From Thermococcus indicus (GTDB lineage Archaea > Methanobacteriota_B > Thermococci > Thermococcales > Thermococcaceae), in contig NZ_CP040846.1 in the NCBI RefSeq assembly GCF_006274605.1, positions 1,929,041 through 1,993,040 on the forward strand: a stretch of DNA of 64,000 nt. Reading direction: 5' to 3'. Under the pieces are notes generated by a model. That model worked only from the letters and a program-made list of their open reading frames with translations, was not told the origin of the DNA and searched no databases. The position numbers were made by a program, and so were the translations under genes. Position 1 is the stretch's first letter. Each line of letters begins with the position of its first letter. Below are positions 1 to 64,000 of the stretch, in pieces.

Positions 1-1689
1 CCCTACGTCTACGAGCCGACCGTTCCGGACACGGCCTTTGCAGTTCTGGCCCTTTATCGGGCCGGGGACTACGGAAAGGTTCTGGAAGGCTGCGAATGGC
101 TTATGCAGATAAGGACGCCCTTCGACTCGTGGGGCTTCGCCAACGGGGAGGAGCACGAGGCCAAGTACACTGCCATGGCGATGCTCGCTTTGATGAGGGG
201 TGAGAACATAGCGGGGGGAAGGTACAGCCCAACCCTCAACGGCGCCGCCTACTGGCTGATATACAAGCAGAACCCGGACGGCTCTTGGAACGACTACACC
301 GACACAGCACTCGCTTTGATAGCCCTCAGGGAGTTCGTTAACGGGGGCTACATCAACGAGAGCCTTACGGGCTTCGAAAAGGGGGTGGAAGAAGCCATGA
401 ACCGCGCCCGGGGCTGGCTGATGGGAACCGAACCGAAGATCGATACGGAGAGGATATTTGGCTACATGGCGCTCGGTGAAAAGGAGAAGCTCAGGGAGAT
501 GGAAGTGAAGGGCGAGCTGAGAGCCTACCGCGCCTTTGCCCTCGCGTACCTCGGTGAAAAAGTGGAACTTGGAGATGACTTTAATTCGACCGTCGCTCTC
601 GCTATGGCCCTCTACGCGACGGGAGATGAGAAATATCGCGAGGAACTGCTCAAGAGGGAGCACTTCGGCTTCTGGGGCGTTCTGCACTACCGCGTCCTCG
701 ACCTGCTGAGCGTTTCCAAAGTGGGGGGCTTTGAGAACCTCCGCCCCATAGCCTGCCCGTACCTCTCCAGGATACACCCCACGGACGACTGGGAGAAGGT
801 CATTCTCGCCGATTACTACCTCCTCTGCAACGAAACCCCCGAACTGCCCTCCAACCTATCCGCCCTGCTCCCGTGGCAGGTGGCCGAGCTGGCGAGAGTT
901 AAGGCCCTGATGGGTGAGGATTACAGCGGGGAGGTGAGCTACCTCCTCTCGACCGGAAAGAACGGCGTCTGGAGGGACTTCTACAACACCGAGTACGTTG
1001 TGGAGGTCTTCAGGTTCCTCAACGTGAGCCACGACTACTCGCTCTCGCTCGACTACCTCAGCAGGAACCTGACATGGATGCTCGAAACCACAGATTCAGA
1101 AACCGGAAACCCGGTTTACTACAACGTTCCGACTTACTACCTTGCCCACGCGGTCATAGTTTTCAGCGAGTTCGAGATGGAGAAGGAGCTAAACGAGACC
1201 CTGGGCCTGCTTGCGGAGAGGCAGTACGACAACGGGGCCTTCCCCTACACCCAGGGCTCGGTAGCCGGAATAACATCAACGGCGAGGATTGCTTGGGCGC
1301 TCCAGAGGGCCGGACTTGAAGACACGGAAATCCACGTCAAAGCGGTCTCGTTCCTAAGGAATCTGCTCTACGCTGAAATCCCCTCCCCGGAGGTAGCTGG
1401 TGAGACCGCCAGCCTGGCTAACGCCACCTTCCTGCTCGTGAGGGACGGTTCCTACATCGGCAACGCAACGGGGAAGGCAACTATTACCGGTCTGGACGGC
1501 TACGTGGTGATATATCCAGCCGAGAGCCCGCTCTCCATAACTGCCTACGAGGTCAACGGCTTCGCGGCGGTAAAATCCGATGGAAGGAACGAGGAAGCGG
1601 CATACGTTTACATCGGAGTCGGGGCCCTTTTGGTGGCTCTTGCCCTCGTTATCGTGCGGAGGGGAAGGAGAAAGGAATCACAAAGGTGA
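1..1689 (+). CDS. Exported alpha/alpha-toroid (prenyltransferase/squalene oxidase repeat-like) membrane-anchored protein, 5' partial
   Basis: The frame is open from base 1, so the start lies outside the window; 562 residues are visible. Helical repeats with Gly/Trp-rich turns (for example WLIYKQNPDGSW and RQYDNGAFPYTQG) resemble the prenyltransferase/squalene-oxidase toroid. A Ser/Pro-rich stretch and one C-terminal membrane segment (IGVGALLVALALVIV) followed by RRGRRK suggest an extracellular domain held by a C-terminal anchor. Asn-x-Ser/Thr sites are frequent, as in exported archaeal proteins. It overlaps the convergent nucleotidyltransferase by 12 bp. Function unknown; catalytic terpene cyclase motifs (DXDD, repeated QW) are not evident, so a binding or structural role is as likely. 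Confidence 0.75.
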   Translation, partial: PYVYEPTVPDTAFAVLALYRAGDYGKVLEGCEWLMQIRTPFDSWGFANGEEHEAKYTAMAMLALMRGENIAGGRYSPTLNGAAYWLIYKQNPDGSWNDYTDTALALIALREFVNGGYINESLTGFEKGVEEAMNRARGWLMGTEPKIDTERIFGYMALGEKEKLREMEVKGELRAYRAFALAYLGEKVELGDDFNSTVALAMALYATGDEKYREELLKREHFGFWGVLHYRVLDLLSVSKVGGFENLRPIACPYLSRIHPTDDWEKVILADYYLLCNETPELPSNLSALLPWQVAELARVKALMGEDYSGEVSYLLSTGKNGVWRDFYNTEYVVEVFRFLNVSHDYSLSLDYLSRNLTWMLETTDSETGNPVYYNVPTYYLAHAVIVFSEFEMEKELNETLGLLAERQYDNGAFPYTQGSVAGITSTARIAWALQRAGLEDTEIHVKAVSFLRNLLYAEIPSPEVAGETASLANATFLLVRDGSYIGNATGKATITGLDGYVVIYPAESPLSITAYEVNGFAAVKSDGRNEEAAYVYIGVGALLVALALVIVRRGRRKESQR

Positions 1690-2361
1690 GTTTCGTTTTT
1701 TCTTAAGTTCTTCCACCCTGGAGGTTATGAAGTCCCTCAAAAACTCCCCGCTGAACTCGGTTCTCCTTCCGTCGAGGTAGGCCAGGTAGATTTGGAGTGC
1801 CCCCTCATCGCCGAGTTCCTGGAGGGTTCTCAGAACGTCATCCTTCGCAAGGGTGGAACCGTTCAGGAAGGCCATCAGCCTTGCCGTCTCGCCGGCCAAG
1901 ATGTGGAGCATCTTTCTGTTCTCCGAGAAGCGCTCGAGATTCCTCAGAATGCCCTCCAACCTGCCGGGGAGGAGCTCGTCCAGAGGGTACTCCGGGATCA
2001 TCCCCACAACATCTTCCCCGATCACAACGACGTGATTTTCTCTAAAATCCCGCTGGTAAATCGTGAGGAACTTGTAGGGATAGCCGAGATTGAGCGGGTC
2101 GCGGAGGTTCGAGAGCCATTCCCAGGCGATGTCAACCTCCACCGGATTGAGGAACGATGAGCACTCCTCGAGAATCGGCTTTATCTCCCTGAGAACGGAC
2201 TCCGGGTCTGCCCCATCATCAAGGACCGCAAAGAAGTCCACGTCGCTCGTCCCCGGGACGAAGTCGCCCCTAACGAGGGAACCGTACAGAATGAGGGAAT
2301 GGAGGCCGGAAACCCGGCCGAGTTTCTTTCGTATGCAATCCGCGAGCCTTTCGGCCCTCAT
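1678..2361 (-). CDS. Nucleotidyltransferase-fold protein
   Basis: A 227-residue protein with a Pol-beta-type nucleotidyltransferase core near the N-terminus: LYGSLVRGDF followed by TSDVDFF, the GS...DxD metal-binding pattern, and a later acidic VDIAWEW that could supply the third carboxylate. The C-terminal half is helical and charged. The ATG at 2361 is chosen because it overlaps the bpsA stop as ATGA, implying translational coupling; the open frame extends upstream but reads as bpsA in another frame. The substrate cannot be read from sequence. It is larger than the minimal MNT antitoxins and has no HEPN partner beside it, so a stand-alone role is plausible. Confidence 0.8.
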   Translation of the reverse strand: MRAERLADCIRKKLGRVSGLHSLILYGSLVRGDFVPGTSDVDFFAVLDDGADPESVLREIKPILEECSSFLNPVEVDIAWEWLSNLRDPLNLGYPYKFLTIYQRDFRENHVVVIGEDVVGMIPEYPLDELLPGRLEGILRNLERFSENRKMLHILAGETARLMAFLNGSTLAKDDVLRTLQELGDEGALQIYLAYLDGRRTEFSGEFLRDFITSRVEELKKKRNSPL

Positions 2362-3413
2362 GTGGTCGAGGCCTCTTCGTCGTTGTAGAGCTCGTCGCCA
2401 AGCTCTATCTTCTCCTCGAAGCCCTTCGAGCCCTCGAGGGTCTGTATCCTGAACATGTAGCTCTTGTACCAGTTGTAGGACGGCCTGACCTTTACCGGAA
2501 GGAGCTTCCAGGCCCTGGTTTCCTCCTCGTAGCCCCAGTTCACGTACTCGTTGAAGTTCCTGATGATGTCGGTGATGACAACCCCGAACTCGTTGAGGAG
2601 AACCCTCTGGATTTCCCTCCACTTGTCGAGGGAGCTCTCGCGCCTCGTTATTCCGAAGTAGCCGGCGCAGCCGGGCCCCTTGAGCGTCGCTATTCCCCTG
2701 CCGACGAAGGCCCTTATGGCATCAACGGTTTCGGGCGGGTCGGTGATGAAGGTGTCGAACTTGTGGAGCGCGTAGTCGGGGAGCGGCTCGCGGAGGTCAA
2801 AGGTGAACATCTCGATGTTCTCGTAGCCGAGCTCGTCGGCGGTCTTCTCGATGAACTTCACGAGGCGCTCGTCTATGTCGAGGACGGCAATCCTCTTGGG
2901 AAGGCCGCTGAGCATGAGGGCTATGCTCGTGAGGTCGTCGTCGCCGAGGACGAACACCTCTTTGTTCTCAAGGTCCCCGCGGGTGTGCATGAGGGCTATC
3001 CTTGCCACGGTCGTCTCGGGGGTAACATAGGCCTGGTCGAAGTCGTGTTTGGGCTGTGGGCGGTCTTTGACTATCTCCTTGAACTGCTCGAGGAGGTCGC
3101 TGAACGCTGAAAGCTCAACCGTCTTGCCCTCGCAGTGGGAGCAGGTGTAGTCCTTCCTCGCGCCTATTCCATACTTCTCCACCAGCTTCCTGCCGCTCTG
3201 GGTGAGGACAACGCTCGGGCCGTCGAAGGCAACGTAACCCATCTCGTGAAGGGCCGTGATGACGGCAACGACGAGCGGGAGCGGCTCCTCGCTGAGGTCA
3301 ACGATTCTCCAGACGTCCCCACTTGCCTGGATGGCACTCAGAACGTTCTCGACGGTTCTCTCGTAAACGGGGATGCTCGTCTTCTCCCTAACCTTCTCCA
3401 CTATCTCCCTCAT
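2358..3413 (-). CDS. bpsA: N4-bis(aminopropyl)spermidine synthase (branched-chain polyamine synthase)
   Basis: 351 residues, the length I recall for characterised Thermococcus BpsA. The enzyme adds aminopropyl groups from decarboxylated S-adenosylmethionine to spermidine, giving branched polyamines that stabilise nucleic acids at high temperature. An N-terminal winged-helix-like region with a CSHC pair precedes a Rossmann methyltransferase-like core with GDDD (residues about 159-162, the reported catalytic Asp region) and the DPPET motif. The start at 3413 is preceded by GGAGGTG at good spacing; the longer open frame (to 3491) is rejected because it crosses the promoter. It shares a divergent promoter region with the PP-loop gene and is coupled to the nucleotidyltransferase downstream. 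Confidence 0.93.
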   Translation of the reverse strand: MREIVEKVREKTSIPVYERTVENVLSAIQASGDVWRIVDLSEEPLPLVVAVITALHEMGYVAFDGPSVVLTQSGRKLVEKYGIGARKDYTCSHCEGKTVELSAFSDLLEQFKEIVKDRPQPKHDFDQAYVTPETTVARIALMHTRGDLENKEVFVLGDDDLTSIALMLSGLPKRIAVLDIDERLVKFIEKTADELGYENIEMFTFDLREPLPDYALHKFDTFITDPPETVDAIRAFVGRGIATLKGPGCAGYFGITRRESSLDKWREIQRVLLNEFGVVITDIIRNFNEYVNWGYEEETRAWKLLPVKVRPSYNWYKSYMFRIQTLEGSKGFEEKIELGDELYNDEEASTT

Positions 3414-3522
3414 CGCAAGCACCTCCAGAAGCATTTTAGGTTCGTGAGCGGGGTTAGGGTGGGCCTCTTTTAAGGTTTTTCCCGGCGGCAAGTTTAATAA
3501 GTGGCCCGCTTAGTGGGCTTCG

Positions 3523-4263
3523 ATGATAGGGCCAGTGAAAGACGACTTCGTCAAGTGCTACCGTCTCGAGTACAACCTCGAGGCCCTGGAGAGGGTTAGA
3601 GGAGAAATCGGTGAAGAAGCCTACTCCCGCCTGAAAGCCCTGGTGGAGTACCGCCTCCACGGGAAGGAGTTTGACCGCTCACCTATCGACGTCAAGATAG
3701 CCCTTGCCTTTTCTGCCGGTTCGGACAGCACGGCGGCTCTTAAAATACTCCGCTGGGCGGGCTTTGAGGTGGTGCCCGTAACAGTTCGGCTTCCCCAGAT
3801 GAATGAGGCGGTCGTCGAGAGGGCCCGCTCCTTTGGGGCGGTCTTCGTCGAGGTTCCCGGATACCTTGAGGTCATCAGCGCCCAGATGGAGAAGGGCGCG
3901 CCCATATGCGGCAAGTGCCACTCGATGGTGATGAGAGCCGTGGAGGAGTACGCGAAGGAAAGCGGGATAAAAATCCTCGCCAGCGGGGACCTGCTCAGCT
4001 CGGGACTGATATCGATCTACGAAACCGGCGAACTCGTGACCCTGAACCTCCCCGCCTTCCTCGCCCTTGATAAGGGGGAGATAATCGAGCTGATAGGGGG
4101 AAAGTACGATCTCAAGTTCGGCTGTCCCCTGCTCTGGGAGACGTTCAAGAGGGCACCGGGCGTAAAGCGCTTTGCAATACAGCGTGTTCTCCGCGAGCTG
4201 AGGGCCAGGGCGATAACGCCAGAGATAGCCGAAGCTCTGATACTCGACGTCCTCGCCCGCTGA
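3523..4263 (+). CDS. PP-loop ATPase superfamily protein
   Basis: 246 residues. The nucleotide-binding loop is FSAGSDST (residues about 63-70), a variant of the SGGxDS PP-loop used by enzymes that adenylate their substrates (tRNA thiolation, QueC, asparagine synthase-like). A CGKCHSM motif at about residues 128-134 and FGCPLLW near the C-terminus supply cysteines that could bind metal or act in thiolation. It is distinct from the QueC at 16822. A TATA-like AGTTTAATAAG lies about 25 bp before the ATG, so the message may be leaderless. The substrate is not identifiable; a tRNA-modifying role is the natural guess. Confidence 0.82.
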   Translation: MIGPVKDDFVKCYRLEYNLEALERVRGEIGEEAYSRLKALVEYRLHGKEFDRSPIDVKIALAFSAGSDSTAALKILRWAGFEVVPVTVRLPQMNEAVVERARSFGAVFVEVPGYLEVISAQMEKGAPICGKCHSMVMRAVEEYAKESGIKILASGDLLSSGLISIYETGELVTLNLPAFLALDKGEIIELIGGKYDLKFGCPLLWETFKRAPGVKRFAIQRVLRELRARAITPEIAEALILDVLAR

Positions 4264-4326
4264 TTCCACAATTCTGACCCAAAAGGTTTAAATCTGTCAT
4301 TCTGAATCCCACCCAGGTGGTGAGTA

Positions 4327-4860
4327 ATGGTCACGAAAGAGGAAGTCGAAAAGGTCGTTAATGAGGTAGTCGATGAGAAGTTCGTCAAATCCATCGAGGT
4401 GAACGAGAAAGGTGACGTCACCGTTACGCTCGCGAAGGACACCCCAGACATAGACAACGTCCTCATAAAACTCCACTCGGAGCTCGGGAAGCTCGAGGGG
4501 ATCGGTCTGATAACCATCAACCGCGAACGCGAGGTTCAGGAGGGCGGCGAAAGCGTCGAGCTGACGGAGGAGATCATACTCGAGAAACTCAAAGAGGTCA
4601 TAGACCCCGAGATAGGAATCGACGTGGTGAACCTGGGCCTCATATACGAGCTCAAGATAAACCAAGACAACACGGTCTACGTCAAGATGACGATGACCAC
4701 TCCGGGCTGTCCGCTCACGATGTGGATTCTGAGGGCGGTTGAGGACAAGATACTTGAGATACCTGGCGTCAAGGACGCCGAAATCGAGCTTACCTTCGAC
4801 CCGCCCTGGACGCCCGACAGAATCAGTCCGGAGTACAAGAAGAGGCTTGGACTTTACTGA
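4327..4860 (+). CDS. MIP18/PaaD-like (DUF59) iron-sulfur assembly protein with an extra N-terminal copy
   Basis: 177 residues. The C-terminal part (about 80-170) is a clear DUF59/MIP18 domain, with DPEIGIDVVNLGLIY and the TTPGCPLT cysteine loop, and ends in the usual DPPWTPDRIS. The family helps deliver Fe-S clusters to target proteins. The first 70 residues resemble a degenerate copy of the same fold (helix, strand pair, helix, strand) without the cysteine loop. Promoter GGTTTAAATC at about 4283 and a GGTGGTGAGT ribosome site support the ATG. The next gene is ferredoxin, an Fe-S client, but a separate strong TATA box lies between them. Confidence 0.88.
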   Translation: MVTKEEVEKVVNEVVDEKFVKSIEVNEKGDVTVTLAKDTPDIDNVLIKLHSELGKLEGIGLITINREREVQEGGESVELTEEIILEKLKEVIDPEIGIDVVNLGLIYELKINQDNTVYVKMTMTTPGCPLTMWILRAVEDKILEIPGVKDAEIELTFDPPWTPDRISPEYKKRLGLY

Positions 4861-5196
<336 letters not shown>

Positions 5197-5284
5197 AGCC
5201 TCTTCTTTTTCCCTTCATGAACGCCGCTTTTCTGAAAAGTTCCGGAAGCTCTGGAAGATAGAAGTTTGAAAGATAGAAGAGAGG

Positions 5285-6457
5285 TCACTCCAGGCCAAGT
5301 CCGAACTTCTCCGCCTGCTCGAGCACGTAGTCCCTTATCTCCCTGGCCTTTGGCAGTTCAGCCACTATCTCCCCGTTCTCGATGAGCGGCTTGAGGAGGG
5401 GTTCAACCTTCGCCCCGCAGACCGGGCAGCGTTCGAGCTTCTTCTCAGCCGGAACGCGGTGGTAGTGGCCGTTCTCACAGCGGTATATCTGCTTCCTTCC
5501 GCTGAGTTTGCCGCGCTTTGTTATCGGCTTCCCCTCGATCTCAACTATGTCGAGGGAAAAATCTACTGGCTTGGCGCTGGCTATCGAGCCTCCAACGCCG
5601 AAGGCATCCGCCAGATCAACTATCTCCCTTATGCTTTCCTCGTCCAAACCGCCGCTCACGAAGATTTTGACGTGCTCATAGCCCCTCAGGTCGAGCTCCC
5701 AGCGAACCTCCTCGATTATTCTCCTGAAGTTGCCCCTCCTCGAGCTCGGTGTGTCGAGTCTAACTGCCGTCAACCTCTCGCCTAAAGTCTCAGCCGCCAT
5801 CAAAGCCTCGAACTTCTCGTCGCAGAGCGTATCAACCAAAGCCGTCCTCGGAACCTCGGACTCAACGACCTCGTCGAAGTACTCCCAGGCCTTAACCTGG
5901 TCGCCGACAACGAGAATGAGCGCGTGGGGCATCGTGCCGACGGGCTTTTCACCCATCATCTCCGCTCCAAGAACGCCGCTGACGCCGTCGCAGCCGCCTA
6001 TGAAGGCCGAGCGATCTATCATCGGCGCTATTGCAGGATGCATGTGCCTTATTCCGAAGGAATAGACTGGCTTGAAGTTCGCCGCTATCTTCGTCCTGAG
6101 TGCGGCGGTGGCTATGCCGCTCGCCTGGCTGAGCATTCCAAGCAGAGCGGTCTCGTAGATTCCAAACTCCTTGTAGTAGCCCTCGATCTGAAGAACGGGC
6201 TCGTAGGGGTGGAATATGGTTCCCTCTGGCATCGCGTAGACGTTAACTGGCAGCCCCTCAAGGAGCTTTGCGACCTCTTCAATTCCCGCTAAGACTCCCC
6301 ACTTCCAGCCCTTTGGAAGGGAAGTCGTCGTCACGTCGGCGAAAACCTTCCTGTGGATGCCCTTCTCGACGAGTATCTTCTTCGTTCTGATGAAGTAAAC
6401 ATCAGTGGTCTTTCCAGCTTTGATATCGTCCTCATGGGCGATGTAGAAGTCCCTCAT
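5285..6457 (-). CDS. Nicotinate phosphoribosyltransferase with C-terminal zinc ribbon
   Basis: 390 residues. Catalyses nicotinate + PRPP to nicotinate mononucleotide in NAD salvage. Family features include YETALLGMLSQASGIAT, the FGIRHMHPAI segment, LVDTLCDEKFEA and the phosphate-binding FVSGGLDEESI. Near residues 330-355 is a zinc-ribbon-like pair (CENGH... CPVCG), seen in archaeal members. The start is preceded by GGTGAGGAG. It runs divergently from the SDR gene. The quinolinate/nicotinate family assignment is firm; the metal ribbon is inferred from cysteine spacing. Confidence 0.92.
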   Translation of the reverse strand: MRDFYIAHEDDIKAGKTTDVYFIRTKKILVEKGIHRKVFADVTTTSLPKGWKWGVLAGIEEVAKLLEGLPVNVYAMPEGTIFHPYEPVLQIEGYYKEFGIYETALLGMLSQASGIATAALRTKIAANFKPVYSFGIRHMHPAIAPMIDRSAFIGGCDGVSGVLGAEMMGEKPVGTMPHALILVVGDQVKAWEYFDEVVESEVPRTALVDTLCDEKFEALMAAETLGERLTAVRLDTPSSRRGNFRRIIEEVRWELDLRGYEHVKIFVSGGLDEESIREIVDLADAFGVGGSIASAKPVDFSLDIVEIEGKPITKRGKLSGRKQIYRCENGHYHRVPAEKKLERCPVCGAKVEPLLKPLIENGEIVAELPKAREIRDYVLEQAEKFGLGLE

Positions 6458-6545
6458 TTCTCCTCACCTGATGGGAAGTTCTCGCCATACGATTTAAGGC
6501 TTTCCGGGGAAATGTTTATTGGGAGTAAGGTCAAAACTACAAACC

Positions 6546-7343
6546 ATGAGCGGGCCGAGACCTATCTCCGAACTCCTCTCCCTGAAGGGGAGGAAAGCCC
6601 TTATTACTGGCGCGGCTTCGGGAATAGGCCGCGCGACTGCACTTCGCTTCGCCGAGGCCGGAGCGAACCTGGAGCTCGTGGATATAGACGAGTTCGGCCT
6701 GAAGGAGACCAAAGCTCTGGCTGAAGAGTTCGGCGTTGAGGTTGGCATTCACCGCGTTGACCTCTCAAAGAAAATTGAGGTGGACGCGCTCTGGGAGGCC
6801 CTGAAGGGCGGGGAGCCTGATATCCTGGTGAACAACGCCGGCGTCTACTGGTTCAAGGACTTCACGGAGGTCGATGAAGGGTTCTACGAGAGGGTAATGG
6901 CGATAAACCTCGACTCCGTCTTCTGGATGTGCCAGCACTTCGTCCGGGCAAGGAAGGAGAGAGGAGGCGTGATAATCAACGTGAGCTCGATAGAGGCTTT
7001 TCTTCCGTTCGCTAAGGGCCTCGCCCACTACGACGCGGCAAAGCTCGGCGTGGTTGCTCTCACCAGGGCGATAGCGAGGGACTACGGCAAGAAGATCAGG
7101 GCAAACGTCGTTGTTCCCGGGGGCATAGAGACCGAGGGAGTAAAGAAGCTCAAGAGAGAGGCCATAATGAAGCTTGACGTGGAGAAGATAAGCATCTCCT
7201 TCAACTTCAACGCACGCCTTCCGATGGGGCGCTTTGGAGAGCCGGACGAAGTAGCGAGGGTCATGCTCTTCCTGGCGAGCGATCTAGCCAGCTACGTCAA
7301 CGGGGCGGTTATTCCAGTTGATGGCGGCTTCCTCTCAACCTAA
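6546..7343 (+). CDS. Short-chain dehydrogenase/reductase (SDR)
   Basis: 265 residues. Classical SDR: the [10 protein letters not shown] cofactor loop near the N-terminus, an acidic residue after the second strand (ELVDID) favouring NAD(H), NNAG, the catalytic serine in INVSSIEA, and YDAAK supplying Tyr and Lys. It ends with the [13 protein letters not shown] motif. The ATG at 6546 is chosen because homology begins just after it and a TATA-like TTTATT lies about 26 bp upstream, consistent with a leaderless message; an in-frame TTG at 6519 is less likely. Substrate unknown. Its 3' end overlaps the convergent MBL gene by 9 bp. Confidence 0.88.
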
Positions 7344-8234
7344 CCTGAAGGGCAGCTGGACGCTTTCCCCGCTTTCCATTTTGTGAAGTTCCCTCCTGTA
7401 TGCTTCGAGCGGTCTGTCCTCAACTTTCAGAAAGCCTGCGAAGGTCTTGGGCCTCTTCTCAAGCTCATCGAAGAACCTCGGATAGTTCCTGTCCCTGACG
7501 ATGTGGTGGTCGAGTATTACCTCCGCTCCCGTCTCGCGGATTATCTCGTTGAGGTTTTTAATCCCCGTCTCCCAGCTTCCCTCGGCGCGCTTACCCAAAT
7601 AAGTCGGCGGCCCGCCGGTTATGAGCAAATCTGGAACCTTCTCAATTATCCACTCAACGGCCTTTCTGTTGAGGAGCTGGATGTCGCTCGCGTGTATTAA
7701 GCGGAAGCCGTCGTCGATCATAACCATTACCACGAAGCCGAGCTTCGAGCCCTCGCTCCCGTGCGGCACTGCAGGGGAGAACTCCAGCGTAACGCCGCCG
7801 AGGTCAAAGGTTCTGCCGTCTGCGAACTCTATCTTCTTCGCTATCGGCTCCGCGTTTTTCAAAAATGCCCAGGCGCGCTTCCTCTGGCTGAAGTTGATGT
7901 TCTCCCTCGGGTGCTTTATTAGGAGGAGCTTTCCCTCGTATATCTCCCTCGCAAAGGCTTCGCTGGAGCTCTCGTAGAGGCCCTCAAAGAATGGCGTGTG
8001 GTGGTCGTAGTGGTAGTGGGAGATAGTTACAACGTCGGTCCTCTTGGCGTAGCCCCGGAGCTTGCGGCGCATCCTATGGAGTGCCTCTATCTCGGCCTTC
8101 GCCGGTGGAAGGCCGTAACGCTTAGGCCCGAGGGCGACACCCGGGTCGATGAGGATTTTTACCTCTCCAGCTTCCACGAACGTTGCCAGGCTCCTCACGC
8201 CGAGGCTTTCGGAGGCGAGTGGGATGATCCTCAT
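7335..8234 (-). CDS. Metallo-beta-lactamase-fold hydrolase (UPF0282-like)
   Basis: 299 residues. The metal-binding SHYHYDHH motif lies at about residues 70-77; later histidines (VPHGSEGS, ASDIQLL, LDHHIVRD) fit the remaining ligands of an MBL fold. Length and sequence fit the archaeal UPF0282 group. The start at 8234 has GGTGGTAAC directly upstream; the extra 44 residues of open frame before it are cysteine-rich and not family-like. No substrate is known to me. It shares a short divergent promoter region (64 bp) with the transglutaminase-like gene. Confidence 0.88.
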   Translation of the reverse strand: MRIIPLASESLGVRSLATFVEAGEVKILIDPGVALGPKRYGLPPAKAEIEALHRMRRKLRGYAKRTDVVTISHYHYDHHTPFFEGLYESSSEAFAREIYEGKLLLIKHPRENINFSQRKRAWAFLKNAEPIAKKIEFADGRTFDLGGVTLEFSPAVPHGSEGSKLGFVVMVMIDDGFRLIHASDIQLLNRKAVEWIIEKVPDLLITGGPPTYLGKRAEGSWETGIKNLNEIIRETGAEVILDHHIVRDRNYPRFFDELEKRPKTFAGFLKVEDRPLEAYRRELHKMESGESVQLPFRLG

Positions 8235-8297
8235 GTTACCACCGAGTTTCCCCTCGACATAAACATTAAAATCCCTTTGGGACAAACTATTTTTGCA

Positions 8298-9254
8298 ATG
8301 GGAGTGTACCGCGCAGCTGCAGTTCCCATAATAATCCTCTTCCTCACAGTTAGCCTTGTGGGACACAACACGGGGAGGTTAAGGGAGATTCCAATAGTCG
8401 GAGAACCCTGGGATGGCTTGACAACGGGGATGATAAACGCCGTTTACGAGACAATCGGGATCTACCTCGGGATGGTCGGTACCGTTGATGAGAGCGTCTC
8501 CTCAAAACTCCCATTCTATAGCTCAGATAAATACATTGCACGAGTCCACAACTCCTCCTACGTTTATCCCTACTGGAGTTATACGGCATTCCCTCGTGAG
8601 AAACTGCCGGAGATTCTAAAATCAAAAGCCGTTCAGGATTTTGTGAACTCAGTTATAACGGAGGCCCAGAGCAGGTTGGATGGAAAAGATATTCCCCCGG
8701 ATCAGTTTCTTCCCTACCTCCGTGGAACAGCTTATGAAGCGATGGTTGAGAGGGTAAAGTACTGCGCTGGAGGCCCCACAAAGGATCCGAGGTATGTTGT
8801 GACCCGTTGTGGGGACTGCGACGATTGGCACGTGGTTGCCTATGCCATAATCTCGAAGATCAACGAGGAACATGGAATAAATGCGGATTACTTTTTGGCA
8901 GTAACTTTGGATCATGCGTTTTTGGTTGTCTACTACCCAGATGAAAAGAAGTGGGAGATCTACGACTGGTTTCCACCGATAGGATACCTTGACGCAAAAA
9001 CGAGTAAAGGGGAGGTCAAGGAATACATAGAACTGAACAGATGGTACTGCACCCAGTATCTTGGAGTGGAGAAACAGAAATGCGTAGTGAAGATACGAAG
9101 GTTCTCCAAGTATTCATCACTCTCGGCATTCTATGCCCGCAATGGTGCGGGCGGTATACGATACCTCTTTGAGTTCCCTGAGCTTAGGTACGTATCTCCC
9201 GACGATCTACTTGCCTTGGATGGGAACCCCATAATAAAGCATCTAAACCCGTAG
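8298..9254 (+). CDS. Exported transglutaminase-like (papain-fold) protein
   Basis: 318 residues. An N-terminal hydrophobic segment (VPIIILFLTVSLVG) is a signal peptide or anchor. A transglutaminase/peptidase-type triad is visible: Cys in TRCGDCDDWH (about residues 173-182), His in LDHAFLV and Asp in IYDWF. Extra cysteines (YCAGG, YCTQ, KCVV) may form disulfides outside the cell. The ATG at 8298 immediately precedes the signal-like segment; the longer open frame is antisense to the MBL gene. A TATA-like CATTAAAAT lies about 25 bp upstream. It is more AT-rich than its neighbours. Probably an extracellular cysteine protease or amidase; activity is unproved. Confidence 0.78.
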   Translation: MGVYRAAAVPIIILFLTVSLVGHNTGRLREIPIVGEPWDGLTTGMINAVYETIGIYLGMVGTVDESVSSKLPFYSSDKYIARVHNSSYVYPYWSYTAFPREKLPEILKSKAVQDFVNSVITEAQSRLDGKDIPPDQFLPYLRGTAYEAMVERVKYCAGGPTKDPRYVVTRCGDCDDWHVVAYAIISKINEEHGINADYFLAVTLDHAFLVVYYPDEKKWEIYDWFPPIGYLDAKTSKGEVKEYIELNRWYCTQYLGVEKQKCVVKIRRFSKYSSLSAFYARNGAGGIRYLFEFPELRYVSPDDLLALDGNPIIKHLNP

Positions 9255-9623
9255 AAAACCTTAGCGTCCTCTCCCAAAGGGCCCGAAAACCTTCAGTATA
9301 GCTGGACTTTTCTTTAAGAGTTTTGGGATGATATAAATCCAGCTGTTTATCAAATATTTTTGGAGTCCCTGCTGTGTCATGCCCCCGTTCGAGATAACTA
9401 AAACCTCCGTACATCTTGTTTCATTTTCGAACCCAACAAACGGGATTGCTCGGCCCCATTTTGTTAAATTGTGTCAAGTAAAAAATCCTTTACTGGTGTA
9501 AGACAAATACCTTACACGTAAATTTTATAAAGTCCGAAATCCCGATTTTTCTCTGCCGTTTGGCCGTTTACTCAATCCACAGCCTTTCCACAAACCAAAA
9601 AGGGTTAGTGGAGGGTGTATCAG
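9255..9623. other. 369-bp intergenic region
   Basis: AT-rich compared with the flanking genes. The first half shows no open frame or RNA that I can support. The second half carries an imperfect dyad directly upstream of a TATA box (9490-9532), then about 90 bp of leader before the DUF302 gene with its GGAGGGTG ribosome site at 9609-9616. Confidence 0.6.
9490..9532 (+). promoter_or_regulatory. Dyad operator-like site plus TATA box of the DUF302 gene
   Basis: GTGTAAG (9496-9502) and CTTACAC (9511-9517) form a perfect 7-bp inverted pair with an 8-bp spacer; TTAC and GTAA extend the arms outside. The TATA element ATTTTATAAAG follows at once. The placement suggests a regulator binding just upstream of TBP. 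The regulator is unknown. Confidence 0.5.
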
Positions 9624-9992
9624 ATGATTGAGGCAAAGTTGGTGTTTAACGGAACCTTCGATGAGGCTGAGGCTAAGGTCAAGGAAGTTCTCCCGCAGGC
9701 CGGCTTCGCCGTCGTCTGGGAGCAGGACTTCACGGCTGTCGTGAAGAACAAGCTGGGCATTGATATGCCGAAGTACAAGACCCTCGGCCTCTGCAACGCT
9801 AAGATCTTTTACGACCTCTGGAAGAGGAACGAGGAAATTGGAATGGTTGCCCCCTGCCACCTGCTCCTGTACGAAGATGACGGTAAGGTTCACGCGAAGA
9901 TGGCCGTGCCCGAGGAGTTCTGGGACGAGGAGGTTCTGGCGGAGCCCTTCAACAGAGTTGTGGAACTCCTCAAGGAGATTGGCTTCAACTGA
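9624..9992 (+). CDS. DUF302 family protein
   Basis: 122 residues. The sequence carries the family signature: a K-x-LGLCNA segment followed by IGMVAPCHLLLYEDDG, where many members have the LLLPC motif. DUF302 proteins are small alpha/beta proteins of uncertain role, sometimes linked to metal or redox stress. The ATG at 9624 is chosen because GGAGGGTG sits 7 bases upstream; an in-frame GTG at 9615 would overlap that ribosome site. It is monocistronic, with a dyad and TATA box well upstream and a T-rich tract after the stop. Confidence 0.85.
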   Translation: MIEAKLVFNGTFDEAEAKVKEVLPQAGFAVVWEQDFTAVVKNKLGIDMPKYKTLGLCNAKIFYDLWKRNEEIGMVAPCHLLLYEDDGKVHAKMAVPEEFWDEEVLAEPFNRVVELLKEIGFN

Positions 9993-10124
9993 CTTGTCTC
10001 TTTTTCTCCCCCACCTCCCATAATTTTAAAGTTGCAACAAAGTTCGGTGGAGGCGATGTAATGTTTCTTTGCGGAACTTGAGCTTATCTGAGATTTTAAT
10101 GCGTTACTCCTGCTGGAAACGCAA

Positions 10125-10135
10125 AGTTTTTAAAC
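10125..10135 (+). promoter_or_regulatory. TATA box for the C/D sRNA and downstream gene
   Basis: AGTTTTTAAAC lies about 35 bases before the C/D box RNA terminal stem, so transcription would start close to the sRNA 5' end. No second promoter is seen before the ATG at 10237, so RNA and mRNA probably share this promoter. Confidence 0.5.
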
Positions 10136-10167
10136 ACTCGTGTATAGTACTGTACTGAAATGTGCAC

Positions 10168-10233
10168 GCCACCAGTGATGAGTGTCATCCCTCCTGATGC
10201 CAAGATGATGACATTATCCCCACCTGAGGTGGT
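10168..10233 (+). ncRNA. C/D box sRNA (2'-O-methylation guide)
   Basis: All parts of an archaeal C/D sRNA are present in order: terminal stem CCACC (10169-10173), C box GTGATGA (10175-10181), a 12-nt guide GTGTCATCCCTC, D' box CTGA (10194-10197), a 7-nt linker, C' box ATGATGA (10205-10211), a 12-nt guide CATTATCCCCAC, D box CTGA (10224-10227), and stem strand GGTGG (10228-10232). Both guides have the standard 12-nt length. By the D+5 rule each would direct methylation of the target base paired to the fifth guide nucleotide before CTGA. The RNA ends 4 bases before the next ATG and contains that gene's ribosome site. Targets not identified. Confidence 0.88.
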
Positions 10234-10236
10234 TTC

Positions 10237-10701
10237 ATGCTTGGATTCTTCAGAAAAAAGAAGAAGGAAACCCACGGCCCGCTCGTATATCTGAGCGAGC
10301 CGACCATACTCTACCACACCCACACAGAGCGGGCTATCCTGGAGATACTCGAGGAGAAGCTCGACTCCAACAACTTTGTAATCCCCTCCGACTACGGCCT
10401 CAGAACCACCGACCACCTGATTCCCGAGGCGGAGATATTCGTGGCGATAGCCATAGTCGGCAAGTTCACCTCCCTCGTCGTCAGGGAGATTGAGATAGCC
10501 AGGGAGTACGGAAAGAAAATCTACACCCTCGATGTGGCCAGAAAGGACGACGAGATACTCTACCTCTTCGAGGAGGGGATTCCGGAGAGGATCGAGTGGC
10601 TGACGCCGGAGGAAACCCAGAGCCTCTACGCGGCCTTCCGCGGCGAGGACTTCTCGGGCTTCATGAAGTTCTTCTTCGGCGACAGGAAGAGGCAGTGGTA
10701 A
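10237..10701 (+). CDS. Conserved hypothetical protein, cytosolic, possible nucleoside-deoxyribosyltransferase-like fold
   Basis: 154 residues; begins with a basic stretch (FRKKKKE) and then a soluble alpha/beta sequence. The order of strands and helices, with DHLIPEAEIFVAIAIVG and VVREIEIAREYGKKIYTLD, is reminiscent of the nucleoside 2-deoxyribosyltransferase/TIR-like Rossmannoid group, but no catalytic motif can be named with confidence. Its ribosome site GAGGTGG lies inside the D box and terminal stem of the C/D sRNA just upstream, so sRNA folding or processing would affect its translation. Function unknown. Confidence 0.75.
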   Translation: MLGFFRKKKKETHGPLVYLSEPTILYHTHTERAILEILEEKLDSNNFVIPSDYGLRTTDHLIPEAEIFVAIAIVGKFTSLVVREIEIAREYGKKIYTLDVARKDDEILYLFEEGIPERIEWLTPEETQSLYAAFRGEDFSGFMKFFFGDRKRQW

Positions 10702-10722
10702 GGGCGGAAAGAAAGAAAGGGA

Positions 10723-12162
<1,440 letters not shown>

Positions 12163-13005
12163 TCAGACCACCCCCCTGGACTCGAGGTAGTGCTTTTTGG
12201 CTATCTCCTGCTCGCGGACGAAGCGGGAGTCACGCCTTATGACGTCGTCCCAGTCCACCTTGTGGGCGTCGAACATCGGCCCGTCCCTGCAGGCGAACTT
12301 TATCTCGCCGTCGTAGAGTATCCTGCAGGAGCCGCACATGCCGGTTCCGTCCACCATTATCTGCCTGACGGTGACTATGGTCGGAATTCCATACTCCCTG
12401 GTCAGCTCGGCGAGCTTCTTGAGACTTCCGAGTTTTCCCCCGCCGAAGACTATGTCCACCTTGTCCTTCTCGATGAGCTCCCTCAGAACGTCGAGGTAGT
12501 GTCCCTTGATTCCGCGCGAGCCGTCCTCCGTGGTGAGGTAGTGCTCGTCGGCGACGGGCTTCGCCAGGAACTTCTCGGGGTAGGAGTGGGCTTTGTCCTC
12601 GAAGGTCTGTATCGAGATCGTGTAGTTGCCGGCCTCCTTCATCGCCTTGAGCGTGGCGTAGTTCTCGGCCTGGCCGCAGACGGCATCGGAGACGAAGACG
12701 ACGTTCCCGTAGTACTTGACCTCAATTGGCATCCCGAGCGGGCCCGCGACCGCGTAGAGGGAGTCGCCAACGTCGAAGTTGTCCCAGAGGTCGAAGGTGG
12801 TCTTCCCGTGCCTCCTGATGAACATTCCAAGCCTTCCGGTTTCCCTGTCGGCGTAGTAGATGGACATTGGAATCCTCTCGCCCCTCTTGTGTATCATCAA
12901 AACGACGAACTGGCCCGGCTTCCATGCTTTGGCCACATGTGGCGCCTCAACCTCCATAAAGAAATCCCTTACATCCAGTTCTTCTTTCGCGGTAATTCGG
13001 TACAT
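12163..13005 (-). CDS. sudB: Sulfide dehydrogenase / ferredoxin:NADP+ oxidoreductase, beta (small) subunit
   Basis: 280 residues. A ferredoxin-NADP reductase/dihydroorotate dehydrogenase electron-transfer (PyrK-like) subunit: FAD-binding RIPMSIYYADRETG, the NAD-binding VVFVSDAVCGQAENYA region, and a C-terminal [2Fe-2S] site, DGTGMCGSC...FACRDGP. The start at 13005 has GGGAGGT 7-8 bases upstream; the further 32 residues of open frame run through the promoter. The promoter carries SurR-like half sites (13028-13071). The complex would exchange electrons between ferredoxin, NADH and NADPH in the cytoplasm. Confidence 0.9.
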   Translation of the reverse strand: MYRITAKEELDVRDFFMEVEAPHVAKAWKPGQFVVLMIHKRGERIPMSIYYADRETGRLGMFIRRHGKTTFDLWDNFDVGDSLYAVAGPLGMPIEVKYYGNVVFVSDAVCGQAENYATLKAMKEAGNYTISIQTFEDKAHSYPEKFLAKPVADEHYLTTEDGSRGIKGHYLDVLRELIEKDKVDIVFGGGKLGSLKKLAELTREYGIPTIVTVRQIMVDGTGMCGSCRILYDGEIKFACRDGPMFDAHKVDWDDVIRRDSRFVREQEIAKKHYLESRGVV

Positions 13006-13027
13006 GGATGAAACCTCCCGTACATAT

Positions 13028-13071
13028 GAACAGTTTTGTTCACCTTTAGTTTTGAACTTCGGGTTTATAAC
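13028..13071 (-). promoter_or_regulatory. SurR-like binding site overlapping the sudBA TATA box
   Basis: On the + strand, GTT-TTG-AAC (13049-13057), five bases, then GTT-TAT-AAC (13063-13071) match the GTTn3AACn5GTTn3AAC pattern reported for the redox regulator SurR. The second unit covers the minus-strand TATA box (TTATAAAC). A GAACA/TGTTC inverted pair (13028-13041) lies near the expected start site. Confidence 0.55.
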
Positions 13072-13209
13072 AGTTTTTTGAACCAAAGGTTTGGAACCCA
13101 TTTTCGCCCGAAATAAGCCCGGAGCGTCCTTTTTTCAAGCAGGCAGGGGAGACATTTTAGATTGGGAAGCCTTTTTAGCATGAGCACATAACCCCAATCG
13201 GTGATTGAG

Positions 13210-13995
13210 ATGGTGGAGATACCGAAGAGCCACCCACGCTACTGGAGTTTATACTACAGGGAGAAGATCATCGAGGGAATGGAGAAGGGGATGACGGCCA
13301 AAGCGGGCCTCATAGCCCACGGCCGCGGTGAGGCTTTCGACTACCTCATAGGCGAGAAGACCATAGAGCCGGCCGAGAGGGCCATGCGCGCCGCCATCGC
13401 GAAGCTGATACTGGCAAAGCACCCGGTTATCTCGGTCAACGGCAACGTCGCGGCACTCGTCCCAAAGGAGACGATAGAGCTGGCAAAAGCGCTGAACGCC
13501 AAGCTCGAGATAAACCTCTTCTACCGCACGGAGGAGCGCGTTAGAGCTATAGCGAAGGAGCTGAGGAAGCACGACCCCGGCGTGGAGCTCCTCGGAATAA
13601 ACCCCACGAAGCGCATCCCCGGCCTGGAGCACGAGAGGGGGAAGGTCGACGAAGAAGGCATCTGGAAGGCCGACGTGGTGGTTGTCCCGCTGGAGGACGG
13701 CGACAGGACGGAGGCCCTCGTCAGAATGGGCAAGTTCGTGATCACCATTGACCTGAACCCGCTTTCCCGCTCGGCGAGGATGGCGGACATAACGATAGTC
13801 GACAACATAGTCCGCGCGTATCCGAGGATGACTGAACTGGCCAGGGAGATGAAGGACTACAGCAGGGAGGAGCTCCTCGCTATACTGGAGGAGTACAACA
13901 ACGAAAAAACACTGGGCGATGTGCTCATCCACATGGAGCAACGGCTGACCAAGCTGGCCGAAGGAGGGGTCTGGAGGAAGAAGACGCTGGAGTGA
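13210..13995 (+). CDS. 4-phosphopantoate--beta-alanine ligase (archaeal phosphopantothenate synthetase)
   Basis: 261 residues. The archaeal enzyme that, with pantoate kinase, replaces bacterial PanC/CoaA in coenzyme A synthesis: 4-phosphopantoate + beta-alanine + ATP to 4-phosphopantothenate. Recognised from the start IPKSHPRYWSL, the VNGNVAALVP segment, the LLGINPTKRIPGLEHERGKV region and DLNPLSRSARMADITIVDN. GGTGAT lies 5 bases before the ATG at 13210; an in-frame GTG at 13201 lies within that site. A TATA-like CTTTTTAGC lies upstream. It converges on the HTH gene with a 2-bp gap. Confidence 0.92.
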   Translation: MVEIPKSHPRYWSLYYREKIIEGMEKGMTAKAGLIAHGRGEAFDYLIGEKTIEPAERAMRAAIAKLILAKHPVISVNGNVAALVPKETIELAKALNAKLEINLFYRTEERVRAIAKELRKHDPGVELLGINPTKRIPGLEHERGKVDEEGIWKADVVVVPLEDGDRTEALVRMGKFVITIDLNPLSRSARMADITIVDNIVRAYPRMTELAREMKDYSREELLAILEEYNNEKTLGDVLIHMEQRLTKLAEGGVWRKKTLE

Positions 13996-13997
13996 GC

Positions 13998-14729
13998 TCA
14001 GAACTCCTTCTCCGTCTTTTCCACCAGCCTTCTGAGGCCGGCAATGAGCTCCGCCTCACTTCCAACGTTCGATATCACCAGCGGAACCCTCTCGCGCTCG
14101 GCCAGTTTCACCGCGAGCTCGTCGAGTTTTTTAACGCCGTGAAGGACGACAACTGCCGGCTTGAGTCCCTGAACGCGAACCGCTATCATCGGGCTCCTTC
14201 CGGTGGTGACCTTGGTGAATATCAGCGCCCTTTCGGTCGTCCAGCCATACAGCTTGAGGAACTCCTCGCTGCTCATCTCGAGGATCGCCTTTATGCTGTC
14301 GACGACCGTGTAGCCGTAGATGCGCCTGTCGAGGAGGTGCATGTTGGCGACGACCTCCCCCCTGACGGCCCCAACGAGATCCTTTATGGTTATCGGAAGG
14401 GCGAACTCCCTGATGTCGAGTATGGCGCTCGTGGGAAGCTCGCTGCCGAGGGTCTTGCTGAACGCACGGATCACGTTTCCACCGCGCTTCTCGTCTATCT
14501 CGAGGAGGGCCTCGACGAACTTCCGTATCGTGGACGCGCCGGGGCTCTTTCTCCTGCCGCCCTCGTAGTCGCTTATGACCGAAGAAGAGACGCCAAGGTA
14601 TTCGGCCAGCTCCGTCTGGCTGATTCCGAATATCTCACGCCATTTGCGCATGGTTTTACCGGGGTCGGAGGAGAGGGTTATTTCCCCCGCTATCCTCTTT
14701 GCCAGGGCTTCTTTCTCCTTTTCAAGCAT
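13998..14729 (-). CDS. HTH (XRE-type) transcriptional regulator with C-terminal sensor domain
   Basis: 243 residues. An N-terminal Cro/C1-type helix-turn-helix (residues about 28-70: ISQTELAEYLGVSSSVISDYE) is followed by a helix and an alpha/beta domain of about 130 residues of unknown ligand. This two-domain layout is common in euryarchaeal regulators of the COG1709 type. A perfect palindrome GGCAATTGCC (14766-14775) lies just upstream of its minus-strand TATA box (14751-14760) and also upstream of the dphB promoter, so autoregulation is plausible. Target genes cannot be told from the window. Confidence 0.82.
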   Translation of the reverse strand: MLEKEKEALAKRIAGEITLSSDPGKTMRKWREIFGISQTELAEYLGVSSSVISDYEGGRRKSPGASTIRKFVEALLEIDEKRGGNVIRAFSKTLGSELPTSAILDIREFALPITIKDLVGAVRGEVVANMHLLDRRIYGYTVVDSIKAILEMSSEEFLKLYGWTTERALIFTKVTTGRSPMIAVRVQGLKPAVVVLHGVKKLDELAVKLAERERVPLVISNVGSEAELIAGLRRLVEKTEKEF

Positions 14730-14831
14730 GTTGGTAAAGTGTTCGTCAATCGTTATAAGCTTTTCGGCAATTGCCTAACACCCTTCCCTCAAGCTTAAAA
14801 ACTCCCCGCCCTACGCTCCCCGGTGAGGCTC

Positions 14832-15626
14832 ATGGCGATATACTTCATAGGGCTTGGCCTTTACGACGAGAAGGACATCACGCTCAAGGGGCTTGAAACC
14901 GCCAGAAAGTGCGATCTAGTCTTCGCCGAGTTCTACACGTCATTGCTAGCCGGGACAACGCTGGACCGGGTCGAGGAGCTCATCGGGAAGCCAATCCGGC
15001 GGCTGAGCAGGGAGGAGGTTGAGCTCTACTTCGAGCACATCGTGCTGAGCGAAGCTAAGGAGAGAGATGTGGCCTTTCTGACCGCCGGCGATCCGATGGT
15101 GGCGACGACGCACTCCGACCTCAGGATAAGGGCCAAGGAGCTCGGAATCGAGAGCTACGTCATCCACGCCCCGAGCATCTACTCGGCGATAGCGATAACC
15201 GGACTGCAGATATACAAGTTTGGCAAGAGCGCAACCGTCGCCTATCCGGAGAAGAACTGGTTCCCCACGAGCCACTACGACGTGATAAAGGAGAACATGG
15301 CAAGAAACCTGCACACGATGCTCTTCCTCGACATAAAGGCCGAGCAGAACCGCTACATGACGGCCAACGAGGCGATGGAGATACTCCTCCAGGTGGAGGA
15401 GATGAAGAAAGAAAACGTCTTCACCCCAGACACGCTGGTCGTGGTTTTGGCGAGGGCCGGCTCCCTGAACCCGACGCTCAGGGCGGGATACGTCAGGGAC
15501 ATGCTCAAAGAGGACTTTGGAAGGCAGCCCCACGTGATGGTCGTTCCGGGCAGGCTCCACATAGTGGAGGCGGAGTACCTGGTGGCCTTCGCGGGGGCCC
15601 CGAAAGAGATACTCGACGGAATCTAG
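14832..15626 (+). CDS. dphB: Diphthine synthase
   Basis: 264 residues. S-adenosylmethionine-dependent methylase that completes trimethylation in diphthamide synthesis on elongation factor 2. Typical elements: YFIGLGLYDEKDIT at the N-terminus, the TAGDPMVATTHSDL loop, ASIYSAIAITGLQIYKFG, and a C-terminal VVVLARAGSLNPTLRAG. The ATG at 14832 follows GGTGAGG; the in-frame GTG at 14823 is the ribosome site itself. TATA box AAGCTTAAAAACTCC at about 14791. The tRNA-Val gene lies 42 bp downstream with its own promoter. Confidence 0.95.
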   Translation: MAIYFIGLGLYDEKDITLKGLETARKCDLVFAEFYTSLLAGTTLDRVEELIGKPIRRLSREEVELYFEHIVLSEAKERDVAFLTAGDPMVATTHSDLRIRAKELGIESYVIHAPSIYSAIAITGLQIYKFGKSATVAYPEKNWFPTSHYDVIKENMARNLHTMLFLDIKAEQNRYMTANEAMEILLQVEEMKKENVFTPDTLVVVLARAGSLNPTLRAGYVRDMLKEDFGRQPHVMVVPGRLHIVEAEYLVAFAGAPKEILDGI

Positions 15627-15632
15627 CGAAAG

Positions 15633-15642
15633 CTTTATATTT
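15633..15642 (+). promoter_or_regulatory. TATA box of tRNA-Val
   Basis: CTTTATATTT lies 27 bases before the mature 5' end of tRNA-Val, immediately after the dphB stop codon. Confidence 0.65.
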
Positions 15643-15668
15643 CTCTCCCCACCCATTATTCCGGGGAC

Positions 15669-15746
15669 GGGCCCGTGGTCTAGCCTGGTTATGACGCCGC
15701 CCTCACACGGCGGAGGTCCGGGGTTCGAACCCCCGCGGGCCCACCA
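15669..15746 (+). tRNA. tRNA-Val (anticodon CAC)
   Basis: Full cloverleaf: acceptor GGGCCCG/CGGGCCC, D arm TCTAGCCTGGTTATGA, anticodon stem CCGCC/GGCGG with loop CTCACAC (anticodon CAC), T arm CCGGGGTTCGAACCCCCG (slightly irregular stem), discriminator A and an encoded CCA at 15744-15746. No intron. Confidence 0.96.
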
Positions 15747-15749
15747 GTT

Positions 15750-15783
15750 ACAAACTTCGCCTGCGCGAAGTTTGATCAAGGTT
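15750..15783 (+). repeat. Left 34-bp inverted repeat
   Basis: Perfect reverse complement of 16535-16568. Its inner hairpin has 9-bp arms and a 4-base loop, and it could act as a tRNA 3' trailer or terminator. Confidence 0.9.
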
Positions 15784-16534
15784 CGTAGCTCCTCTTAAAA
15801 AGCAGATTCTGAGTGATTTTCTACCCAAACGGTTGGTTCAAGCGTGAGAACCCTCCAAGTGCTCCCTTAATATGGGGGTTTAACTCTAAATCGACGCCCG
15901 AAGGGCGTCAAAAGAGAGCAAACCCCGTGCCAAGGTCTGTTTAAACGTGTTCTCCTTGAGAAAAACGAGCCTTCTGAGTGCAAAATCCTTGTATTATGGT
16001 CTTTTTAGAGGGTGAGCTACTAACTTTTGGTGAAGCTTTTTCCAAAAGCTTCAGCGCTGGCGGAAGATTGGGTGCCTTTTTGGAATTTGCCAACTGTTCA
16101 TGTGGGTTTATCCCCAATTTGCTCTTTTGGGAGTGTTCCACCTTTAAACGGCGTCCAAAGGACGCCTTCTTGAGTGAAACACTCTCCAAAAAGCACGTGG
16201 AAAAGAAACCCAACTCAAAAGGGACACTTTAGAAAATGCATCTTGTTTTCCGCCAGCGCTTGCAAAGGAAGCTTTTGGAAAAAGCTTCACCAAAAGTTCG
16301 TGATTCCCGTTAAGGCTCCTTTGCGGAGGGGATTTCAAGTCCAAACTGACCTTTGAAAGACTGAATCCACTGGACTAAAGCGTTTTCCACACGGGTTCCA
16401 CTTAAACCGCGCTCCTTCGGAGCGCAAAAACCCTTGAACCCCTACAAAAAGGGCATCTCTGTTATGGATTCATTCTCTCAAAAACAACTCGTAAAGAAAT
16501 CCACCCAAAAAACGCTTTTTCAAAAGGAATCATA

Positions 16535-16568
16535 AACCTTGATCAAACTTCGCGCAGGCGAAGTTTGT
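16535..16568 (-). repeat. Right 34-bp inverted repeat
   Basis: Perfect reverse complement of 15750-15783, placed next to the 3' end of the convergent tRNA-Gly. Confidence 0.9.
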
Positions 16569-16569
16569 G

Positions 16570-16647
16570 TGGTGCGGTGGCCGGGATTTGAACCCGGGTC
16601 ACCGGCTTGGAAGGCCGGTGTCCTAGACCAGGCTAGACTACCACCGC
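16570..16647 (-). tRNA. tRNA-Gly (anticodon TCC)
   Basis: Acceptor GCGGTGG/CCACCGC, anticodon stem CCGGC/GCCGG with loop CTTCCAA (anticodon TCC), T arm CCGGGTTCAAATCCCGG, discriminator A and encoded CCA (16570-16572 on this strand). It follows tRNA-Phe by 8 bases and is probably cotranscribed with it. Confidence 0.96.
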
Positions 16648-16655
16648 ACAGAAAG

Positions 16656-16732
16656 TGGTGGGGCGAGGGGGATTTGAACCCCCGACACCCGGATCTTCAG
16701 TCCGGCGCTCTCCCAGGCTGAGCTACCGCCCC
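16656..16732 (-). tRNA. tRNA-Phe (anticodon GAA)
   Basis: Acceptor GGGGCGG paired with TCGCCCC (one G-U), D arm GCTCAGCCTGGGAGAGC, anticodon loop CTGAAGA (GAA), T arm GGGGGTTCAAATCCCCC, discriminator A, encoded CCA. First gene of the Phe-Gly tRNA pair. Confidence 0.96.
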
Positions 16733-16760
16733 ACGCCCAAAGATAAGGGGCAGACAGAGA

Positions 16761-16768
16761 TTTATAAA
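16761..16768 (-). promoter_or_regulatory. TATA box of the tRNA-Phe/tRNA-Gly pair
   Basis: TTTATAAA in a symmetric AGATTTATAAATCT context, about 29 bases upstream of the mature 5' end of tRNA-Phe. Confidence 0.65.
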
Positions 16769-16821
16769 TCTTGCGGTGGGCCGGGGCGAGACTGCACTGC
16801 TGTGGGGATTTTGAGCGGACG

Positions 16822-17694
16822 TCATATCTTCGGCTCAACCGCGTAAACGGTCCTGTCCTCTCCGATGGCTCCAATCAGACCGCGGTGGCGCCTCACACAG
16901 CTCTCGCATTCGCCGCAGTGTATCGGTTTGCCGTCCTCGGTGAAGCCCTTCGGCATGTAGCAAGAGTTGGAGTACTCGTACTTAGCGTCCAGCTCCCTCA
17001 GAAGCCTGGCTATGCCCTTCTTGTCGAGGTCTATGAGCGGTGCAACGACTTTTACCTCTGCCATGGTGCCGTACTTCAGCATCTCGTTCATCTTCTCAAC
17101 GAATTCAGGCGTGTTGTCCGGAAAGGTTGCCCCCTCCTCGGCGTTGAAGCCGACTATTATGTCCCCTCCGCCAAGGGCATCGAGGAGCGAAGCCGCGACC
17201 GCTATTAGAACCACGTTTCTCGCCGGAACCCAGACGCTCTTGGCGGTCTCCTGTGCAACTTCCATGTCCTCGAGCTCCTGGGCTGTGACCCTTGGCGTCT
17301 CTCCCCCAACGAGCGTCGTTCCCCTCAGCTTCGAGAACTCCTCGAGGAAGTCAAGGCGAACTATCTTCAGCGGAACATCCAGCTCTTTCGAGAAGAACTC
17401 GGCAACTCTGTTCGTAACGCGCTCCTCATTGCTTCCGTAGTTGATTACCAGCATCATGACCTCATCGTAGTTCCTCTTCGCCCAGTAGAGGCAGGCGGTA
17501 CTGTCAAGTCCGCCGGAGAACAAAACCACCGCGCGCTTCATTTTTCTCACCCAGCTCAAATCCAATTTTGATGGCTTAAAGTTTTCTGGAAGTTTGATGT
17601 CACTTGTAGCCTCATTGAGCGCTTCTTCTGTGGCTTTTTCTATTTCTTCGGGACTCAGATCTCTTCCCAATGAGACTGTTTTCCACCTCTTCAT
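16822..17694 (-). CDS. queC: 7-cyano-7-deazaguanine synthase (QueC) with N-terminal extension
   Basis: The core is QueC, which makes preQ0 for archaeosine in tRNA: PP-loop [25 protein letters not shown], and the zinc cysteines SCYMP...HCGECESC. From ATG 17694 it is 290 residues; from ATG 17541 it is 239, the usual family length. Both starts have good ribosome sites (GGAGGA before 17694, GGTGAG before 17541). The extra 51 residues are charged, helical and more AT-rich than the rest, and 17694 follows the pyrD stop by 2 bases. I report the longer form; the short one may also be made, or may be the only functional QueC. Confidence 0.88.
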
Positions 17695-17696
17695 GT

Positions 17697-18602
17697 TTAT
17701 TCCTCCAGCGCCAGACCGACTATATCATTCACACCCGAAAAGCCCTCGCTTTCGAGGTATGCTTTGATGCCCTCGTTTATCTCCCGGAATACTCCCCAGC
17801 CGCGGAGAGAGACGGCTGTGCCGATCTGGAGGGCCGAGGCGCCGGCGAGCAGAAACTCTACGGCATCCCGCCAGGTGGTTATGCCTCCGATTCCAATAAC
17901 CGGGATTTCAAGAGTTCTCGCGAGGTCGTAGACGGCCCTTAGAGCTACCGGCTTCACTCCGGGCCCCGAATAACCGCCGACGCGGTTACTGAGAATCGGC
18001 CTTTTCGCGTAGACGTCAATGGCGATGGCTTTCAGCGTGTTTATTGCCGAGACCGCATCGGCTTCAGCTTTCTCGGCGGCAAGACCGAGCTTCGTAATGT
18101 CGTCTATGTTCGGCGTCAGTTTCGCTATAACTGGTTTATCGGTGGCGTCCTTAACGGCCTTAACGACTTCATAGACGTTCTCCGGATTTTGGCCTATCTC
18201 CATGCCGTAGCCCTTCGCATGGGGACAGCTGAGGTTGAGCTCGAAGGCATCTGCCACATCGCTCAGTTTTTCGGCGAGAAAGGCGAACTCATAAGGCGTT
18301 CCTCCGAAAATCGAGACTATCAGCGGGAAGTCAAAGGTGTATCCTTCCACCATCTCCAGGAAGCCCTTCCAACCTGGGTTGGGAAGGCCCATCGCGTTTA
18401 TCAGCCCGTAGGGGAGCTCGACGATGGTTGGATTATCGTAACCCGCCCTCGGTTCGATTCCGATGGACTTGGTAACGACCCCGCCGGCGCCCTCCTCGTG
18501 CGCCCTAATCCACTGTTCTGGAACCTTGTCGTTTACCCCCGAGGCAAGAATGAGCGGGTTCTCGAACCTTATCCCGAAAAGCTCCACTTCAAGGCTCGCC
18601 AT
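17697..18602 (-). CDS. pyrD: Dihydroorotate dehydrogenase, catalytic subunit (class 1B type)
   Basis: 301 residues. FMN enzyme oxidising dihydroorotate to orotate in pyrimidine synthesis. Visible features: [40 protein letters not shown], the catalytic Cys in [30 protein letters not shown], and the phosphate site IPVIGIGGI. Cys as catalytic base indicates class 1. No PyrK lies beside it, although SudB is PyrK-like. Transcribed with queC (2-base gap). Promoter CCTTAATAG on this strand at about 18635. Confidence 0.94.
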
Positions 18603-18693
18603 CTTGACACCCCAAAGGCAAAAGATGTCGCTGGACTATTAAGGTTTTGCATTTTCCACGCATACAGAACATCGCGAATCCAGAAGCACTGTT

Positions 18694-19016
18694 AGTGGCG
18701 GCGGGCGCGCCCGGGGGTGGGAACCCTCCACCGTCCCCTTCCACCGGGGCTCGCTCACCCCCGCTACCCCACGAGCGCCGAACGTCCCGCCTACCGCTGC
18801 TCCCTTCCGGGCCTGGCGGGGTTCGGCGGGTAAAGGGCGTTAGTCCGGCCCTCCAGCCGGACCCCGCCCACCGCCGGCCCCGTGGGACGAGGGATCACCG
18901 TTGTGCCCCGGCTTCCGGGGACGGCTTCGGGAACCGCCCCCCGGGCTTCGGCCCCGGCATGTCGACGGTTTCCGGTTACAGGGGACGCCGAACCCCCCGG
19001 CCTAGCCCGCCGCCAG
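18694..19016 (-). ncRNA. ffs: Signal recognition particle 7S RNA
   Basis: About 320 nt, very GC-rich. Read on the minus strand it carries the invariant SRP54-binding domain (CCCGGAAGGGAGCAGCG, then GTAGGCGGGAC) and the conserved 5' domain with TGTAACCGG and CCGTCGACATGCCGG. The ends pair through GGCGGCGGGC (19014-19005) and GCCCGCCGCC (18706-18697). A TATA box lies about 20-30 bases upstream. Exact ends are estimated to within a few bases. Confidence 0.93.
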
Positions 19017-19034
19017 CTAACTTATCCGCCGCCC

Positions 19035-19046
19035 GATATATAAAGC
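19035..19046 (-). promoter_or_regulatory. TATA box of SRP RNA
   Basis: GCTTTATATATC on the minus strand, correctly placed for transcription beginning near 19016. A strong match to the archaeal TATA consensus. Confidence 0.7.
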
Positions 19047-19136
19047 TTTGGGAGTCCCTGAAACCAAAGGTGAAGAACCTTCGGATTGAAAAATTTTCAT
19101 AAATGCGTGAACGAATAGGTGCATGGGTGATACACC

Positions 19137-20573
19137 GTGCGCTTAACTGAGCATCCTGTTCTGCGTTTTGAGCGTGGCAGGGAGGTTACAATATACTTTG
19201 AAGGACGGCCGATCAGAGCATACGAGGGGGAAACCATAGCCACTGCTCTTCACGCCGCTGGAATCAGGGTTCTCAACTATTCAGCCAACGAAAAGCGCCC
19301 CAGGGGTCTCTTCTGCGCGATAGGCAAGTGCTCCTCCTGCCTGATGGTCGTGAACGGAATCCCCAATGTCAGAACGTGCATAACCCTCGTCGAGGATGGA
19401 ATGAGGATCGAGCCCCAGCACGGGAAGGCCAAACTGCCGAGGGAGGCTAAGCCTCCGGAGTTCAAGGAGGCAAAGGTAGTAAGGGCGGACATCGTGATAA
19501 TCGGTGGCGGGCCGGCAGGCCTGATGGCGGCGATTCACGCGGCCGATGCCGGGGCGAGCGTCGTTCTCCTTGATGAAAACCCCATGCTCGGCGGCCAGCT
19601 CGTCAAGCAGACCCACAAGTTCTTCGGCAAGCGGGAACAGTTTGCGGGAGTCAGGGGTGTGGAGATAGCGAAAATCCTTGAGGACGAGGTCAGGAAGAGG
19701 GAGAACGTCGAGGTCTTCCTCGAAACCTCCGCCGTCGGCATCTTTCAGGAGGGCGACGAGAAGCTCGTTCTGGCCGTCAGAAACAACCGCGAGCTGATAG
19801 AGTTCCGTGGAAGGGCGGTTATCGTGGCAACCGGCGCGATGGAGAAGATGATACCATTCGAGAACAACGATTTACCGGGGATCTACGGTGCCGGCGCGAT
19901 TCAGACGCTCATGAACACTTACGGCGTCAAGCCCGGCGATAAGGTTCTAATCGTTGGAGCCGGAAACGTGGGACTTATTCTGGCGTATCAGCTCATTCAG
20001 GCCGGCGTTGAGGTGAAGGCGATAGTCGAGGCCATGCCGAAAGTAGGCGGCTACTTCGTGCACGCGGCGAAGGTCAGGCGCCTGGGCGTTCCGATACTCA
20101 CGAGGCACACCATCCTGCGCGCCGAGGGCAGGGAGAAGGTCGAGAGGGCCGTCGTTGCCCAGCTCGATGAGAACTGGCGGGTCATTCCTGGAACGGAGAG
20201 AACCTTTGAGGTCGACGTCATAGCGCTCGCCGTTGGCCTGAGGCCCAGCATCGAGCTCCTCCACCAGGCCGGCTGTCAGATACGCTACGTCCGCGAGCTC
20301 AGCGGGCACGTGGCAGTTCGCGACGAGTGGATGGAGACCACAGTCAGGGGAATCTTTGTTGCCGGCGATTCGGCCGGAATAGAGGAGGCCACAACTGCAA
20401 TGCTCGAAGGAAAGATAGCGGGCATAGCCGCCGCCCTGAGGCTCGGCATAGCTGACGAGGGCTGGCTCAAGGAGATGGAGAAGGCTCAGAAAGACCTCCT
20501 GGAGTTCCGCTCCGGGCCCTTCGGCAGGCACGTGCTTGAGGGAATTAAGAAGGCCCTGGTGGTGAGAGAATGA
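19137..20573 (+). CDS. pdhA: Dye-linked L-proline dehydrogenase complex, alpha subunit (NADH dehydrogenase)
   Basis: 478 residues, about 53 kDa. The N-terminal [2Fe-2S] ferredoxin-like domain (GLFCAIGKCSSCLM...RTC) is followed by FAD and NAD(P) dinucleotide loops (IGGGPAGLMAAIHAADAG; VGAGNVGLILAYQLIQAG) and GIFVAGDSAGI. Order and sizes of the four genes (478, 168, 90, 388 residues) match the pdhAFXB operon of Thermococcus profundus, where alpha carries NADH dehydrogenase activity. GTG start with a GGGTGAT ribosome site. It overlaps pdhF by 4 bp (ATGA). Confidence 0.9.
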   Translation: MRLTEHPVLRFERGREVTIYFEGRPIRAYEGETIATALHAAGIRVLNYSANEKRPRGLFCAIGKCSSCLMVVNGIPNVRTCITLVEDGMRIEPQHGKAKLPREAKPPEFKEAKVVRADIVIIGGGPAGLMAAIHAADAGASVVLLDENPMLGGQLVKQTHKFFGKREQFAGVRGVEIAKILEDEVRKRENVEVFLETSAVGIFQEGDEKLVLAVRNNRELIEFRGRAVIVATGAMEKMIPFENNDLPGIYGAGAIQTLMNTYGVKPGDKVLIVGAGNVGLILAYQLIQAGVEVKAIVEAMPKVGGYFVHAAKVRRLGVPILTRHTILRAEGREKVERAVVAQLDENWRVIPGTERTFEVDVIALAVGLRPSIELLHQAGCQIRYVRELSGHVAVRDEWMETTVRGIFVAGDSAGIEEATTAMLEGKIAGIAAALRLGIADEGWLKEMEKAQKDLLEFRSGPFGRHVLEGIKKALVVRE

Positions 20574-21076
20574 GTGAAATTCCCTCCTACCTCAGAACCG
20601 GCTACATCACCCCGGAAGAGCTTGAAAAGTTCATTCCAATGCCGAGCGAGGAGAGGCTGAGGAAGAGGCCCGTTGCCGTTCCGGAGTGCCCGCAGGAGAT
20701 ACCCTGCGCCCCGTGCAGGGAGATATGTCCCACCGGAGCAATAAGCATGCCCACCCCGAACGATTTACCAATAGTGGACTACGAGGAGTGCATCGGCTGC
20801 TCCCTCTGCGTGCAAATCTGCCCCGGTCTGGCCTTCTTCATGGTGCACTACGTGGGCGACAAGGCGAGGATAACGATGCCCCACGAGCTCCTTCCGGTTC
20901 CCGAGAAGGGCGAGGAGGTCGTTCTCCTCAACAGGGTCGGCGAGCCGGTCGGGAAGGGAAGGGTGCTCACCGTCGTGCCGAGGGAGAAGAGCAAAGGCGA
21001 TACTCCGATAATCATCGTCGAGGTGCCGATAGAGCTGGCCTGGGACGTCAGGGCTGTTAAGGTGGTGAGAGAATGA
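20570..21076 (+). CDS. pdhF: L-proline dehydrogenase complex, gamma subunit (Fe-S protein)
   Basis: 168 residues, about 19 kDa. Two cysteine sets typical of [4Fe-4S] clusters: CPQEIPCAPCREICP and CIGCSLCVQICP, followed by a C-terminal beta-rich domain. Probably passes electrons between the flavin subunits. Start overlaps the pdhA stop and its stop overlaps the pdhX start (both ATGA), so translation is coupled. Confidence 0.88.
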   Translation: MSEIPSYLRTGYITPEELEKFIPMPSEERLRKRPVAVPECPQEIPCAPCREICPTGAISMPTPNDLPIVDYEECIGCSLCVQICPGLAFFMVHYVGDKARITMPHELLPVPEKGEEVVLLNRVGEPVGKGRVLTVVPREKSKGDTPIIIVEVPIELAWDVRAVKVVRE

Positions 21077-21345
21077 GCGGAAAGAAAATCGTCTGCCGCT
21101 GTAACGACGTCACCGTTGAAGATGTCGAAGCGCTAATCGATTCCGGCGTCACGGACATCGAGGAACTGAAACGGCTCCTCCGCATAGGAATGGGTCCCTG
21201 CCAAGGGAGGACCTGCATTCCCATAGTGCTCTCGATCCTCGCAAGGAAGACCGGGAGGAGGCAGGAGGAGATACCGCTTCCAAGGGCAAGGGTTCCGATT
21301 CGGCCCGTTCGCGTAGAGGTCATAGTGGGTGGTGCCGATGAGTAA
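21073..21345 (+). CDS. pdhX: L-proline dehydrogenase complex, delta subunit (BFD-like [2Fe-2S])
   Basis: 90 residues, about 10 kDa. CRC near the N-terminus and MGPCQGRTC form the four-cysteine signature of the bacterioferritin-associated-ferredoxin-like [2Fe-2S] domain. In the second proline dehydrogenase-like operon of this window the same domain is fused to the C-terminus of the alpha subunit (ICGCD...MGFCQGRFC). It overlaps both neighbours. Confidence 0.88.
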   Translation: MSGKKIVCRCNDVTVEDVEALIDSGVTDIEELKRLLRIGMGPCQGRTCIPIVLSILARKTGRRQEEIPLPRARVPIRPVRVEVIVGGADE

Positions 21346-22504
21346 AATCGCCGTAATCGGCGGGGGAATAATAGGCGTGGCAACGGCCTACGAGCTGGCC
21401 AAGCTCGGGGAAGATGTCATCCTCTTCGAGAAGAACTACTTCGGCTCCGGCTCGACCTTCCGCTGCGCCACCGGAATCCGTGCCCAGTTCACCGACGAGG
21501 CCAACATCAGGCTCATGAAGCACTCCGTTGAGAGATGGGAGGGGCTTGAGGAGGAGCTGGGGAGCGACATCGTCTTCAGGCAGACCGGCTATCTGTTCCT
21601 CGCCACGAGCGAGGAAGAGGTTGAGGCCTTTAAGGCCAACATAAGGCTCCAGAACAAATTCGGCGTCCCGACCAGGCTCATCGATATGGATGAGGCCAGG
21701 GAGATAGTGCCCATCCTCAACACCGAGCCCTTCCTAGCTGGAGCATGGAACCCGAAGGACGGAAAGGCGAACCCCTTCAAGACGCTCTTCGCTTACCTCT
21801 TCCGGGCCAGGGAGCTCGGTGTTGACGCGAGGGGGCACACCGAGGTTATAGGCTTTGAGCGCGCGGGTGATGCCATAACCGCCGTGAAGTTCAGGAGCAA
21901 CGGGAAGGTCGAGAGCGTCAGAGTTGACGCAGTTCTGAACGCGGCCAACGCATGGGCGCCGCTCATCAACGAGATGGCCGGCCTCAGCAGAGGCCTCGTT
22001 CCGATTACGGCCTACAAGCACCAGCTCGTCAAGACCGAGCCGCTCGAACCCGGCCAGGTTGAACCGCTGGTCTGCCCCCCGAGCTGGAACGACGCCTACA
22101 TAATCCAGGACGGGGAGGACGGCGGAATAATCTGCGGTGCCGGAATAGAGCACAAAGCCAGGAGCCTCGAGGACTACGAGCCGACCTACGACTTCCTGCG
22201 CGGCGTTCTGGAGTACGCCGTCAGAATCGCCCCGCCGCTCCGCTACGCTCACGTCGTCAGGCAGTGGGCAGGATTCTACGCTAAAACTCCGGACAGCAAC
22301 CCGGCCATTGGAAAGCTCCTCGAAAACTTCTACATAGCGGCAGGCTTCAGCGGGCACGGTTTCATGATGGCCCCAGCGGTGGCTCAGGCAATGGCTGAGC
22401 TGATTTCGAAGGGCCGTTCCAGGGTTCCGCTCGACTGGGAGTGGTACGACCCGTACCGCTTCGAGAGGGGTGAGCTGAGGAGCTCGGCATTCCAGATTGG
22501 ATGA
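21338..22504 (+). CDS. pdhB: L-proline dehydrogenase complex, beta subunit (FAD, D-amino-acid-oxidase family)
   Basis: 388 residues, about 43 kDa. N-terminal FAD loop GGGIIGVATAYELAK with acidic FEK, the FGSGSTFRC segment, and C-terminal AAGFSGHGFMMAP typical of sarcosine/proline oxidase-like DAO proteins. This is the proline-oxidising subunit, giving pyrroline-5-carboxylate. The ATG at 21338 lies within the end of pdhX after a GGTG site; two in-frame GTG codons just before are part of that site. Its paralogue lies at 33265-34425. Confidence 0.9.
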   Translation: MSKIAVIGGGIIGVATAYELAKLGEDVILFEKNYFGSGSTFRCATGIRAQFTDEANIRLMKHSVERWEGLEEELGSDIVFRQTGYLFLATSEEEVEAFKANIRLQNKFGVPTRLIDMDEAREIVPILNTEPFLAGAWNPKDGKANPFKTLFAYLFRARELGVDARGHTEVIGFERAGDAITAVKFRSNGKVESVRVDAVLNAANAWAPLINEMAGLSRGLVPITAYKHQLVKTEPLEPGQVEPLVCPPSWNDAYIIQDGEDGGIICGAGIEHKARSLEDYEPTYDFLRGVLEYAVRIAPPLRYAHVVRQWAGFYAKTPDSNPAIGKLLENFYIAAGFSGHGFMMAPAVAQAMAELISKGRSRVPLDWEWYDPYRFERGELRSSAFQIG

Positions 22505-22509
22505 GCTTT

Positions 22510-22952
22510 TTATTCTTCCACTTTGAGAAGCTCAATTATTGGGATTTCCTGGAAGTCTTTATCAAGAGTTGCAAGCTTTGTTATTCCATTTTCGATCATG
22601 GAGCCGATTATCTTTGCGTCGTGGAGTAAAAGGCCATACTTTTCGGCAATGCTGAGTGCAAGGAATATGTCGGGATCTTTGACAACCTCCATCCGATAGC
22701 TGGCGATGAATGACAGAACTTTCTCCGTTGATTCCTGGAGGAGGGCTTTCCCCTGCTCCGTCTTCAGGAATCGTTTGAGATCGTGATATTCTTAACTCCA
22801 AGCTTTGAAGCGTTTCTCCTCAGGGTTACGTAAACGCATTCATCAATGACGGTCTCAGAAACAGCGGGGTATTCCGAAAGCGAGATGAGTCTTAGCGCCT
22901 TCTCCGTCAGCTCGGTCTCAAAAATCAGGTTCAGCAATACGCTACTGTCCAC
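22510..22952 (-). pseudogene. PIN-domain (VapC-like) toxin, frameshifted
   Basis: A PIN ribonuclease split by one missing base near 22785. The N-terminal half begins GTG at 22952 (VDSSVLLNLIF, first acidic residue) and runs through VIDECVYV. After the shift, the downstream frame continues YHDLKRFLKTE... and carries HDAKIIGSM and LATLDKDF with the later acidic residues. Joined, they give about 148 residues, a normal VapC length. The start overlaps the antitoxin stop, as in intact vapBC pairs. Either a decayed toxin or a sequence error. Confidence 0.8.
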
Positions 22953-23136
22953 CAAGGTCGCGGTACTCCTCAAGGTACTCACGGAGTTCCCTCCACGAGG
23001 CCTTTTCCCGCTCCACGCTTTTTCTCCCCATCGCCAGAGATTTTAGGGCCTGTGCCCGGGTGAAGATTTCGACCAACTCACCGATTATTTTCCTGTCGGT
23101 TCCCTCGGGGACGCGCACCCGCACGGTGATCTCCAT
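22942..23136 (-). CDS. VapB-like antitoxin of the PIN protein
   Basis: 64 residues, beginning with beta-strand MEITVRVRVPEG and followed by acidic and basic helices, the usual shape of archaeal VapB proteins that cap a PIN toxin. The ATG at 23136 follows GGTG; an in-frame ATG at 23151 is an alternative. It overlaps the toxin start by 11 bp. The toxin is frameshifted, so the antitoxin may be an orphan. Confidence 0.7.
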   Translation of the reverse strand: MEITVRVRVPEGTDRKIIGELVEIFTRAQALKSLAMGRKSVEREKASWRELREYLEEYRDLGGQ

Positions 23137-23198
23137 TTTCCACACCGGCATAGGTTCGCTCTCAATGTTGATAATGTTTTCGGAGTTTGACAGTTTAA

Positions 23199-23927
<729 letters not shown>

Positions 23928-24006
23928 GGCTTTTCTTTTGATTTTAATTGCAGATTCATTTTGAGAGCCAAAATGTTTTTATTGTCGAGTCAAGTAACAT
24001 ACAACC

Positions 24007-26676
24007 ATGTGCAAGATGGAGCACTTTGGGAACTGCGACCCTGAGACAGCTGATCGGGAGTATTGTATTTTTCACAAGCCGAACAAAGACGAGAAAGATG
24101 CTGTTAAGTTCTACACGAAGTTTCTGGAGGAGTTCAGGCCGAGGGTCGAGGAAATCAAAGTTGATAAGAAGATAAAGAGGTTGGTTTTTGAGAAGCCTGT
24201 AAATGCCGCGGGATTTGTGTTTCCAGAGATTCCAGACGAACCCATTGTATATGTTGATGAGAATGGAAATGTGTGGAATCAGAGGTTTACGTTTGAGTAT
24301 GCCATTTTTGAGAAGGGAGCCATTTTCTATCAATCCATTTTTGAGGGCATAATTTCATTTAGCTATGCGACATTTCAGGGGAGGTCATACTCCCTTAATG
24401 AGATAATCCGAGATAAGCCCCTTTTGGGCATAATAGGAGAACTCATCACCAATGAGATGATCCGGGATGTAAGCATGGGTGCTGTATTTGATGAGGCAGA
24501 CTTTTTGGACATTGTAATTTTTGAAAATACCACCTTTAAGTCCAATGCCTCATTTTTTAGGACAAAATTCAGAAAAGGAGCATTGTTCAACTGGAGCAAA
24601 TTTAGGGGAGAATTAACCGTATTTTCAAGTGTAGAGTTCTTCAGTTTTAAAGATGAGGAAGTTCTGGACAGAATGTTGTCGTTAACCACAAGTGTAAACC
24701 CCATAGAAGTTGTGATTTATTCGAAGTTAGGAATTGGGGTATCCTTTAATGGTTCTGAATTCAAGGCCAAAGCCATGTTTGACAGGACAGCATTCACAGG
24801 AGCGTCATTTATGGATGTACATTTTTTGAGGGAGTCAACGTTTGATAATGCTAACTTTAACGGGCCTGCAATTTTTATCTCTTCAGTGTTCTTGGAAGAT
24901 ACATCCTTCAGAAAAGCCACCTTTGAGGGGGAGGCAACGTTTTCAGGGAGTTCTCTGAATTGGGTACAAAATCTAAAACCGAGTTTGCCCATGTATGAAA
25001 AGATTAATATGCCCTCCGCAATGTTCCATGGGTTTGTAACGTTTACAGAAGCTGAATTTAATTCAATGGCTAATTTTTCCAGATGTCATTTTAAAAAAGG
25101 TGCTGACTTTGGTAATGTTAAATTCAATGCAGATGTAAATTTTCAGTGGAGTGTGTTTATGGAGGAAAACCTGAGTATAATTAATGGTAATTACCAACTT
25201 CCAGAGACGACCTTTGCCCATTCCCGCTTTAAGGGCCGGGCACACTTTAACTTTGCAACATTCGGAAAAGTTATTTTTAATTTTGTACGTTTCTTAGATC
25301 CGGTAGGCTTTCAAGGGACCATATTCAACGGACATCTTCATATTAGAGAAGCAGTTTTTGAAGACGTCCTTGCATTTTCTGCTCATAACTTTGTAGATGT
25401 TGATATAGAGGGCTCTCGCTTTCAGGGGGCTGTTATCTTTAGTGGGGCAAAACTAACAGGGGATTTCCGAATAGTTCACTCGACATTTGAGCGGGAGGTC
25501 TTGTTTGGAAAAGGTGGATATAAAGAAGAAAATTATTCTCCAATCACATTTAGTGAAAGTGTAAAATCCTTTATTATAGAGAGAACTACTTTTGAAGATT
25601 CAGTGAGCTTTCGCGATATTGAGTTCCAGGTTCCGGTCAAAATCGTTGAGTGTTCATTTAATAGTCACGTCTACTTTGATGAATCTGTGTTTAAAAATAT
25701 CTGCGATCTGTCTGGAAACTTCTTTAAGTCGAAAACATCGTTCAAGGATACCATTTTTGAGGGAGACGTTATATTTGATAGGTGTTTACTTTCTGGAATT
25801 TGGGATTTTGCAGAAAAGCAGAATAGGCCATATAAATTTTACAAATCTTTGAGCTTTGATGGTGTTTCAATTTCAGGTACTGTATCATTCGTAAGTCTCA
25901 ATGGTAAAGAGGGACTGGAAGAATTCGATACCAAGAAATTTGAGGGTCTCTTTAATGAACCTCGTTCAAAAATTGAAGCCGCCCGCATACAAAGGATAAG
26001 TCTTGAGAGAGAAGGCAAACGCGACGAAGCCGACAGAATGTTCGTCCTTGAAATGCGAGCCAAGAGGAAACTACGACTAGAACAAGCAAACGGTAATAGT
26101 TGGAATGCTAAAATCAGAGCAAAAACTATTAATTTTTTTGAATGGCTTCTGGGGGATCTGCCCTCGGAATACGGCACTAGCCTTGAACGAATTGCAATAG
26201 CAGTAGTGGCAGTTGTTGTATTGTTTGGCTTCTTGTATTGGCTTACGTTGGTTTCAAATATTGTGGGGATAACCAGTGTTTTCGTTATTATTTCACTGCT
26301 AATATCCATTTGGTACTATCAGACATTTGATACTTACCCTGACAAACTCGCCGAGACATTAAGATTTCCTGTTGGACTAATAATGATTATCGGAATGTTG
26401 TACACTACCGTGTCTCCTAAGGTTGACCCAATAATTGCACGCCCAGGAATATTATTATCAAATGGGACTGCAATAACACCCACGGGCGGTATTGGAAATT
26501 GTCTCGGAACACTCCTCAACGCCCTCTACTACTCTCTCGTCACCTTCACGACCCTCGGCTACGGCGATATGCACCCGACCGGCTGGCTCAAAGCCCTCAG
26601 TGCAATCGAAGCCCTAACCGGAGCCGTCTTCATGGCGCTCATCGTCGCGGTGATAGCGAGAAAATGGATGCGCTGA
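24007..26676 (+). CDS. Pentapeptide-repeat-like protein fused to a two-helix potassium channel pore
   Basis: 889 residues. The N-terminus has cysteines and CIFHKPNKDEKDA, a pattern I associate with pentapeptide-repeat proteins. Residues about 95-640 are F/A-x-F repeats (for example FDNANFNGPAIF, FRKATFEGEATF), a right-handed beta helix. Then a charged linker, hydrophobic segments near 729-748, 753-772 and 788-803, and a pore loop with the K+ filter TLGYGD (849-854), closed by a last helix. TATA TTTTTATT lies about 27 bp before the ATG, so leaderless. Most of the gene is AT-rich, but the last 170 bp (from about 26505) are GC-rich like the core genome. Probably a gated K+ channel with a cytosolic sensor; the ligand is unknown. 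Confidence 0.85.
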   Translation: MCKMEHFGNCDPETADREYCIFHKPNKDEKDAVKFYTKFLEEFRPRVEEIKVDKKIKRLVFEKPVNAAGFVFPEIPDEPIVYVDENGNVWNQRFTFEYAIFEKGAIFYQSIFEGIISFSYATFQGRSYSLNEIIRDKPLLGIIGELITNEMIRDVSMGAVFDEADFLDIVIFENTTFKSNASFFRTKFRKGALFNWSKFRGELTVFSSVEFFSFKDEEVLDRMLSLTTSVNPIEVVIYSKLGIGVSFNGSEFKAKAMFDRTAFTGASFMDVHFLRESTFDNANFNGPAIFISSVFLEDTSFRKATFEGEATFSGSSLNWVQNLKPSLPMYEKINMPSAMFHGFVTFTEAEFNSMANFSRCHFKKGADFGNVKFNADVNFQWSVFMEENLSIINGNYQLPETTFAHSRFKGRAHFNFATFGKVIFNFVRFLDPVGFQGTIFNGHLHIREAVFEDVLAFSAHNFVDVDIEGSRFQGAVIFSGAKLTGDFRIVHSTFEREVLFGKGGYKEENYSPITFSESVKSFIIERTTFEDSVSFRDIEFQVPVKIVECSFNSHVYFDESVFKNICDLSGNFFKSKTSFKDTIFEGDVIFDRCLLSGIWDFAEKQNRPYKFYKSLSFDGVSISGTVSFVSLNGKEGLEEFDTKKFEGLFNEPRSKIEAARIQRISLEREGKRDEADRMFVLEMRAKRKLRLEQANGNSWNAKIRAKTINFFEWLLGDLPSEYGTSLERIAIAVVAVVVLFGFLYWLTLVSNIVGITSVFVIISLLISIWYYQTFDTYPDKLAETLRFPVGLIMIIGMLYTTVSPKVDPIIARPGILLSNGTAITPTGGIGNCLGTLLNALYYSLVTFTTLGYGDMHPTGWLKALSAIEALTGAVFMALIVAVIARKWMR

Positions 26677-26721
26677 CCCAACCCTTTTATATCTCTGTGC
26701 ATAGTTAGAAACGGTGAGAGC

Positions 26722-26931
26722 ATGGAAGCTGACCCGATAAACGTCCTCCTCTACGACATCCGCGAGATGAAGAAGAGGCTAGATGAGATGGAAAAGGAGC
26801 TCCTAAAGCTCAGGGCAAGGCTAATTGAGGAGGAAGAGGGCGAAAGCCCCGAAGAAATCGAGGCACTCGAAAGGGAAGCACTCGAGAACGGAAAAGACTG
26901 GGAAGAACTGAGGAAGGAGCTCGGCCTATGA
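26722..26931 (+). CDS. Putative antitoxin (RelB-like)
   Basis: 69 residues, almost wholly helical and charged: IREMKKRLDEMEKELLKL predicts a coiled coil, followed by an acidic stretch and KDWEELRKELGL. Short acidic helical proteins directly before a RelE fold gene are typical antitoxins. Promoter CCTTTTATATC (about 26682) and GGTGAG site precede the ATG. The stop overlaps the toxin start as ATGA. Confidence 0.8.
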   Translation: MEADPINVLLYDIREMKKRLDEMEKELLKLRARLIEEEEGESPEEIEALEREALENGKDWEELRKELGL

Positions 26932-27194
26932 GCTTCAGAGTAATCATCGGCAAAAGGGCCGAGAAAGGAATAAGAAACCTTCCTCCAGCGCATCTAAAGC
27001 GTTTTGCCGAGCTTGTGGAGACACTGAAAATCAACCCGGTTCCGGTGGAAAGCTTCGACGTTAAGAAGATACGCGGTTCGGAGAGGGCTTATCGCGTTAG
27101 GCTCGGCAATTACAGGGTTCTCTACACCGTTCGCTGGGATGAGGATACCGTTGTTATCTTGAAGGTTGAACCCCGCGAGAGGGCTTACCGCTGA
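26928..27194 (+). CDS. RelE/ParE-family toxin
   Basis: 88 residues of the RelE fold: FRVIIGKRAEKGIRNLPP, then VKKIRGSERAYRVRLGNYRVLYTV, where basic and Tyr/Arg residues form the ribosome-dependent mRNA cleavage site, and VILKVEPRERAYR at the end. Coupled to the antitoxin. It sits beside the AT-rich channel gene, so the area is a small accessory patch. Confidence 0.9.
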   Translation: MSFRVIIGKRAEKGIRNLPPAHLKRFAELVETLKINPVPVESFDVKKIRGSERAYRVRLGNYRVLYTVRWDEDTVVILKVEPRERAYR

Positions 27195-27254
27195 TAACCT
27201 TCGGTTAAGGCCAACTTTTTATACCTCCTCGACCTTCTTCTTCCGGTGGTGTTC

Positions 27255-28574
27255 ATGAAAGTCGTCGTCATCGGTTCTGGCACAGCCGGAAGCAACTTCG
27301 CGCTGTTCATGCGCAAGCTCGACAGAAAGGCCGAGATAACGGTTATTGGAAAGGAGCCCACGATGCAGTACTCCCCCTGCGCCCTGCCGCACGTGATAAG
27401 CGGCACGATAGAGAAGCCCGAGGATGTCATCGTCTTCCCAAACGAGTTCTACGAGAAGCAGAAAATCAACCTCATGCTCGGAACAGAGGTTAAGGCAATA
27501 GACCGCGGGAGGAAAGTGGTTATTACGGACAAGGGCGAGGTCCCCTACGACAAGCTTGTCTTGGCGGTTGGCTCCAAAGCTTTCGTCCCGCCGATAAAGG
27601 GCGTTGAGAACGAGGGAGTATTCACCCTCAAGAGCCTCGACGACGTTAGGAAAATCAAAGCCTACATCGCCGAGAGGAAGCCGAAGAGGGCCGTTGTGAT
27701 AGGGGCTGGTTTAATCGGCCTCGAAGGGGCTGAAGCATTCGCCAAGCTCGGCATGGAGGTTCTGGTTGTAGAGCTCATGGACAGGCTCATGCCAACCATG
27801 CTCGACAGGGACACCGCCAAGCTCGTCCAGAAGGAGATGGAAGAGCACGGCGTCTCCTTCCGCTTCAACGAGGGGGTCAGTGAGATAATTGGAAGTCCTG
27901 TGAAGGCTGTCAAGATCGGTGAGGAAGAGGTTCCCGCTGACCTCGTTTTGGTTGCCACAGGCGTTAGAGCGAACGTTGACCTCGCAAAGGCGGCAGGCCT
28001 TGAGGTGCACTGGGGCATAGTCGTCAACGAGCACCTCCAGACGAGCGACCCGGACATATACGCGATAGGTGACTGCGCCGAGGTAGTCGATGGCGTGACC
28101 GGCGAGAGAACCCTTAGCCAGCTCGGAACCTCCGCCGTTAGAATGGCCAAGGTCGCGGCGGAGCACATAGCCGGAAATGACGTTTCCTTCAGGCCGGTCT
28201 TCAACACGGCAATAACCGAGCTCTTCGGCCTCGAAATAGGCACCTTTGGAATAACAGAGGAGAGGGCAAAGAAAGAGGGAATAGAGGTAGCGGTCGGCAA
28301 GTTCAAGGGCTCAACGAAGCCCGAATACTATCCCGGAGGAAAGCCCATAACGGTGAAGGTCATCTTCAGGAAGTCGGACAGAAAGCTCATCGGCGCCCAG
28401 ATAGTCGGCGGCGAAAGGGTTTGGGGCAGGATAATGACGCTCTCAGCTTTGGCCCAGAAGGGGGCAACGGTGGAGGATATCGTTTACCTCGAGACAGCAT
28501 ATGCGCCGCCGATAAGCCCGACCATCGACCCGATAACTGTTGCAGCCGAGATGGCCCTCAGGAGGTTCCGCTGA
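27255..28574 (+). CDS. NAD(P)H-dependent flavoprotein of the CoA-disulfide reductase/NSR family
   Basis: 439 residues. FAD loop VIGSGTAGSNFA, single redox Cys in YSPCALPH (about residue 43), NAD(P) loop VIGAGLIGLEGAEAFAKLG, and IYAIGDCAEV. The family includes Pyrococcus CoA-disulfide reductase/NADH oxidase and NAD(P)H sulfur oxidoreductase; sequence alone does not decide between them. The ATG at 27255 follows GGTGGTG. TATA TTTTTATACC is at about 27216. Just upstream, AAC-n5-GTT (27196-27206) is a weak match to the SurR core. It is followed by ubiA with a 1-base gap. Confidence 0.88.
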   Translation: MKVVVIGSGTAGSNFALFMRKLDRKAEITVIGKEPTMQYSPCALPHVISGTIEKPEDVIVFPNEFYEKQKINLMLGTEVKAIDRGRKVVITDKGEVPYDKLVLAVGSKAFVPPIKGVENEGVFTLKSLDDVRKIKAYIAERKPKRAVVIGAGLIGLEGAEAFAKLGMEVLVVELMDRLMPTMLDRDTAKLVQKEMEEHGVSFRFNEGVSEIIGSPVKAVKIGEEEVPADLVLVATGVRANVDLAKAAGLEVHWGIVVNEHLQTSDPDIYAIGDCAEVVDGVTGERTLSQLGTSAVRMAKVAAEHIAGNDVSFRPVFNTAITELFGLEIGTFGITEERAKKEGIEVAVGKFKGSTKPEYYPGGKPITVKVIFRKSDRKLIGAQIVGGERVWGRIMTLSALAQKGATVEDIVYLETAYAPPISPTIDPITVAAEMALRRFR

Positions 28575-28575
28575 G

Positions 28576-29505
28576 TTGGCCCCTGCCATCTTCTCTCTTC
28601 TTCGTCCCAAGTTCGCCCTCCCCTCGCTCGTTCCAGGGTTAATTGCGTTTACCATAGCGCGCTACCACTACGGCGTCTCCTTCACGGTGGATTTTCTCAT
28701 TGCGATGCTCGTAATCTTCCTTGTGGCCTCCGCCGGCCTCGTCATCAACGAGTACTACGACTACGAGCTGGATCTCCTTGCGAACAGAACCGAACTCCCA
28801 CTCGTGAGTGGGGAGGTGGGCCTTAGAACGGCGAGGCTCCTCGGTTATGGCCTCTTCCTTCCGGCAATTCTTCTCGCCGGGCTGATATCCATCCGGGCCG
28901 TCGCGATAACCCTCGTTGCGTCCTTTCTGGCCATAGCTTACTCCGCTCCACCCCTGCGCTTCAAGGCGAGGGCTTTCCTTGACTCCCTCACCAACGGTCT
29001 CACCTACGGACCGGTTACCATGGGGCTGGTCTTCGAGTCGCTCGGTTTGTCTGCCAGATGGGCGGTTGTGTACTCGCTTCCCTTCCTCGTTCTCCTGTCA
29101 GCGGGCCATATGCTCCTCGCGGTGCCGACGATAGATGAAGACCTGGCCCTTGGTGCGAGGACTTCGGCGGCTTTTCTCGGAAAGGAGAGGGATATAAAGG
29201 TGGGGATGTTCCTCTTCGCGGTCTCCTCGCTCATGGTGGTCGCGTACTGCCTCTTAGGCTATTATCCTCTGCCCTCGCTATCCTTCCTCCCATTTATGGG
29301 CTATTCAATCCTTCAGCTTCGGAACTGGCTCATGGGGCGGACAGGCGAAAGGTCTTCAGAAAGATGGAGGAGGCGTTCCTTCTCGGGGCTCTGGCATTCC
29401 TGCTGCCCTTCTTCCTCTGAGCAATTGGAACATCAACAAAGTTTAAGTGCCCTCCCAACAACTTGGGTTTTAGGTGATGGATATGAACGTGGACGAGAGG
29501 GATAA
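28576..29505 (+). CDS. UbiA-family prenyltransferase, probably frameshifted near its 3' end
   Basis: TTG start at 28576 with GGAGGT 9 bases before. Multi-helix membrane protein with the first Asp-rich motif NEYYDYELD and second region TIDEDLALGARTSAAFLGKERD. Archaeal UbiA members attach prenyl chains to glycerol phosphate, quinone-like or other acceptors; the acceptor here is unknown. After RNWLMG the frame becomes Arg/Ser-rich and unlike a membrane protein. Adding one G in the GGGG run at 29334-29337 restores a natural end (VFRKMEEAFLLGALAFLLPF) with a stop at 29418-29420. That gives 281 residues and avoids overlap with the next gene. Confidence 0.8.
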   Translation: MAPAIFSLLRPKFALPSLVPGLIAFTIARYHYGVSFTVDFLIAMLVIFLVASAGLVINEYYDYELDLLANRTELPLVSGEVGLRTARLLGYGLFLPAILLAGLISIRAVAITLVASFLAIAYSAPPLRFKARAFLDSLTNGLTYGPVTMGLVFESLGLSARWAVVYSLPFLVLLSAGHMLLAVPTIDEDLALGARTSAAFLGKERDIKVGMFLFAVSSLMVVAYCLLGYYPLPSLSFLPFMGYSILQLRNWLMGRTGERSSERWRRRSFSGLWHSCCPSSSEQLEHQQSLSALPTTWVLGDGYERGREG

Positions 29506-31228
29506 AATACTGCTCGGTCTTGGAACCGGGGTGCTGCTGGCATCGTCCATGAGGATCTTCGTTTCAGGGGCCTACTCGAGCCTCGAGAAGACCTTCTTCT
29601 ATGGGATGAACTTCCCATCCGGGCTGGGAATCCTCCTGCTCCTTCTCGCTGCCTTCCTCGTCGGAAGGATGAGTAGAAAGGCTGGAGCGGCCATAATAGC
29701 GGCCTACGCGATAGCCGTTCTGATAACCGATGCGACCGAATACACGCATCTAATAGCGGCCTTTGCCCTTCCGGTCGCTCTGGCACTCGTCAAGGAGCTC
29801 GACGTCAAGTACCTAATCATGGGACTCGTCGCCGACCTGAGCCTCCGCGTCTTGGCTGTGGGAACCGAGCCGGTCGACTTCCCCTACACACGAATACCTC
29901 TGGCGCTCTTTCTGCTGCTCGGTTCCTACGCCCTCTGGAAGGAACCCGGAACCCTCAAGAAGCCGGGCTTCGGTCTCTACGCCTTCGCCGCTCTGCTTGA
30001 GCTCGGTCTCATCTACCCCAACGCAATCATGCGCTATTCTGGAATAACGGTCTACTACCTGCCCCAATTCATAGGCTTCTCCTTTGTCGTGGCCTTAGCC
30101 CTCCTCCTGGGGCCGTATCTTGCGAGAAAGCCTGAAATAGCTATGGCGCTCCTCATAATCGGCTCGGCGACGCTCTTCCTCAAGCCTCTCTCGCTCCTGG
30201 GCCTTCCCGTAGCCCTCGCCTCAGCCATTGCACTCGTTGAGAGCGCAAAGGGAAGCAGGGGAGGTGTCATCGGGGCATTTTACCTCTTCCTGACGGCAAC
30301 GCTCGCGATAGGTGCCTACGTGGGCAGGGACATCGGTCTGCCATTCATGGAGGACAGACTCGAGGCGCTGATTTTGGTTGCATCGATGATCTACATCCTC
30401 TCCGCCTACGGGAAAAAGGTGGAGGTGGAACTTCCGAGGGCAAGGGAGATAGCCGGCCCCCTCGCCGGCCTGGCCCTTGCCTCTGTCATAGTTCTGGCGC
30501 TCTTCAACGCTGGACCGACCTACGTGGAGGCCAAGAAAGACGTCCTGATCTGGACCTACAACGTCCACCAGGGCTTCGGCCCCTATGACGGCACCTTCAA
30601 CGGCTACGAACTGGTTAATCTCCTGTCAGAGCAGAGGCCTGACATCTGGCTCGGCCAGGAAGTTGTGGGAGGAATGATTGCAAACGCCTACCAGGATGTG
30701 CCCCTCTTCGTATCGGCCCACCTCGGATACGCCTACGAGTACAAGCCGGCCGTTGAGGGAACCTATGGAATAGCGGTCTTTTCCCACTGGCACATGAAGA
30801 CGGAAGGCGAGCTCAACCTCGAGAGCGTCGGTCAGGCGAGGCCGGCCCAGAAAGTAACAATCGAGGAGCTTGGGATTACCATCGTCAACGTCCACATGGG
30901 GCTCAGCGAGGAGGAGCGCGCGATGCAGGCGGAAGAGCTTTTGAAGTTCGCCGAAGCGGCACCGACGGCTCAAATAATAGCCGGCGACACCAACGCCGAG
31001 CCGGACGAGAGGACGATAGAGATGCTCACGCGCGATTACCGCGATGCTTTCCCCGAGAGGCCGCCGTATACGTTCCTCTGGGAGCGCAACGGGGTGGTCG
31101 ACAAGGAGAACATCGACTACATCCTGCTGAAGAACGGCTGGCCGGCGAGGGCCAAGGACTACGGCTGCCTCTGCGACGTCCTCGTGTCGGACCACAGGCC
31201 GGTGTGGGCTTTGGTAGAACTGCCGTGA
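29483..31228 (+). CDS. Polytopic membrane protein with C-terminal endonuclease/exonuclease/phosphatase (EEP) domain
   Basis: 581 residues. The first about 340 contain roughly ten hydrophobic segments. The C-terminal about 230 form an EEP domain: IWTYNVHQGFG, LGQEV (metal-binding Glu), VNVHMG, AGDTNAEPDE and a final SDHRPVWA. Catalytic His, Asp and Asn positions appear present, so phosphodiesterase or phosphatase activity on a lipid, nucleotide or nucleic acid is possible, on one face of the membrane. ATG 29483 has AGGTG 6 bases upstream; ATG 29477 is an alternative. TATA AGTTTAAG is at about 29431. Confidence 0.82.
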   Translation: MNVDERDKILLGLGTGVLLASSMRIFVSGAYSSLEKTFFYGMNFPSGLGILLLLLAAFLVGRMSRKAGAAIIAAYAIAVLITDATEYTHLIAAFALPVALALVKELDVKYLIMGLVADLSLRVLAVGTEPVDFPYTRIPLALFLLLGSYALWKEPGTLKKPGFGLYAFAALLELGLIYPNAIMRYSGITVYYLPQFIGFSFVVALALLLGPYLARKPEIAMALLIIGSATLFLKPLSLLGLPVALASAIALVESAKGSRGGVIGAFYLFLTATLAIGAYVGRDIGLPFMEDRLEALILVASMIYILSAYGKKVEVELPRAREIAGPLAGLALASVIVLALFNAGPTYVEAKKDVLIWTYNVHQGFGPYDGTFNGYELVNLLSEQRPDIWLGQEVVGGMIANAYQDVPLFVSAHLGYAYEYKPAVEGTYGIAVFSHWHMKTEGELNLESVGQARPAQKVTIEELGITIVNVHMGLSEEERAMQAEELLKFAEAAPTAQIIAGDTNAEPDERTIEMLTRDYRDAFPERPPYTFLWERNGVVDKENIDYILLKNGWPARAKDYGCLCDVLVSDHRPVWALVELP

Positions 31229-31264
31229 GGTTTGGTTTTTAACCTCTTTCTCCAACTTTTCTCC

Positions 31265-31804
31265 ATGCCGCCGAGGGTTAAGGTCAGCAGGCTGATGGCC
31301 TACATTCTCCGCCACTCGCCGGAGGAGTTCGGCCTAAAACCCGACGTTGAGGGCTTCGTCCCGCTTGACGAGTTAATCGGGGCGCTCCGAACGGTCTATC
31401 CCGGCGTTACGGAGGAGCTCGTAAGGGAGATTGTTGAGAATGATCCGAAGGGGCGCTACGAGATTAGGGGAGATAAAATCCGCGCACGCTACGGCCACAG
31501 CTTTGAGGTTTCTTTAAACCACGAGGAGGACAGAGAGTCAAAAATCCTCTACCACGGCACGCCGAGGAGGAACCTTAAGCGGATTATGCGAGAGGGGCTT
31601 AAGCCGATGAGGAGACAGTTCGTCCATCTAACAACGAGCAGGGAAGAAGCTTTAGAAACCGGCAGGAGGCACGGGAGGGACGTCGCTCTGCTCATCATCG
31701 ATGCCGACTGCCTGAAGAAGAGAGGATTAAAGGTTTACAAAGCTGGAAAGAACGTGAGGATAGTGAAGCGCGTTCCGCCCGAGTGCATCACCCTGGAAGT
31801 CTGA
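31265..31804 (+). CDS. kptA: RNA 2'-phosphotransferase (Tpt1/KptA)
   Basis: 179 residues, the normal length. Removes a 2'-phosphate from RNA using NAD+. Signature elements: [14 protein letters not shown]-like start ([13 protein letters not shown]), [32 protein letters not shown] and VALLIIDA, giving the Arg-His-Arg-Arg set. TATA TTTTTAAC about 25 bp upstream indicates a leaderless message from ATG 31265. Its 3' end overlaps the convergent MFS gene by 17 bp. Confidence 0.93.
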
Positions 31805-33023
31805 GCGCTAAGAGGAACGCCAGTCCAAGGGGGATCAGCGTGCCCACGAAGTTCAGGGTGAAGCTTATCCCCGAGAGGTAGCCGCCGATTAGCGGTCCAA
31901 CAACCCAGCCGAGGCTCATCATAGCGTTGAGCATGCCCATCCCCTGGGCCCTCTCACCCACCTTGACGTTTTGAGCTACGTAGGCAGAGGTGGAATTTAT
32001 CGTCAGAACCCATTTAACGCCCGAGAGAAAAGCGACTCCAAAGACGAGCCAGACGTTTTTGACCAGAGCGTAGAGCAGGAAGGCCAAGCCATAACCGGCT
32101 ATCGCTGTGAGATAGAACCTTTTTGCCCCGTGTCTGTCTATCAGCTTTCCGAGGAAGTAGCCCGTTAACGCGGCCGCGAGGCTCTCTATTCCAAAGATAA
32201 CGCCAACGCTCCACTCTCCGAAGGCCTCCCTGAAGTAAACCGAGGAGACGCTGTAGAACTGCCCGCTGGCAACCATGACGAGGAAGACCGTAACGTAGAA
32301 GAGGCCGAGATGACCGCGCATGAGCCTTCTAAAGGCCGAACCCTTAACTGTTGAACGCCACCCCTTTCTTCCCTCCTGCACGAGGATTATACCGAGGAGC
32401 GAACGTCTTCCTGTGGGGCGCTCCCTGATCAGGAGGACTATTCCAGCTGAAAGGAATAAGAGAAAGCCGGAAATCAGAAAGAGTTTCCTGACGCCGAGGT
32501 AACGGACTATGGCAGAACCCAAAAAGTTTCCCACCATGTAGCCTGCGTTCTCAATGGAGTTGAAGAGGCCGAATATAGAGCCTGCCCTCGTCGAGAGCTC
32601 CGAGATGAGCGCGGAGTGGGCCGGCATCATGGCGGAACCGAAGATTCCCTGAAGAGTTCTGAGGAGCAAGACTCCAGTTGCAGAGCCGACGAAAGCCATA
32701 ACCATGTAAAAGAGACCTATTGAAGCCGTTCCAAAGGCTATGAAGCTCTTTCTGTTGCCGGATGAATCCGACAGCCAGCCGAAGGGGTATTGAAAGATCG
32801 TTGATGTGAGGTTAAAGGCGACGCTCAAGAGACCGACCATAAACATGCTCGCGCCGAGGAGGCGCATGTAGACGCCGAGGTAGGGAAAGGCCATTCCAAA
32901 TGACACGTTTGCCATAAACATGGCTACGGCCAAGATGAGGACGTTTTTCCTCTTAATTTGAAGCTTTCTGAGCTTTCCTGCCTTCTCCCTGCGTCCCTGA
33001 AGGACAACCCGTTCCCTCTTCAT
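31788..33023 (-). CDS. Major facilitator superfamily transporter
   Basis: 411 residues with about 12 hydrophobic segments. The loop between helices 2 and 3 carries [12 protein letters not shown], the MFS motif A variant, and a matching [12 protein letters not shown] lies in the second half. A basic N-terminus ([16 protein letters not shown]) faces the cytosol. The substrate is unknown; members of this kind often export drugs or small metabolites. A TATA-like TTTTATAAG lies about 25 bases upstream of ATG 33023 on this strand. Confidence 0.88.
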
Positions 33024-33264
33024 CGAGCGCCCCTATGGAAAGGCTCTTATAAAATTTCTCCCGAACTGACCATCTTCCCGCCCCGAGGGGCGAGGCTTTC
33101 AAAAGAAGAAAGTAAATCCTAACTCCCCCTTTCTTCTGGGAGTAATAACTGTGTAGAGGTCTATAGCCATCAGCATGACCTAGGAGAATCAACGCGGTAC
33201 ATGATTCCACCCAGAGGTGTTAGGCTCGAAAATATTTAAGGATAGCGAGAGAGAAAAGGAAAGT
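33024..33264. other. 241-bp intergenic region with unexplained sequence
   Basis: Contains the MFS promoter next to 33023 and a GC hairpin CGCCCC-GA-GGGGCG near 33080. The middle (about 33110-33225) has no convincing open frame on either strand yet is not simple spacer; it could be the relic of a gene or RNA. A TATA-like AATATTTAAGG (about 33230) faces the 3' end of the next gene. Confidence 0.4.
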
Positions 33265-34425
33265 TCAGCCCATCTGAATCGCCGTCGTTCTCAGTTCTCC
33301 CCTTTCGAAGCGGTAGGGGTCGTACCACTCCACGGGTAGGTCGGTTCTTCCCTTCGTAACCAGGTCCGCCACCATCTCCGCCACAGCCGGCGCCATCATG
33401 AAGCCGTGCCCGCTGAAGCCTGCCGCTATGTAGTAGTCGCTCAGCTCCTCTATCTTTCCTATGGCGGCGTTGCTGTCGGGTGTCTTCGCGTAGTAACCGG
33501 CCCACGTCCTCAGTATGAGGAGCTCCCTCAGTGCCGGGATAATCTTGGTGAAGTAGTAGCTCACCTCGCGCATGAACTCGTAGGTCGGGTTGAGGTCATA
33601 AGTTGGTCCCAGCTCGTAGCCTACTCCGCCAACGACACCGCCGTGGGCGGTCTGGGTGAGGTAGGCGTGGCCGTACTTGAAGGAGATGACCATCGGATTT
33701 ATCGAGCCCTTCTTTATCGGCTGCGTGATGACGGCCTGGTGCTTGTAGGGCTCTATGGGTATCCGGGTCTTTATCCCGGCCATCGCGTTTATGAGCTTGG
33801 CCCAGGCGTTGGTGGCGTTGATTACCGTGCCGGTCCTGATGACTCCCCTGTTTGTTTTCAGTCCCTTTATCTCGCCGTTCTCGATGAGGAAGTCCTTAAC
33901 TTCAGTGTACTCCACAAGTTTTGCCCCGAATTCCTCCGCGTGGAGGGCAAACTTCGCGGTCGAGTGGAAGGGGTCAGCTTTTCCGTCGGTCGGGTTCCAG
34001 GACGCCGCTATAACCTCGCTGATATCTAAAAGCGGGACTATCTCCTTCGCTTCCTCGGGCGTTATTAGCCTCGTTGGGACGCCGAAGCGGTTCTGAATCG
34101 CTATGTTGCGCCTGAACTCCTCAACCTCATCGTCGTCGTAGAGCAGGAAGAGGTAGCCCGTCTGCTCGAAGGAGAAGCCGTATTCCTCGCTGTACTTCTT
34201 CCACAGCTCGACGGAGCGCTTCATGACCTGGACGTTCGCTTCATCGTTGAACTGCTGCCTTATGCCCGTTCCGCAGCGGAAGGTGGAACCGGAGCCGATG
34301 AAGCGCTTCTCTATTACCGTGACCTCCTCACCGCGTTTTGCCAGCTCGTGAGCTATGGTGACCCCGATTATTCCCCCACCGATGATGACGATTTCACTCC
34401 TCCCGGGAAGCTCTTTGCTCGGCAT
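33265..34425 (-). CDS. Proline dehydrogenase-like FAD oxidoreductase, beta-type subunit (PdhB paralogue)
   Basis: 386 residues, colinear with PdhB at 21338: GGGIIGVTIAHELAKRG, FIGSGSTFRCGTGIRQQF, AGYYAKTPDSN and AAGFSGHGFMMAPAV are shared. Probably the amine-oxidising subunit of a two-subunit (alpha/beta) dye-linked dehydrogenase such as the PDH1 type described in Pyrococcus. It starts one base after the alpha gene stop. The PutP symporter upstream makes proline the likely substrate; related imino acids are possible. Confidence 0.87.
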   Translation of the reverse strand: MPSKELPGRSEIVIIGGGIIGVTIAHELAKRGEEVTVIEKRFIGSGSTFRCGTGIRQQFNDEANVQVMKRSVELWKKYSEEYGFSFEQTGYLFLLYDDDEVEEFRRNIAIQNRFGVPTRLITPEEAKEIVPLLDISEVIAASWNPTDGKADPFHSTAKFALHAEEFGAKLVEYTEVKDFLIENGEIKGLKTNRGVIRTGTVINATNAWAKLINAMAGIKTRIPIEPYKHQAVITQPIKKGSINPMVISFKYGHAYLTQTAHGGVVGGVGYELGPTYDLNPTYEFMREVSYYFTKIIPALRELLILRTWAGYYAKTPDSNAAIGKIEELSDYYIAAGFSGHGFMMAPAVAEMVADLVTKGRTDLPVEWYDPYRFERGELRTTAIQMG

Positions 34426-34426
34426 T

Positions 34427-35914
34427 TCAGTTCCCCCCCGCAGTGACCTTCATCTTAACGTTCTTGAGCGGCGGTCTCGCGACCGGTATATCGAGCCTGT
34501 CCATTGGCGTTCCCGCCCTCTGTGAAACCACGACCGCTCCGTTGAAGAGGCAGAAGCGGCCCTGGCAGAAGCCCATCGCGAGGTGCGTTAGGCGCTTGAT
34601 TATCTGCAGGTCGGTTATTCCGGCCCTGACCACGTCATCCACCTTCCTCAGAGAAACGTCGCAGCCGCATATCTGGACGTCATCGAGGTTGAGGCTTCCG
34701 AAGTCTATGCTCTGAACCTGCACCGCCTCCGGTTCGTACTCCTCCAGTTTCTCCGCGTAGATGCACGGCTCGGCGTCGAAGCCGAACTCCCTCAGAATGT
34801 ACGCCCCGACGAGCCTGCCCTCCAGGTAGTTCGCGTAGTGCGGCTTTATGCTGACGGCGCTGCCGGCGACGTAGATTCCGTCGCGGATCCTGTGCTGGGA
34901 GTCGAGAACCGGGGTGTAATAGCCGTGCTTGAAGGCCAGCTTTCCGCCGGCCTGGGTCGGCGGGTTGATGTCGGGCCTTCTTCCCTCGGCCATCACGACG
35001 GCATCGACCTCGTAGGTGTTTCCGTTCGTGTCGATGAGCCTCTCGACCTTTTCGCTGCCTTCAACGCGCCTGGGATTCGGGATGACGATGTACTCGATGC
35101 CCCAGCGGTCGAGCTCGGCCGTTATCTCCCCCGGCTTGCTTCCCACGACCGCGACCTTTCTTCCCGGGGCAACTCCCCAGACGTTGAGAACCTCCAGGAG
35201 GTCGGAGCGCCTGAACACACCCGGCATGTCGTTGTTCTCGAAGAGGTGGATGTTGTCAACTGCCCCAACGGCCAGAACGACGCGCTTTGCCATGACCTCG
35301 ATGAGCTGATCTCCCTTGACTATAGGCACGAGGAAGTACTCTCCCTTGTCGAAGACGCCGAGGGCGATCGTACCCTTGAAAACCCTGACGTTCTCGTTGA
35401 ACTTCCCGGTGAGCTCCCTAACGACTTCCTGGGGGGACTTCTCCCCAAAGCCCTCCTGGGACAGGCCCTTGAGCCAGAGGTCGCCTCCGAGCCAGCCTTT
35501 TTCCTCGATTATCGCGACGGTGAGGTGCTCCTGAACCTCGAGAACGGTTCCGATTCCAGCCGGTCCAGCCCCGATGACGGCCACATCAACGACCATCCTT
35601 TCAACCGGCTTGCCTTCGTCTACCTCAACGGTCTCCTGGAAGTCCCCGTAGCCCTGTCTCTCCAGCCTCATACCGTCTCTGACCTTCGTCTTGCGCGCGT
35701 TGATGTTCTTGATTCCGTCGATGACCATCGGAACCGGACCGAAGGTGAACGCTCCCCTCTTCCTCCCTTCGGTGCTTGTGGTGAGCCAGTACACCCCGTT
35801 GGCGAGGAGTGCGACTGTAATCTTTTCTCCCTCGTAGGCCTCGTAGGGCTTTCCTTCAAAATAGATGGTGATCCGCTTAGAAGGGTCCTTCTCGGTCAGG
35901 TCGAGTGGCCTCAT
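34427..35914 (-). CDS. Proline dehydrogenase-like alpha-type subunit with fused BFD domain
   Basis: 495 residues. N-terminal ferredoxin-like fold as in PdhA, but the cluster cysteines are gone (RGAFTFGPVPMVIDG replaces the Cys-rich loop). An FAD loop (IGAGPAGIGTVLEV), a second dinucleotide region (VVGSKPGEITAELDRWG) that has lost some glycines, and a C-terminal [2Fe-2S] BFD domain (ICGCD...MGFCQGRFC) that is a separate gene (pdhX) in the other operon. Thus a reorganised version of the complex. Start preceded by GAGGTGG; operator-like sites lie upstream (35953-36012). Confidence 0.85.
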   Translation of the reverse strand: MRPLDLTEKDPSKRITIYFEGKPYEAYEGEKITVALLANGVYWLTTSTEGRKRGAFTFGPVPMVIDGIKNINARKTKVRDGMRLERQGYGDFQETVEVDEGKPVERMVVDVAVIGAGPAGIGTVLEVQEHLTVAIIEEKGWLGGDLWLKGLSQEGFGEKSPQEVVRELTGKFNENVRVFKGTIALGVFDKGEYFLVPIVKGDQLIEVMAKRVVLAVGAVDNIHLFENNDMPGVFRRSDLLEVLNVWGVAPGRKVAVVGSKPGEITAELDRWGIEYIVIPNPRRVEGSEKVERLIDTNGNTYEVDAVVMAEGRRPDINPPTQAGGKLAFKHGYYTPVLDSQHRIRDGIYVAGSAVSIKPHYANYLEGRLVGAYILREFGFDAEPCIYAEKLEEYEPEAVQVQSIDFGSLNLDDVQICGCDVSLRKVDDVVRAGITDLQIIKRLTHLAMGFCQGRFCLFNGAVVVSQRAGTPMDRLDIPVARPPLKNVKMKVTAGGN

Positions 35915-35952
35915 GTTCCCACCTCGAAAATTTTACAAGAGCATCCTCCTCT

Positions 35953-36012
35953 ATACACCAATGCTTATAAATGTTAGGTTGACCAAAAATGGTTCAAAAC
36001 CATTGGTTTAAT
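35953..36012 (-). promoter_or_regulatory. Promoter and shared operator words of the proline dehydrogenase-like operon
   Basis: ATACACCAATG (35953-35963) lies just downstream of the minus-strand TATA box (TTTATAAG, 35963-35973 region), and CATTGGTTTAAT (36001-36012) upstream of it. Both words recur around the promoter at 37861-37932. Confidence 0.5.
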
Positions 36013-36050
36013 AGCCTTTTTAGTCCAAAAATAACGGGGAAAGAAGGGAA

Positions 36051-37670
36051 TCAGGCGATTCCCTTGGCAAGGACGAACTCGGCGACGTTCTCGACCTGGC
36101 TCTTGGCCCTGGTCTCGGTGATGCTCTTCTTGCCGGTGCCCTCGATGGAAACCTTCTTGAATATCTCCTCGTGGAGCTTGACGACGTCTTCGGGCGGCTT
36201 CGTGAGCAGGCTGACGATTATGATGACTATCAACGTCACGAAGAAGTTGATGAAGAACACTGGAATGCCGTTGAACCATCCGCCGATGGTGCCGAAGAAG
36301 CCCGGAGCGTCCGGGTTGAAGGCCCAGCCGTATATCTTTGCCTCGAAGATGACCTCGCTGATGAGACCGTAGGCCATTCCGACTATCGCTCCCTCCTTGG
36401 TCGTCCTCTTCCACCAGAGGCTCAGGACAAGGATCGGGCCGAAGCCGACCGCGAGACCGCCCCAAGCTGTAGCGACCATCTGGTAGATGACCTTCGGGCC
36501 GCTTATGGCGAACCAGAGGCCGACGAGGGCAACGCCGGCAACGACGAGCCTCGATATGTTGACCATCTGCTTCTTGCCGAGCTCCCTTCCGAGGACCTTG
36601 TGGTAGAAGTCCCTAGCTATAGCGGAGGACGCGACGAGGAGCTGTGAATCTGCGGTGCTCATGACGGCCGAGATTATACCCGCGATGACGAAACCTGCCA
36701 ACCAGCTCGGCATGAGCTCAACCGCCATGGCCGGGATGATCTTCTCGGGGTCGCTGACCTGGAGCATTCCGGCGTGGTACATCGCGAAGCCCAGGAAGCC
36801 CGCAAAGAACGCGCCCCAGAGGACGAGTATGGTCCAGGTACCGCTGATGAAGATACCCGGTCTCCTGAGCTTCCTCGGGTCCTCAACGCTCATGTAGCGG
36901 GTGACGATGTGGGGCTGGCCCAGGTAGCCGACTATCCAGGAGGCGTAGCCTATCGCGAAAACTATTGCCGCCATTCCTGTGGCGCCGCCGAACGGGTGCA
37001 GCTTGGCCGGGTCCGCGCTGGCTATTATCGCCGTGGCCTTATCGAAGCCGCCTATCTCTGAGAGCGCAAGGAACGGCACTATGATGAGCGTCAGCAGCAT
37101 GAACATTGCCTGAACGACGTCGGTCCAGACGACCGCGAAGAATCCACCGGTGATAACGTATGCCGTCAGGATGATGACGGTTATGATGATTCCGGTGTTG
37201 TCGCTTATGCCGAAGCCCTCCGCGAAGGTCTTTCCTCCGGCCGTGAACTGGGCGGCGACGTAGGCGGTCATGAAGATGACGATTATCAGCGCGCTCAGAA
37301 TTCTTATCAGCTTGGTGTCGTCCTTCAGGCGAGCCTCGAGGTAGTCGGGGACGGTTATTGCCCTGAATTTACCGGCGTATATCCTTAACCTCGGCCCGAT
37401 AAGGACGTAATCGGCGAGGGTACCGAAGAGACAGCCGATTCCGGCCCAGAAGGCACCGAGACCGCTGGAGAACGCCGCACCCGGATAACCGAGCATCAAC
37501 CAGCCCGAGAAGTCGCTCGCCTTGTCTGAGAGGGTTGCCGCTAAAACGTGCACCTTTCTTCCGCCAACGAAGTACTGGTCCTCCGTTTTGGTGTAGCGGT
37601 TGGCCCACCAGCCTATGTAAGCCAGGAGGGCGAGGTACACCAGGAATCCGAGGAGAATTCCGCTGTTCAT
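36051..37670 (-). CDS. putP: Sodium/proline symporter (SSS family)
   Basis: 539 residues, about 13 hydrophobic segments. Sodium-solute symporter features close to PutP: DKASDFSGWLMLGYPGAAF, FRAITVPDYLEARL, the Na+ site region SAVMSTADSQLLVASSA. Imports proline with sodium across the cytoplasmic membrane, feeding the dehydrogenase genes downstream on the same strand. Its start overlaps the stop of the small membrane protein (ATGA). After the stop comes a 136-bp gap that holds the dehydrogenase operon promoter. Confidence 0.92.
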   Translation of the reverse strand: MNSGILLGFLVYLALLAYIGWWANRYTKTEDQYFVGGRKVHVLAATLSDKASDFSGWLMLGYPGAAFSSGLGAFWAGIGCLFGTLADYVLIGPRLRIYAGKFRAITVPDYLEARLKDDTKLIRILSALIIVIFMTAYVAAQFTAGGKTFAEGFGISDNTGIIITVIILTAYVITGGFFAVVWTDVVQAMFMLLTLIIVPFLALSEIGGFDKATAIIASADPAKLHPFGGATGMAAIVFAIGYASWIVGYLGQPHIVTRYMSVEDPRKLRRPGIFISGTWTILVLWGAFFAGFLGFAMYHAGMLQVSDPEKIIPAMAVELMPSWLAGFVIAGIISAVMSTADSQLLVASSAIARDFYHKVLGRELGKKQMVNISRLVVAGVALVGLWFAISGPKVIYQMVATAWGGLAVGFGPILVLSLWWKRTTKEGAIVGMAYGLISEVIFEAKIYGWAFNPDAPGFFGTIGGWFNGIPVFFINFFVTLIVIIIVSLLTKPPEDVVKLHEEIFKKVSIEGTGKKSITETRAKSQVENVAEFVLAKGIA

Positions 37671-37846
37671 GCCTTACCCTCCTCCTTGAGCTGTTCCATA
37701 AGGTCCTCGTCGTAGGCCAGAATCTCGTCGTCCACGTAGTACTCCTTGCCGGTTATCCTGTCCCAGTAGCCGTAGAGCAACATCGTCAAAATCCCAAGAA
37801 ACGTTGGCACAAGCAGCGTTGCCCAGGCTTCACCACTCAACCCCAT
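37667..37846 (-). CDS. Small membrane protein coupled to the PutP symporter
   Basis: 59 residues: one hydrophobic helix (WATLLVPTFLGILTMLLYGYW) and an acidic C-terminal tail (EILAYDEDLMEQLKEEG). Position, size and translational coupling suggest a small subunit of the symporter, as known for some SSS transporters. ATG 37846 with GAGGTGG 7 bases upstream is preferred to a TTG at 37861, which lies in the operator-like sequence. Confidence 0.75.
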   Translation of the reverse strand: MGLSGEAWATLLVPTFLGILTMLLYGYWDRITGKEYYVDDEILAYDEDLMEQLKEEGKA

Positions 37847-37860
37847 TCCAACCCACCTCA

Positions 37861-37932
37861 ATACACCAATGTAGATTAAAGAGCATCAGCTCACTAATAT
37901 GTGTTTGACGAATATAAATTTATTGGTTTAAT
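37861..37932 (-). promoter_or_regulatory. Promoter and shared operator words of the putP operon
   Basis: ATACACCAATG (37861-37871) lies between the TATA box and the ribosome site, and ATTGGTTTAAT (37922-37932) sits on the far side of the AT-rich TATA region (37909-37926). The same two words in the same order flank the promoter at 35953-36012. Confidence 0.5.
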
Positions 37933-38026
37933 TATTCCGGATTATGAACGCAATATTCTGAAACTGTGACAAAATTGGCGCAATCGTTAATAATACAGTC
38001 CGATGTATAATTAACGGTGCTGGAAT

Positions 38027-38512
38027 ATGAAGGTCAGTATAATGAGGCCTATATTCAGACCGGAGGATGTCCCGGATCCCAGCTTTGTGCTGTACCCGTA
38101 CCACATCTTCCATCTGAAGCTCTTCTACAAACGCCTGGGCAAAAGCGACCGCGTTCTAGATTACTTTGCCTACGTGGACCTCTACCGCCTGGGCGCGGAG
38201 AGGGGGGACGGGTTCATAGACCTCTACGAGTGGGACGTGGAGGAGAGGAGCATCATGGAGCCGCTCGTCGATTACGAGGAGGCCAGGATGAAGGCCTTCG
38301 AAAGCGCGATAACCTGGGGGAACTCAAGGATCGTCTCCTGGTGGCTTCCCAGAATAGAGATAGTTCGGGAAGCGCGGGCCTACAAGGTGTTCTGGCTCTA
38401 CGAGAGAGATAGGGAAAAGCTCCTCATGGACAGCCTCGACGGGAAGGAGTTCAGCCTCGACGCGGTAACCGGAAAGGGCGGGAGGAAGTGCAAGGGGGCA
38501 TGGTGCAGGTAA
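38027..38512 (+). CDS. Hypothetical protein
   Basis: 161 residues, soluble, rich in aromatic residues and Arg/Glu (for example YPYHIFHLKLFYKRLGKS and SWWLPRIEIVREARAYKVFWLYERD). It ends with two cysteines in KCKGAWCR, which could bind metal or form a disulfide. A GGTGCTGG sequence 5-10 bases before the ATG can serve as ribosome site, and an AT-rich region with GTATAATTAA about 25 bp upstream resembles a TATA box. I do not recognise a family. Confidence 0.65.
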   Translation: MKVSIMRPIFRPEDVPDPSFVLYPYHIFHLKLFYKRLGKSDRVLDYFAYVDLYRLGAERGDGFIDLYEWDVEERSIMEPLVDYEEARMKAFESAITWGNSRIVSWWLPRIEIVREARAYKVFWLYERDREKLLMDSLDGKEFSLDAVTGKGGRKCKGAWCR

Positions 38513-38614
38513 ACGAAAGACAAGGGGGCTCCGCCTTCATCTTCTCCAGAAGAGCATCGAGGTTGACGCTGGCCTGCAACGGACACCACCCGTAAGAGTA
38601 CGGCGTGGGAGTAT

Positions 38615-39007
38615 TTAGGGGCTTCGGCCTTTCAACCTTTCCAAGACGAACTCCCGCACTTTTGAGGCCAGTTCAATGGCTTCTCTGGCCTCCTCAATAT
38701 CGGGCTCAAAAAGACCCGGGTACCTAGTCTCGACAGCGTACTCCGCGAGCCGGTCAACCTCTTCCTTCAGCAAGTCTTTGAAGGAAGGGTCTATCTTGGA
38801 GCACTCCAGAATGAGGGCCTTGAGGTCATGCGTTTTTGAAACCGGCCTGTAGTGATGGATGAGGAATGCCTTCAGGAACTTCTCTGCGGCCTGCTGTGCG
38901 TGGAAGCATATTATCCACGGTGCAGGCTTCTTAAAACCTATGAGGGCTTCCGCCGTGAAGAGGTCTTCTTCGGCCCGCTTTATCCACGCCGCCACGTCGG
39001 GCCTCAT
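38615..39007 (-). CDS. HEPN-domain toxin of a HEPN/MNT pair
   Basis: 130 residues, all helical. The HEPN signature is visible: FHAQQAAEKFLKAFLI followed by R54-x5-H60 (RPVSKTH), the R-x(4-6)-H ribonuclease motif. In type VII toxin-antitoxin systems HEPN cleaves RNA and is silenced by the MNT enzyme through AMP transfer. The start overlaps the MNT stop as ATGA, so the two are translated together. The catalytic residues look intact. Confidence 0.9.
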   Translation of the reverse strand: MRPDVAAWIKRAEEDLFTAEALIGFKKPAPWIICFHAQQAAEKFLKAFLIHHYRPVSKTHDLKALILECSKIDPSFKDLLKEEVDRLAEYAVETRYPGLFEPDIEEAREAIELASKVREFVLERLKGRSP

Positions 39008-39324
39008 ATCTTTATTCCCTCCCTGGCGGCGTAGTAGTATATGAATCCCGGAGAACTCTCGTATCTTTCAAATGCTTTCTTTGACACTATCACAAGGTCA
39101 AGGGGAACGTCAACACGCCTGTAAACGCTGTACCACAATTCCCTGTATTTCTTTCTGTCTACCTCTTCTGAAATTATGACGAGAACGTCCCAGTCTGAAC
39201 TCTCCCTGAAGTCTCCCCTTGCCCTGGAGCCAAAGAGGAGAACTTCCTCTACATTAACACCCCTCTTCGAGAACTCCTCCAGAATAATGCTTTTTATCCT
39301 CCTTGCAACTTCCCTGCTCCCCAT
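39004..39324 (-). CDS. MNT-type nucleotidyltransferase antitoxin
   Basis: 106 residues. LFGSRARGDFRESSDWD gives G32-S33-x10-D44-x-D46, the minimal nucleotidyltransferase motif. Expected to AMPylate its HEPN partner. ATG 39324 is preferred because a TATA-like CATAAATAATTT lies about 25 bases upstream, giving a leaderless message; the in-frame ATG at 39342 would fall between TATA box and start site. It is followed by HEPN in the usual order. Confidence 0.87.
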   Translation of the reverse strand: MGSREVARRIKSIILEEFSKRGVNVEEVLLFGSRARGDFRESSDWDVLVIISEEVDRKKYRELWYSVYRRVDVPLDLVIVSKKAFERYESSPGFIYYYAAREGIKI

Positions 39325-39382
39325 CAGTGAAACTTTCCCCATTAAATTATTTATGGGTTTCGCCGAGGGAAAAAAGGAAGCC

Positions 39383-40549
39383 TCACCTCGCGTGAATCTC
39401 CACTATGTCCCCGTCCTCGAGCACGTGGTCGGCTCCAACGCGCTGGCCCGGGAACTTGACGCTCTTGCCCCAGACGCGGGCGTAGCGGAAGTTCTTGGCG
39501 AAGTCCTTGTGGATTCTCTCGGCTAAGTCCATAACCGTTGAGCCCTTCTTCAGAGGCACCGGCGGATAGGCCGGCTCCTCGCCGGGGCTCTTGGTGAAGA
39601 CGCGGATGATTCCGGCCAGGTCGTAGAGCTCGTCCTTGAGCTTGTCCAGCTGTATCTTCCTCTTCGCCGAGACGGGGATTATCTTGAACCTGTCGCCGTA
39701 GGCCTCAACGAGCTTCTCGTAGTTCTCCTTGCTGCCAGGAGCGTCGCCCTTGTTGGCTATGATTATCGCCCTCCTCCAGACGAGGCTCTCGTCGAGGGCA
39801 TCCGCGAAGTCCTCCAGCGTTACAGGTTCTTTCACCGTTATCTCCGCGGAGTGAATCCTCTCCTCGCGGAGCATCTTCATGACCTCGCTTATATCGCCCT
39901 TGATGTTCTCCTGGCCGTTGATGACAATTCCGCCCATCGCGGTCCTCTTTATCTCAACCCTCGGGCGGCGCTTGTTGAGCTTTATTCCCGCCCTCTCGAA
40001 CTCCTTGAGGAGGGTTTCCAGCTGCTTTACCGGGTCCTGGGACAGGTCAACGACTATGGCTATCGCGTCGGCGTTTCGGATAACGCTGAGAAGCTGCGGC
40101 CCCATGCCCTTTCCAAGGGCGGCGCCCTCAACGAGGCCCGGAACCTCGACGAGCTGTATCTGAACGTCCCTGTGGTGCATCATTCCCGGGATGGGTTCGA
40201 CGGTGGTGAAGGCGTAGTCCGCGACGTCGGCGTCGACGTTTGTGAGGGCCTTCATGAGTGAGCTCTTTCCAACGTTCGGGAGGCCAGCGAGGACTATCTG
40301 TGCCGCGCCCTCTTTCCTGACGCTCAGCGATGGGCCGCCACCGCCCTTCTTCATCTGGCGCTGCTTCTCCAGCTCCTTTCTCAGCTCGGCGAGCTTTCGC
40401 TTTATCTGGAGTCTGAGCTTTTCCGTTCCCTTGTGCTTGGGGACGGTGGCGTACATCTTCTCAAGGGCGCGGATCTTCTCTGGAATAGTCTTGGCGTTCC
40501 TGTACTCCTCCTCCGCCGCCAGATACTCCGCTGTGACGTTCGTTGGCAT
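39383..40549 (-). CDS. DRG-family (Obg-like) GTP-binding protein with TGS domain
   Basis: 388 residues. A helical N-terminal region (about 1-70), then a GTPase domain: GLPNVGKSS (P loop), TTVEPIPG (G2), VEVPGLVEGA (G3), IANKGD (G4), PVSAKRK (G5), and a C-terminal TGS domain ending VLEDGDIVEIH. DRG proteins associate with translating ribosomes. The long basic linker LRKELEKQRQMKKGGGG follows the DRG pattern. Divergent from the Lrp gene. Confidence 0.94.
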   Translation of the reverse strand: MPTNVTAEYLAAEEEYRNAKTIPEKIRALEKMYATVPKHKGTEKLRLQIKRKLAELRKELEKQRQMKKGGGGPSLSVRKEGAAQIVLAGLPNVGKSSLMKALTNVDADVADYAFTTVEPIPGMMHHRDVQIQLVEVPGLVEGAALGKGMGPQLLSVIRNADAIAIVVDLSQDPVKQLETLLKEFERAGIKLNKRRPRVEIKRTAMGGIVINGQENIKGDISEVMKMLREERIHSAEITVKEPVTLEDFADALDESLVWRRAIIIANKGDAPGSKENYEKLVEAYGDRFKIIPVSAKRKIQLDKLKDELYDLAGIIRVFTKSPGEEPAYPPVPLKKGSTVMDLAERIHKDFAKNFRYARVWGKSVKFPGQRVGADHVLEDGDIVEIHAR

Positions 40550-40668
40550 CGCTGACCCTCCCAGAACTTCTAGAGGTAAAAGGTGAGCGGCGTTTTATAA
40601 AAGTATGGTTCTCCAAAATCGGCAAGTTTATATAACCCTTCGAAAATTTTTTACCGGCGGTGATGCTC

Positions 40669-41121
40669 ATGCGAATGGGTTTGGACGATACCGACAAGAG
40701 GATCCTCTCAATCCTCCAGAAGAACAGCAGAACGCCCCTGAGGGAGATTTCCAAGGAGGTCGGGCTGGCGGAGTCGACGGTCTATGAGAGGATCAAAAAG
40801 CTGAAGGACAGGGGCATAATAAAGAAGTTCACGGTCATACTTGACCCCGACTCCCTCGGTTTCCAGATCCTGGCGTTCATCCTCATAAAATCCAAGGCCG
40901 GCATGTACGCTCACGTCGCCAACGAGCTCAAGCAGCACCCCCAGATCGTCGAGATATACGAGACCACCGGCGACTACGACATGCTGGTCAAAATCAGAAC
41001 CGGCGGGAGCGACGAGCTCAACGAGTTCCTCGACACCATCGGGGAGATCGACGGCGTCGTGGCAACCCACACCATGGTCGTCCTCAAGATACACAAGGAG
41101 ACCACGGAGCTTCCCCTTTGA
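40669..41121 (+). CDS. Lrp/AsnC-family transcriptional regulator
   Basis: 150 residues, standard length. N-terminal HTH (DDTDKRILSILQKNSRTPLR...VGLAESTVYERIKKL) and a C-terminal RAM ligand-binding domain with the effector loop ETTGDYDMLVKI. Members sense amino acids or related metabolites as octamers. TATA GTTTATATAACC (about 40626-40637). GGTGAT precedes ATG 40669; in-frame GTG/ATG at 40660 and 40663 lie within that site. Ligand not determinable. Confidence 0.92.
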   Translation: MRMGLDDTDKRILSILQKNSRTPLREISKEVGLAESTVYERIKKLKDRGIIKKFTVILDPDSLGFQILAFILIKSKAGMYAHVANELKQHPQIVEIYETTGDYDMLVKIRTGGSDELNEFLDTIGEIDGVVATHTMVVLKIHKETTELPL

Positions 41122-41195
41122 CCACTTTTGGCCAGAAAGGGTTATAAATATCCCATTTCTATTTCCCTCTAAGCGTTTGGATGGAGGTGTTTGAG

Positions 41196-41696
41196 ATGAA
41201 GGTGCTGTTTCTTAGTGCCGACGGTTTTGAAGACCTGGAGCTTATATACCCCCTCCACAGGCTCAAGGAGGAGGGGCACGAGGTCTATGTGGCGAGCTTC
41301 GAGAGGGGCAAGATAACCGGCAAGCACGGCTATTCCGTCGAGGTTCAGCTGGCATTTGAGGAGGTTGATCCGGACGAGTTCGACGCCCTCGTCCTGCCTG
41401 GAGGAAAGGCACCGGAGATAGTCAGACTCAACGAGAAGGCAGTTGAGATAACCAGGAAGATGTTCGAGGCCGGTAAACCGGTCGCCAGCATCTGCCATGG
41501 CCCGCAGATACTCATCTCGGCCGGCGTGCTGAGGGGCAGGAAGGGGACCAGCACGATAACCATCAGGGACGACGTGAAGAACGCCGGAGCCGAGTGGGTG
41601 AACGAGGAGGTAGTCGTTGACGGCAACTGGGTGAGCTCGAGGCACCCCGGCGACCTCTACGCCTGGATGAGGGAGTTTGTGAAGCTTCTCAAGTGA
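41196..41696 (+). CDS. pfpI: PfpI family intracellular protease/deglycase (DJ-1 superfamily)
   Basis: 166 residues, matching Pyrococcus PfpI. The nucleophile elbow ASICHGPQIL holds the catalytic Cys and His; the Glu partner is in DGFEDLEL. Reported as an oligomeric protease and as a glyoxalase/deglycase that repairs glycated protein. GGAGGTG lies 8 bases before ATG 41196; the in-frame ATG at 41181 is upstream of that ribosome site. TATA GGTTATAAATATCC at about 41140. Confidence 0.95.
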   Translation: MKVLFLSADGFEDLELIYPLHRLKEEGHEVYVASFERGKITGKHGYSVEVQLAFEEVDPDEFDALVLPGGKAPEIVRLNEKAVEITRKMFEAGKPVASICHGPQILISAGVLRGRKGTSTITIRDDVKNAGAEWVNEEVVVDGNWVSSRHPGDLYAWMREFVKLLK

Positions 41697-41805
41697 TGTT
41701 TACTCTATTTTCTGTTTCCTTTGGTGCTGGTTACAATGCAGGGGTGACTTTCAACAGGCGTAACCTTTATACGGGCTGGTGGTGATACCGTTCCGGTGGG
41801 ATGGA

Positions 41806-42531
41806 ATGAGAAGAGAAGGTGGTTTCTCCACGGTTCTCCTCGGTGGGGTTCTGCTCGCGCTCCTGGTTGGAACCATAGTGGTTGTCCTCGCCCTCAGCGG
41901 GCATATCCAGATAGAAGGCCTGGCCCCCAGGAAGGTCGCCGGGAAGCTTGAGGAGGTTGGCAGGTTCAATGCCGGTGCGATAGTTGTAACGAACGTGGTC
42001 GGCGACGTCCGCCTGGTCGAATCGAACGTCAGCGGGGTGGTGGTCAGGAGCAACATCCCGCTCAACGCCAGCTACCGGGACGGCCTCCTGACAGTGTACT
42101 GTCCCGACAAGAAGACATTTCTGGGGAGACACAACGTGTGTTCTGACTACCGGAACGGTACGGTGGTCATTGAGGTCGGTTCCACCCTCGCCGACGTCTG
42201 GTTCCGCGGGCTGGTTGGGAACGTTGAGGTCGATGTCGATGCAACCAGGATAATAGTGGAGGACATGGTGGGGGACCTCGTTTCTACTCCCGCGGCAGAA
42301 TACCGGCTTGAGGACGTGGTTGGCGATGTCTCGATAGTCGCCGGAAACGACGTTACGATAAAGGACGTGGTCGGTGACGTGGCCATCTCCGTTCCGGTCA
42401 ACCTCTCGGTTCAGCTCAACGCCGAGGACATCGTTGGGGACGTCAGGAACTCCCACTCGGGGGAGGGGATGCCGATCCTCATCACAGTCTCGGACGTGGT
42501 TGGCGACGTCGAGGTGGGGAATGACTTTTAA
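41806..42531 (+). CDS. Membrane-anchored beta-repeat protein with VGDV motifs
   Basis: 241 residues. An N-terminal hydrophobic helix (STVLLGGVLLALLVGTIVVV) anchors an external domain that repeats V-G-D/N-V/L: positions 65, 137, 155, 172, 189, 210 and 232. From 137 on, the spacing is about 17-22 residues, as in a beta-helix or DUF4097-type adhesin fold. Two cysteines (YCPDK, VCSDY) may bridge. GGTGGG precedes ATG 41806; the longer GTG frame is rejected. TATA CCTTTATACGG at about 41763. First gene of an envelope operon with PspC and a small membrane protein. Confidence 0.75.
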   Translation: MRREGGFSTVLLGGVLLALLVGTIVVVLALSGHIQIEGLAPRKVAGKLEEVGRFNAGAIVVTNVVGDVRLVESNVSGVVVRSNIPLNASYRDGLLTVYCPDKKTFLGRHNVCSDYRNGTVVIEVGSTLADVWFRGLVGNVEVDVDATRIIVEDMVGDLVSTPAAEYRLEDVVGDVSIVAGNDVTIKDVVGDVAISVPVNLSVQLNAEDIVGDVRNSHSGEGMPILITVSDVVGDVEVGNDF

Positions 42532-42564
42532 GCCTCCGGGACCTTTCTTCCCCGGGTGAGAGAG

Positions 42565-42996
42565 ATGGTGAGAAAACTCGTGAGGTCCAATCGTAACAGG
42601 ATGCTCCTAGGCGTTCTTGGGGGCATAGCCGAGCATCTCGAGCTGGATCCGGCCCTCGTCAGGCTGCTCTTCGTTGTGCTCCTCGTCTTCAACCCGGTTG
42701 CAATGACGCTCCTCTACTTTGTGGCGGCCCTGGTAATACCGGAGGAGGGGGAGGAGAAAGAAAAGCCCCTCCCGGACAGGTTCAATGAGCTCGTGGACGA
42801 GACTGAGGAAAGGCTTGGGGAAGTCTTCTCCGGCGATGAGAACTCGAAGGCGATAGCGGTTGTTCTCATAATACTCGGTGCGGTGCTCTTAGCCGGGCCC
42901 TTCATGCCCGTTCTCCTCCCGGCCATGGACTTCAGGACGCTATTGGCCGTTGCGTTCCTGGTGATAGGAATCATCCTGCTCGTTAGGGGGGACTGA
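42565..42996 (+). CDS. PspC-domain membrane protein
   Basis: 143 residues. Residues about 5-65 form a PspC domain: SNRNRMLLGVLGGIAEHLELDPALVRLLFVV and a following hydrophobic segment (AMTLLYFVAALVI). Then a charged linker and two more hydrophobic segments at the C-terminus. In bacteria PspC senses envelope stress; here it is paired with a beta-repeat surface protein. GGTGAGAGAG precedes ATG 42565. The next gene starts 1 base after the stop. Confidence 0.88.
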   Translation: MVRKLVRSNRNRMLLGVLGGIAEHLELDPALVRLLFVVLLVFNPVAMTLLYFVAALVIPEEGEEKEKPLPDRFNELVDETEERLGEVFSGDENSKAIAVVLIILGAVLLAGPFMPVLLPAMDFRTLLAVAFLVIGIILLVRGD

Positions 42997-42997
42997 G

Positions 42998-43225
42998 ATG
43001 AGGACTCTCGGCTGGATTTTCGTTTTCCTGGGCATTCTCCTTCTTCTGAGGGAGTTCCAGCCATCTTTCCTGGACTGGCTCAGACCGTATGCACCGTACA
43101 TAAGGGATGCTTTCTGGGGTGTGACTTTGGTGGCCTTTGGCCTCTACACCCTGACGAGAAGAGCCCTCAGAAGGGCCGTGCTGGTGCTCTACCTCATCTA
43201 CCTGCTGCTGTACCTGGTGGTGTGA
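42998..43225 (+). CDS. Small membrane protein of the envelope operon
   Basis: 75 residues, with three hydrophobic segments (WIFVFLGILLLLREF; DAFWGVTLVAFGLYTL; LVLYLIYLLLYLVV) separated by basic loops. It resembles the DUF5668-like membrane modules that accompany PspC proteins. It lies between pspC and the citG-like gene with a 1-base gap and no gap respectively, so it is cotranscribed with both. Confidence 0.8.
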   Translation: MRTLGWIFVFLGILLLLREFQPSFLDWLRPYAPYIRDAFWGVTLVAFGLYTLTRRALRRAVLVLYLIYLLLYLVV

Positions 43226-44152
43226 ATGGAGCGGTGGAGAATAGTCCGCGCCTTCACCCTCGGTCCGCTCCTCGAGGCGGCCGTTCCGAAGCCTGGCAAC
43301 GTGAGCAGGCTCAGGGACTTCGACGACCTCACCCTCTACCACTTTCTCTTCGCAGATACCGCCGTCACCGGGGTGTACTATGAGGCTGTGAAGACGGCGG
43401 AGCTCCTGAGGAAGGGCATCCTCGAGCCCCGGGAAGCGGGACTCGGCGAGCTGATAAAGCGGGCGGTTCAGGCATCGCGCGAGGCTCAGGACGCCAACCC
43501 CAACTTTGGTATCATTGCCCTCTCGCTTCCCCTCATCATGGGGATGACGATTGGGAGGAACATGCTCGATGCGAGGAAAAAGGCGAGGCTTCTGATAGAG
43601 GAATCAACCGTCAGGGACACGATGGAGTTCTACCGGGCGATAAGGATAGCCAACCCCAAGGGAATTCCCAGCGGGGTCAAGTACGACGTCTACTCCGACG
43701 ATTCCTTCAGGGAGCTTTTCCAGGACGGGATAAACTTAGCCAAGCTAGCAGAGATGAGCTGCGAACGCGAGCTGATATTCTGCGAATGGCTCAACGAATA
43801 CGAGCTGAGCTACTCCACCTTCGGAAGGCTCTACGAGCTGATAAAGGAGCTCCCGCTGGAGGACGCCGTCGTGAGGGCCTTCGTTGAGCTGCTCGCGACA
43901 AACCTCGACACGCTGATAGTCAGGAAGGCAGGCCTGGAGGAGGCCAAGCTCGTTCGGGAGAACGCCGGGAAGGTTTTCGCCGGGGAACTCAGCGTTGAGG
44001 AGTTCGATGCTTTCATGCGCGAGAGGGGCGACCTGAGAAATCCCGGCAGCCTGGCGGACGTCATGGCCGTCTCGCTCAGCCTGCTCGTTCTCAGGGGATT
44101 GAGGATAGAATTGAGAAACGGAAGGGTCTGGGGAATTATAGGACGACCTTGA
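43226..44152 (+). CDS. Triphosphoribosyl-dephospho-CoA synthase-like protein (CitG family)
   Basis: 308 residues. CitG family features: LEAAVPKPGNVSRLRDF near the N-terminus, ANPNFGIIALSLPLIMG, and RNPGSLADVMAVSLSLLVL at the end, with conserved acidic residues for ATP and dephospho-CoA. Bacterial CitG makes the citrate lyase prosthetic group, but no citrate lyase gene is present here, and archaeal members probably have another role in coenzyme metabolism. ATG follows the previous TGA directly. Overlaps the convergent small gene by 17 bp. Confidence 0.85.
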   Translation: MERWRIVRAFTLGPLLEAAVPKPGNVSRLRDFDDLTLYHFLFADTAVTGVYYEAVKTAELLRKGILEPREAGLGELIKRAVQASREAQDANPNFGIIALSLPLIMGMTIGRNMLDARKKARLLIEESTVRDTMEFYRAIRIANPKGIPSGVKYDVYSDDSFRELFQDGINLAKLAEMSCERELIFCEWLNEYELSYSTFGRLYELIKELPLEDAVVRAFVELLATNLDTLIVRKAGLEEAKLVRENAGKVFAGELSVEEFDAFMRERGDLRNPGSLADVMAVSLSLLVLRGLRIELRNGRVWGIIGRP

Positions 44153-44417
44153 AGCGCTTCGCCCCGCCCAGGCCGAGGCCCAGCGCCTTGCTGTCAATGA
44201 CGACGGCGTCGCCGCCGAGTTCGTCGAGCATGCGTATCTTTAGACCGGAGAGCTCGAAAACCTCCTCCTCGTCGCCGAACTCCTCGTTTATCTGCGCCTT
44301 TATGAACTCGTAGGCCTCTTTTCCTAGAAGGACCACGTCTGGCTCGTATCCGTCGAGCTTCAGCTCGTTTGCCTTCTCCTCCGCGGTGCTCAGAACACGG
44401 ATCAGGTCGCCTCTCAT
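44136..44417 (-). CDS. Small conserved protein, possibly DUF1884 family
   Basis: 93 residues of alpha/beta character: helical start (DLIRVLSTAEEKANELKLD), PDVVLLGKEAYEFIKAQINEEF, then beta-strands ending GLGLGGAKRFKVVL. It has the length and pattern of small Thermococcales proteins I associate with DUF1884, but the match is from memory only. The frame resembles phage-capsid-like 'encapsulin' tails only superficially. Its 3' end overlaps citG. Function unknown. Confidence 0.65.
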   Translation of the reverse strand: MRGDLIRVLSTAEEKANELKLDGYEPDVVLLGKEAYEFIKAQINEEFGDEEEVFELSGLKIRMLDELGGDAVVIDSKALGLGLGGAKRFKVVL

Positions 44418-44465
44418 GGCTTACACCGGAGGAAGTTGTCGTGAGGGACTAAAAATGTGCCGGTT

Positions 44466-45344
44466 CTAACTTTCACCGGAACAGTTCTCCCCACCGGCGG
44501 TGAACGCCTCGGCGTATGCCTTTACGACTTCCTCGTCACCCATTATCATGAGGACTCTCACCAGTTCCATGCCCTTGACCTCAGAGAATTCGACGTAGAG
44601 GCAATCGTCGCCTCTGCGGTAGAGTTTGGCACTCAACGGCCTGAAATACTCGTTCTCGGCGGGTTTTCTCTCCAGGGCGACTTCCCCAAATCCCTTAGCC
44701 TTTATGGCATCATCGAGTTGCGCAATCACCGCCTCAACCGGACACGTGCAGGTCCCGGTGAGCCCTGTTCTCCTTCTCTCCGAGATGCCGCCGCTCATCA
44801 GGAAGTCCGTCCCGTTCGAGTTCGCGAGGTTCTCCGTTACCTCCCAGGTGGCGTTTTTCACTGGTATCACGTAGTGGGCGAAATAAACGTCCCCAGCAGG
44901 CAGTTCGAGGTCCTGCCTTTTTATCGCCCCCCTGTTTCCGGCAACCACCGGGTAGTACATTCCCCTCGCGGTATCGTTGTTCTCGAAGAAGACGGCACTG
45001 CCGGCCAGGGTGCACTTTGGTGCTATCCCCATCTCAGCCGGCCAGTCCTCCGCGTGCAGGAAACCGCTGCTCTTTCCTTCGCTCAGTGATACCTTTGGAA
45101 CGAACTCCAGGAAATCAGTAAACTCCACCATGCGGTTGTCCACGAGCTCCCTGACGCTCCAGCCGGTCCAGGCGTTTGCGTGGGTGAACTGGGGCTCCGT
45201 CTCAAGCGTGCAGGTTACGGTGGAGTAGTCCACCCCGTCGCTGGAGTCCTGGCTTGGTAACTGGTTCCCGGATATGTAGTAACCCAGCGTGAGAACCACA
45301 ACAATAGAAAGAATCAGGGCGGCAACCTTTACGTTCCTGTCCAT
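44466..45344 (-). CDS. Exported/membrane-anchored hypothetical protein, paralogue A
   Basis: 292 residues. N-terminal hydrophobic helix (VAALILSIVVVLTLGYYI) acts as signal anchor; the rest is external, with several cysteines (VTCTLE, KCTLAG, TCTCPVEA, DDCLYV). The C-terminal ~50 residues (LYRRGDD...GMELVRVLMIMGDEEVVKAYAEAF) are nearly identical to those of paralogue B at 50868-51710, down to the DNA level, while the remainder has diverged strongly. Start preceded by AAGGTGG. TATA GGGTTAAATAGC at about 45385. No known family recognised. Confidence 0.75.
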   Translation of the reverse strand: MDRNVKVAALILSIVVVLTLGYYISGNQLPSQDSSDGVDYSTVTCTLETEPQFTHANAWTGWSVRELVDNRMVEFTDFLEFVPKVSLSEGKSSGFLHAEDWPAEMGIAPKCTLAGSAVFFENNDTARGMYYPVVAGNRGAIKRQDLELPAGDVYFAHYVIPVKNATWEVTENLANSNGTDFLMSGGISERRRTGLTGTCTCPVEAVIAQLDDAIKAKGFGEVALERKPAENEYFRPLSAKLYRRGDDCLYVEFSEVKGMELVRVLMIMGDEEVVKAYAEAFTAGGENCSGES

Positions 45345-45466
45345 TTTGGAGCCACCTTATTACACGATAGGGCATTCTGCTATTTAACCCTTCCTATCAT
45401 CAAAAGTGAAAATCTAGCCAAAATGAGGCTATAAAAATTTAAGTCCCGGGCAATAAATATGAAACT

Positions 45467-46108
45467 CTAAAGCCCGAACGCCCCCTTGATGCCGTTGATT
45501 ATCATCTGAACGGCCATCGAGGTGAGTATGAGACCCATCATCCTCGTCATCACCTTTATTCCCACCCTGCCGAGCCTCTCCTGTATCCTGTTGGAGGAGC
45601 AAAGGACCAGCCAGACGGTCAGGCCTATCGCGAGTATACTGGCTATCACCGTGGCCTTTCCCGGAACATCGTGGCTCTTCGCCATGTAGAGCATGACCGT
45701 GGTTATGGCTCCGGGGCCCGAGATAAGGGGTATGGCGAGCGGGATTATGGCGACCTCCTCCAGCGTAACCACTTCCTCGCTGAACTCCTCCGTCTCCTCC
45801 CTGCTTATCTTGACCGTCGAGAGCCGGCCCGAGAGCATGTCCATCGCCATCTTGAAGAGGAGTATTCCCCCGGCTATCGCGAAGGCGTCCGTGCTGGAGC
45901 CGAAGAACTTGAATATCCACTCCCCTATGAGGGCGAAGACGATGAGGGTCACGATGACGGTGGTGGCGGTTTTCTGCGCTATCTCCCTTCTCTGGCTCCA
46001 GGAAAGGTCGTGGGTGACCCCGAGGAAGACTGGAACCGCTCCGACCGGATTCGTTATCGCGAACAGGCCGCCGTAGAGTATGACGAAGTACTTCAGGTAC
46101 TCGAGCAA
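45467..46108 (-). CDS. MarC-family integral membrane protein
   Basis: 213 residues with six hydrophobic segments. MarC/UPF0056 features: LFAITNPVGAVPVFL at the start, AIAGGILLFKMAMDML, IPLAIPLISGPGAITTVM and SMAVQMIINGIK. Family function is unclear; the name comes from the E. coli mar locus but no drug transport is shown. A TTG start at 46108 is used because homology begins there and GGGTGG lies just upstream; no ATG is available near. Confidence 0.88.
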   Translation of the reverse strand: MLEYLKYFVILYGGLFAITNPVGAVPVFLGVTHDLSWSQRREIAQKTATTVIVTLIVFALIGEWIFKFFGSSTDAFAIAGGILLFKMAMDMLSGRLSTVKISREETEEFSEEVVTLEEVAIIPLAIPLISGPGAITTVMLYMAKSHDVPGKATVIASILAIGLTVWLVLCSSNRIQERLGRVGIKVMTRMMGLILTSMAVQMIINGIKGAFGL

Positions 46109-46148
46109 GCTACCACCCTTCCGGGCCGGAGAAGAGGGGGTTAAAAAG

Positions 46149-46565
46149 TTAATCCTTCCCCCCGCGGATAATCTCGAAGGAGTACGTGACCTCAGCACCG
46201 CTCAGTTTAACTTGGGCAGAGGCCGAGCAGTATTTGTTCTGGCTCAGCTCTATCGCGCGCCTGGCCTTCTCCTCCTTCACGTCGCCATATATCCTGTAGT
46301 GGAGGTGAATTTTCCAGTATATCTTCGGGTGCTCCTCCCTCCTCTCGCCGCTGATCTCGACCTCCAGCCCTTCGATCGGCTCGCGCATCTTCTGGAGAAT
46401 CATGACGACGTCGTAGGCGGTGCAGCCAGCAACACTCAGAAGGAGGAGCTTCATGGGGCTTATCCCGCCCTCCCCAAGTATGACGGAGCATTTGTCGCTC
46501 TCCACCCTGCCGATGAACTGATAGTCCTTGAACCACTCAACCTTTCCCCGCACAGGTTCGGTCAT
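46149..46565 (-). CDS. OsmC/Ohr-family protein
   Basis: 138 residues. OsmC fold: GGISPMKLLLLSVAGCTAYDVVMIL carries the first redox Cys, and SQNKYCSASAQV the second, the pair that reduces organic peroxides. GGTGATGCTC precedes ATG 46565. It is divergent from the radical SAM gene, and downstream of it on the same strand lies marC. Likely a peroxide reductase or thiol-linked detoxification protein. Confidence 0.9.
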   Translation of the reverse strand: MTEPVRGKVEWFKDYQFIGRVESDKCSVILGEGGISPMKLLLLSVAGCTAYDVVMILQKMREPIEGLEVEISGERREEHPKIYWKIHLHYRIYGDVKEEKARRAIELSQNKYCSASAQVKLSGAEVTYSFEIIRGGKD

Positions 46566-46624
46566 GAGCATCACCGGTTCCACCTCGGGCAAGGCCTTTA
46601 AAGGGGTTTCTGAAACTTGAGGTG

Positions 46625-47467
46625 ATGTACATACGTCCCTTTGATCCCTGGAAGGCGAAGCTCTGCACCTGCCCCTTCAAGTACACGCTGAACGTCTACA
46701 CCGGCTGCGACCACGCGTGCGTTTACTGCTACATAACCTCCTACATCCCCAACGCCTTCCGCGTGCGGACAAAGGAGGGGCTTCTGCCAAAACTGGAGCG
46801 TGAGCTGAGGCGTTTTAACCGGCGCCACATAATAGCGCTCTCCTACTCCTCGGACCCGTATCCAACCATTGAGCGCGAGCTGGGGGTAACCCGGAGCGTT
46901 CTCAAGCTCTTCAAACGCTACGACGTCCGCTGCCTGCTCCTCACGAAGTCGGAGGTCTTTGAGCGCGACCTGGACGTTCTGAGCGAGCTTAAGTGTGCCG
47001 TCGGGATAACGGTGACCACGGTGGATAAAAGGAAGGCGAAGCTGCTGGAGTCGAATGCTCCCTCCCCAAGGGCGAGAATCCGGGCGCTTGAGAGGGCCAA
47101 GGATGCTGGTATTCCAGTTTACGCCCGCATTGACCCCATAATACCGTTCTACACCTGGGAGGACTTCGAGGAGACGCTCGACGCCCTGAGCTTCGTGAGC
47201 CATATCACGGTCTCGACCCTCAAGCTGAGGCCAGATTCAAAGGGGAGGATGTTCGCTAAGTTTCCGGAGCTGATGGAGAGGCTCTGGCCCCTCTACGAGA
47301 GGGGGGAGAAGATTGGGGGATACCACTACCTGCCTCGCGAGCTGAGGTTTGAGATCCTAAGGGAAGCGGAGAGAAAGATTCTGGAAAGGGGAATCACGTT
47401 GGGGTCGTGTCGGGAGGGTTATCGGTCGTTTCCGAGCTGCGATGGCTCTCACCTTGTTCCTCCGTAA
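46625..47467 (+). CDS. Radical SAM protein (spore photoproduct lyase-like, SPL family)
   Basis: 280 residues. The radical SAM cluster is CDHACVYCY (CxxxCxxC, about residues 28-36), preceded by NVYTG. Two further cysteines near the start (LCTCP) are typical of the archaeal group. SYSSDPYPTIE and ITVTTVDKRKAKLLESNAPSP resemble SPL-family partial TIM barrels. The substrate is unknown; true spore photoproduct repair is not expected. ATG 46625 follows GGTG. The last 74 bp overlap the convergent amidotransferase gene. Confidence 0.88.
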   Translation: MYIRPFDPWKAKLCTCPFKYTLNVYTGCDHACVYCYITSYIPNAFRVRTKEGLLPKLERELRRFNRRHIIALSYSSDPYPTIERELGVTRSVLKLFKRYDVRCLLLTKSEVFERDLDVLSELKCAVGITVTTVDKRKAKLLESNAPSPRARIRALERAKDAGIPVYARIDPIIPFYTWEDFEETLDALSFVSHITVSTLKLRPDSKGRMFAKFPELMERLWPLYERGEKIGGYHYLPRELRFEILREAERKILERGITLGSCREGYRSFPSCDGSHLVPP

Positions 47468-48281
47468 TGGATGGGGCTTCTTCGATTTCCGCCTTCCCGA
47501 GCTTTTCCTTGAGCTCCGCCTCTATCTCGACCCTCTCAAGCTCGAGCCTCCTCGCCCGATACTCGGCCGCTGCCCTTACGAAGGCCTCGTACAGTCTCTC
47601 CATCTCGGGCAGGTATTCGGGCTGCCACTGGACCCCCATTATGAAACCCTCTGCATCCTCGGCGCCCTCTATTGCCTCTATCAGCCCATCGACCGCGTAC
47701 GCAACCGGCCGGATTCCCTCGCCCACCCTCTTGACGGCCTGGTGATGGAAGCTGTTCACCCGGAGATAGACCTCGTTGGTGCCCTCTATGTCCAGCTCGT
47801 CCTTGAGTATCCCGTAGAGCTTTGAGCTCATCTTTATCCTGACCCCGTGGACGCGCTGGCTTGGTCCTATGAGTTTGAGCTCCCAGTCGTGCTTTATTGC
47901 CTTGGGTATCTCGGTGAGGTCCTGGTAGAGGGTTCCGCCCAGGGCCACGTTTATGACCTGCATGCCCCTGCAGATACCGAGTATTGGAACACCCCTCTCA
48001 ACGGCCTTTTTCACGAGGCTTATCTCAAACTCGTCCCTGTCAACATCGACGTACTTGATGGCACCGGAGGGATCCTCCCCGTAGAAATGGGGGTGAACAT
48101 CGGGCCCCTCTATGAGAAGTACCCCATCGACGTGCTCCAGAACCTCGTCCGGTGAGGCGGCGGTGTTGAAAACCGCGGGGATTCCGCCGGCCGCCGCGAT
48201 CTTCTCGATGTGGGTTTTGTCCAGAAACAGTCTGTTCCTCGAGTGGTCAATCTGACCGATTATACCGATCAGCGGTTTCAT
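47394..48281 (-). CDS. Class I glutamine amidotransferase-like hydrolase (gamma-glutamyl hydrolase family)
   Basis: 295 residues. Catalytic Cys in LGICRGMQVINVALGG, His and Glu in GVQWQPEYLP region with NSFHHQAVK, as in the gamma-glutamyl-gamma-aminobutyrate hydrolase (PuuD-like) group. A charged C-terminal extension of about 60 residues (VEIEAELKEKLGKAEIEEAP...) is unusual and overlaps the radical SAM gene in antisense. GGTGATAGTC precedes ATG 48281. A palindrome AACTGCAGTT (48294-48303) sits between ribosome site and TATA box and may be an operator. Confidence 0.88.
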   Translation of the reverse strand: MKPLIGIIGQIDHSRNRLFLDKTHIEKIAAAGGIPAVFNTAASPDEVLEHVDGVLLIEGPDVHPHFYGEDPSGAIKYVDVDRDEFEISLVKKAVERGVPILGICRGMQVINVALGGTLYQDLTEIPKAIKHDWELKLIGPSQRVHGVRIKMSSKLYGILKDELDIEGTNEVYLRVNSFHHQAVKRVGEGIRPVAYAVDGLIEAIEGAEDAEGFIMGVQWQPEYLPEMERLYEAFVRAAAEYRARRLELERVEIEAELKEKLGKAEIEEAPSITEEQGESHRSSETTDNPPDTTPT

Positions 48282-48347
48282 GACTATCACCTTAACTGCA
48301 GTTCTAAGAAGGGGATAAAAAGCTTTGCGAAAGGAAAAGAAGAGTGG

Positions 48348-49589
48348 TCAGCCCTTGAGGGCCTTCATCTCTTCCTCTATGACCTCGGCGAGCCTCTTGA
48401 CGCCCTCGCGTATCTTCTCCTCGGGCACGTAGGTGAAGTTCAGGCGCATCGTGTTCTTGACGTCACGGTGGGCGAAGAACGCCTCACCGGGAACGTAGGC
48501 GACGCCCTTGGAGACGGCTTTCTCCATCATGAGCTTGGTGTCGATGCCCTCCGGAAGGGTGACCCAGATGAACATTCCTCCCTCGGGCTTGGTCCACCTG
48601 ACGCCCTCGGGCATGTACTCCTCGAGGGCCTCGAGCATCGCGTCCCTGCGCGGCTTGTAGAACTCGATTATCTTCGGTATCTGCTCGTCGAGGTAGCCCT
48701 CCTCAACGTACTTCCAGGCGATGAGCTGCGCGAGAGTGTTGGCGCAGAGGTCAACGGCCTGTTTGGCTATCTCCATCTTCCTTATGAAGTGCGGGTGTGC
48801 CGCTATCCATCCGAGCCTGAATCCTGGTGCGAGTATCTTTGAGAACGTTCCGAGGTACATGACGCGGCCCTCGTCGTCGAAGTGCTTGATCGGCGGGATG
48901 GGCTCCCCGGAGTAGCGAAGCTCGCTGTACGGGCTGTCCTCAATGATAAGGAAGTCGTATTCCCTCGCGAGCTCGATGAGCCTCTTCCTCCTGTCAAGGC
49001 TCATGGTGACGCCCATCGGGTTCTGGAAAGTTGAGACCGTGTAAACGAATTTGATCTTCTTGCCCTCGGCGTTGAGCTTTCTGAGCTTCTCCTCAAGGAG
49101 GTCGACCATCATTCCGTTGTCGTCCATCGGGATGCTGATGAACTCGGGGTCGTAGTACTTGAACGCGTTGAGGGCGGCGAGGTAGGTCGGTCCCTCGACG
49201 ACTATGAGGTCGCCAGGATTGATGAACGTTCTTCCGATGAGGTCGAGGGCCTGCTGGCTGCCGGCGACCATCATTATCTCAACCTTGCTGGTTGGAATAC
49301 CGTAGCGCTTCTCCATCCAGTCCGCGAGGGTGAGGCGGAGCGGGGTGAAGCCCTTGGTGGTACCGTACTGCAAAGCTTTGTCGGCGTGGTGGGTGAGAAC
49401 GTCCTGGGCTATCTCCTTGATCTTCTCAACCGGGAAGGTCTCCGGGGCGGGGAGGCCGCCGGCGAGTGAGATAACGTCCGAGCTCTCGACGAGCTTGAGA
49501 AGCTCCCTTATCTCGGATGCCTTCATTGATTTGGCCTTATCGGAGAAGTACGTTTCAAAGTCCAGTGAACCTGAACCCAGCTTGCGCAT
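48348..49589 (-). CDS. PLP-dependent class I aminotransferase (LysN/2-aminoadipate or multi-substrate type)
   Basis: 413 residues. Pyridoxal-phosphate lysine in GTFSKILAPGFRLGW, Asn/Asp/Tyr contacts in QNPMGVTMS and EDSPYSELRYSG, and a substrate Arg in MRLNFTY. Resembles the Thermococcales multiple-substrate/LysN-like aminotransferases acting on aromatic, branched or 2-aminoadipate substrates. ATG 49589 is chosen because GGAGG sits 8 bases before it. Minus-strand TATA GATTTATAACC at about 49676-49686, with a perfect dyad 25 bp further upstream (49711-49726). Confidence 0.9.
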   Translation of the reverse strand: MRKLGSGSLDFETYFSDKAKSMKASEIRELLKLVESSDVISLAGGLPAPETFPVEKIKEIAQDVLTHHADKALQYGTTKGFTPLRLTLADWMEKRYGIPTSKVEIMMVAGSQQALDLIGRTFINPGDLIVVEGPTYLAALNAFKYYDPEFISIPMDDNGMMVDLLEEKLRKLNAEGKKIKFVYTVSTFQNPMGVTMSLDRRKRLIELAREYDFLIIEDSPYSELRYSGEPIPPIKHFDDEGRVMYLGTFSKILAPGFRLGWIAAHPHFIRKMEIAKQAVDLCANTLAQLIAWKYVEEGYLDEQIPKIIEFYKPRRDAMLEALEEYMPEGVRWTKPEGGMFIWVTLPEGIDTKLMMEKAVSKGVAYVPGEAFFAHRDVKNTMRLNFTYVPEEKIREGVKRLAEVIEEEMKALKG

Positions 49590-49710
49590 GAGTTTTTCCT
49601 CCACTTCCGTTCCCCCCATTAAATGCACACTTTTGAGCACGTCACCAATTCTATACACTTAACGATGGCGGCGATTGGTTATAAATCTTTCTGCAATGGT
49701 CGTTAGGGTG

Positions 49711-49726
49711 GTTTACAAATGTAAAC
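49711..49726. promoter_or_regulatory. Palindromic operator-like site between aminotransferase and R15P isomerase genes
   Basis: GTTTACAAATGTAAAC: 7-bp arms GTTTACA/TGTAAAC around AA. It lies about 25 bp upstream of the aminotransferase TATA box and about 65 bp upstream of the isomerase TATA box (CCTATAAACC, about 49790). The regulator is unknown; an Lrp-type protein is one candidate. Confidence 0.5.
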
Positions 49727-49830
49727 TAAACCCTGTGGGTTCTTTTCAGAACATCAACGAACCTAAACCTCCACCGGTGAACATAAAAACACCTATAAAC
49801 CCTCCCGACATAATATGGGGCTACCAGTAA

Positions 49831-50811
<981 letters not shown>

Positions 50812-50867
50812 TGGCTTTCCCGGTCTCTTTATTTTCATGCCATGGAAATATGGAAAGTGAAAGGGCC

Positions 50868-51710
50868 TTAACCCTCGATGCTTCCCGCGGTGAAGGCTTC
50901 CGCGTAGGCTTTCACGGTTTTCTCATCGCCCATTATCATGAGGACTCTCACCAGATCCATGCCCTTGGCCTCAGAGAATTCGACGTAGAGGTAATCGTCG
51001 CCTCTGCGATACATTGTTGCCCCCAGAGGCATGAGATGCTCATTGCTACCCGATATATCCCAGGAAGGGACTTGTACAAATCCCGCTGACTTTACGGCAT
51101 CATCGACCTTGGCCATTAGTGTTTCAATTGAACACGTGCACTTCACTTTAACGTCTTCGAACTTCACGGGGCCGCCCCACGCTATCGACTCGTAAACCCT
51201 AAATTCCCCTTCTTTGGTTGGGACAACATAGTAGGCGAGGTAAACTTTGCCAGCGGGAGCCAGGGAGCTCTTTAGTTTCTGTGGGGTCACCTCACGCGGT
51301 CCGTTGCAGTCCACATGGTTGAGCACCGGCCACAGGAGTAGGTATCCCGGTTCCCTGAGATCGACAAGCCCGCTCTGTCCCTGGAGCACACATGGGGGTT
51401 TAATACCCAGTTCCTCGGTCCAGTTGCTCTCCTCGGTGAATATCTGGGGGCCTCCTTGGGGAGGACTTTCGTTTATCACCATTCCCCTCAGGTACATCTC
51501 CGCGAAATGCACGGCCGTTCCGTTCTGGTGGTACTCGACGACGTCCATTCCTTCGTCCGCGAACATAACGTGAACCGCCGGACACTCGATTTTTGTCTCT
51601 GACTTCTCCAGAAGACAGCTTTTTTGGCCCCGTTCCTCCCTTGCAAAATAAAAAAGCAACAAGATGACGAGGAATCCAGTAAATAGAAGAGCCAAGCGTT
51701 TGGACTCCAT
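50868..51710 (-). CDS. Exported/membrane-anchored hypothetical protein, paralogue B
   Basis: 280 residues, N-terminal hydrophobic helix (LALLFTGFLVILLLFYFA), then an external domain with cysteines (SCLLEK, ECPAV, PCVLQG, KCTCSIETL). Shares with paralogue A (44466) the order of elements, the CTC-x(I/V)E segment and an almost identical C-terminus. ATG 51710 has GGGAGGTG upstream; the longer frame reads through the promoter. Unknown function; presumably the two act at the cell surface in a similar role. Confidence 0.75.
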   Translation of the reverse strand: MESKRLALLFTGFLVILLLFYFAREERGQKSCLLEKSETKIECPAVHVMFADEGMDVVEYHQNGTAVHFAEMYLRGMVINESPPQGGPQIFTEESNWTEELGIKPPCVLQGQSGLVDLREPGYLLLWPVLNHVDCNGPREVTPQKLKSSLAPAGKVYLAYYVVPTKEGEFRVYESIAWGGPVKFEDVKVKCTCSIETLMAKVDDAVKSAGFVQVPSWDISGSNEHLMPLGATMYRRGDDYLYVEFSEAKGMDLVRVLMIMGDEKTVKAYAEAFTAGSIEG

Positions 51711-52041
51711 CAGGGCACCTCCCGTGAAGGTTGGAGCAGACCCGCTCCTCACGCTTTTGACCCGGGGAGCTTCCAGGTCTGTAAACCGGGTCCGGGTGAA
51801 ATTTTTATTACGTAAAGTGATGTCGAAATATTTAAGCGTTTCTTTCATTAACAGTAACAAGCTGCATATGACATAGTTATACAGTGTGGAATCCTAAGCC
51901 ATTGCGCATACATAAAAACTGGACCAATTTGGTTCTCAATTGCCCGCATGCATTTATGTTAATACCGAACGAACACACGCAAGGGTTTAAAACTCCCAAC
52001 CCTTTTATACTTCGGAAACAAAAACTGAGAGGGTGATGATG
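51711..52041. other. 331-bp divergent intergenic region
   Basis: Holds the ribosome site and promoter of the exported protein on the left and of nop5 on the right (TATA TTTTATAC, 52003-52010). An inverted pair GACCCGG (51759-51765)/CCGGGTC (51786-51792) could form a hairpin in the leader of the exported protein. The middle (51800-51990) is AT-rich without a convincing gene or RNA. Confidence 0.55.
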
Positions 52042-53316
52042 ATGAAAGCGTACCTTGCCGAGAACGTCAGGGGCATCTACGCCTTTGACGAGAGCGGTAA
52101 TCTCATTGATCAGAGGGTCTTCTCCGGAAGGCCGGAAGCGAGCCTTGACAAGCTCCTGAAGGGCGAGCCAAGCGACGAGCTGGTTTCTTTCCTCGACGAG
52201 CTTAGGGAGAGGGGCTACGACGAGTTTGTGGTGGAAGACTCCGAACTGGGGAGGGCGCTGAAGGAGCTCGGCTACAACGCAACCGCCGAGTTCCCGAACA
52301 TCGCCGGAGAGAAGCTCCGCTCAAGCCCGGAGGAGTTCCTCGGCGAGAACTGGTTCGACGAGTACTTTGGGGTTGGCGTTGCCCTGACCAGGCTCCGCAT
52401 ACAGGAGCAGAGCGGAGCAAGGGACAAGATGATAATCCAGGCCATCGAGGCCCTTGACGATATAGACAAGGTCACCAACCTTCTCGTCTCCAGGCTGAGG
52501 GAGTGGTACGGCCTGCACTTCCCGGAGCTCGATGAGATACTCCCGAGGCACGAGCAGTACGTGGCGTTCGTCAAGACCGTTGGCTCGAGGGACAACGTCA
52601 GCGAGGAGAGGCTCAGGAGCCTTGGTTTCCCGGATTCCAAGGTGGAGAAGATACTGAAGGCTGCTGAAAAGTCAATGGGCGCTCCGCTCGGCAAGTTCGA
52701 CAGCGACATCATAATGAAACTGGCCAGCGAGATAAACGACCTCTACAAGCTCAGGAAGGAGATAGAGGACTACCTGGAGACGGCCATGGACGAGGTCGCA
52801 CCGAACCTGAAAGCTTTGGTCGGCGCCAAGCTCGCCGCCCGCCTTATGAGCCTCGCGGGGGGACTCAAGGAGCTCGCCATAATGCCCGCATCGACGATAC
52901 AGGTCCTCGGTGCAGAGAAGGCCCTCTTCAGGCACCTGAGGAGCGGTGCCAAACCTCCGAAGCACGGCGTCATCTTCCAGTATCCAGCTATAAACCGCTC
53001 GCCGTGGTGGCAGAGGGGTAAGATCGCGAGAGCTTTGGCAGGAAAGCTCGCTATAGCGGCGCGCGTTGACTACTTCTCCGGCGAGTACATAGCAGAGGAG
53101 CTGAAACAGGAGATAGAGCAGCGCATCCAGGAGATAAAGCAGAAGTACCCGAACCCGCCCAAGAGGAAGGCCAAGCCGGAAAAGAAGAAAAAGAAGAAGT
53201 TCAAGGGGAAGGAAAAGCGGGGCAAGGGCTTCGGCGGCAAGAAGAAGGAAAAGGCCGGAAAGGGTAAGAAGGGCGAGAAGGGCGGAAAGAAAAAGAAGAA
53301 GGGCGGCAAGAGGTGA
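52042..53316 (+). CDS. nop5: Nop5 (Nop56/58), C/D sRNP core protein
   Basis: 424 residues. N-terminal fibrillarin-binding domain, a central coiled coil (about 120-250), and the NOP domain with LVGAKLAARLMSLAGGL and ASTIQVLGAEKALFRHL, which binds the L7Ae-kink-turn RNP. The C-terminal about 50 residues are a Lys/Gly-rich tail of low complexity. With fibrillarin and L7Ae it methylates rRNA guided by C/D sRNAs such as the one at 10168. GAGGGTG precedes; ATG 52042 gives best spacing among three ATGs in a row. Confidence 0.96.
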   Translation: MKAYLAENVRGIYAFDESGNLIDQRVFSGRPEASLDKLLKGEPSDELVSFLDELRERGYDEFVVEDSELGRALKELGYNATAEFPNIAGEKLRSSPEEFLGENWFDEYFGVGVALTRLRIQEQSGARDKMIIQAIEALDDIDKVTNLLVSRLREWYGLHFPELDEILPRHEQYVAFVKTVGSRDNVSEERLRSLGFPDSKVEKILKAAEKSMGAPLGKFDSDIIMKLASEINDLYKLRKEIEDYLETAMDEVAPNLKALVGAKLAARLMSLAGGLKELAIMPASTIQVLGAEKALFRHLRSGAKPPKHGVIFQYPAINRSPWWQRGKIARALAGKLAIAARVDYFSGEYIAEELKQEIEQRIQEIKQKYPNPPKRKAKPEKKKKKKFKGKEKRGKGFGGKKKEKAGKGKKGEKGGKKKKKGGKR

Positions 53317-53321
53317 GGTAG

Positions 53322-54002
53322 ATGAGGATTAAGAAGGGCAAGTTCCCCGGTGTTTACGTCTTCGTTGATGAGGACGGGAGTGAGAGGATAGCCACCAAGA
53401 ACCTCGTTCCGGGCCAGAAGGTCTACGGCGAGAGGCTGATAAAGTCCGAGGGTGAGGAGTACAGGATATGGAATCCGAGCAGGTCGAAGCTCGGTGCGGC
53501 CATACTGAACGGTCTCGAGAACTTCCCGATAAAGCCAGGCTCAAAGGTTCTCTACCTCGGAGTCGCGAGCGGAACCACCGCCAGCCACGTCAGCGACGTC
53601 GTTGGCTGGGAGGGTAAGGTATTCGGCGTTGAGTTCTCCCCGCGCGTCCTGAGGGAGCTGGTGCCCCTTGTGGAGGAGCGCAGGAACCTCGTCCCGATAC
53701 TCGGCGACGCCACCAAGCCGGAAGGTTACCGCGCACTCGTGCCGAAGGTTGACGTTATCTTCGAGGACGTCGCCCAGCCGACGCAGGCAAAGATACTCAT
53801 AGACAACGCCAGGGTCTTCCTGAAGAGCGGCGGCTACGCCATGATAAGCGTCAAGAGCAGGAGCATCGACGTCACCAAGGAGCCCGAGCAGGTCTTCAAG
53901 GAGGTCGAGAGGGAGCTCTCCGAGTACTTCGAGGTCGTTGAGAGGCTTTCGCTCGAGCCCTACGAGAAGGATCACGCGCTGTTCGTCGTGAGGAAACCGT
54001 GA
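53322..54002 (+). CDS. flpA: Fibrillarin-like rRNA/tRNA 2'-O-methyltransferase
   Basis: 226 residues. S-adenosylmethionine fold with [46 protein letters not shown] and [12 protein letters not shown]; the K-D-K-H-type catalytic residues fit the family. Catalytic subunit of C/D sRNPs. It follows nop5 by 5 bases with a GGTGAGG ribosome site, the usual archaeal nop5-fibrillarin operon. Confidence 0.96.
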
Positions 54003-54021
54003 TTCTTCGGGGGAGCAGGGA

Positions 54022-54465
54022 ATGGATTGGGGTTTGATTACCCCCATCTTTCCCGTTTTGCTGCCCTTTTTGTTCATAACCCTCTTTGTGGTCCTCAGGA
54101 TAAAGAGGGAGTTCGATGAATACGTCCCCATGAGGATTGCCGTCAGAATGGGTGTGAAGAACAGAAAAGTGCTGATAGAGACCCGGAAGAAACGCTTTGA
54201 GATAGCGGTGAAGGACTTCAGAGAGGCCTCTTCAAAGGAGGTTCTGGAGGTCAGGATCAACGGCCTCTCGTTCGGGAAGTACAGGCTCGGTCTCTACAAG
54301 GGCCCCTACGGCTACGTCGAGTCGTATGCCACCTCGGACTCTGGAATCCTAATAGACGGTGAGGAGGGAAAGAGGTACTTTCTTGCCTTCAAGAACGTTG
54401 GGGAGCTCGTGGAAATGCTGGGAACTGGAGAGGGAACTGGAGGAGTTATCTCCGTGAAGTCATGA
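54022..54465 (+). CDS. Hypothetical membrane-anchored protein
   Basis: 147 residues. An N-terminal hydrophobic helix (LITPIFPVLLPFLFITLFVVL) then a basic turn and a soluble beta-rich domain of about 110 residues (MRIAVRMGVKNRKVLIETRKKRFEIAV; ILIDGEEGKRYFLAFKNVGELVEML). It begins 19 bp after flpA and may be cotranscribed, but nothing links it to RNA modification. I do not recognise the family; it resembles small PH-like membrane proteins only in general layout. Confidence 0.7.
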   Translation: MDWGLITPIFPVLLPFLFITLFVVLRIKREFDEYVPMRIAVRMGVKNRKVLIETRKKRFEIAVKDFREASSKEVLEVRINGLSFGKYRLGLYKGPYGYVESYATSDSGILIDGEEGKRYFLAFKNVGELVEMLGTGEGTGGVISVKS

Positions 54466-54576
54466 ACGTTTCTATCGCTAATCGTCGAAAAACCCTTTTA
54501 CTTTCACCGAAAGGCTTTTATAACTCGCTCCTGAACCATAGCCGAAGTCACGTTCAGCTTTTGTGGGTGATGCACC

Positions 54577-55629
54577 ATGAAAAAGCTCCTGAAGCCAAGG
54601 CGCGAAGTCGGCATCGTCGGCTACGGTGCCTACGTTCCGATGTATAGAATCAAGGCCGAAGAGATAGGACGCGTTTGGGGAGTTTCCAGCTTCCCGATAC
54701 AGGAGAAGGCCGTTCCCGGTCTCGACGAGGACGCGCTCACGATAGGAATTGAGGCCGCGAGAAACGCCCTCAGGAGGGCTAAGATAGACCCGGCGCTCAT
54801 CAGGGCCGTCTGGTTCGGAAGCGAGAGCAAGCCCTACGCGGTCAAGCCAACTGGCACGGTCATAGCCGAGGCAATCGGCGCCACGCCGGATGTAAGCACC
54901 GCCGATTTTGAGTTCGCCTGTAAAGCGGGAACCGAGGCTCTGCAGACCGCTATAGGTTTCGTTGGCTCGGAGATGGCCGACTACGCCATGGCCATTGGAG
55001 CGGACACCGCCCAGGGAAGGCCCGGCGACCATCTGGAGTTCACCGCGGGAGCGGGTGGAGCGGCCTTCATAGTCGGCGAGAAGAGCAGCGAGACCGTTGC
55101 CTACTTCGAGGGAAGCTATTCGTACGTTACCGACACGCCGGACTTCTGGAGGAGACAGCACGAGCACTACCCGAGGCACGGAAACAGGTTCACCGGCGAG
55201 CCTGCCTACTTCCACCACATAGTCAACGCGGCCAAAACCCTCATGGAGGAGCTAGGTCTCACCGTGGACGACTTCGACTACGCTGTCTTCCACCAGCCGA
55301 ACGTCAAGTTCCCGCTCACTGTTGCCAAAATCCTTGGAATCCCGAAGGAGAAGGTTCTCCCCGGCCTGCTCACCGGAATAATCGGAAACACCTACAGCGG
55401 CGCAACGATGGTCGGTGTTTCAGCGGTTCTTGACATAGCCAAGCCCGGCGACAGGATCCTGTGGGTTTCCTTCGGCTCCGGCGCTGGAAGCGACGCCTTC
55501 AGCATAGTCGTTCAGGACGCCATCGAGGAGAAGCGCGAGCTGGCTCCGAAGACCATGGACTACGTGAACAGGAAGAAGTACATAGACTACGCCCTCTACG
55601 CGAAGGCGAGGAGGAAGTACATCCTGTGA
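54577..55629 (+). CDS. Hydroxymethylglutaryl-CoA synthase
   Basis: 350 residues, archaeal length. Catalytic Cys115 in [13 protein letters not shown], the [24 protein letters not shown] segment, and His in [10 protein letters not shown]. Condenses acetoacetyl-CoA with acetyl-CoA to HMG-CoA for mevalonate and isoprenoid lipids. First gene of an operon with thiolase and the DUF35 protein, which in archaea form one complex that passes acetoacetyl-CoA directly. TATA GCTTTTATAACTC at about 54512, GGTGATG before the ATG. Confidence 0.95.
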
Positions 55630-55639
55630 GGTGGTTGAG

Positions 55640-56800
55640 ATGAGGAAGGCAGTCATAATCGGTGCCGGTATGACCCCCGTTGGTGAGCACTGGAAGCTCG
55701 GATTGAGGGACCTCGCAGTCGAGGCGCTCCTCAACGCTATGGACGATGCCGGGATAGACAGGGTCGATTCACTCTACGTTGGAAACATGGTTTCCGGCCC
55801 CTTCGTGGAGCAGGAGAACCTCGGCGCGCTCATAGCCGATTGGGCAGGACTCGGGAACATCCCGGCCGTTAAAATCGAAGCAGCATGTGCCAGCGGCGGT
55901 GCCGCCGTTCAGGAGGGAGTCAAGGCAGTCCTCAGCGGACTCGAAGATGTGGTGGCTGTAGTTGGCGTCGAGAAGATGACCGATGCCTGGCCGAGCGACG
56001 CGACCCGCTATTTGGCCTACGCGGCCGACGCCGAGTGGGAGCTCTTCCACGGGGCGAGCTTCGTAGCTCTGAACGCCCTCATCATGCGCTACTACATGAA
56101 GGCCTACGGCTACACCGAGGAGGATCTGGCGCTCTTCGCGGTCAACGCCCACGCCAACGGTGCCAGGAACCCCTACGCCATGTTCAAGCGCCCGATTAAG
56201 GTCGAAACCGTCCTCAAGAGCCCCTACGTTGCCGACCCGCTCAAGCTCTTCGACGCCTCGCCCGTCAGCGACGGTGCGGCATCGGTGATAATCACCACGC
56301 CCGAGAAGGCCAAAGAACTAGGCGTTCCGAAGGAGAAGTGGGTAGAGGTTGCCGGAATGGGGCGCGCCATAGACACCATAAGCCTCGCCAGCAGGGAGGA
56401 CCTCCTTGTTCTGAAGGCCGCCAAAGTCGCTGCCGAAAGGGCCTATAAGATGGCCGGAGTTACCGCTAAGGATATCGACTTCTTCGAGGTTCACGACGCC
56501 TTCACCGTCATGGCCGCGCTCAGTCTCGAGGCCCTCGGCGTTGCCGGGAAGGGCGAAGGCGCCAAACTCGCCAAGGAGGGACAGATAGCCATTGACGCAG
56601 ACTACCCGATACAGACCATGGGAGGCCTCAAGGCGAGAGGTCATCCGGTCGGAGCCACGGGAGTTTACCAGACGGTCGAAGCTGTCCTCCAGCTCCGCGG
56701 CGAGGCGCCGAGCCAGGTGCCGGATGCCGAGATTGGCCTGACCCAGAACATAGGTGGAACCGGTTCGAACATAACCGTTAACGTCTTTAGGAGGGTCTGA
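55640..56800 (+). CDS. Acetyl-CoA acetyltransferase (thiolase) of the HMG-CoA synthase complex
   Basis: 386 residues. Active-site Cys83 in IEAACASGGAAV, His in VHDAFTV and in GLKARGHPVGATG. The typical C-terminal Cys loop of biosynthetic thiolases is replaced by TQNIGGTGSN, as in the archaeal SCP2-thiolase-like group. Makes acetoacetyl-CoA for the adjacent synthase. ATG 55640 has GAGGTGG upstream; the in-frame GTG at 55631 is part of it. One base separates it from the DUF35 gene. Confidence 0.94.
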   Translation: MRKAVIIGAGMTPVGEHWKLGLRDLAVEALLNAMDDAGIDRVDSLYVGNMVSGPFVEQENLGALIADWAGLGNIPAVKIEAACASGGAAVQEGVKAVLSGLEDVVAVVGVEKMTDAWPSDATRYLAYAADAEWELFHGASFVALNALIMRYYMKAYGYTEEDLALFAVNAHANGARNPYAMFKRPIKVETVLKSPYVADPLKLFDASPVSDGAASVIITTPEKAKELGVPKEKWVEVAGMGRAIDTISLASREDLLVLKAAKVAAERAYKMAGVTAKDIDFFEVHDAFTVMAALSLEALGVAGKGEGAKLAKEGQIAIDADYPIQTMGGLKARGHPVGATGVYQTVEAVLQLRGEAPSQVPDAEIGLTQNIGGTGSNITVNVFRRV

Positions 56801-56801
56801 A

Positions 56802-57206
56802 ATGGCGCGCCCGATGCAGGTTTCCCGCTACTGGAGGCACTTCCGCGAGAAGTACATGCTCATAGGCGGAAAGTGCGAGAACGGCCACGTGCACTTCCCG
56901 AAGAGGTCTGTCTGCCCGGTCTGCGGCTCGAGGAAGATCGAGGAAATCGAGCTGAGCGGTAGGGGCAAGGTCCTCAGCTGGACCATCGTCAGGAACCCGC
57001 CCAGCGGCTTCGAGTACTACAAGCCCTTCCCCCTCGCTCTGGTTGAGCTTGAAGAGGGACCCGTCGTCCTCGCCCAGCTGACAGATGTCGACCCCGAGGA
57101 GATAGACTTCGGAATGGAGGTCGAGGTCGTCACCAAGAAGATAAGGGAGTTCGAGGAGGACGGAATAATCCTCTACGGCTACAAGTTCAGGCCTCCGGTG
57201 GAGTGA
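56802..57206 (+). CDS. DUF35 OB-fold/zinc-ribbon protein of the thiolase-HMGCS complex
   Basis: 134 residues. An N-terminal helix (PMQVSRYWRHFREKY), a rubredoxin-like zinc ribbon (GKCENGH...CPVCGS), and an OB fold (GKVLSWTIV...). In archaea this protein bridges thiolase and HMG-CoA synthase and holds the shared CoA site, allowing the unfavourable thiolase reaction to proceed. Placement and motifs agree with that role. It has its stop 59 bp before the EamA gene. Confidence 0.94.
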   Translation: MARPMQVSRYWRHFREKYMLIGGKCENGHVHFPKRSVCPVCGSRKIEEIELSGRGKVLSWTIVRNPPSGFEYYKPFPLALVELEEGPVVLAQLTDVDPEEIDFGMEVEVVTKKIREFEEDGIILYGYKFRPPVE

Positions 57207-57268
57207 GGTCTCTTTCTGCTTCTTTTTCAATCGTTACCCTTATTAGTTCCAATGCGCCATTCCCAACA

Positions 57269-58129
57269 ATGTCGGTCATCCTCGGTGTGATACTCGCTCT
57301 TTCAGCGGCGTTCGTGTGGGCCCTTGCCTCGGTCCTTTCCAAGGTTTCGATGAGGGGGATAAGCCCGCTCACCCTGAACGTGGTTAGGCTCTTCATGGGT
57401 TCGGCCTTCTACATCCCCCTCGTCCTCTACCTCGGCCCCCCGAAACTTTCTGGTTTCGAGTGGGTTATTCTGGTAATCTCGGGTGTCGTTGGCTTTACAC
57501 TGGCGGACTGGTTCTTCCTAGAGGGCATGAACATCCTAGGTGTCTCGAGGGCGGCTATACTCGTTACCTTCCATCCGATACTGACGATGTTCGTCGCCCA
57601 CTACACCCTCGGCAGGCCGCTGACTGCTGGCCTCTTGGCAGGGGCCTTTGCCATCACAGTAGCCGTCGTAATAACGGCCTCCGAAGGCCGCTCCACCGGA
57701 GGGGTGAGCTGGAAGGGAGTAGTCTACGTCTTCCTCGCCCAGCTCCTGTGGACGTTCGCGGTAATCGTCACGGACTGGCTCGTCGAAGGTTCAAGCGCAT
57801 TCTCGATAATCGGCCTGAGAATAGGGTTTGGAGCCCTTGCGGGGCTTCTCTTCCTACCGCGCATCGGGGAGGACGTTAAAAAGCTAAACCTTCGGGGCTG
57901 GGGCCTGGTTTTTGTTATAACACTCTTTGGAACGATACTGGGCCAGTACTTCTTTGCCCTCGCCCTGAAGTTTGCGGGCTCAAGCATAGCCACGCCGGTC
58001 ACCGAATCGACCCCGATAATGGCATCGCTTATGGCGGTGGCCTTCCTCAAGGAGCCCCTCACGAAGAAACTGGCCTATGCGATGGCCCTCACGACGATTG
58101 GAATATTGGTCATAGGGCTCTGGGGCTGA
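57269..58129 (+). CDS. EamA/DMT-family transporter
   Basis: 286 residues with about ten hydrophobic segments in two EamA repeats; the second ends ATPVTESTPIMASLMAVAFLKEPLT, a typical EamA motif. Export or import of metabolites; substrate unknown. ATG 57269 is chosen since homology starts there and a TATA-like CTTATTAG lies about 27 bp upstream, giving a leaderless message. It converges on the next gene with a 1-base gap. Confidence 0.88.
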   Translation: MSVILGVILALSAAFVWALASVLSKVSMRGISPLTLNVVRLFMGSAFYIPLVLYLGPPKLSGFEWVILVISGVVGFTLADWFFLEGMNILGVSRAAILVTFHPILTMFVAHYTLGRPLTAGLLAGAFAITVAVVITASEGRSTGGVSWKGVVYVFLAQLLWTFAVIVTDWLVEGSSAFSIIGLRIGFGALAGLLFLPRIGEDVKKLNLRGWGLVFVITLFGTILGQYFFALALKFAGSSIATPVTESTPIMASLMAVAFLKEPLTKKLAYAMALTTIGILVIGLWG

Positions 58130-58130
58130 G

Positions 58131-58424
58131 CTATGCCTTCTCGATCCTCATCCTGTCCCCGTTCTCGAACTCCATCTCCAGCCTTCCGCGCTCCATTCTG
58201 ACCCTGACGCCGTCAACGGTGGTCTCCAACCTCCCGTCCTTTGCCTCGACGCCCAGCATCTCGGCTATTTCCTCGACGCTCTTCAGTGAGCCTTTAATGG
58301 TCGTTTCCAGGGTTTCACTCTCGCTCTCTATGACGATCTTCAGCCTGCCTCTACCTTCGCGTATGAAGCTCTCTTCCTTCAAATCTTTCACCCTCTCAGG
58401 CTGGGGTGGTTTTATGCACGGCAT
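58131..58424 (-). CDS. Small hypothetical protein
   Basis: 97 residues. After a short basic-acidic N-terminus, the sequence alternates strands with charged residues (RLKIVIESESETLETTIKGSLKSVEEIAEMLG; TTVDGVRVRMERGRLEMEFENGDRMRIEKA), suggesting a small alpha/beta domain with a twisted sheet. GAGGG lies 6 bases before ATG 58424. It follows the GNAT gene by 9 bp and is probably cotranscribed. Family not recognised. Confidence 0.7.
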   Translation of the reverse strand: MPCIKPPQPERVKDLKEESFIREGRGRLKIVIESESETLETTIKGSLKSVEEIAEMLGVEAKDGRLETTVDGVRVRMERGRLEMEFENGDRMRIEKA

Positions 58425-58433
58425 CAACATCCC

Positions 58434-58931
58434 TCAGCGGTTTTTATTATCCCCCTTTCGCAGGTCTTTCACCATGCGCACCCATATTCCGCTCTGACCG
58501 ACGCGCCTGAAGCCGTAGTCCTCATAGAACCTGATAGCACCTTCGTTTTTCTCCCCGACCCACAGCTCCACCCTGTCGGTGCGTTCCGCGAGGTACTCCA
58601 GGCACTTCTCCATAAGCTTATGTCCTATGCCGTGTCCCTGAAACTTCTTGTCGAGCACGAACTCGTGGACTGCCCCGACGGTTCTCCCCTCGTACTTGCT
58701 GTACCAGTCCGCGTCGCAGACTATGAAGCCCGCTATCTCGTCGCCGATCTTCGCGATGAAAAAGCCGTCCTTCGCCTTGTTCCAGCACCATCGAAGGTAG
58801 CGCTTCGCGTAGCTCTCCCCTTCACCGCCGTACTCCCGCATGCCCTCGTAGCCCCTCATGTATATTTCGATGAGCCTTTCCAGCGTTTCCTGGTCAAGCT
58901 CGGGGAGCCGCTCTATCTTCACTTCCGCCAT
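58434..58931 (-). CDS. GNAT-family N-acetyltransferase
   Basis: 165 residues. Acetyl-CoA-binding motif A is FQGHGIGHKLMEKCLEYL; motif B includes EGAIRFYEDYGFRRVG. Substrate could be a protein N-terminus or small amine. ATG 58931 is chosen because a TATA-like TTTTTAAAC lies about 27 bases upstream (leaderless); the longer frame runs through the promoter of MBF1 on the other strand. Confidence 0.88.
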   Translation of the reverse strand: MAEVKIERLPELDQETLERLIEIYMRGYEGMREYGGEGESYAKRYLRWCWNKAKDGFFIAKIGDEIAGFIVCDADWYSKYEGRTVGAVHEFVLDKKFQGHGIGHKLMEKCLEYLAERTDRVELWVGEKNEGAIRFYEDYGFRRVGQSGIWVRMVKDLRKGDNKNR

Positions 58932-59001
58932 CGATATAAGCTCATCGTGGGGTTTAAAAAGCATGACTCCCAGCCTTAAGTGGAGCAAGAAGGTGATTGA
59001 G

Positions 59002-59541
59002 ATGGGGAAGGCCAAACCGAGGTACTGTGAGATATGTGGGGCGCCGATAAGAGGTCCCGGTCACAGGATAAGGATCGAGGGGGCGGAAGTTCTCGTCTGC
59101 GACCGCTGTTATGAGAAATACGGCGGAAAGAAGCCCGGAACCTTCAGCATAATGCCCACCGGAAGGCGGCCGGTGAGGAGGACGTACTCGCGGCCGGCCT
59201 CCAGGCTCGCTCCAAAGCCAAGGACGGAGAGGCCGCTGTACACGGAGGAGATAGTTGAGGATTACGCAGAGAGGGTTTATAAGGCGATACAGCGCTCGGG
59301 GAAGAGCTACGAGGAGCTCTCCCATGAGATCGGGCTCTCCATGAACGACCTCCGCGCCATCGCCCACGGCCACCGCGAGCCGACGATAAAGGAAGCGAAA
59401 AAGCTGGAGAAGTACTTCAAAATAAAACTCATCGAGACCGAAGGTGGGGAGGTTCTGGAGAAGAAGAGCATTCCAAGGGACTACGAGCCGACGCTCGGGG
59501 ATATAGCCAACATTAGGATACGAAAGCGGAAGAAGAAGTGA
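59002..59541 (+). CDS. Multiprotein bridging factor 1 (MBF1)
   Basis: 179 residues. An N-terminal zinc ribbon (YCEICGAPI...VCDRCYEKYGG) characteristic of archaeal MBF1, a flexible Arg/Pro linker, and a C-terminal Cro-type HTH (YEELSHEIGLSMNDLRAIAHGHREPTIKEAKKLEKYF). In archaea it associates with the ribosome rather than TBP. GGTGATTGAG precedes ATG 59002. Single-gene unit. Confidence 0.94.
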   Translation: MGKAKPRYCEICGAPIRGPGHRIRIEGAEVLVCDRCYEKYGGKKPGTFSIMPTGRRPVRRTYSRPASRLAPKPRTERPLYTEEIVEDYAERVYKAIQRSGKSYEELSHEIGLSMNDLRAIAHGHREPTIKEAKKLEKYFKIKLIETEGGEVLEKKSIPRDYEPTLGDIANIRIRKRKKK

Positions 59542-59584
59542 AAGTTTAAATCTCCTTTCGTTTTAATTCTTCCTAGGTGGTCTC

Positions 59585-59755
59585 ATGGGCGAGATAGTCG
59601 TGAAGGTTCCCCCTTGGATGGAGCGAATCCTCAGGAGGAAAATTGAGATTCTGGTCGAGAGGGAGCCCGGAAAAGGGCTGAAAAGGGATGTTTTCTCCAA
59701 GTACCTCGGCAGATTCAAGGGGGATGTAAATAAAGAAGAGTGGTACCTCCAATGA
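59585..59755 (+). CDS. VapB-like antitoxin
   Basis: 56 residues, too short for most gene callers: begins GEIVVKVPPWMERILRRKIE, a strand then helices, basic, ending EEWYLQ. The form fits archaeal VapB antitoxins. Its stop overlaps an ATG that opens the remains of a PIN gene (59752), the usual vapBC layout. TATA AAGTTTAAATC (about 59541) and AGGTGGTCTC ribosome site precede the ATG. Confidence 0.72.
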   Translation: MGEIVVKVPPWMERILRRKIEILVEREPGKGLKRDVFSKYLGRFKGDVNKEEWYLQ

Positions 59756-60183
59756 GTTAATCTTCGTGGATTCATCCCTTTTAATTGAGGGCCTGAAAGG
59801 TAATCCCCTGGCGGTCTCCTCTTTGAGGAGATTTTAAACAATGGTATGGTTCCCCTCATTAACGATATAGTCTTCAACGAGTTCCTTTTTCATTACATCG
59901 CCCTTAAGACCGGACGTTCGCCGTTTACAATCAAAAAGCGCGGGGAAATAAGCGCTGTGATACTTTCCGACGAGCCAAGAGATTTCATTGAACAGTTTCA
60001 CATACTGCCTGCAGATGACGAGTTCTTGGACTCTCCTATGAGCTGATGCGAAAGCACAACCTACTTCCAAACGACGCTATAATCCTCGCTACATGCATTG
60101 TTTATGGGGTTGATACTCTGGGAACATTAGATGATGACCTTAAAAACGCTGGAGAAAAGGAGGGTCTAATGATCCTTCCCTAA
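59752..60183 (+). pseudogene. PIN-domain (VapC-like) toxin with three frameshifts
   Basis: Pieces in successive frames join into one PIN protein of about 143 residues: LIFVDSSLLIEGLKGNPLA (frame begins 59757), then LFEEILNNGMVPLINDIVFNEFLFHY..., then YELMRKHNLLPNDAIILATC...LGTLDDDL, ending ILP with TAA at 60181-60183. Breaks lie near 59755, 59815-59825 and 60030-60035. The acidic residues of the PIN site (VD, NE, ND, DD) are all still legible. Recently inactivated, with an intact antitoxin upstream. Confidence 0.82.
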
Positions 60184-60602
60184 AACTCCTCCAATCCTTC
60201 GTTCTCCATCTCTTTCTCGCGCTTCTTCCTTAGCTCCTCCGCCCGGGCCCTCTTTGGAGGGTGGAAGCCTTTGAGCTTCTCAAAAGTTCCCCAGAGCCGC
60301 ATTATCTCTTCCCAGACTTCGGTATCGGGGGGAATCACGAGAACGTGCGCGGGTGGATGTATGTCCATGAGCCTTCCTATCGCCTTCGCTGGCGCGAGGT
60401 CTATCTGGGCGATCACGTGGGCCCTGAAGCGTCTCCTCGGCCTCTCACCGCTTATCTTCTCAAAGGCCCAGTCGGAGAGGGCGGGGGGAATAATCCTCGG
60501 GTCGCCGCGTATCTGCATTCCTCCGTAGCGCACCAGGTCAGCCAGAGCGATGCTGGCCTTCTGAAAGTTGTCGGTCCTTACTAAAACCATCGTGTTTCTC
60601 AT
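60180..60602 (-). CDS. DUF356 family protein
   Basis: 140 residues. Matches the euryarchaeal DUF356 family: starts NTMVLVRTDNFQKASIALADLVRYGGM, then GDPRIIPPALSDWAFEK, RFRAHVIAQIDLAPAKAIGRLMDIHPPAHVLVI, and a charged C-terminal helix. Function unknown; often near nucleotide or translation genes. GGTGAGACC precedes ATG 60602. Its stop overlaps the end of the PIN pseudogene by 4 bp. Confidence 0.85.
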   Translation of the reverse strand: MRNTMVLVRTDNFQKASIALADLVRYGGMQIRGDPRIIPPALSDWAFEKISGERPRRRFRAHVIAQIDLAPAKAIGRLMDIHPPAHVLVIPPDTEVWEEIMRLWGTFEKLKGFHPPKRARAEELRKKREKEMENEGLEEF

Positions 60603-60760
60603 GGTCTCACCACCCCCAGCTCTGCCCAACACCTTTTAAGCCTTCTTGATTTTTAGTTACCCTCTCTTAAGAAAGTTCCGACTCCTGCCTGAACACTTGT
60701 GTGCATTTTCTCCGCTCCCCCGGCCATCGTGACCTAAACCTTTAAAAACTCAACCCGCCT

Positions 60761-60784
60761 CATTTATAAAGGGTTTTTAAACCC
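60761..60784 (+). promoter_or_regulatory. TBP promoter with TATA box and palindrome
   Basis: CATTTATAAAG is followed at once by the perfect palindrome GGGTTTTTAAACCC (60771-60784). A second TATA-like CCTTTAAAAACT is at about 60739. Start of transcription near 60790 would leave a very short leader with the GGAGGTG site at 60793-60799. Confidence 0.5.
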
Positions 60785-60804
60785 ACCATCTGGAGGTGTA
60801 AGCC

Positions 60805-61377
60805 TTGGTCGACATGAGCAATGTAAAGCTCAGGATTGAGAACATCGTCGCTTCTGTGGACTTGTTCACCCAGCTCAACCTTGAGAAGGTCATTGAAATC
60901 TGCCCCAACTCCAAGTACAACCCCGAGGAGTTCCCCGGCATAATCTGCCGCTTCGAGGAGCCCAAGGTGGCGCTCCTTATATTCAGCTCCGGCAAGCTCG
61001 TCGTCACCGGCGCCAAGAGCGTCGAGGACATAGAGCGCGCCGTCAACAAGCTCATTCAGATGCTCAAGAAGATTGGAGCAAAATTCGGCCGCGCCCCGCA
61101 GATAGACATCCAGAACATGGTCTTCAGCGGCGACATCGGCATGGAGTTCAACCTCGATGCCGTTGCCCTCAGTCTGCCAAACTGTGAGTACGAACCCGAG
61201 CAGTTCCCCGGCGTCATCTACCGCGTCAAGGAGCCGAGGGCGGTTATACTGCTCTTCTCCTCCGGAAAGATAGTCTGCTCCGGAGCGAAGAGCGAGCACG
61301 ACGCCTGGGAGGCCGTCAGAAAGCTCCTCCGCGAGCTGGAGAAGTACGGCCTCATCGAGGAAGAGGAAGAGTGGTGA
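60805..61377 (+). CDS. tbp: TATA-box-binding protein
   Basis: 190 residues in the typical two-fold pseudo-repeat: [17 protein letters not shown]...[16 protein letters not shown] and [14 protein letters not shown]...[15 protein letters not shown], with an acidic tail (EEEEEW). The basal initiation factor that recognises the TATA elements seen throughout this window. TTG start at 60805, with GGAGGTG upstream and alignment to Pyrococcus TBP starting at this codon. Confidence 0.97.
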
Positions 61378-61501
61378 AACCCTCTTGTCCCTCAGAATCT
61401 TTTACTCCCCTTTTTGGGTCCATCTTAGAAACACGTTGGTTGATCGCCTGGTTTCTGGGCCTTCTGCATTTCTGGAACACTGTGGATCTGAGGGATGTTG
61501 G

Positions 61502-61536
61502 CTTACCCGGGGGTAAGGAGCTTACCCCGGGGTAAG
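61502..61536. repeat. Two tandem 16-bp palindromes
   Basis: CTTACCCGGGGGTAAG (61502-61517, one asymmetric centre base) and CTTACCCCGGGGTAAG (61521-61536, perfect), 3 bases apart, giving a 19-bp period. They are followed by TTATAAGGG, a TATA-like element, although both flanking genes converge here. Confidence 0.75.
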
Positions 61537-61609
61537 TTATAAGGGTTTTGGCGGATGTTCGAAAAGGGTTGTCAAGAAAGTGCACTCAGAATAGTTAAAA
61601 ATAGGGGCA

Positions 61610-62218
61610 TCAGAGCCCCAGCATCTCTTTTGCGGCCTGGACACCGAGGTCGAAGGCCTTCATGTTCACATCGACGGCCTTCGGCGGGACGCTGACGCGG
61701 ATGACCTCCTTGACGTGCTCCGCCGAGAGCGGGAAGCCGGGCGTCTGGGTCAGCGCGCCTATGAGGACGACGTTGGTCGTTATCACGTGGCCGGCCTTCA
61801 TGGCCAGCTCCTCGGCGTCGAAGGCCATGAACTTGGCCTGGAAGTCCTCCTCGACGACCTTCTTTATCTCATCGAGGCTCGGATAGCTGGCCAGGCCCAT
61901 CGAAACCTGAACCGGCGGTATCGGCCTCGCGTTGGTGAAGACCAGCCCGCCCTTCTTGAGGTAGTTGATGTAGCGGAGCGCCTCGACCGGCTCGAAGGAG
62001 AGGATGACGTCGGCCTTTCCCTCGGGAACCATCGCGCCGTAAACCTCCTCCCCAAAGCGGACGTAGGCGATGACCGAACCAAAGCGCTGGCTCATTCCGT
62101 GGACCTCTCCCATCCTGACCTTGTGGCCGGCGCGGAGGGCGGCCCAGCCGAGAAGGTTGGCGGCGGTGAGGATTCCCTGGCCGCCAACTCCGGTGATAAC
62201 GATGTTGTACTCCTTCAT
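61610..62218 (-). CDS. iorB: Indolepyruvate:ferredoxin oxidoreductase, beta subunit
   Basis: 202 residues. The gamma-type POR domain: [53 protein letters not shown]. With IorA it oxidatively decarboxylates aryl pyruvates from aromatic amino-acid transamination to aryl acetyl-CoA and reduces ferredoxin. ATG overlaps the iorA stop (ATGA), so both are coupled; the aminotransferase at 48348 could supply substrates. Confidence 0.96.
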
Positions 62219-64000
62219 ATCTCTCCCTCCCTGACCTTCTCAAAGGCGTCGAACGGACAGACCTGCGCACATCCGCCGCAGCCCCAGCACATGAGCTCGT
62301 CTATCTTGGCCTTTCCGGTCTCGGCGTCCCAGTAGATTGCCGGACAGCCGTAGGCGTTGATACATATCTTACAGCCGGTACACTTCTCCTCGTTGACCTG
62401 GTAGAGCGGCCACTGTATCCTGGCCCTCCTGAGCTCGCCTATCCTGTGGAGGGCACAGACGCGCCTGGTGACGACAACGCTCACTCCTTCGACCTGGAGG
62501 GCCCTCTTCATGGTCTCGACGGTCGCCTTGATGTCGTACGGGTCGACGACCTCGACGAAGTCCGCACCGAGGGCCTTCGCAACTTCCTCGATCTTTATCT
62601 GCTTGCCGGGTCCGTGCGGTGTATCACCGGTTCCCGGGTTCGGCTGGTCGCCGGTCATTGCAGTGACGAGGTTGTCGACGACGACTATGAGTACGTTGGA
62701 GCGGTTGTAGATGGCGTTGGCCAGAGCCGGGAGTCCCGTGTGGAAGAACGTCGAGTCGCCTATCGTTGCCACGATGACCTTCTTCTCCTTGCCGGTCTTT
62801 CTCTGCTCCTCCGCAACGGAACCGTTCAGGGCTATGCTGAGGCCGTGGGCAACTCCGATTGAACCGCCCATCGCGACGGTCGTGTCAACGGCCTTGAGCG
62901 GCGGGAGGACACCGAGGGTGTAACAGCCTATGTCGCTCGGGAATATGGCGCGCGGCGTGGCGGCCTTCTTTATGGCGTAGAAGGTGTTCCTGTGCGGGCA
63001 GGCCGGACAGAGGCTCGGCGGCCTCGGCGGGACCATCCCCTTGACCTTCTCGTACTTCTCGTCGAGCTCCCCGAAGTCTATCGGGGTCTCAAGGCCGAGG
63101 AACTTTGCTACGGCCTCGACGGCCCTCCTGGTGGTCATCTCGTAAACCCTCGGCACGAGGTCCTTTCCGTGGATCGGGATCTTCAGGCCCCTGTCGTAGG
63201 CCCAGGTCTTGACCTGCTCCTCGACGACCGGCTCGAGCTCCTCAACGATGAGAACCTTCTCGAGACCGTCGAGGAACTTCTCAAGCAGGCCGTACGGGAG
63301 GGGGAACGGGGTTCCGAGCTTGAGGACCTTTACGTTCTCGACGCCGAGCCAGTGGAGGGCCTCCTTCACGTAGGAGTATGCCAGTCCCGGGGCGATGATA
63401 CCGACCTTGGCGCTCTCGTCGCCCTCTATCCAGTTGAACGGGCACTCGTTGAGCTCCTCGCGTATCTTCTCTATCTTCTCTAGTATCTGCGGGTGGAAGC
63501 GCCTCGAGTTGGCGGGTATGTCGACGAACCTGCTCGGGTCCTTCTTGAAGTTTCCGAACTTCCTCTTGCCCTGCTTTATCTCCTCGGGCAGCTCTCCTAG
63601 GATGATGTCTCCCCTGGCGTGCGACGTTCTCGTGGTAGTCCTCAGGATGACGAAGTGCTTGAACTTCTCGCTCAGCTCGAAGGCGTACTTCGTCATCTCC
63701 TTGGCTTCCATCGGGTCGCTGGGTTCGAGAACCGGGACGTTGGCGAACTTCGCGTAAACCCTGGTGTCCTGCTCGTTCTGGCTGCTCCACATGCTCGGGT
63801 CGTCGGCGACCATTATGACGAATCCGCCCTCAACGCCCATTCCGACGGCGCTCATGAAGGTGTCTGCTGCGACGTTCAGTCCAACGTGCTTCATGGCCGT
63901 CATGGCCCTGAGGCCGCTCCATGCCGCCGAAAGGGCGGTTTCAAAGGCGACCTTCTCGTTGGTGGAGTACTCCATGTAAACGCCGGCCTTCTTCGCCACC
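62215..64000 (-). CDS. iorA: Indolepyruvate:ferredoxin oxidoreductase, alpha subunit, 5' partial
   Basis: The frame stays open to the window edge; about 594 C-terminal residues are visible and perhaps 50 N-terminal ones are missing. Visible: POR N-domain ([21 protein letters not shown]), the thiamine diphosphate site ([33 protein letters not shown]), and a C-terminal ferredoxin domain ([29 protein letters not shown]). The last set is typical of 2x[4Fe-4S], although the first motif ends CINAYGCP rather than CxxxCP. Confidence 0.95.

Follow-up and report, generated by a model that had tools for sequence, protein, structure and literature searches.

The last bases of the C/D box sRNA sR55 in Thermococcus indicus are also the Shine-Dalgarno sequence of the gene that follows it, and this double use of the same letters was conserved across the Thermococcaceae. 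The D box and terminal stem, CTGAGGTGG (10224-10232), hold the Shine-Dalgarno GAGGTGG (10226-10232, forward strand), of which GA belongs to the D box and GGTGG to the 3' strand of the stem, and the ATG at 10237 follows after just four letters, TTTC. We consider it quite likely that the locus as a whole yields one transcript that is either translated or processed into sR55. Positions refer to the window, the whole 64,000-nucleotide stretch of T. indicus DNA that was analysed (NZ_CP040846.1 1,929,041-1,993,040, forward strand); the genome itself is designated G000.

The sR55 sRNA, its promoter and the downstream gene

The sRNA extends from the 5' to the 3' strand of its terminal stem at 10169-10232 of the forward strand, and Rfam assigned 10171-10229 to sR55 (RF01307) with 63.3 bits against a curated cut-off of 35. 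The 5' stem strand CCACC (10169-10173), which pairs with GGTGG (10228-10232), is followed by the C box GTGATGA (10175-10181), the D' guide GTGTCATCCCTC (10182-10193), the D' box CTGA (10194-10197), the C' box ATGATGA (10205-10211), the D guide CATTATCCCCAC (10212-10223) and the D box CTGA (10224-10227), whose GA opens the Shine-Dalgarno sequence. The sequence had the layout of an archaeal C/D sRNA: the boxes follow each other as C, D', C' and D, each guide has about 12 nt, and the terminal stem forms a k-turn, laid out as CCACC, a 3-nt bulge AGT and the GATGA of the C box on one side and CTGA running directly into GGTGG on the other. The boxes, guides and stem letters given in the initial annotation were all found on re-reading the sequence, Rfam independently agrees, and the element was confirmed as a genuine C/D sRNA. 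The CCACC/GGTGG closing stem held as to its letters, while its five base pairs with the AGT bulge were seen only in this genome and G025, the stem elsewhere being mostly a 3-bp ACC/GGT.

The initial annotation had also suggested a search of the two guides against rRNA, and the best matches of both were in the 23S rRNA of the genome itself. Ten Watson-Crick pairs joined the D' guide to 23S 2516-2525 and nine joined the D guide to 23S 2538-2546 (TGGGGATAA), for which the D+5 rule predicts methylation at G2519 and G2541 (the genome's own 23S numbering). Single-guide runs as good as these occurred in 98 and 486 of 5,000 shuffles and are thus singly not very rare given the base composition of the guides, and none of 20,000 joint shuffles placed both matches as close together as the 22 nt found here. 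The GGGGATAAC stretch of the 23S rRNA is one that we take to lie in the peptidyl-transferase region.

The only apparent promoter for the sRNA and the gene was a TATA-like box, TTTTTAAA, at 10127-10134 of the forward strand, and an identical element was located at equal distance in G025. By analogy with T. kodakarensis, in which the published start site lies 26 nt downstream of the first base of TTTAAG, the window transcript would be expected to start near 10155. The T. kodakarensis orthologue is listed in Table 1 of PMC9014305 as sR52 (alias Tko-sR54), with a circular junction at 1476851-1476917 (67 nt) and 28,701 small-RNA reads. Circular reads numbered 467, against 6 in the RNA-ligase knock-out, and the start site given there, 1476850, was taken from PMC4247193; RNA ends in that study were grouped within +/-5 nt. 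The sR55 match in this genome (G023) was at 1476852-1476910 and the downstream ATG at 1476918, and the positions of sR55, the gene start, sR61 and sR31 agreed with the published table. Set against these coordinates, the table has transcription starting 1 nt ahead of the sRNA, which ends at the base before the ATG (+/-5 nt), and the mature orthologue RNA takes the whole Shine-Dalgarno sequence along. With this start site and a single TATA-like box in the window, one promoter probably serves both sRNA and downstream ORF, as had been proposed. The T. kodakarensis orthologue exists as a stable small RNA (PMC9014305), and the true 3' end of the window sRNA may be nearer 10236 than 10233, since the published RNA (67 nt, +/-5) reaches the base before the ATG.

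The downstream gene is an open reading frame of 154 amino acids (10237-10701, forward strand). Its protein matched no Pfam family and came near the cut-off of nothing in NCBIfam, while a fold search returned weak nucleoside 2'-deoxyribosyltransferase/TIR-like matches (best E 6e-3). The protein, in which a TSLVVxE-like stretch is conserved, is possibly distantly like the nucleoside 2'-deoxyribosyltransferases. Comparison with PDB sequences gave a short match to UvrA (E 6e-4), confined to residues 8-62, and this identity was not believed.

Conservation and loss of the coupling

sR55 was detected in 85 of 94 Thermococcaceae genomes, the downstream protein in 84 and both in 83. None of 14 control genomes contained sR55, and in a set of 115 genomes from the phylum the matches were confined to family members; presence in 85/94 family genomes and 0/14 controls puts sR55 far beyond chance. 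A search for related loci in named genomes returned three Thermococcus assemblies only. The sRNA stood directly before the gene at 80 loci, in 79 of the 83 genomes holding both, with one assembly having two loci; G056 carries two copies of the sR55-gene unit and is perhaps a mixed assembly. Measurements were made on 79 loci, leaving out G048, in which the contig starts inside the stem, yet which reads alike.

Every coupled locus read GGTG immediately after the D box (79/79 measured), and in all 79 the D-box GA and the stem GGT fell within GAGGTG, so that the Shine-Dalgarno sequence is inside or flanking the k-turn. The D box was CTGA in 75 of the 79 and CCGA in the other 4, and lay 9-11 nt from the start codon across the coupled loci, while the sequence from GGTG to the start codon varied, as did that 5' of the sRNA. 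The initial annotation's proposal that the D box and stem double as the ribosome site of the next gene was thus borne out by the sequence and across relatives. The boxes and guides were kept along with the gene, rather than being lost where the gene stays, the outcome that the initial annotation had regarded as contrary to its reading. On the other side of the stem, the 5' strand was ACC in 66 and GCC in 10 of the 79 loci. Traced on a phylogeny of the downstream proteins, the position opposite the U of GGU had changed at least 12 times and GGTG not at all. Wobble tolerance, A and G both pairing with U, can be behind part of this asymmetry; three loci had a stem mismatch while the U stayed unchanged.

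Upstream of the sRNA, several unrelated flanks were observed, each common to genomes that differ in the downstream gene and each breaking at the 5' end of the sRNA, an arrangement suggestive of recombinational exchange on the promoter side; the window and G025 are one example of such sharing. A conserved element of about 110 nt was located directly 5' of sR55 in 28 loci (about one third) from at least three genera and is absent from the window. This element, for example at about 1392-1500 of L050, has its own TATA-like box AAAAGCTTATTAA and the motifs GGGATGA, AACCGATGACA and GAAAxAAxGCC; Rfam gave no match for it, no consensus fold emerged, and a search of seven genomes turned up no convincing further copy.

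Four genomes, G075, G079, G084 and G001, held both parts with the coupling lost. A flavodoxin-like gene, named from its sequence, lies between sR55 and the gene in the first three, where the gene is equipped with a TATA-like box of its own and retains GAGGTGAT and sR55 retains its stem. sR55 and the gene are on different contigs in G001, the sR55 stem there being GCC/GGC, a paired change, with GAGGTG gone, and the gene having its own GGGGTGAT. In this one case the shared letters appear to have drifted once the stem alone was under constraint. Since both parts persist in the uncoupled genomes, sRNA and gene can work singly and the coupling is dispensable rather than essential.

The existence of uncoupled genomes would fit mere compaction, to which we give an even chance: the sRNA would use the gene's promoter, its D box and GGTG stem would happen to make a good Shine-Dalgarno sequence, and the overlap would be kept without regulatory use by a double constraint on letters that are hard to separate. 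C/D sRNAs are often without promoters of their own and overlap gene ends (PMC7994747), and CUGA with a G-rich stem after it comes close to being a Shine-Dalgarno sequence, so that the fusion arises easily and did so several times. Compaction alone, however, leaves unexplained why the fusion was kept in 79 of 83 genomes despite widely varying upstream flanks. It is compatible with a transcript of two fates and denies only that a switch was selected.

Proposed fates of a probable shared transcript

The two fates would run as follows. One promoter would give one transcript starting at or just before sR55 and running into the 154 amino acid gene, in which the D-box GA and the stem GGTG that close the sRNA double as the Shine-Dalgarno sequence of the gene. 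A ribosome pairing with GAGGTG would lead to translation. Alternatively, L7Ae, Nop5 and fibrillarin would fold the C/D boxes into a k-turn that hides the bases of GAGGTG, after which the sRNA would be cut out and in part circularised, the gene being left without a Shine-Dalgarno sequence and the excised sR55 guiding two methylations near the peptidyl-transferase centre of the 23S rRNA. The genes for Nop5 and fibrillarin, reported in the initial annotation at 52042-54002, were identified there by Pfam. From this anatomy we infer that sRNP assembly and ribosome binding are structurally incompatible on one molecule, and one transcript probably serves only one of the two uses. The structural argument is helped by the S. 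acidocaldarius l7ae leader, in which L7Ae on a k-turn masks the Shine-Dalgarno sequence (PMC5539422), and by a review, according to which reporter output fell when an sRNA overlapped the 5' end (PMC7994747). Counted against the two fates was a local, protein-free pairing of the Shine-Dalgarno sequence with the guide (CCACC-UGA-GGUGG), which is weak at growth temperature. Simple regulation by this protein-free hairpin was rejected, as the pairing is marginal at 70-85 C and is broken in G046, G052 and G063.

Masking by L7Ae would also be expected if the element were solely a cis-regulatory k-turn, that is, an L7Ae-controlled leader resembling a C/D sRNA, and leaders of this snoRNA-like kind in T. 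kodakarensis have been raised as such (PMC4247193), with the masking itself described in PMC5539422. Such an explanation is largely contradicted and very improbable here, since conservation extends to both guides and to their matches in 23S rRNA, the orthologue is found as an abundant, circularised small RNA bearing sRNA ends, and sR55 persists without the adjoining gene.

The position of the published 3' ends, at the base before the ATG for sR52 and 2 nt before it for sR61, points to another possibility, in which excision makes the message: a cut near the base before the ATG would release a leaderless mRNA that is still translated, both products then coming from one transcript. In T. kodakarensis, leaderless transcripts make up about 14% of the mRNAs (PMC4247193). 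The ends are known to +/-5 nt, however, and circular RNAs may be trimmed first, while the conserved spacing from Shine-Dalgarno sequence to start suggests that leadered initiation matters, and we regard this outcome as improbable. Exclusive use of each transcript as either message or guide is the reading that we retain.

Recurrence at other genes and relation to known systems

A search for the pattern C' box, guide, CTGAGG and ATG gave matches in 90 of 94 genomes, with a maximum of 13 in any one genome, and the reversed control pattern was mostly absent, with at most one match per strand. Many of the matches were internal D' boxes, and the contexts were therefore read singly. A strict pattern had 13 overlapping matches (about 11 places) in T. 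indicus, two of them with a fusion of D box and Shine-Dalgarno sequence. Besides sR55, like fusions were found at a Nudix gene (genus g1) and at FEN-1 and cobalamin adenosyltransferase genes (genus g3), the three names having been read from the protein sequences without a family search. The Nudix-like case in T. indicus (G000:C1:1903794-1903850; about 1500-1557 of L107) again had CTGAGGTGG, with the ATG 9 nt after the D box, and corresponds to sR61/Tko-sR67 in the table of PMC9014305. Like sR55, sR61 has CTGAGGTG and then the ATG and is transcribed from a start site close to the sRNA 5' end, 2 nt away in this case, and its 3' end lies near the ATG, 2 nt before it; the guides and the downstream Nudix gene differ from those of sR55. 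Among the 23 readable circular-RNA ends published for T. kodakarensis, two had the fusion and two more (sR29 and sR46) ended at the start of an ORF. A C/D-like sRNA at L099 (G000:C1 near 482496-482528, reverse strand) was of a different kind, its C box containing in-frame ATGs of a long frame that runs past the sRNA.

Such recurrence could be taken to mean that the D box used as a Shine-Dalgarno sequence is a switch that recurs in archaea, in which free L7Ae, Nop5 and fibrillarin would set the choice of guide or message for each transcript and tie ribosome maturation to the output of a few genes (the 154 amino acid gene, the Nudix hydrolase, FEN-1 and cobalamin adenosyltransferase). We consider a selected switch of this kind unlikely, much less probable than the plain description of two fates. 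Two RNA functions occupy the same seven letters in a clean, testable and family-wide system with natural uncoupled controls, and should the exclusion hold inside cells, the output of an rRNA methylation guide would be tied directly to the translation of specific genes. A simple rule, CUGA, then GGUG and a start codon 9-11 nt on, can be used to search for more cases.

sR55 itself, C/D sRNAs at the 5' ends of genes and masking by L7Ae are already known. A D box serving as a Shine-Dalgarno sequence, deeply conserved and recurrent, was not found described in the literature searched, with Tripp et al. 2017 outside that search. The RNA family, boxes, guides and genomic place of the window sRNA are those of Rfam sR55 (RF01307), Tko-sR54 and sR52; published lists give Tko-sR54/sR52 as a C/D sRNA, and the identity of D box and Shine-Dalgarno sequence and its spread were not found stated in them. 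The 5'-overlapping C/D sRNAs of a 2017 survey, as described in a review (7% of genes in the surveyed set; PMC7994747), likewise lie at the 5' end of an ORF and are released from a shared transcript. The start codon is within the sRNA in the cases covered there, whereas at sR55 the Shine-Dalgarno sequence is the D box and stem, with a fixed distance to the start across the family. The l7ae leader of S. acidocaldarius (PMC5539422) resembles the window in having a k-turn beside the Shine-Dalgarno sequence and L7Ae as the binding protein, but it is a simple k-turn that provides feedback on L7Ae, whereas sR55 is a complete sRNA with two guides, which is cut out of its transcript and would act in trans.
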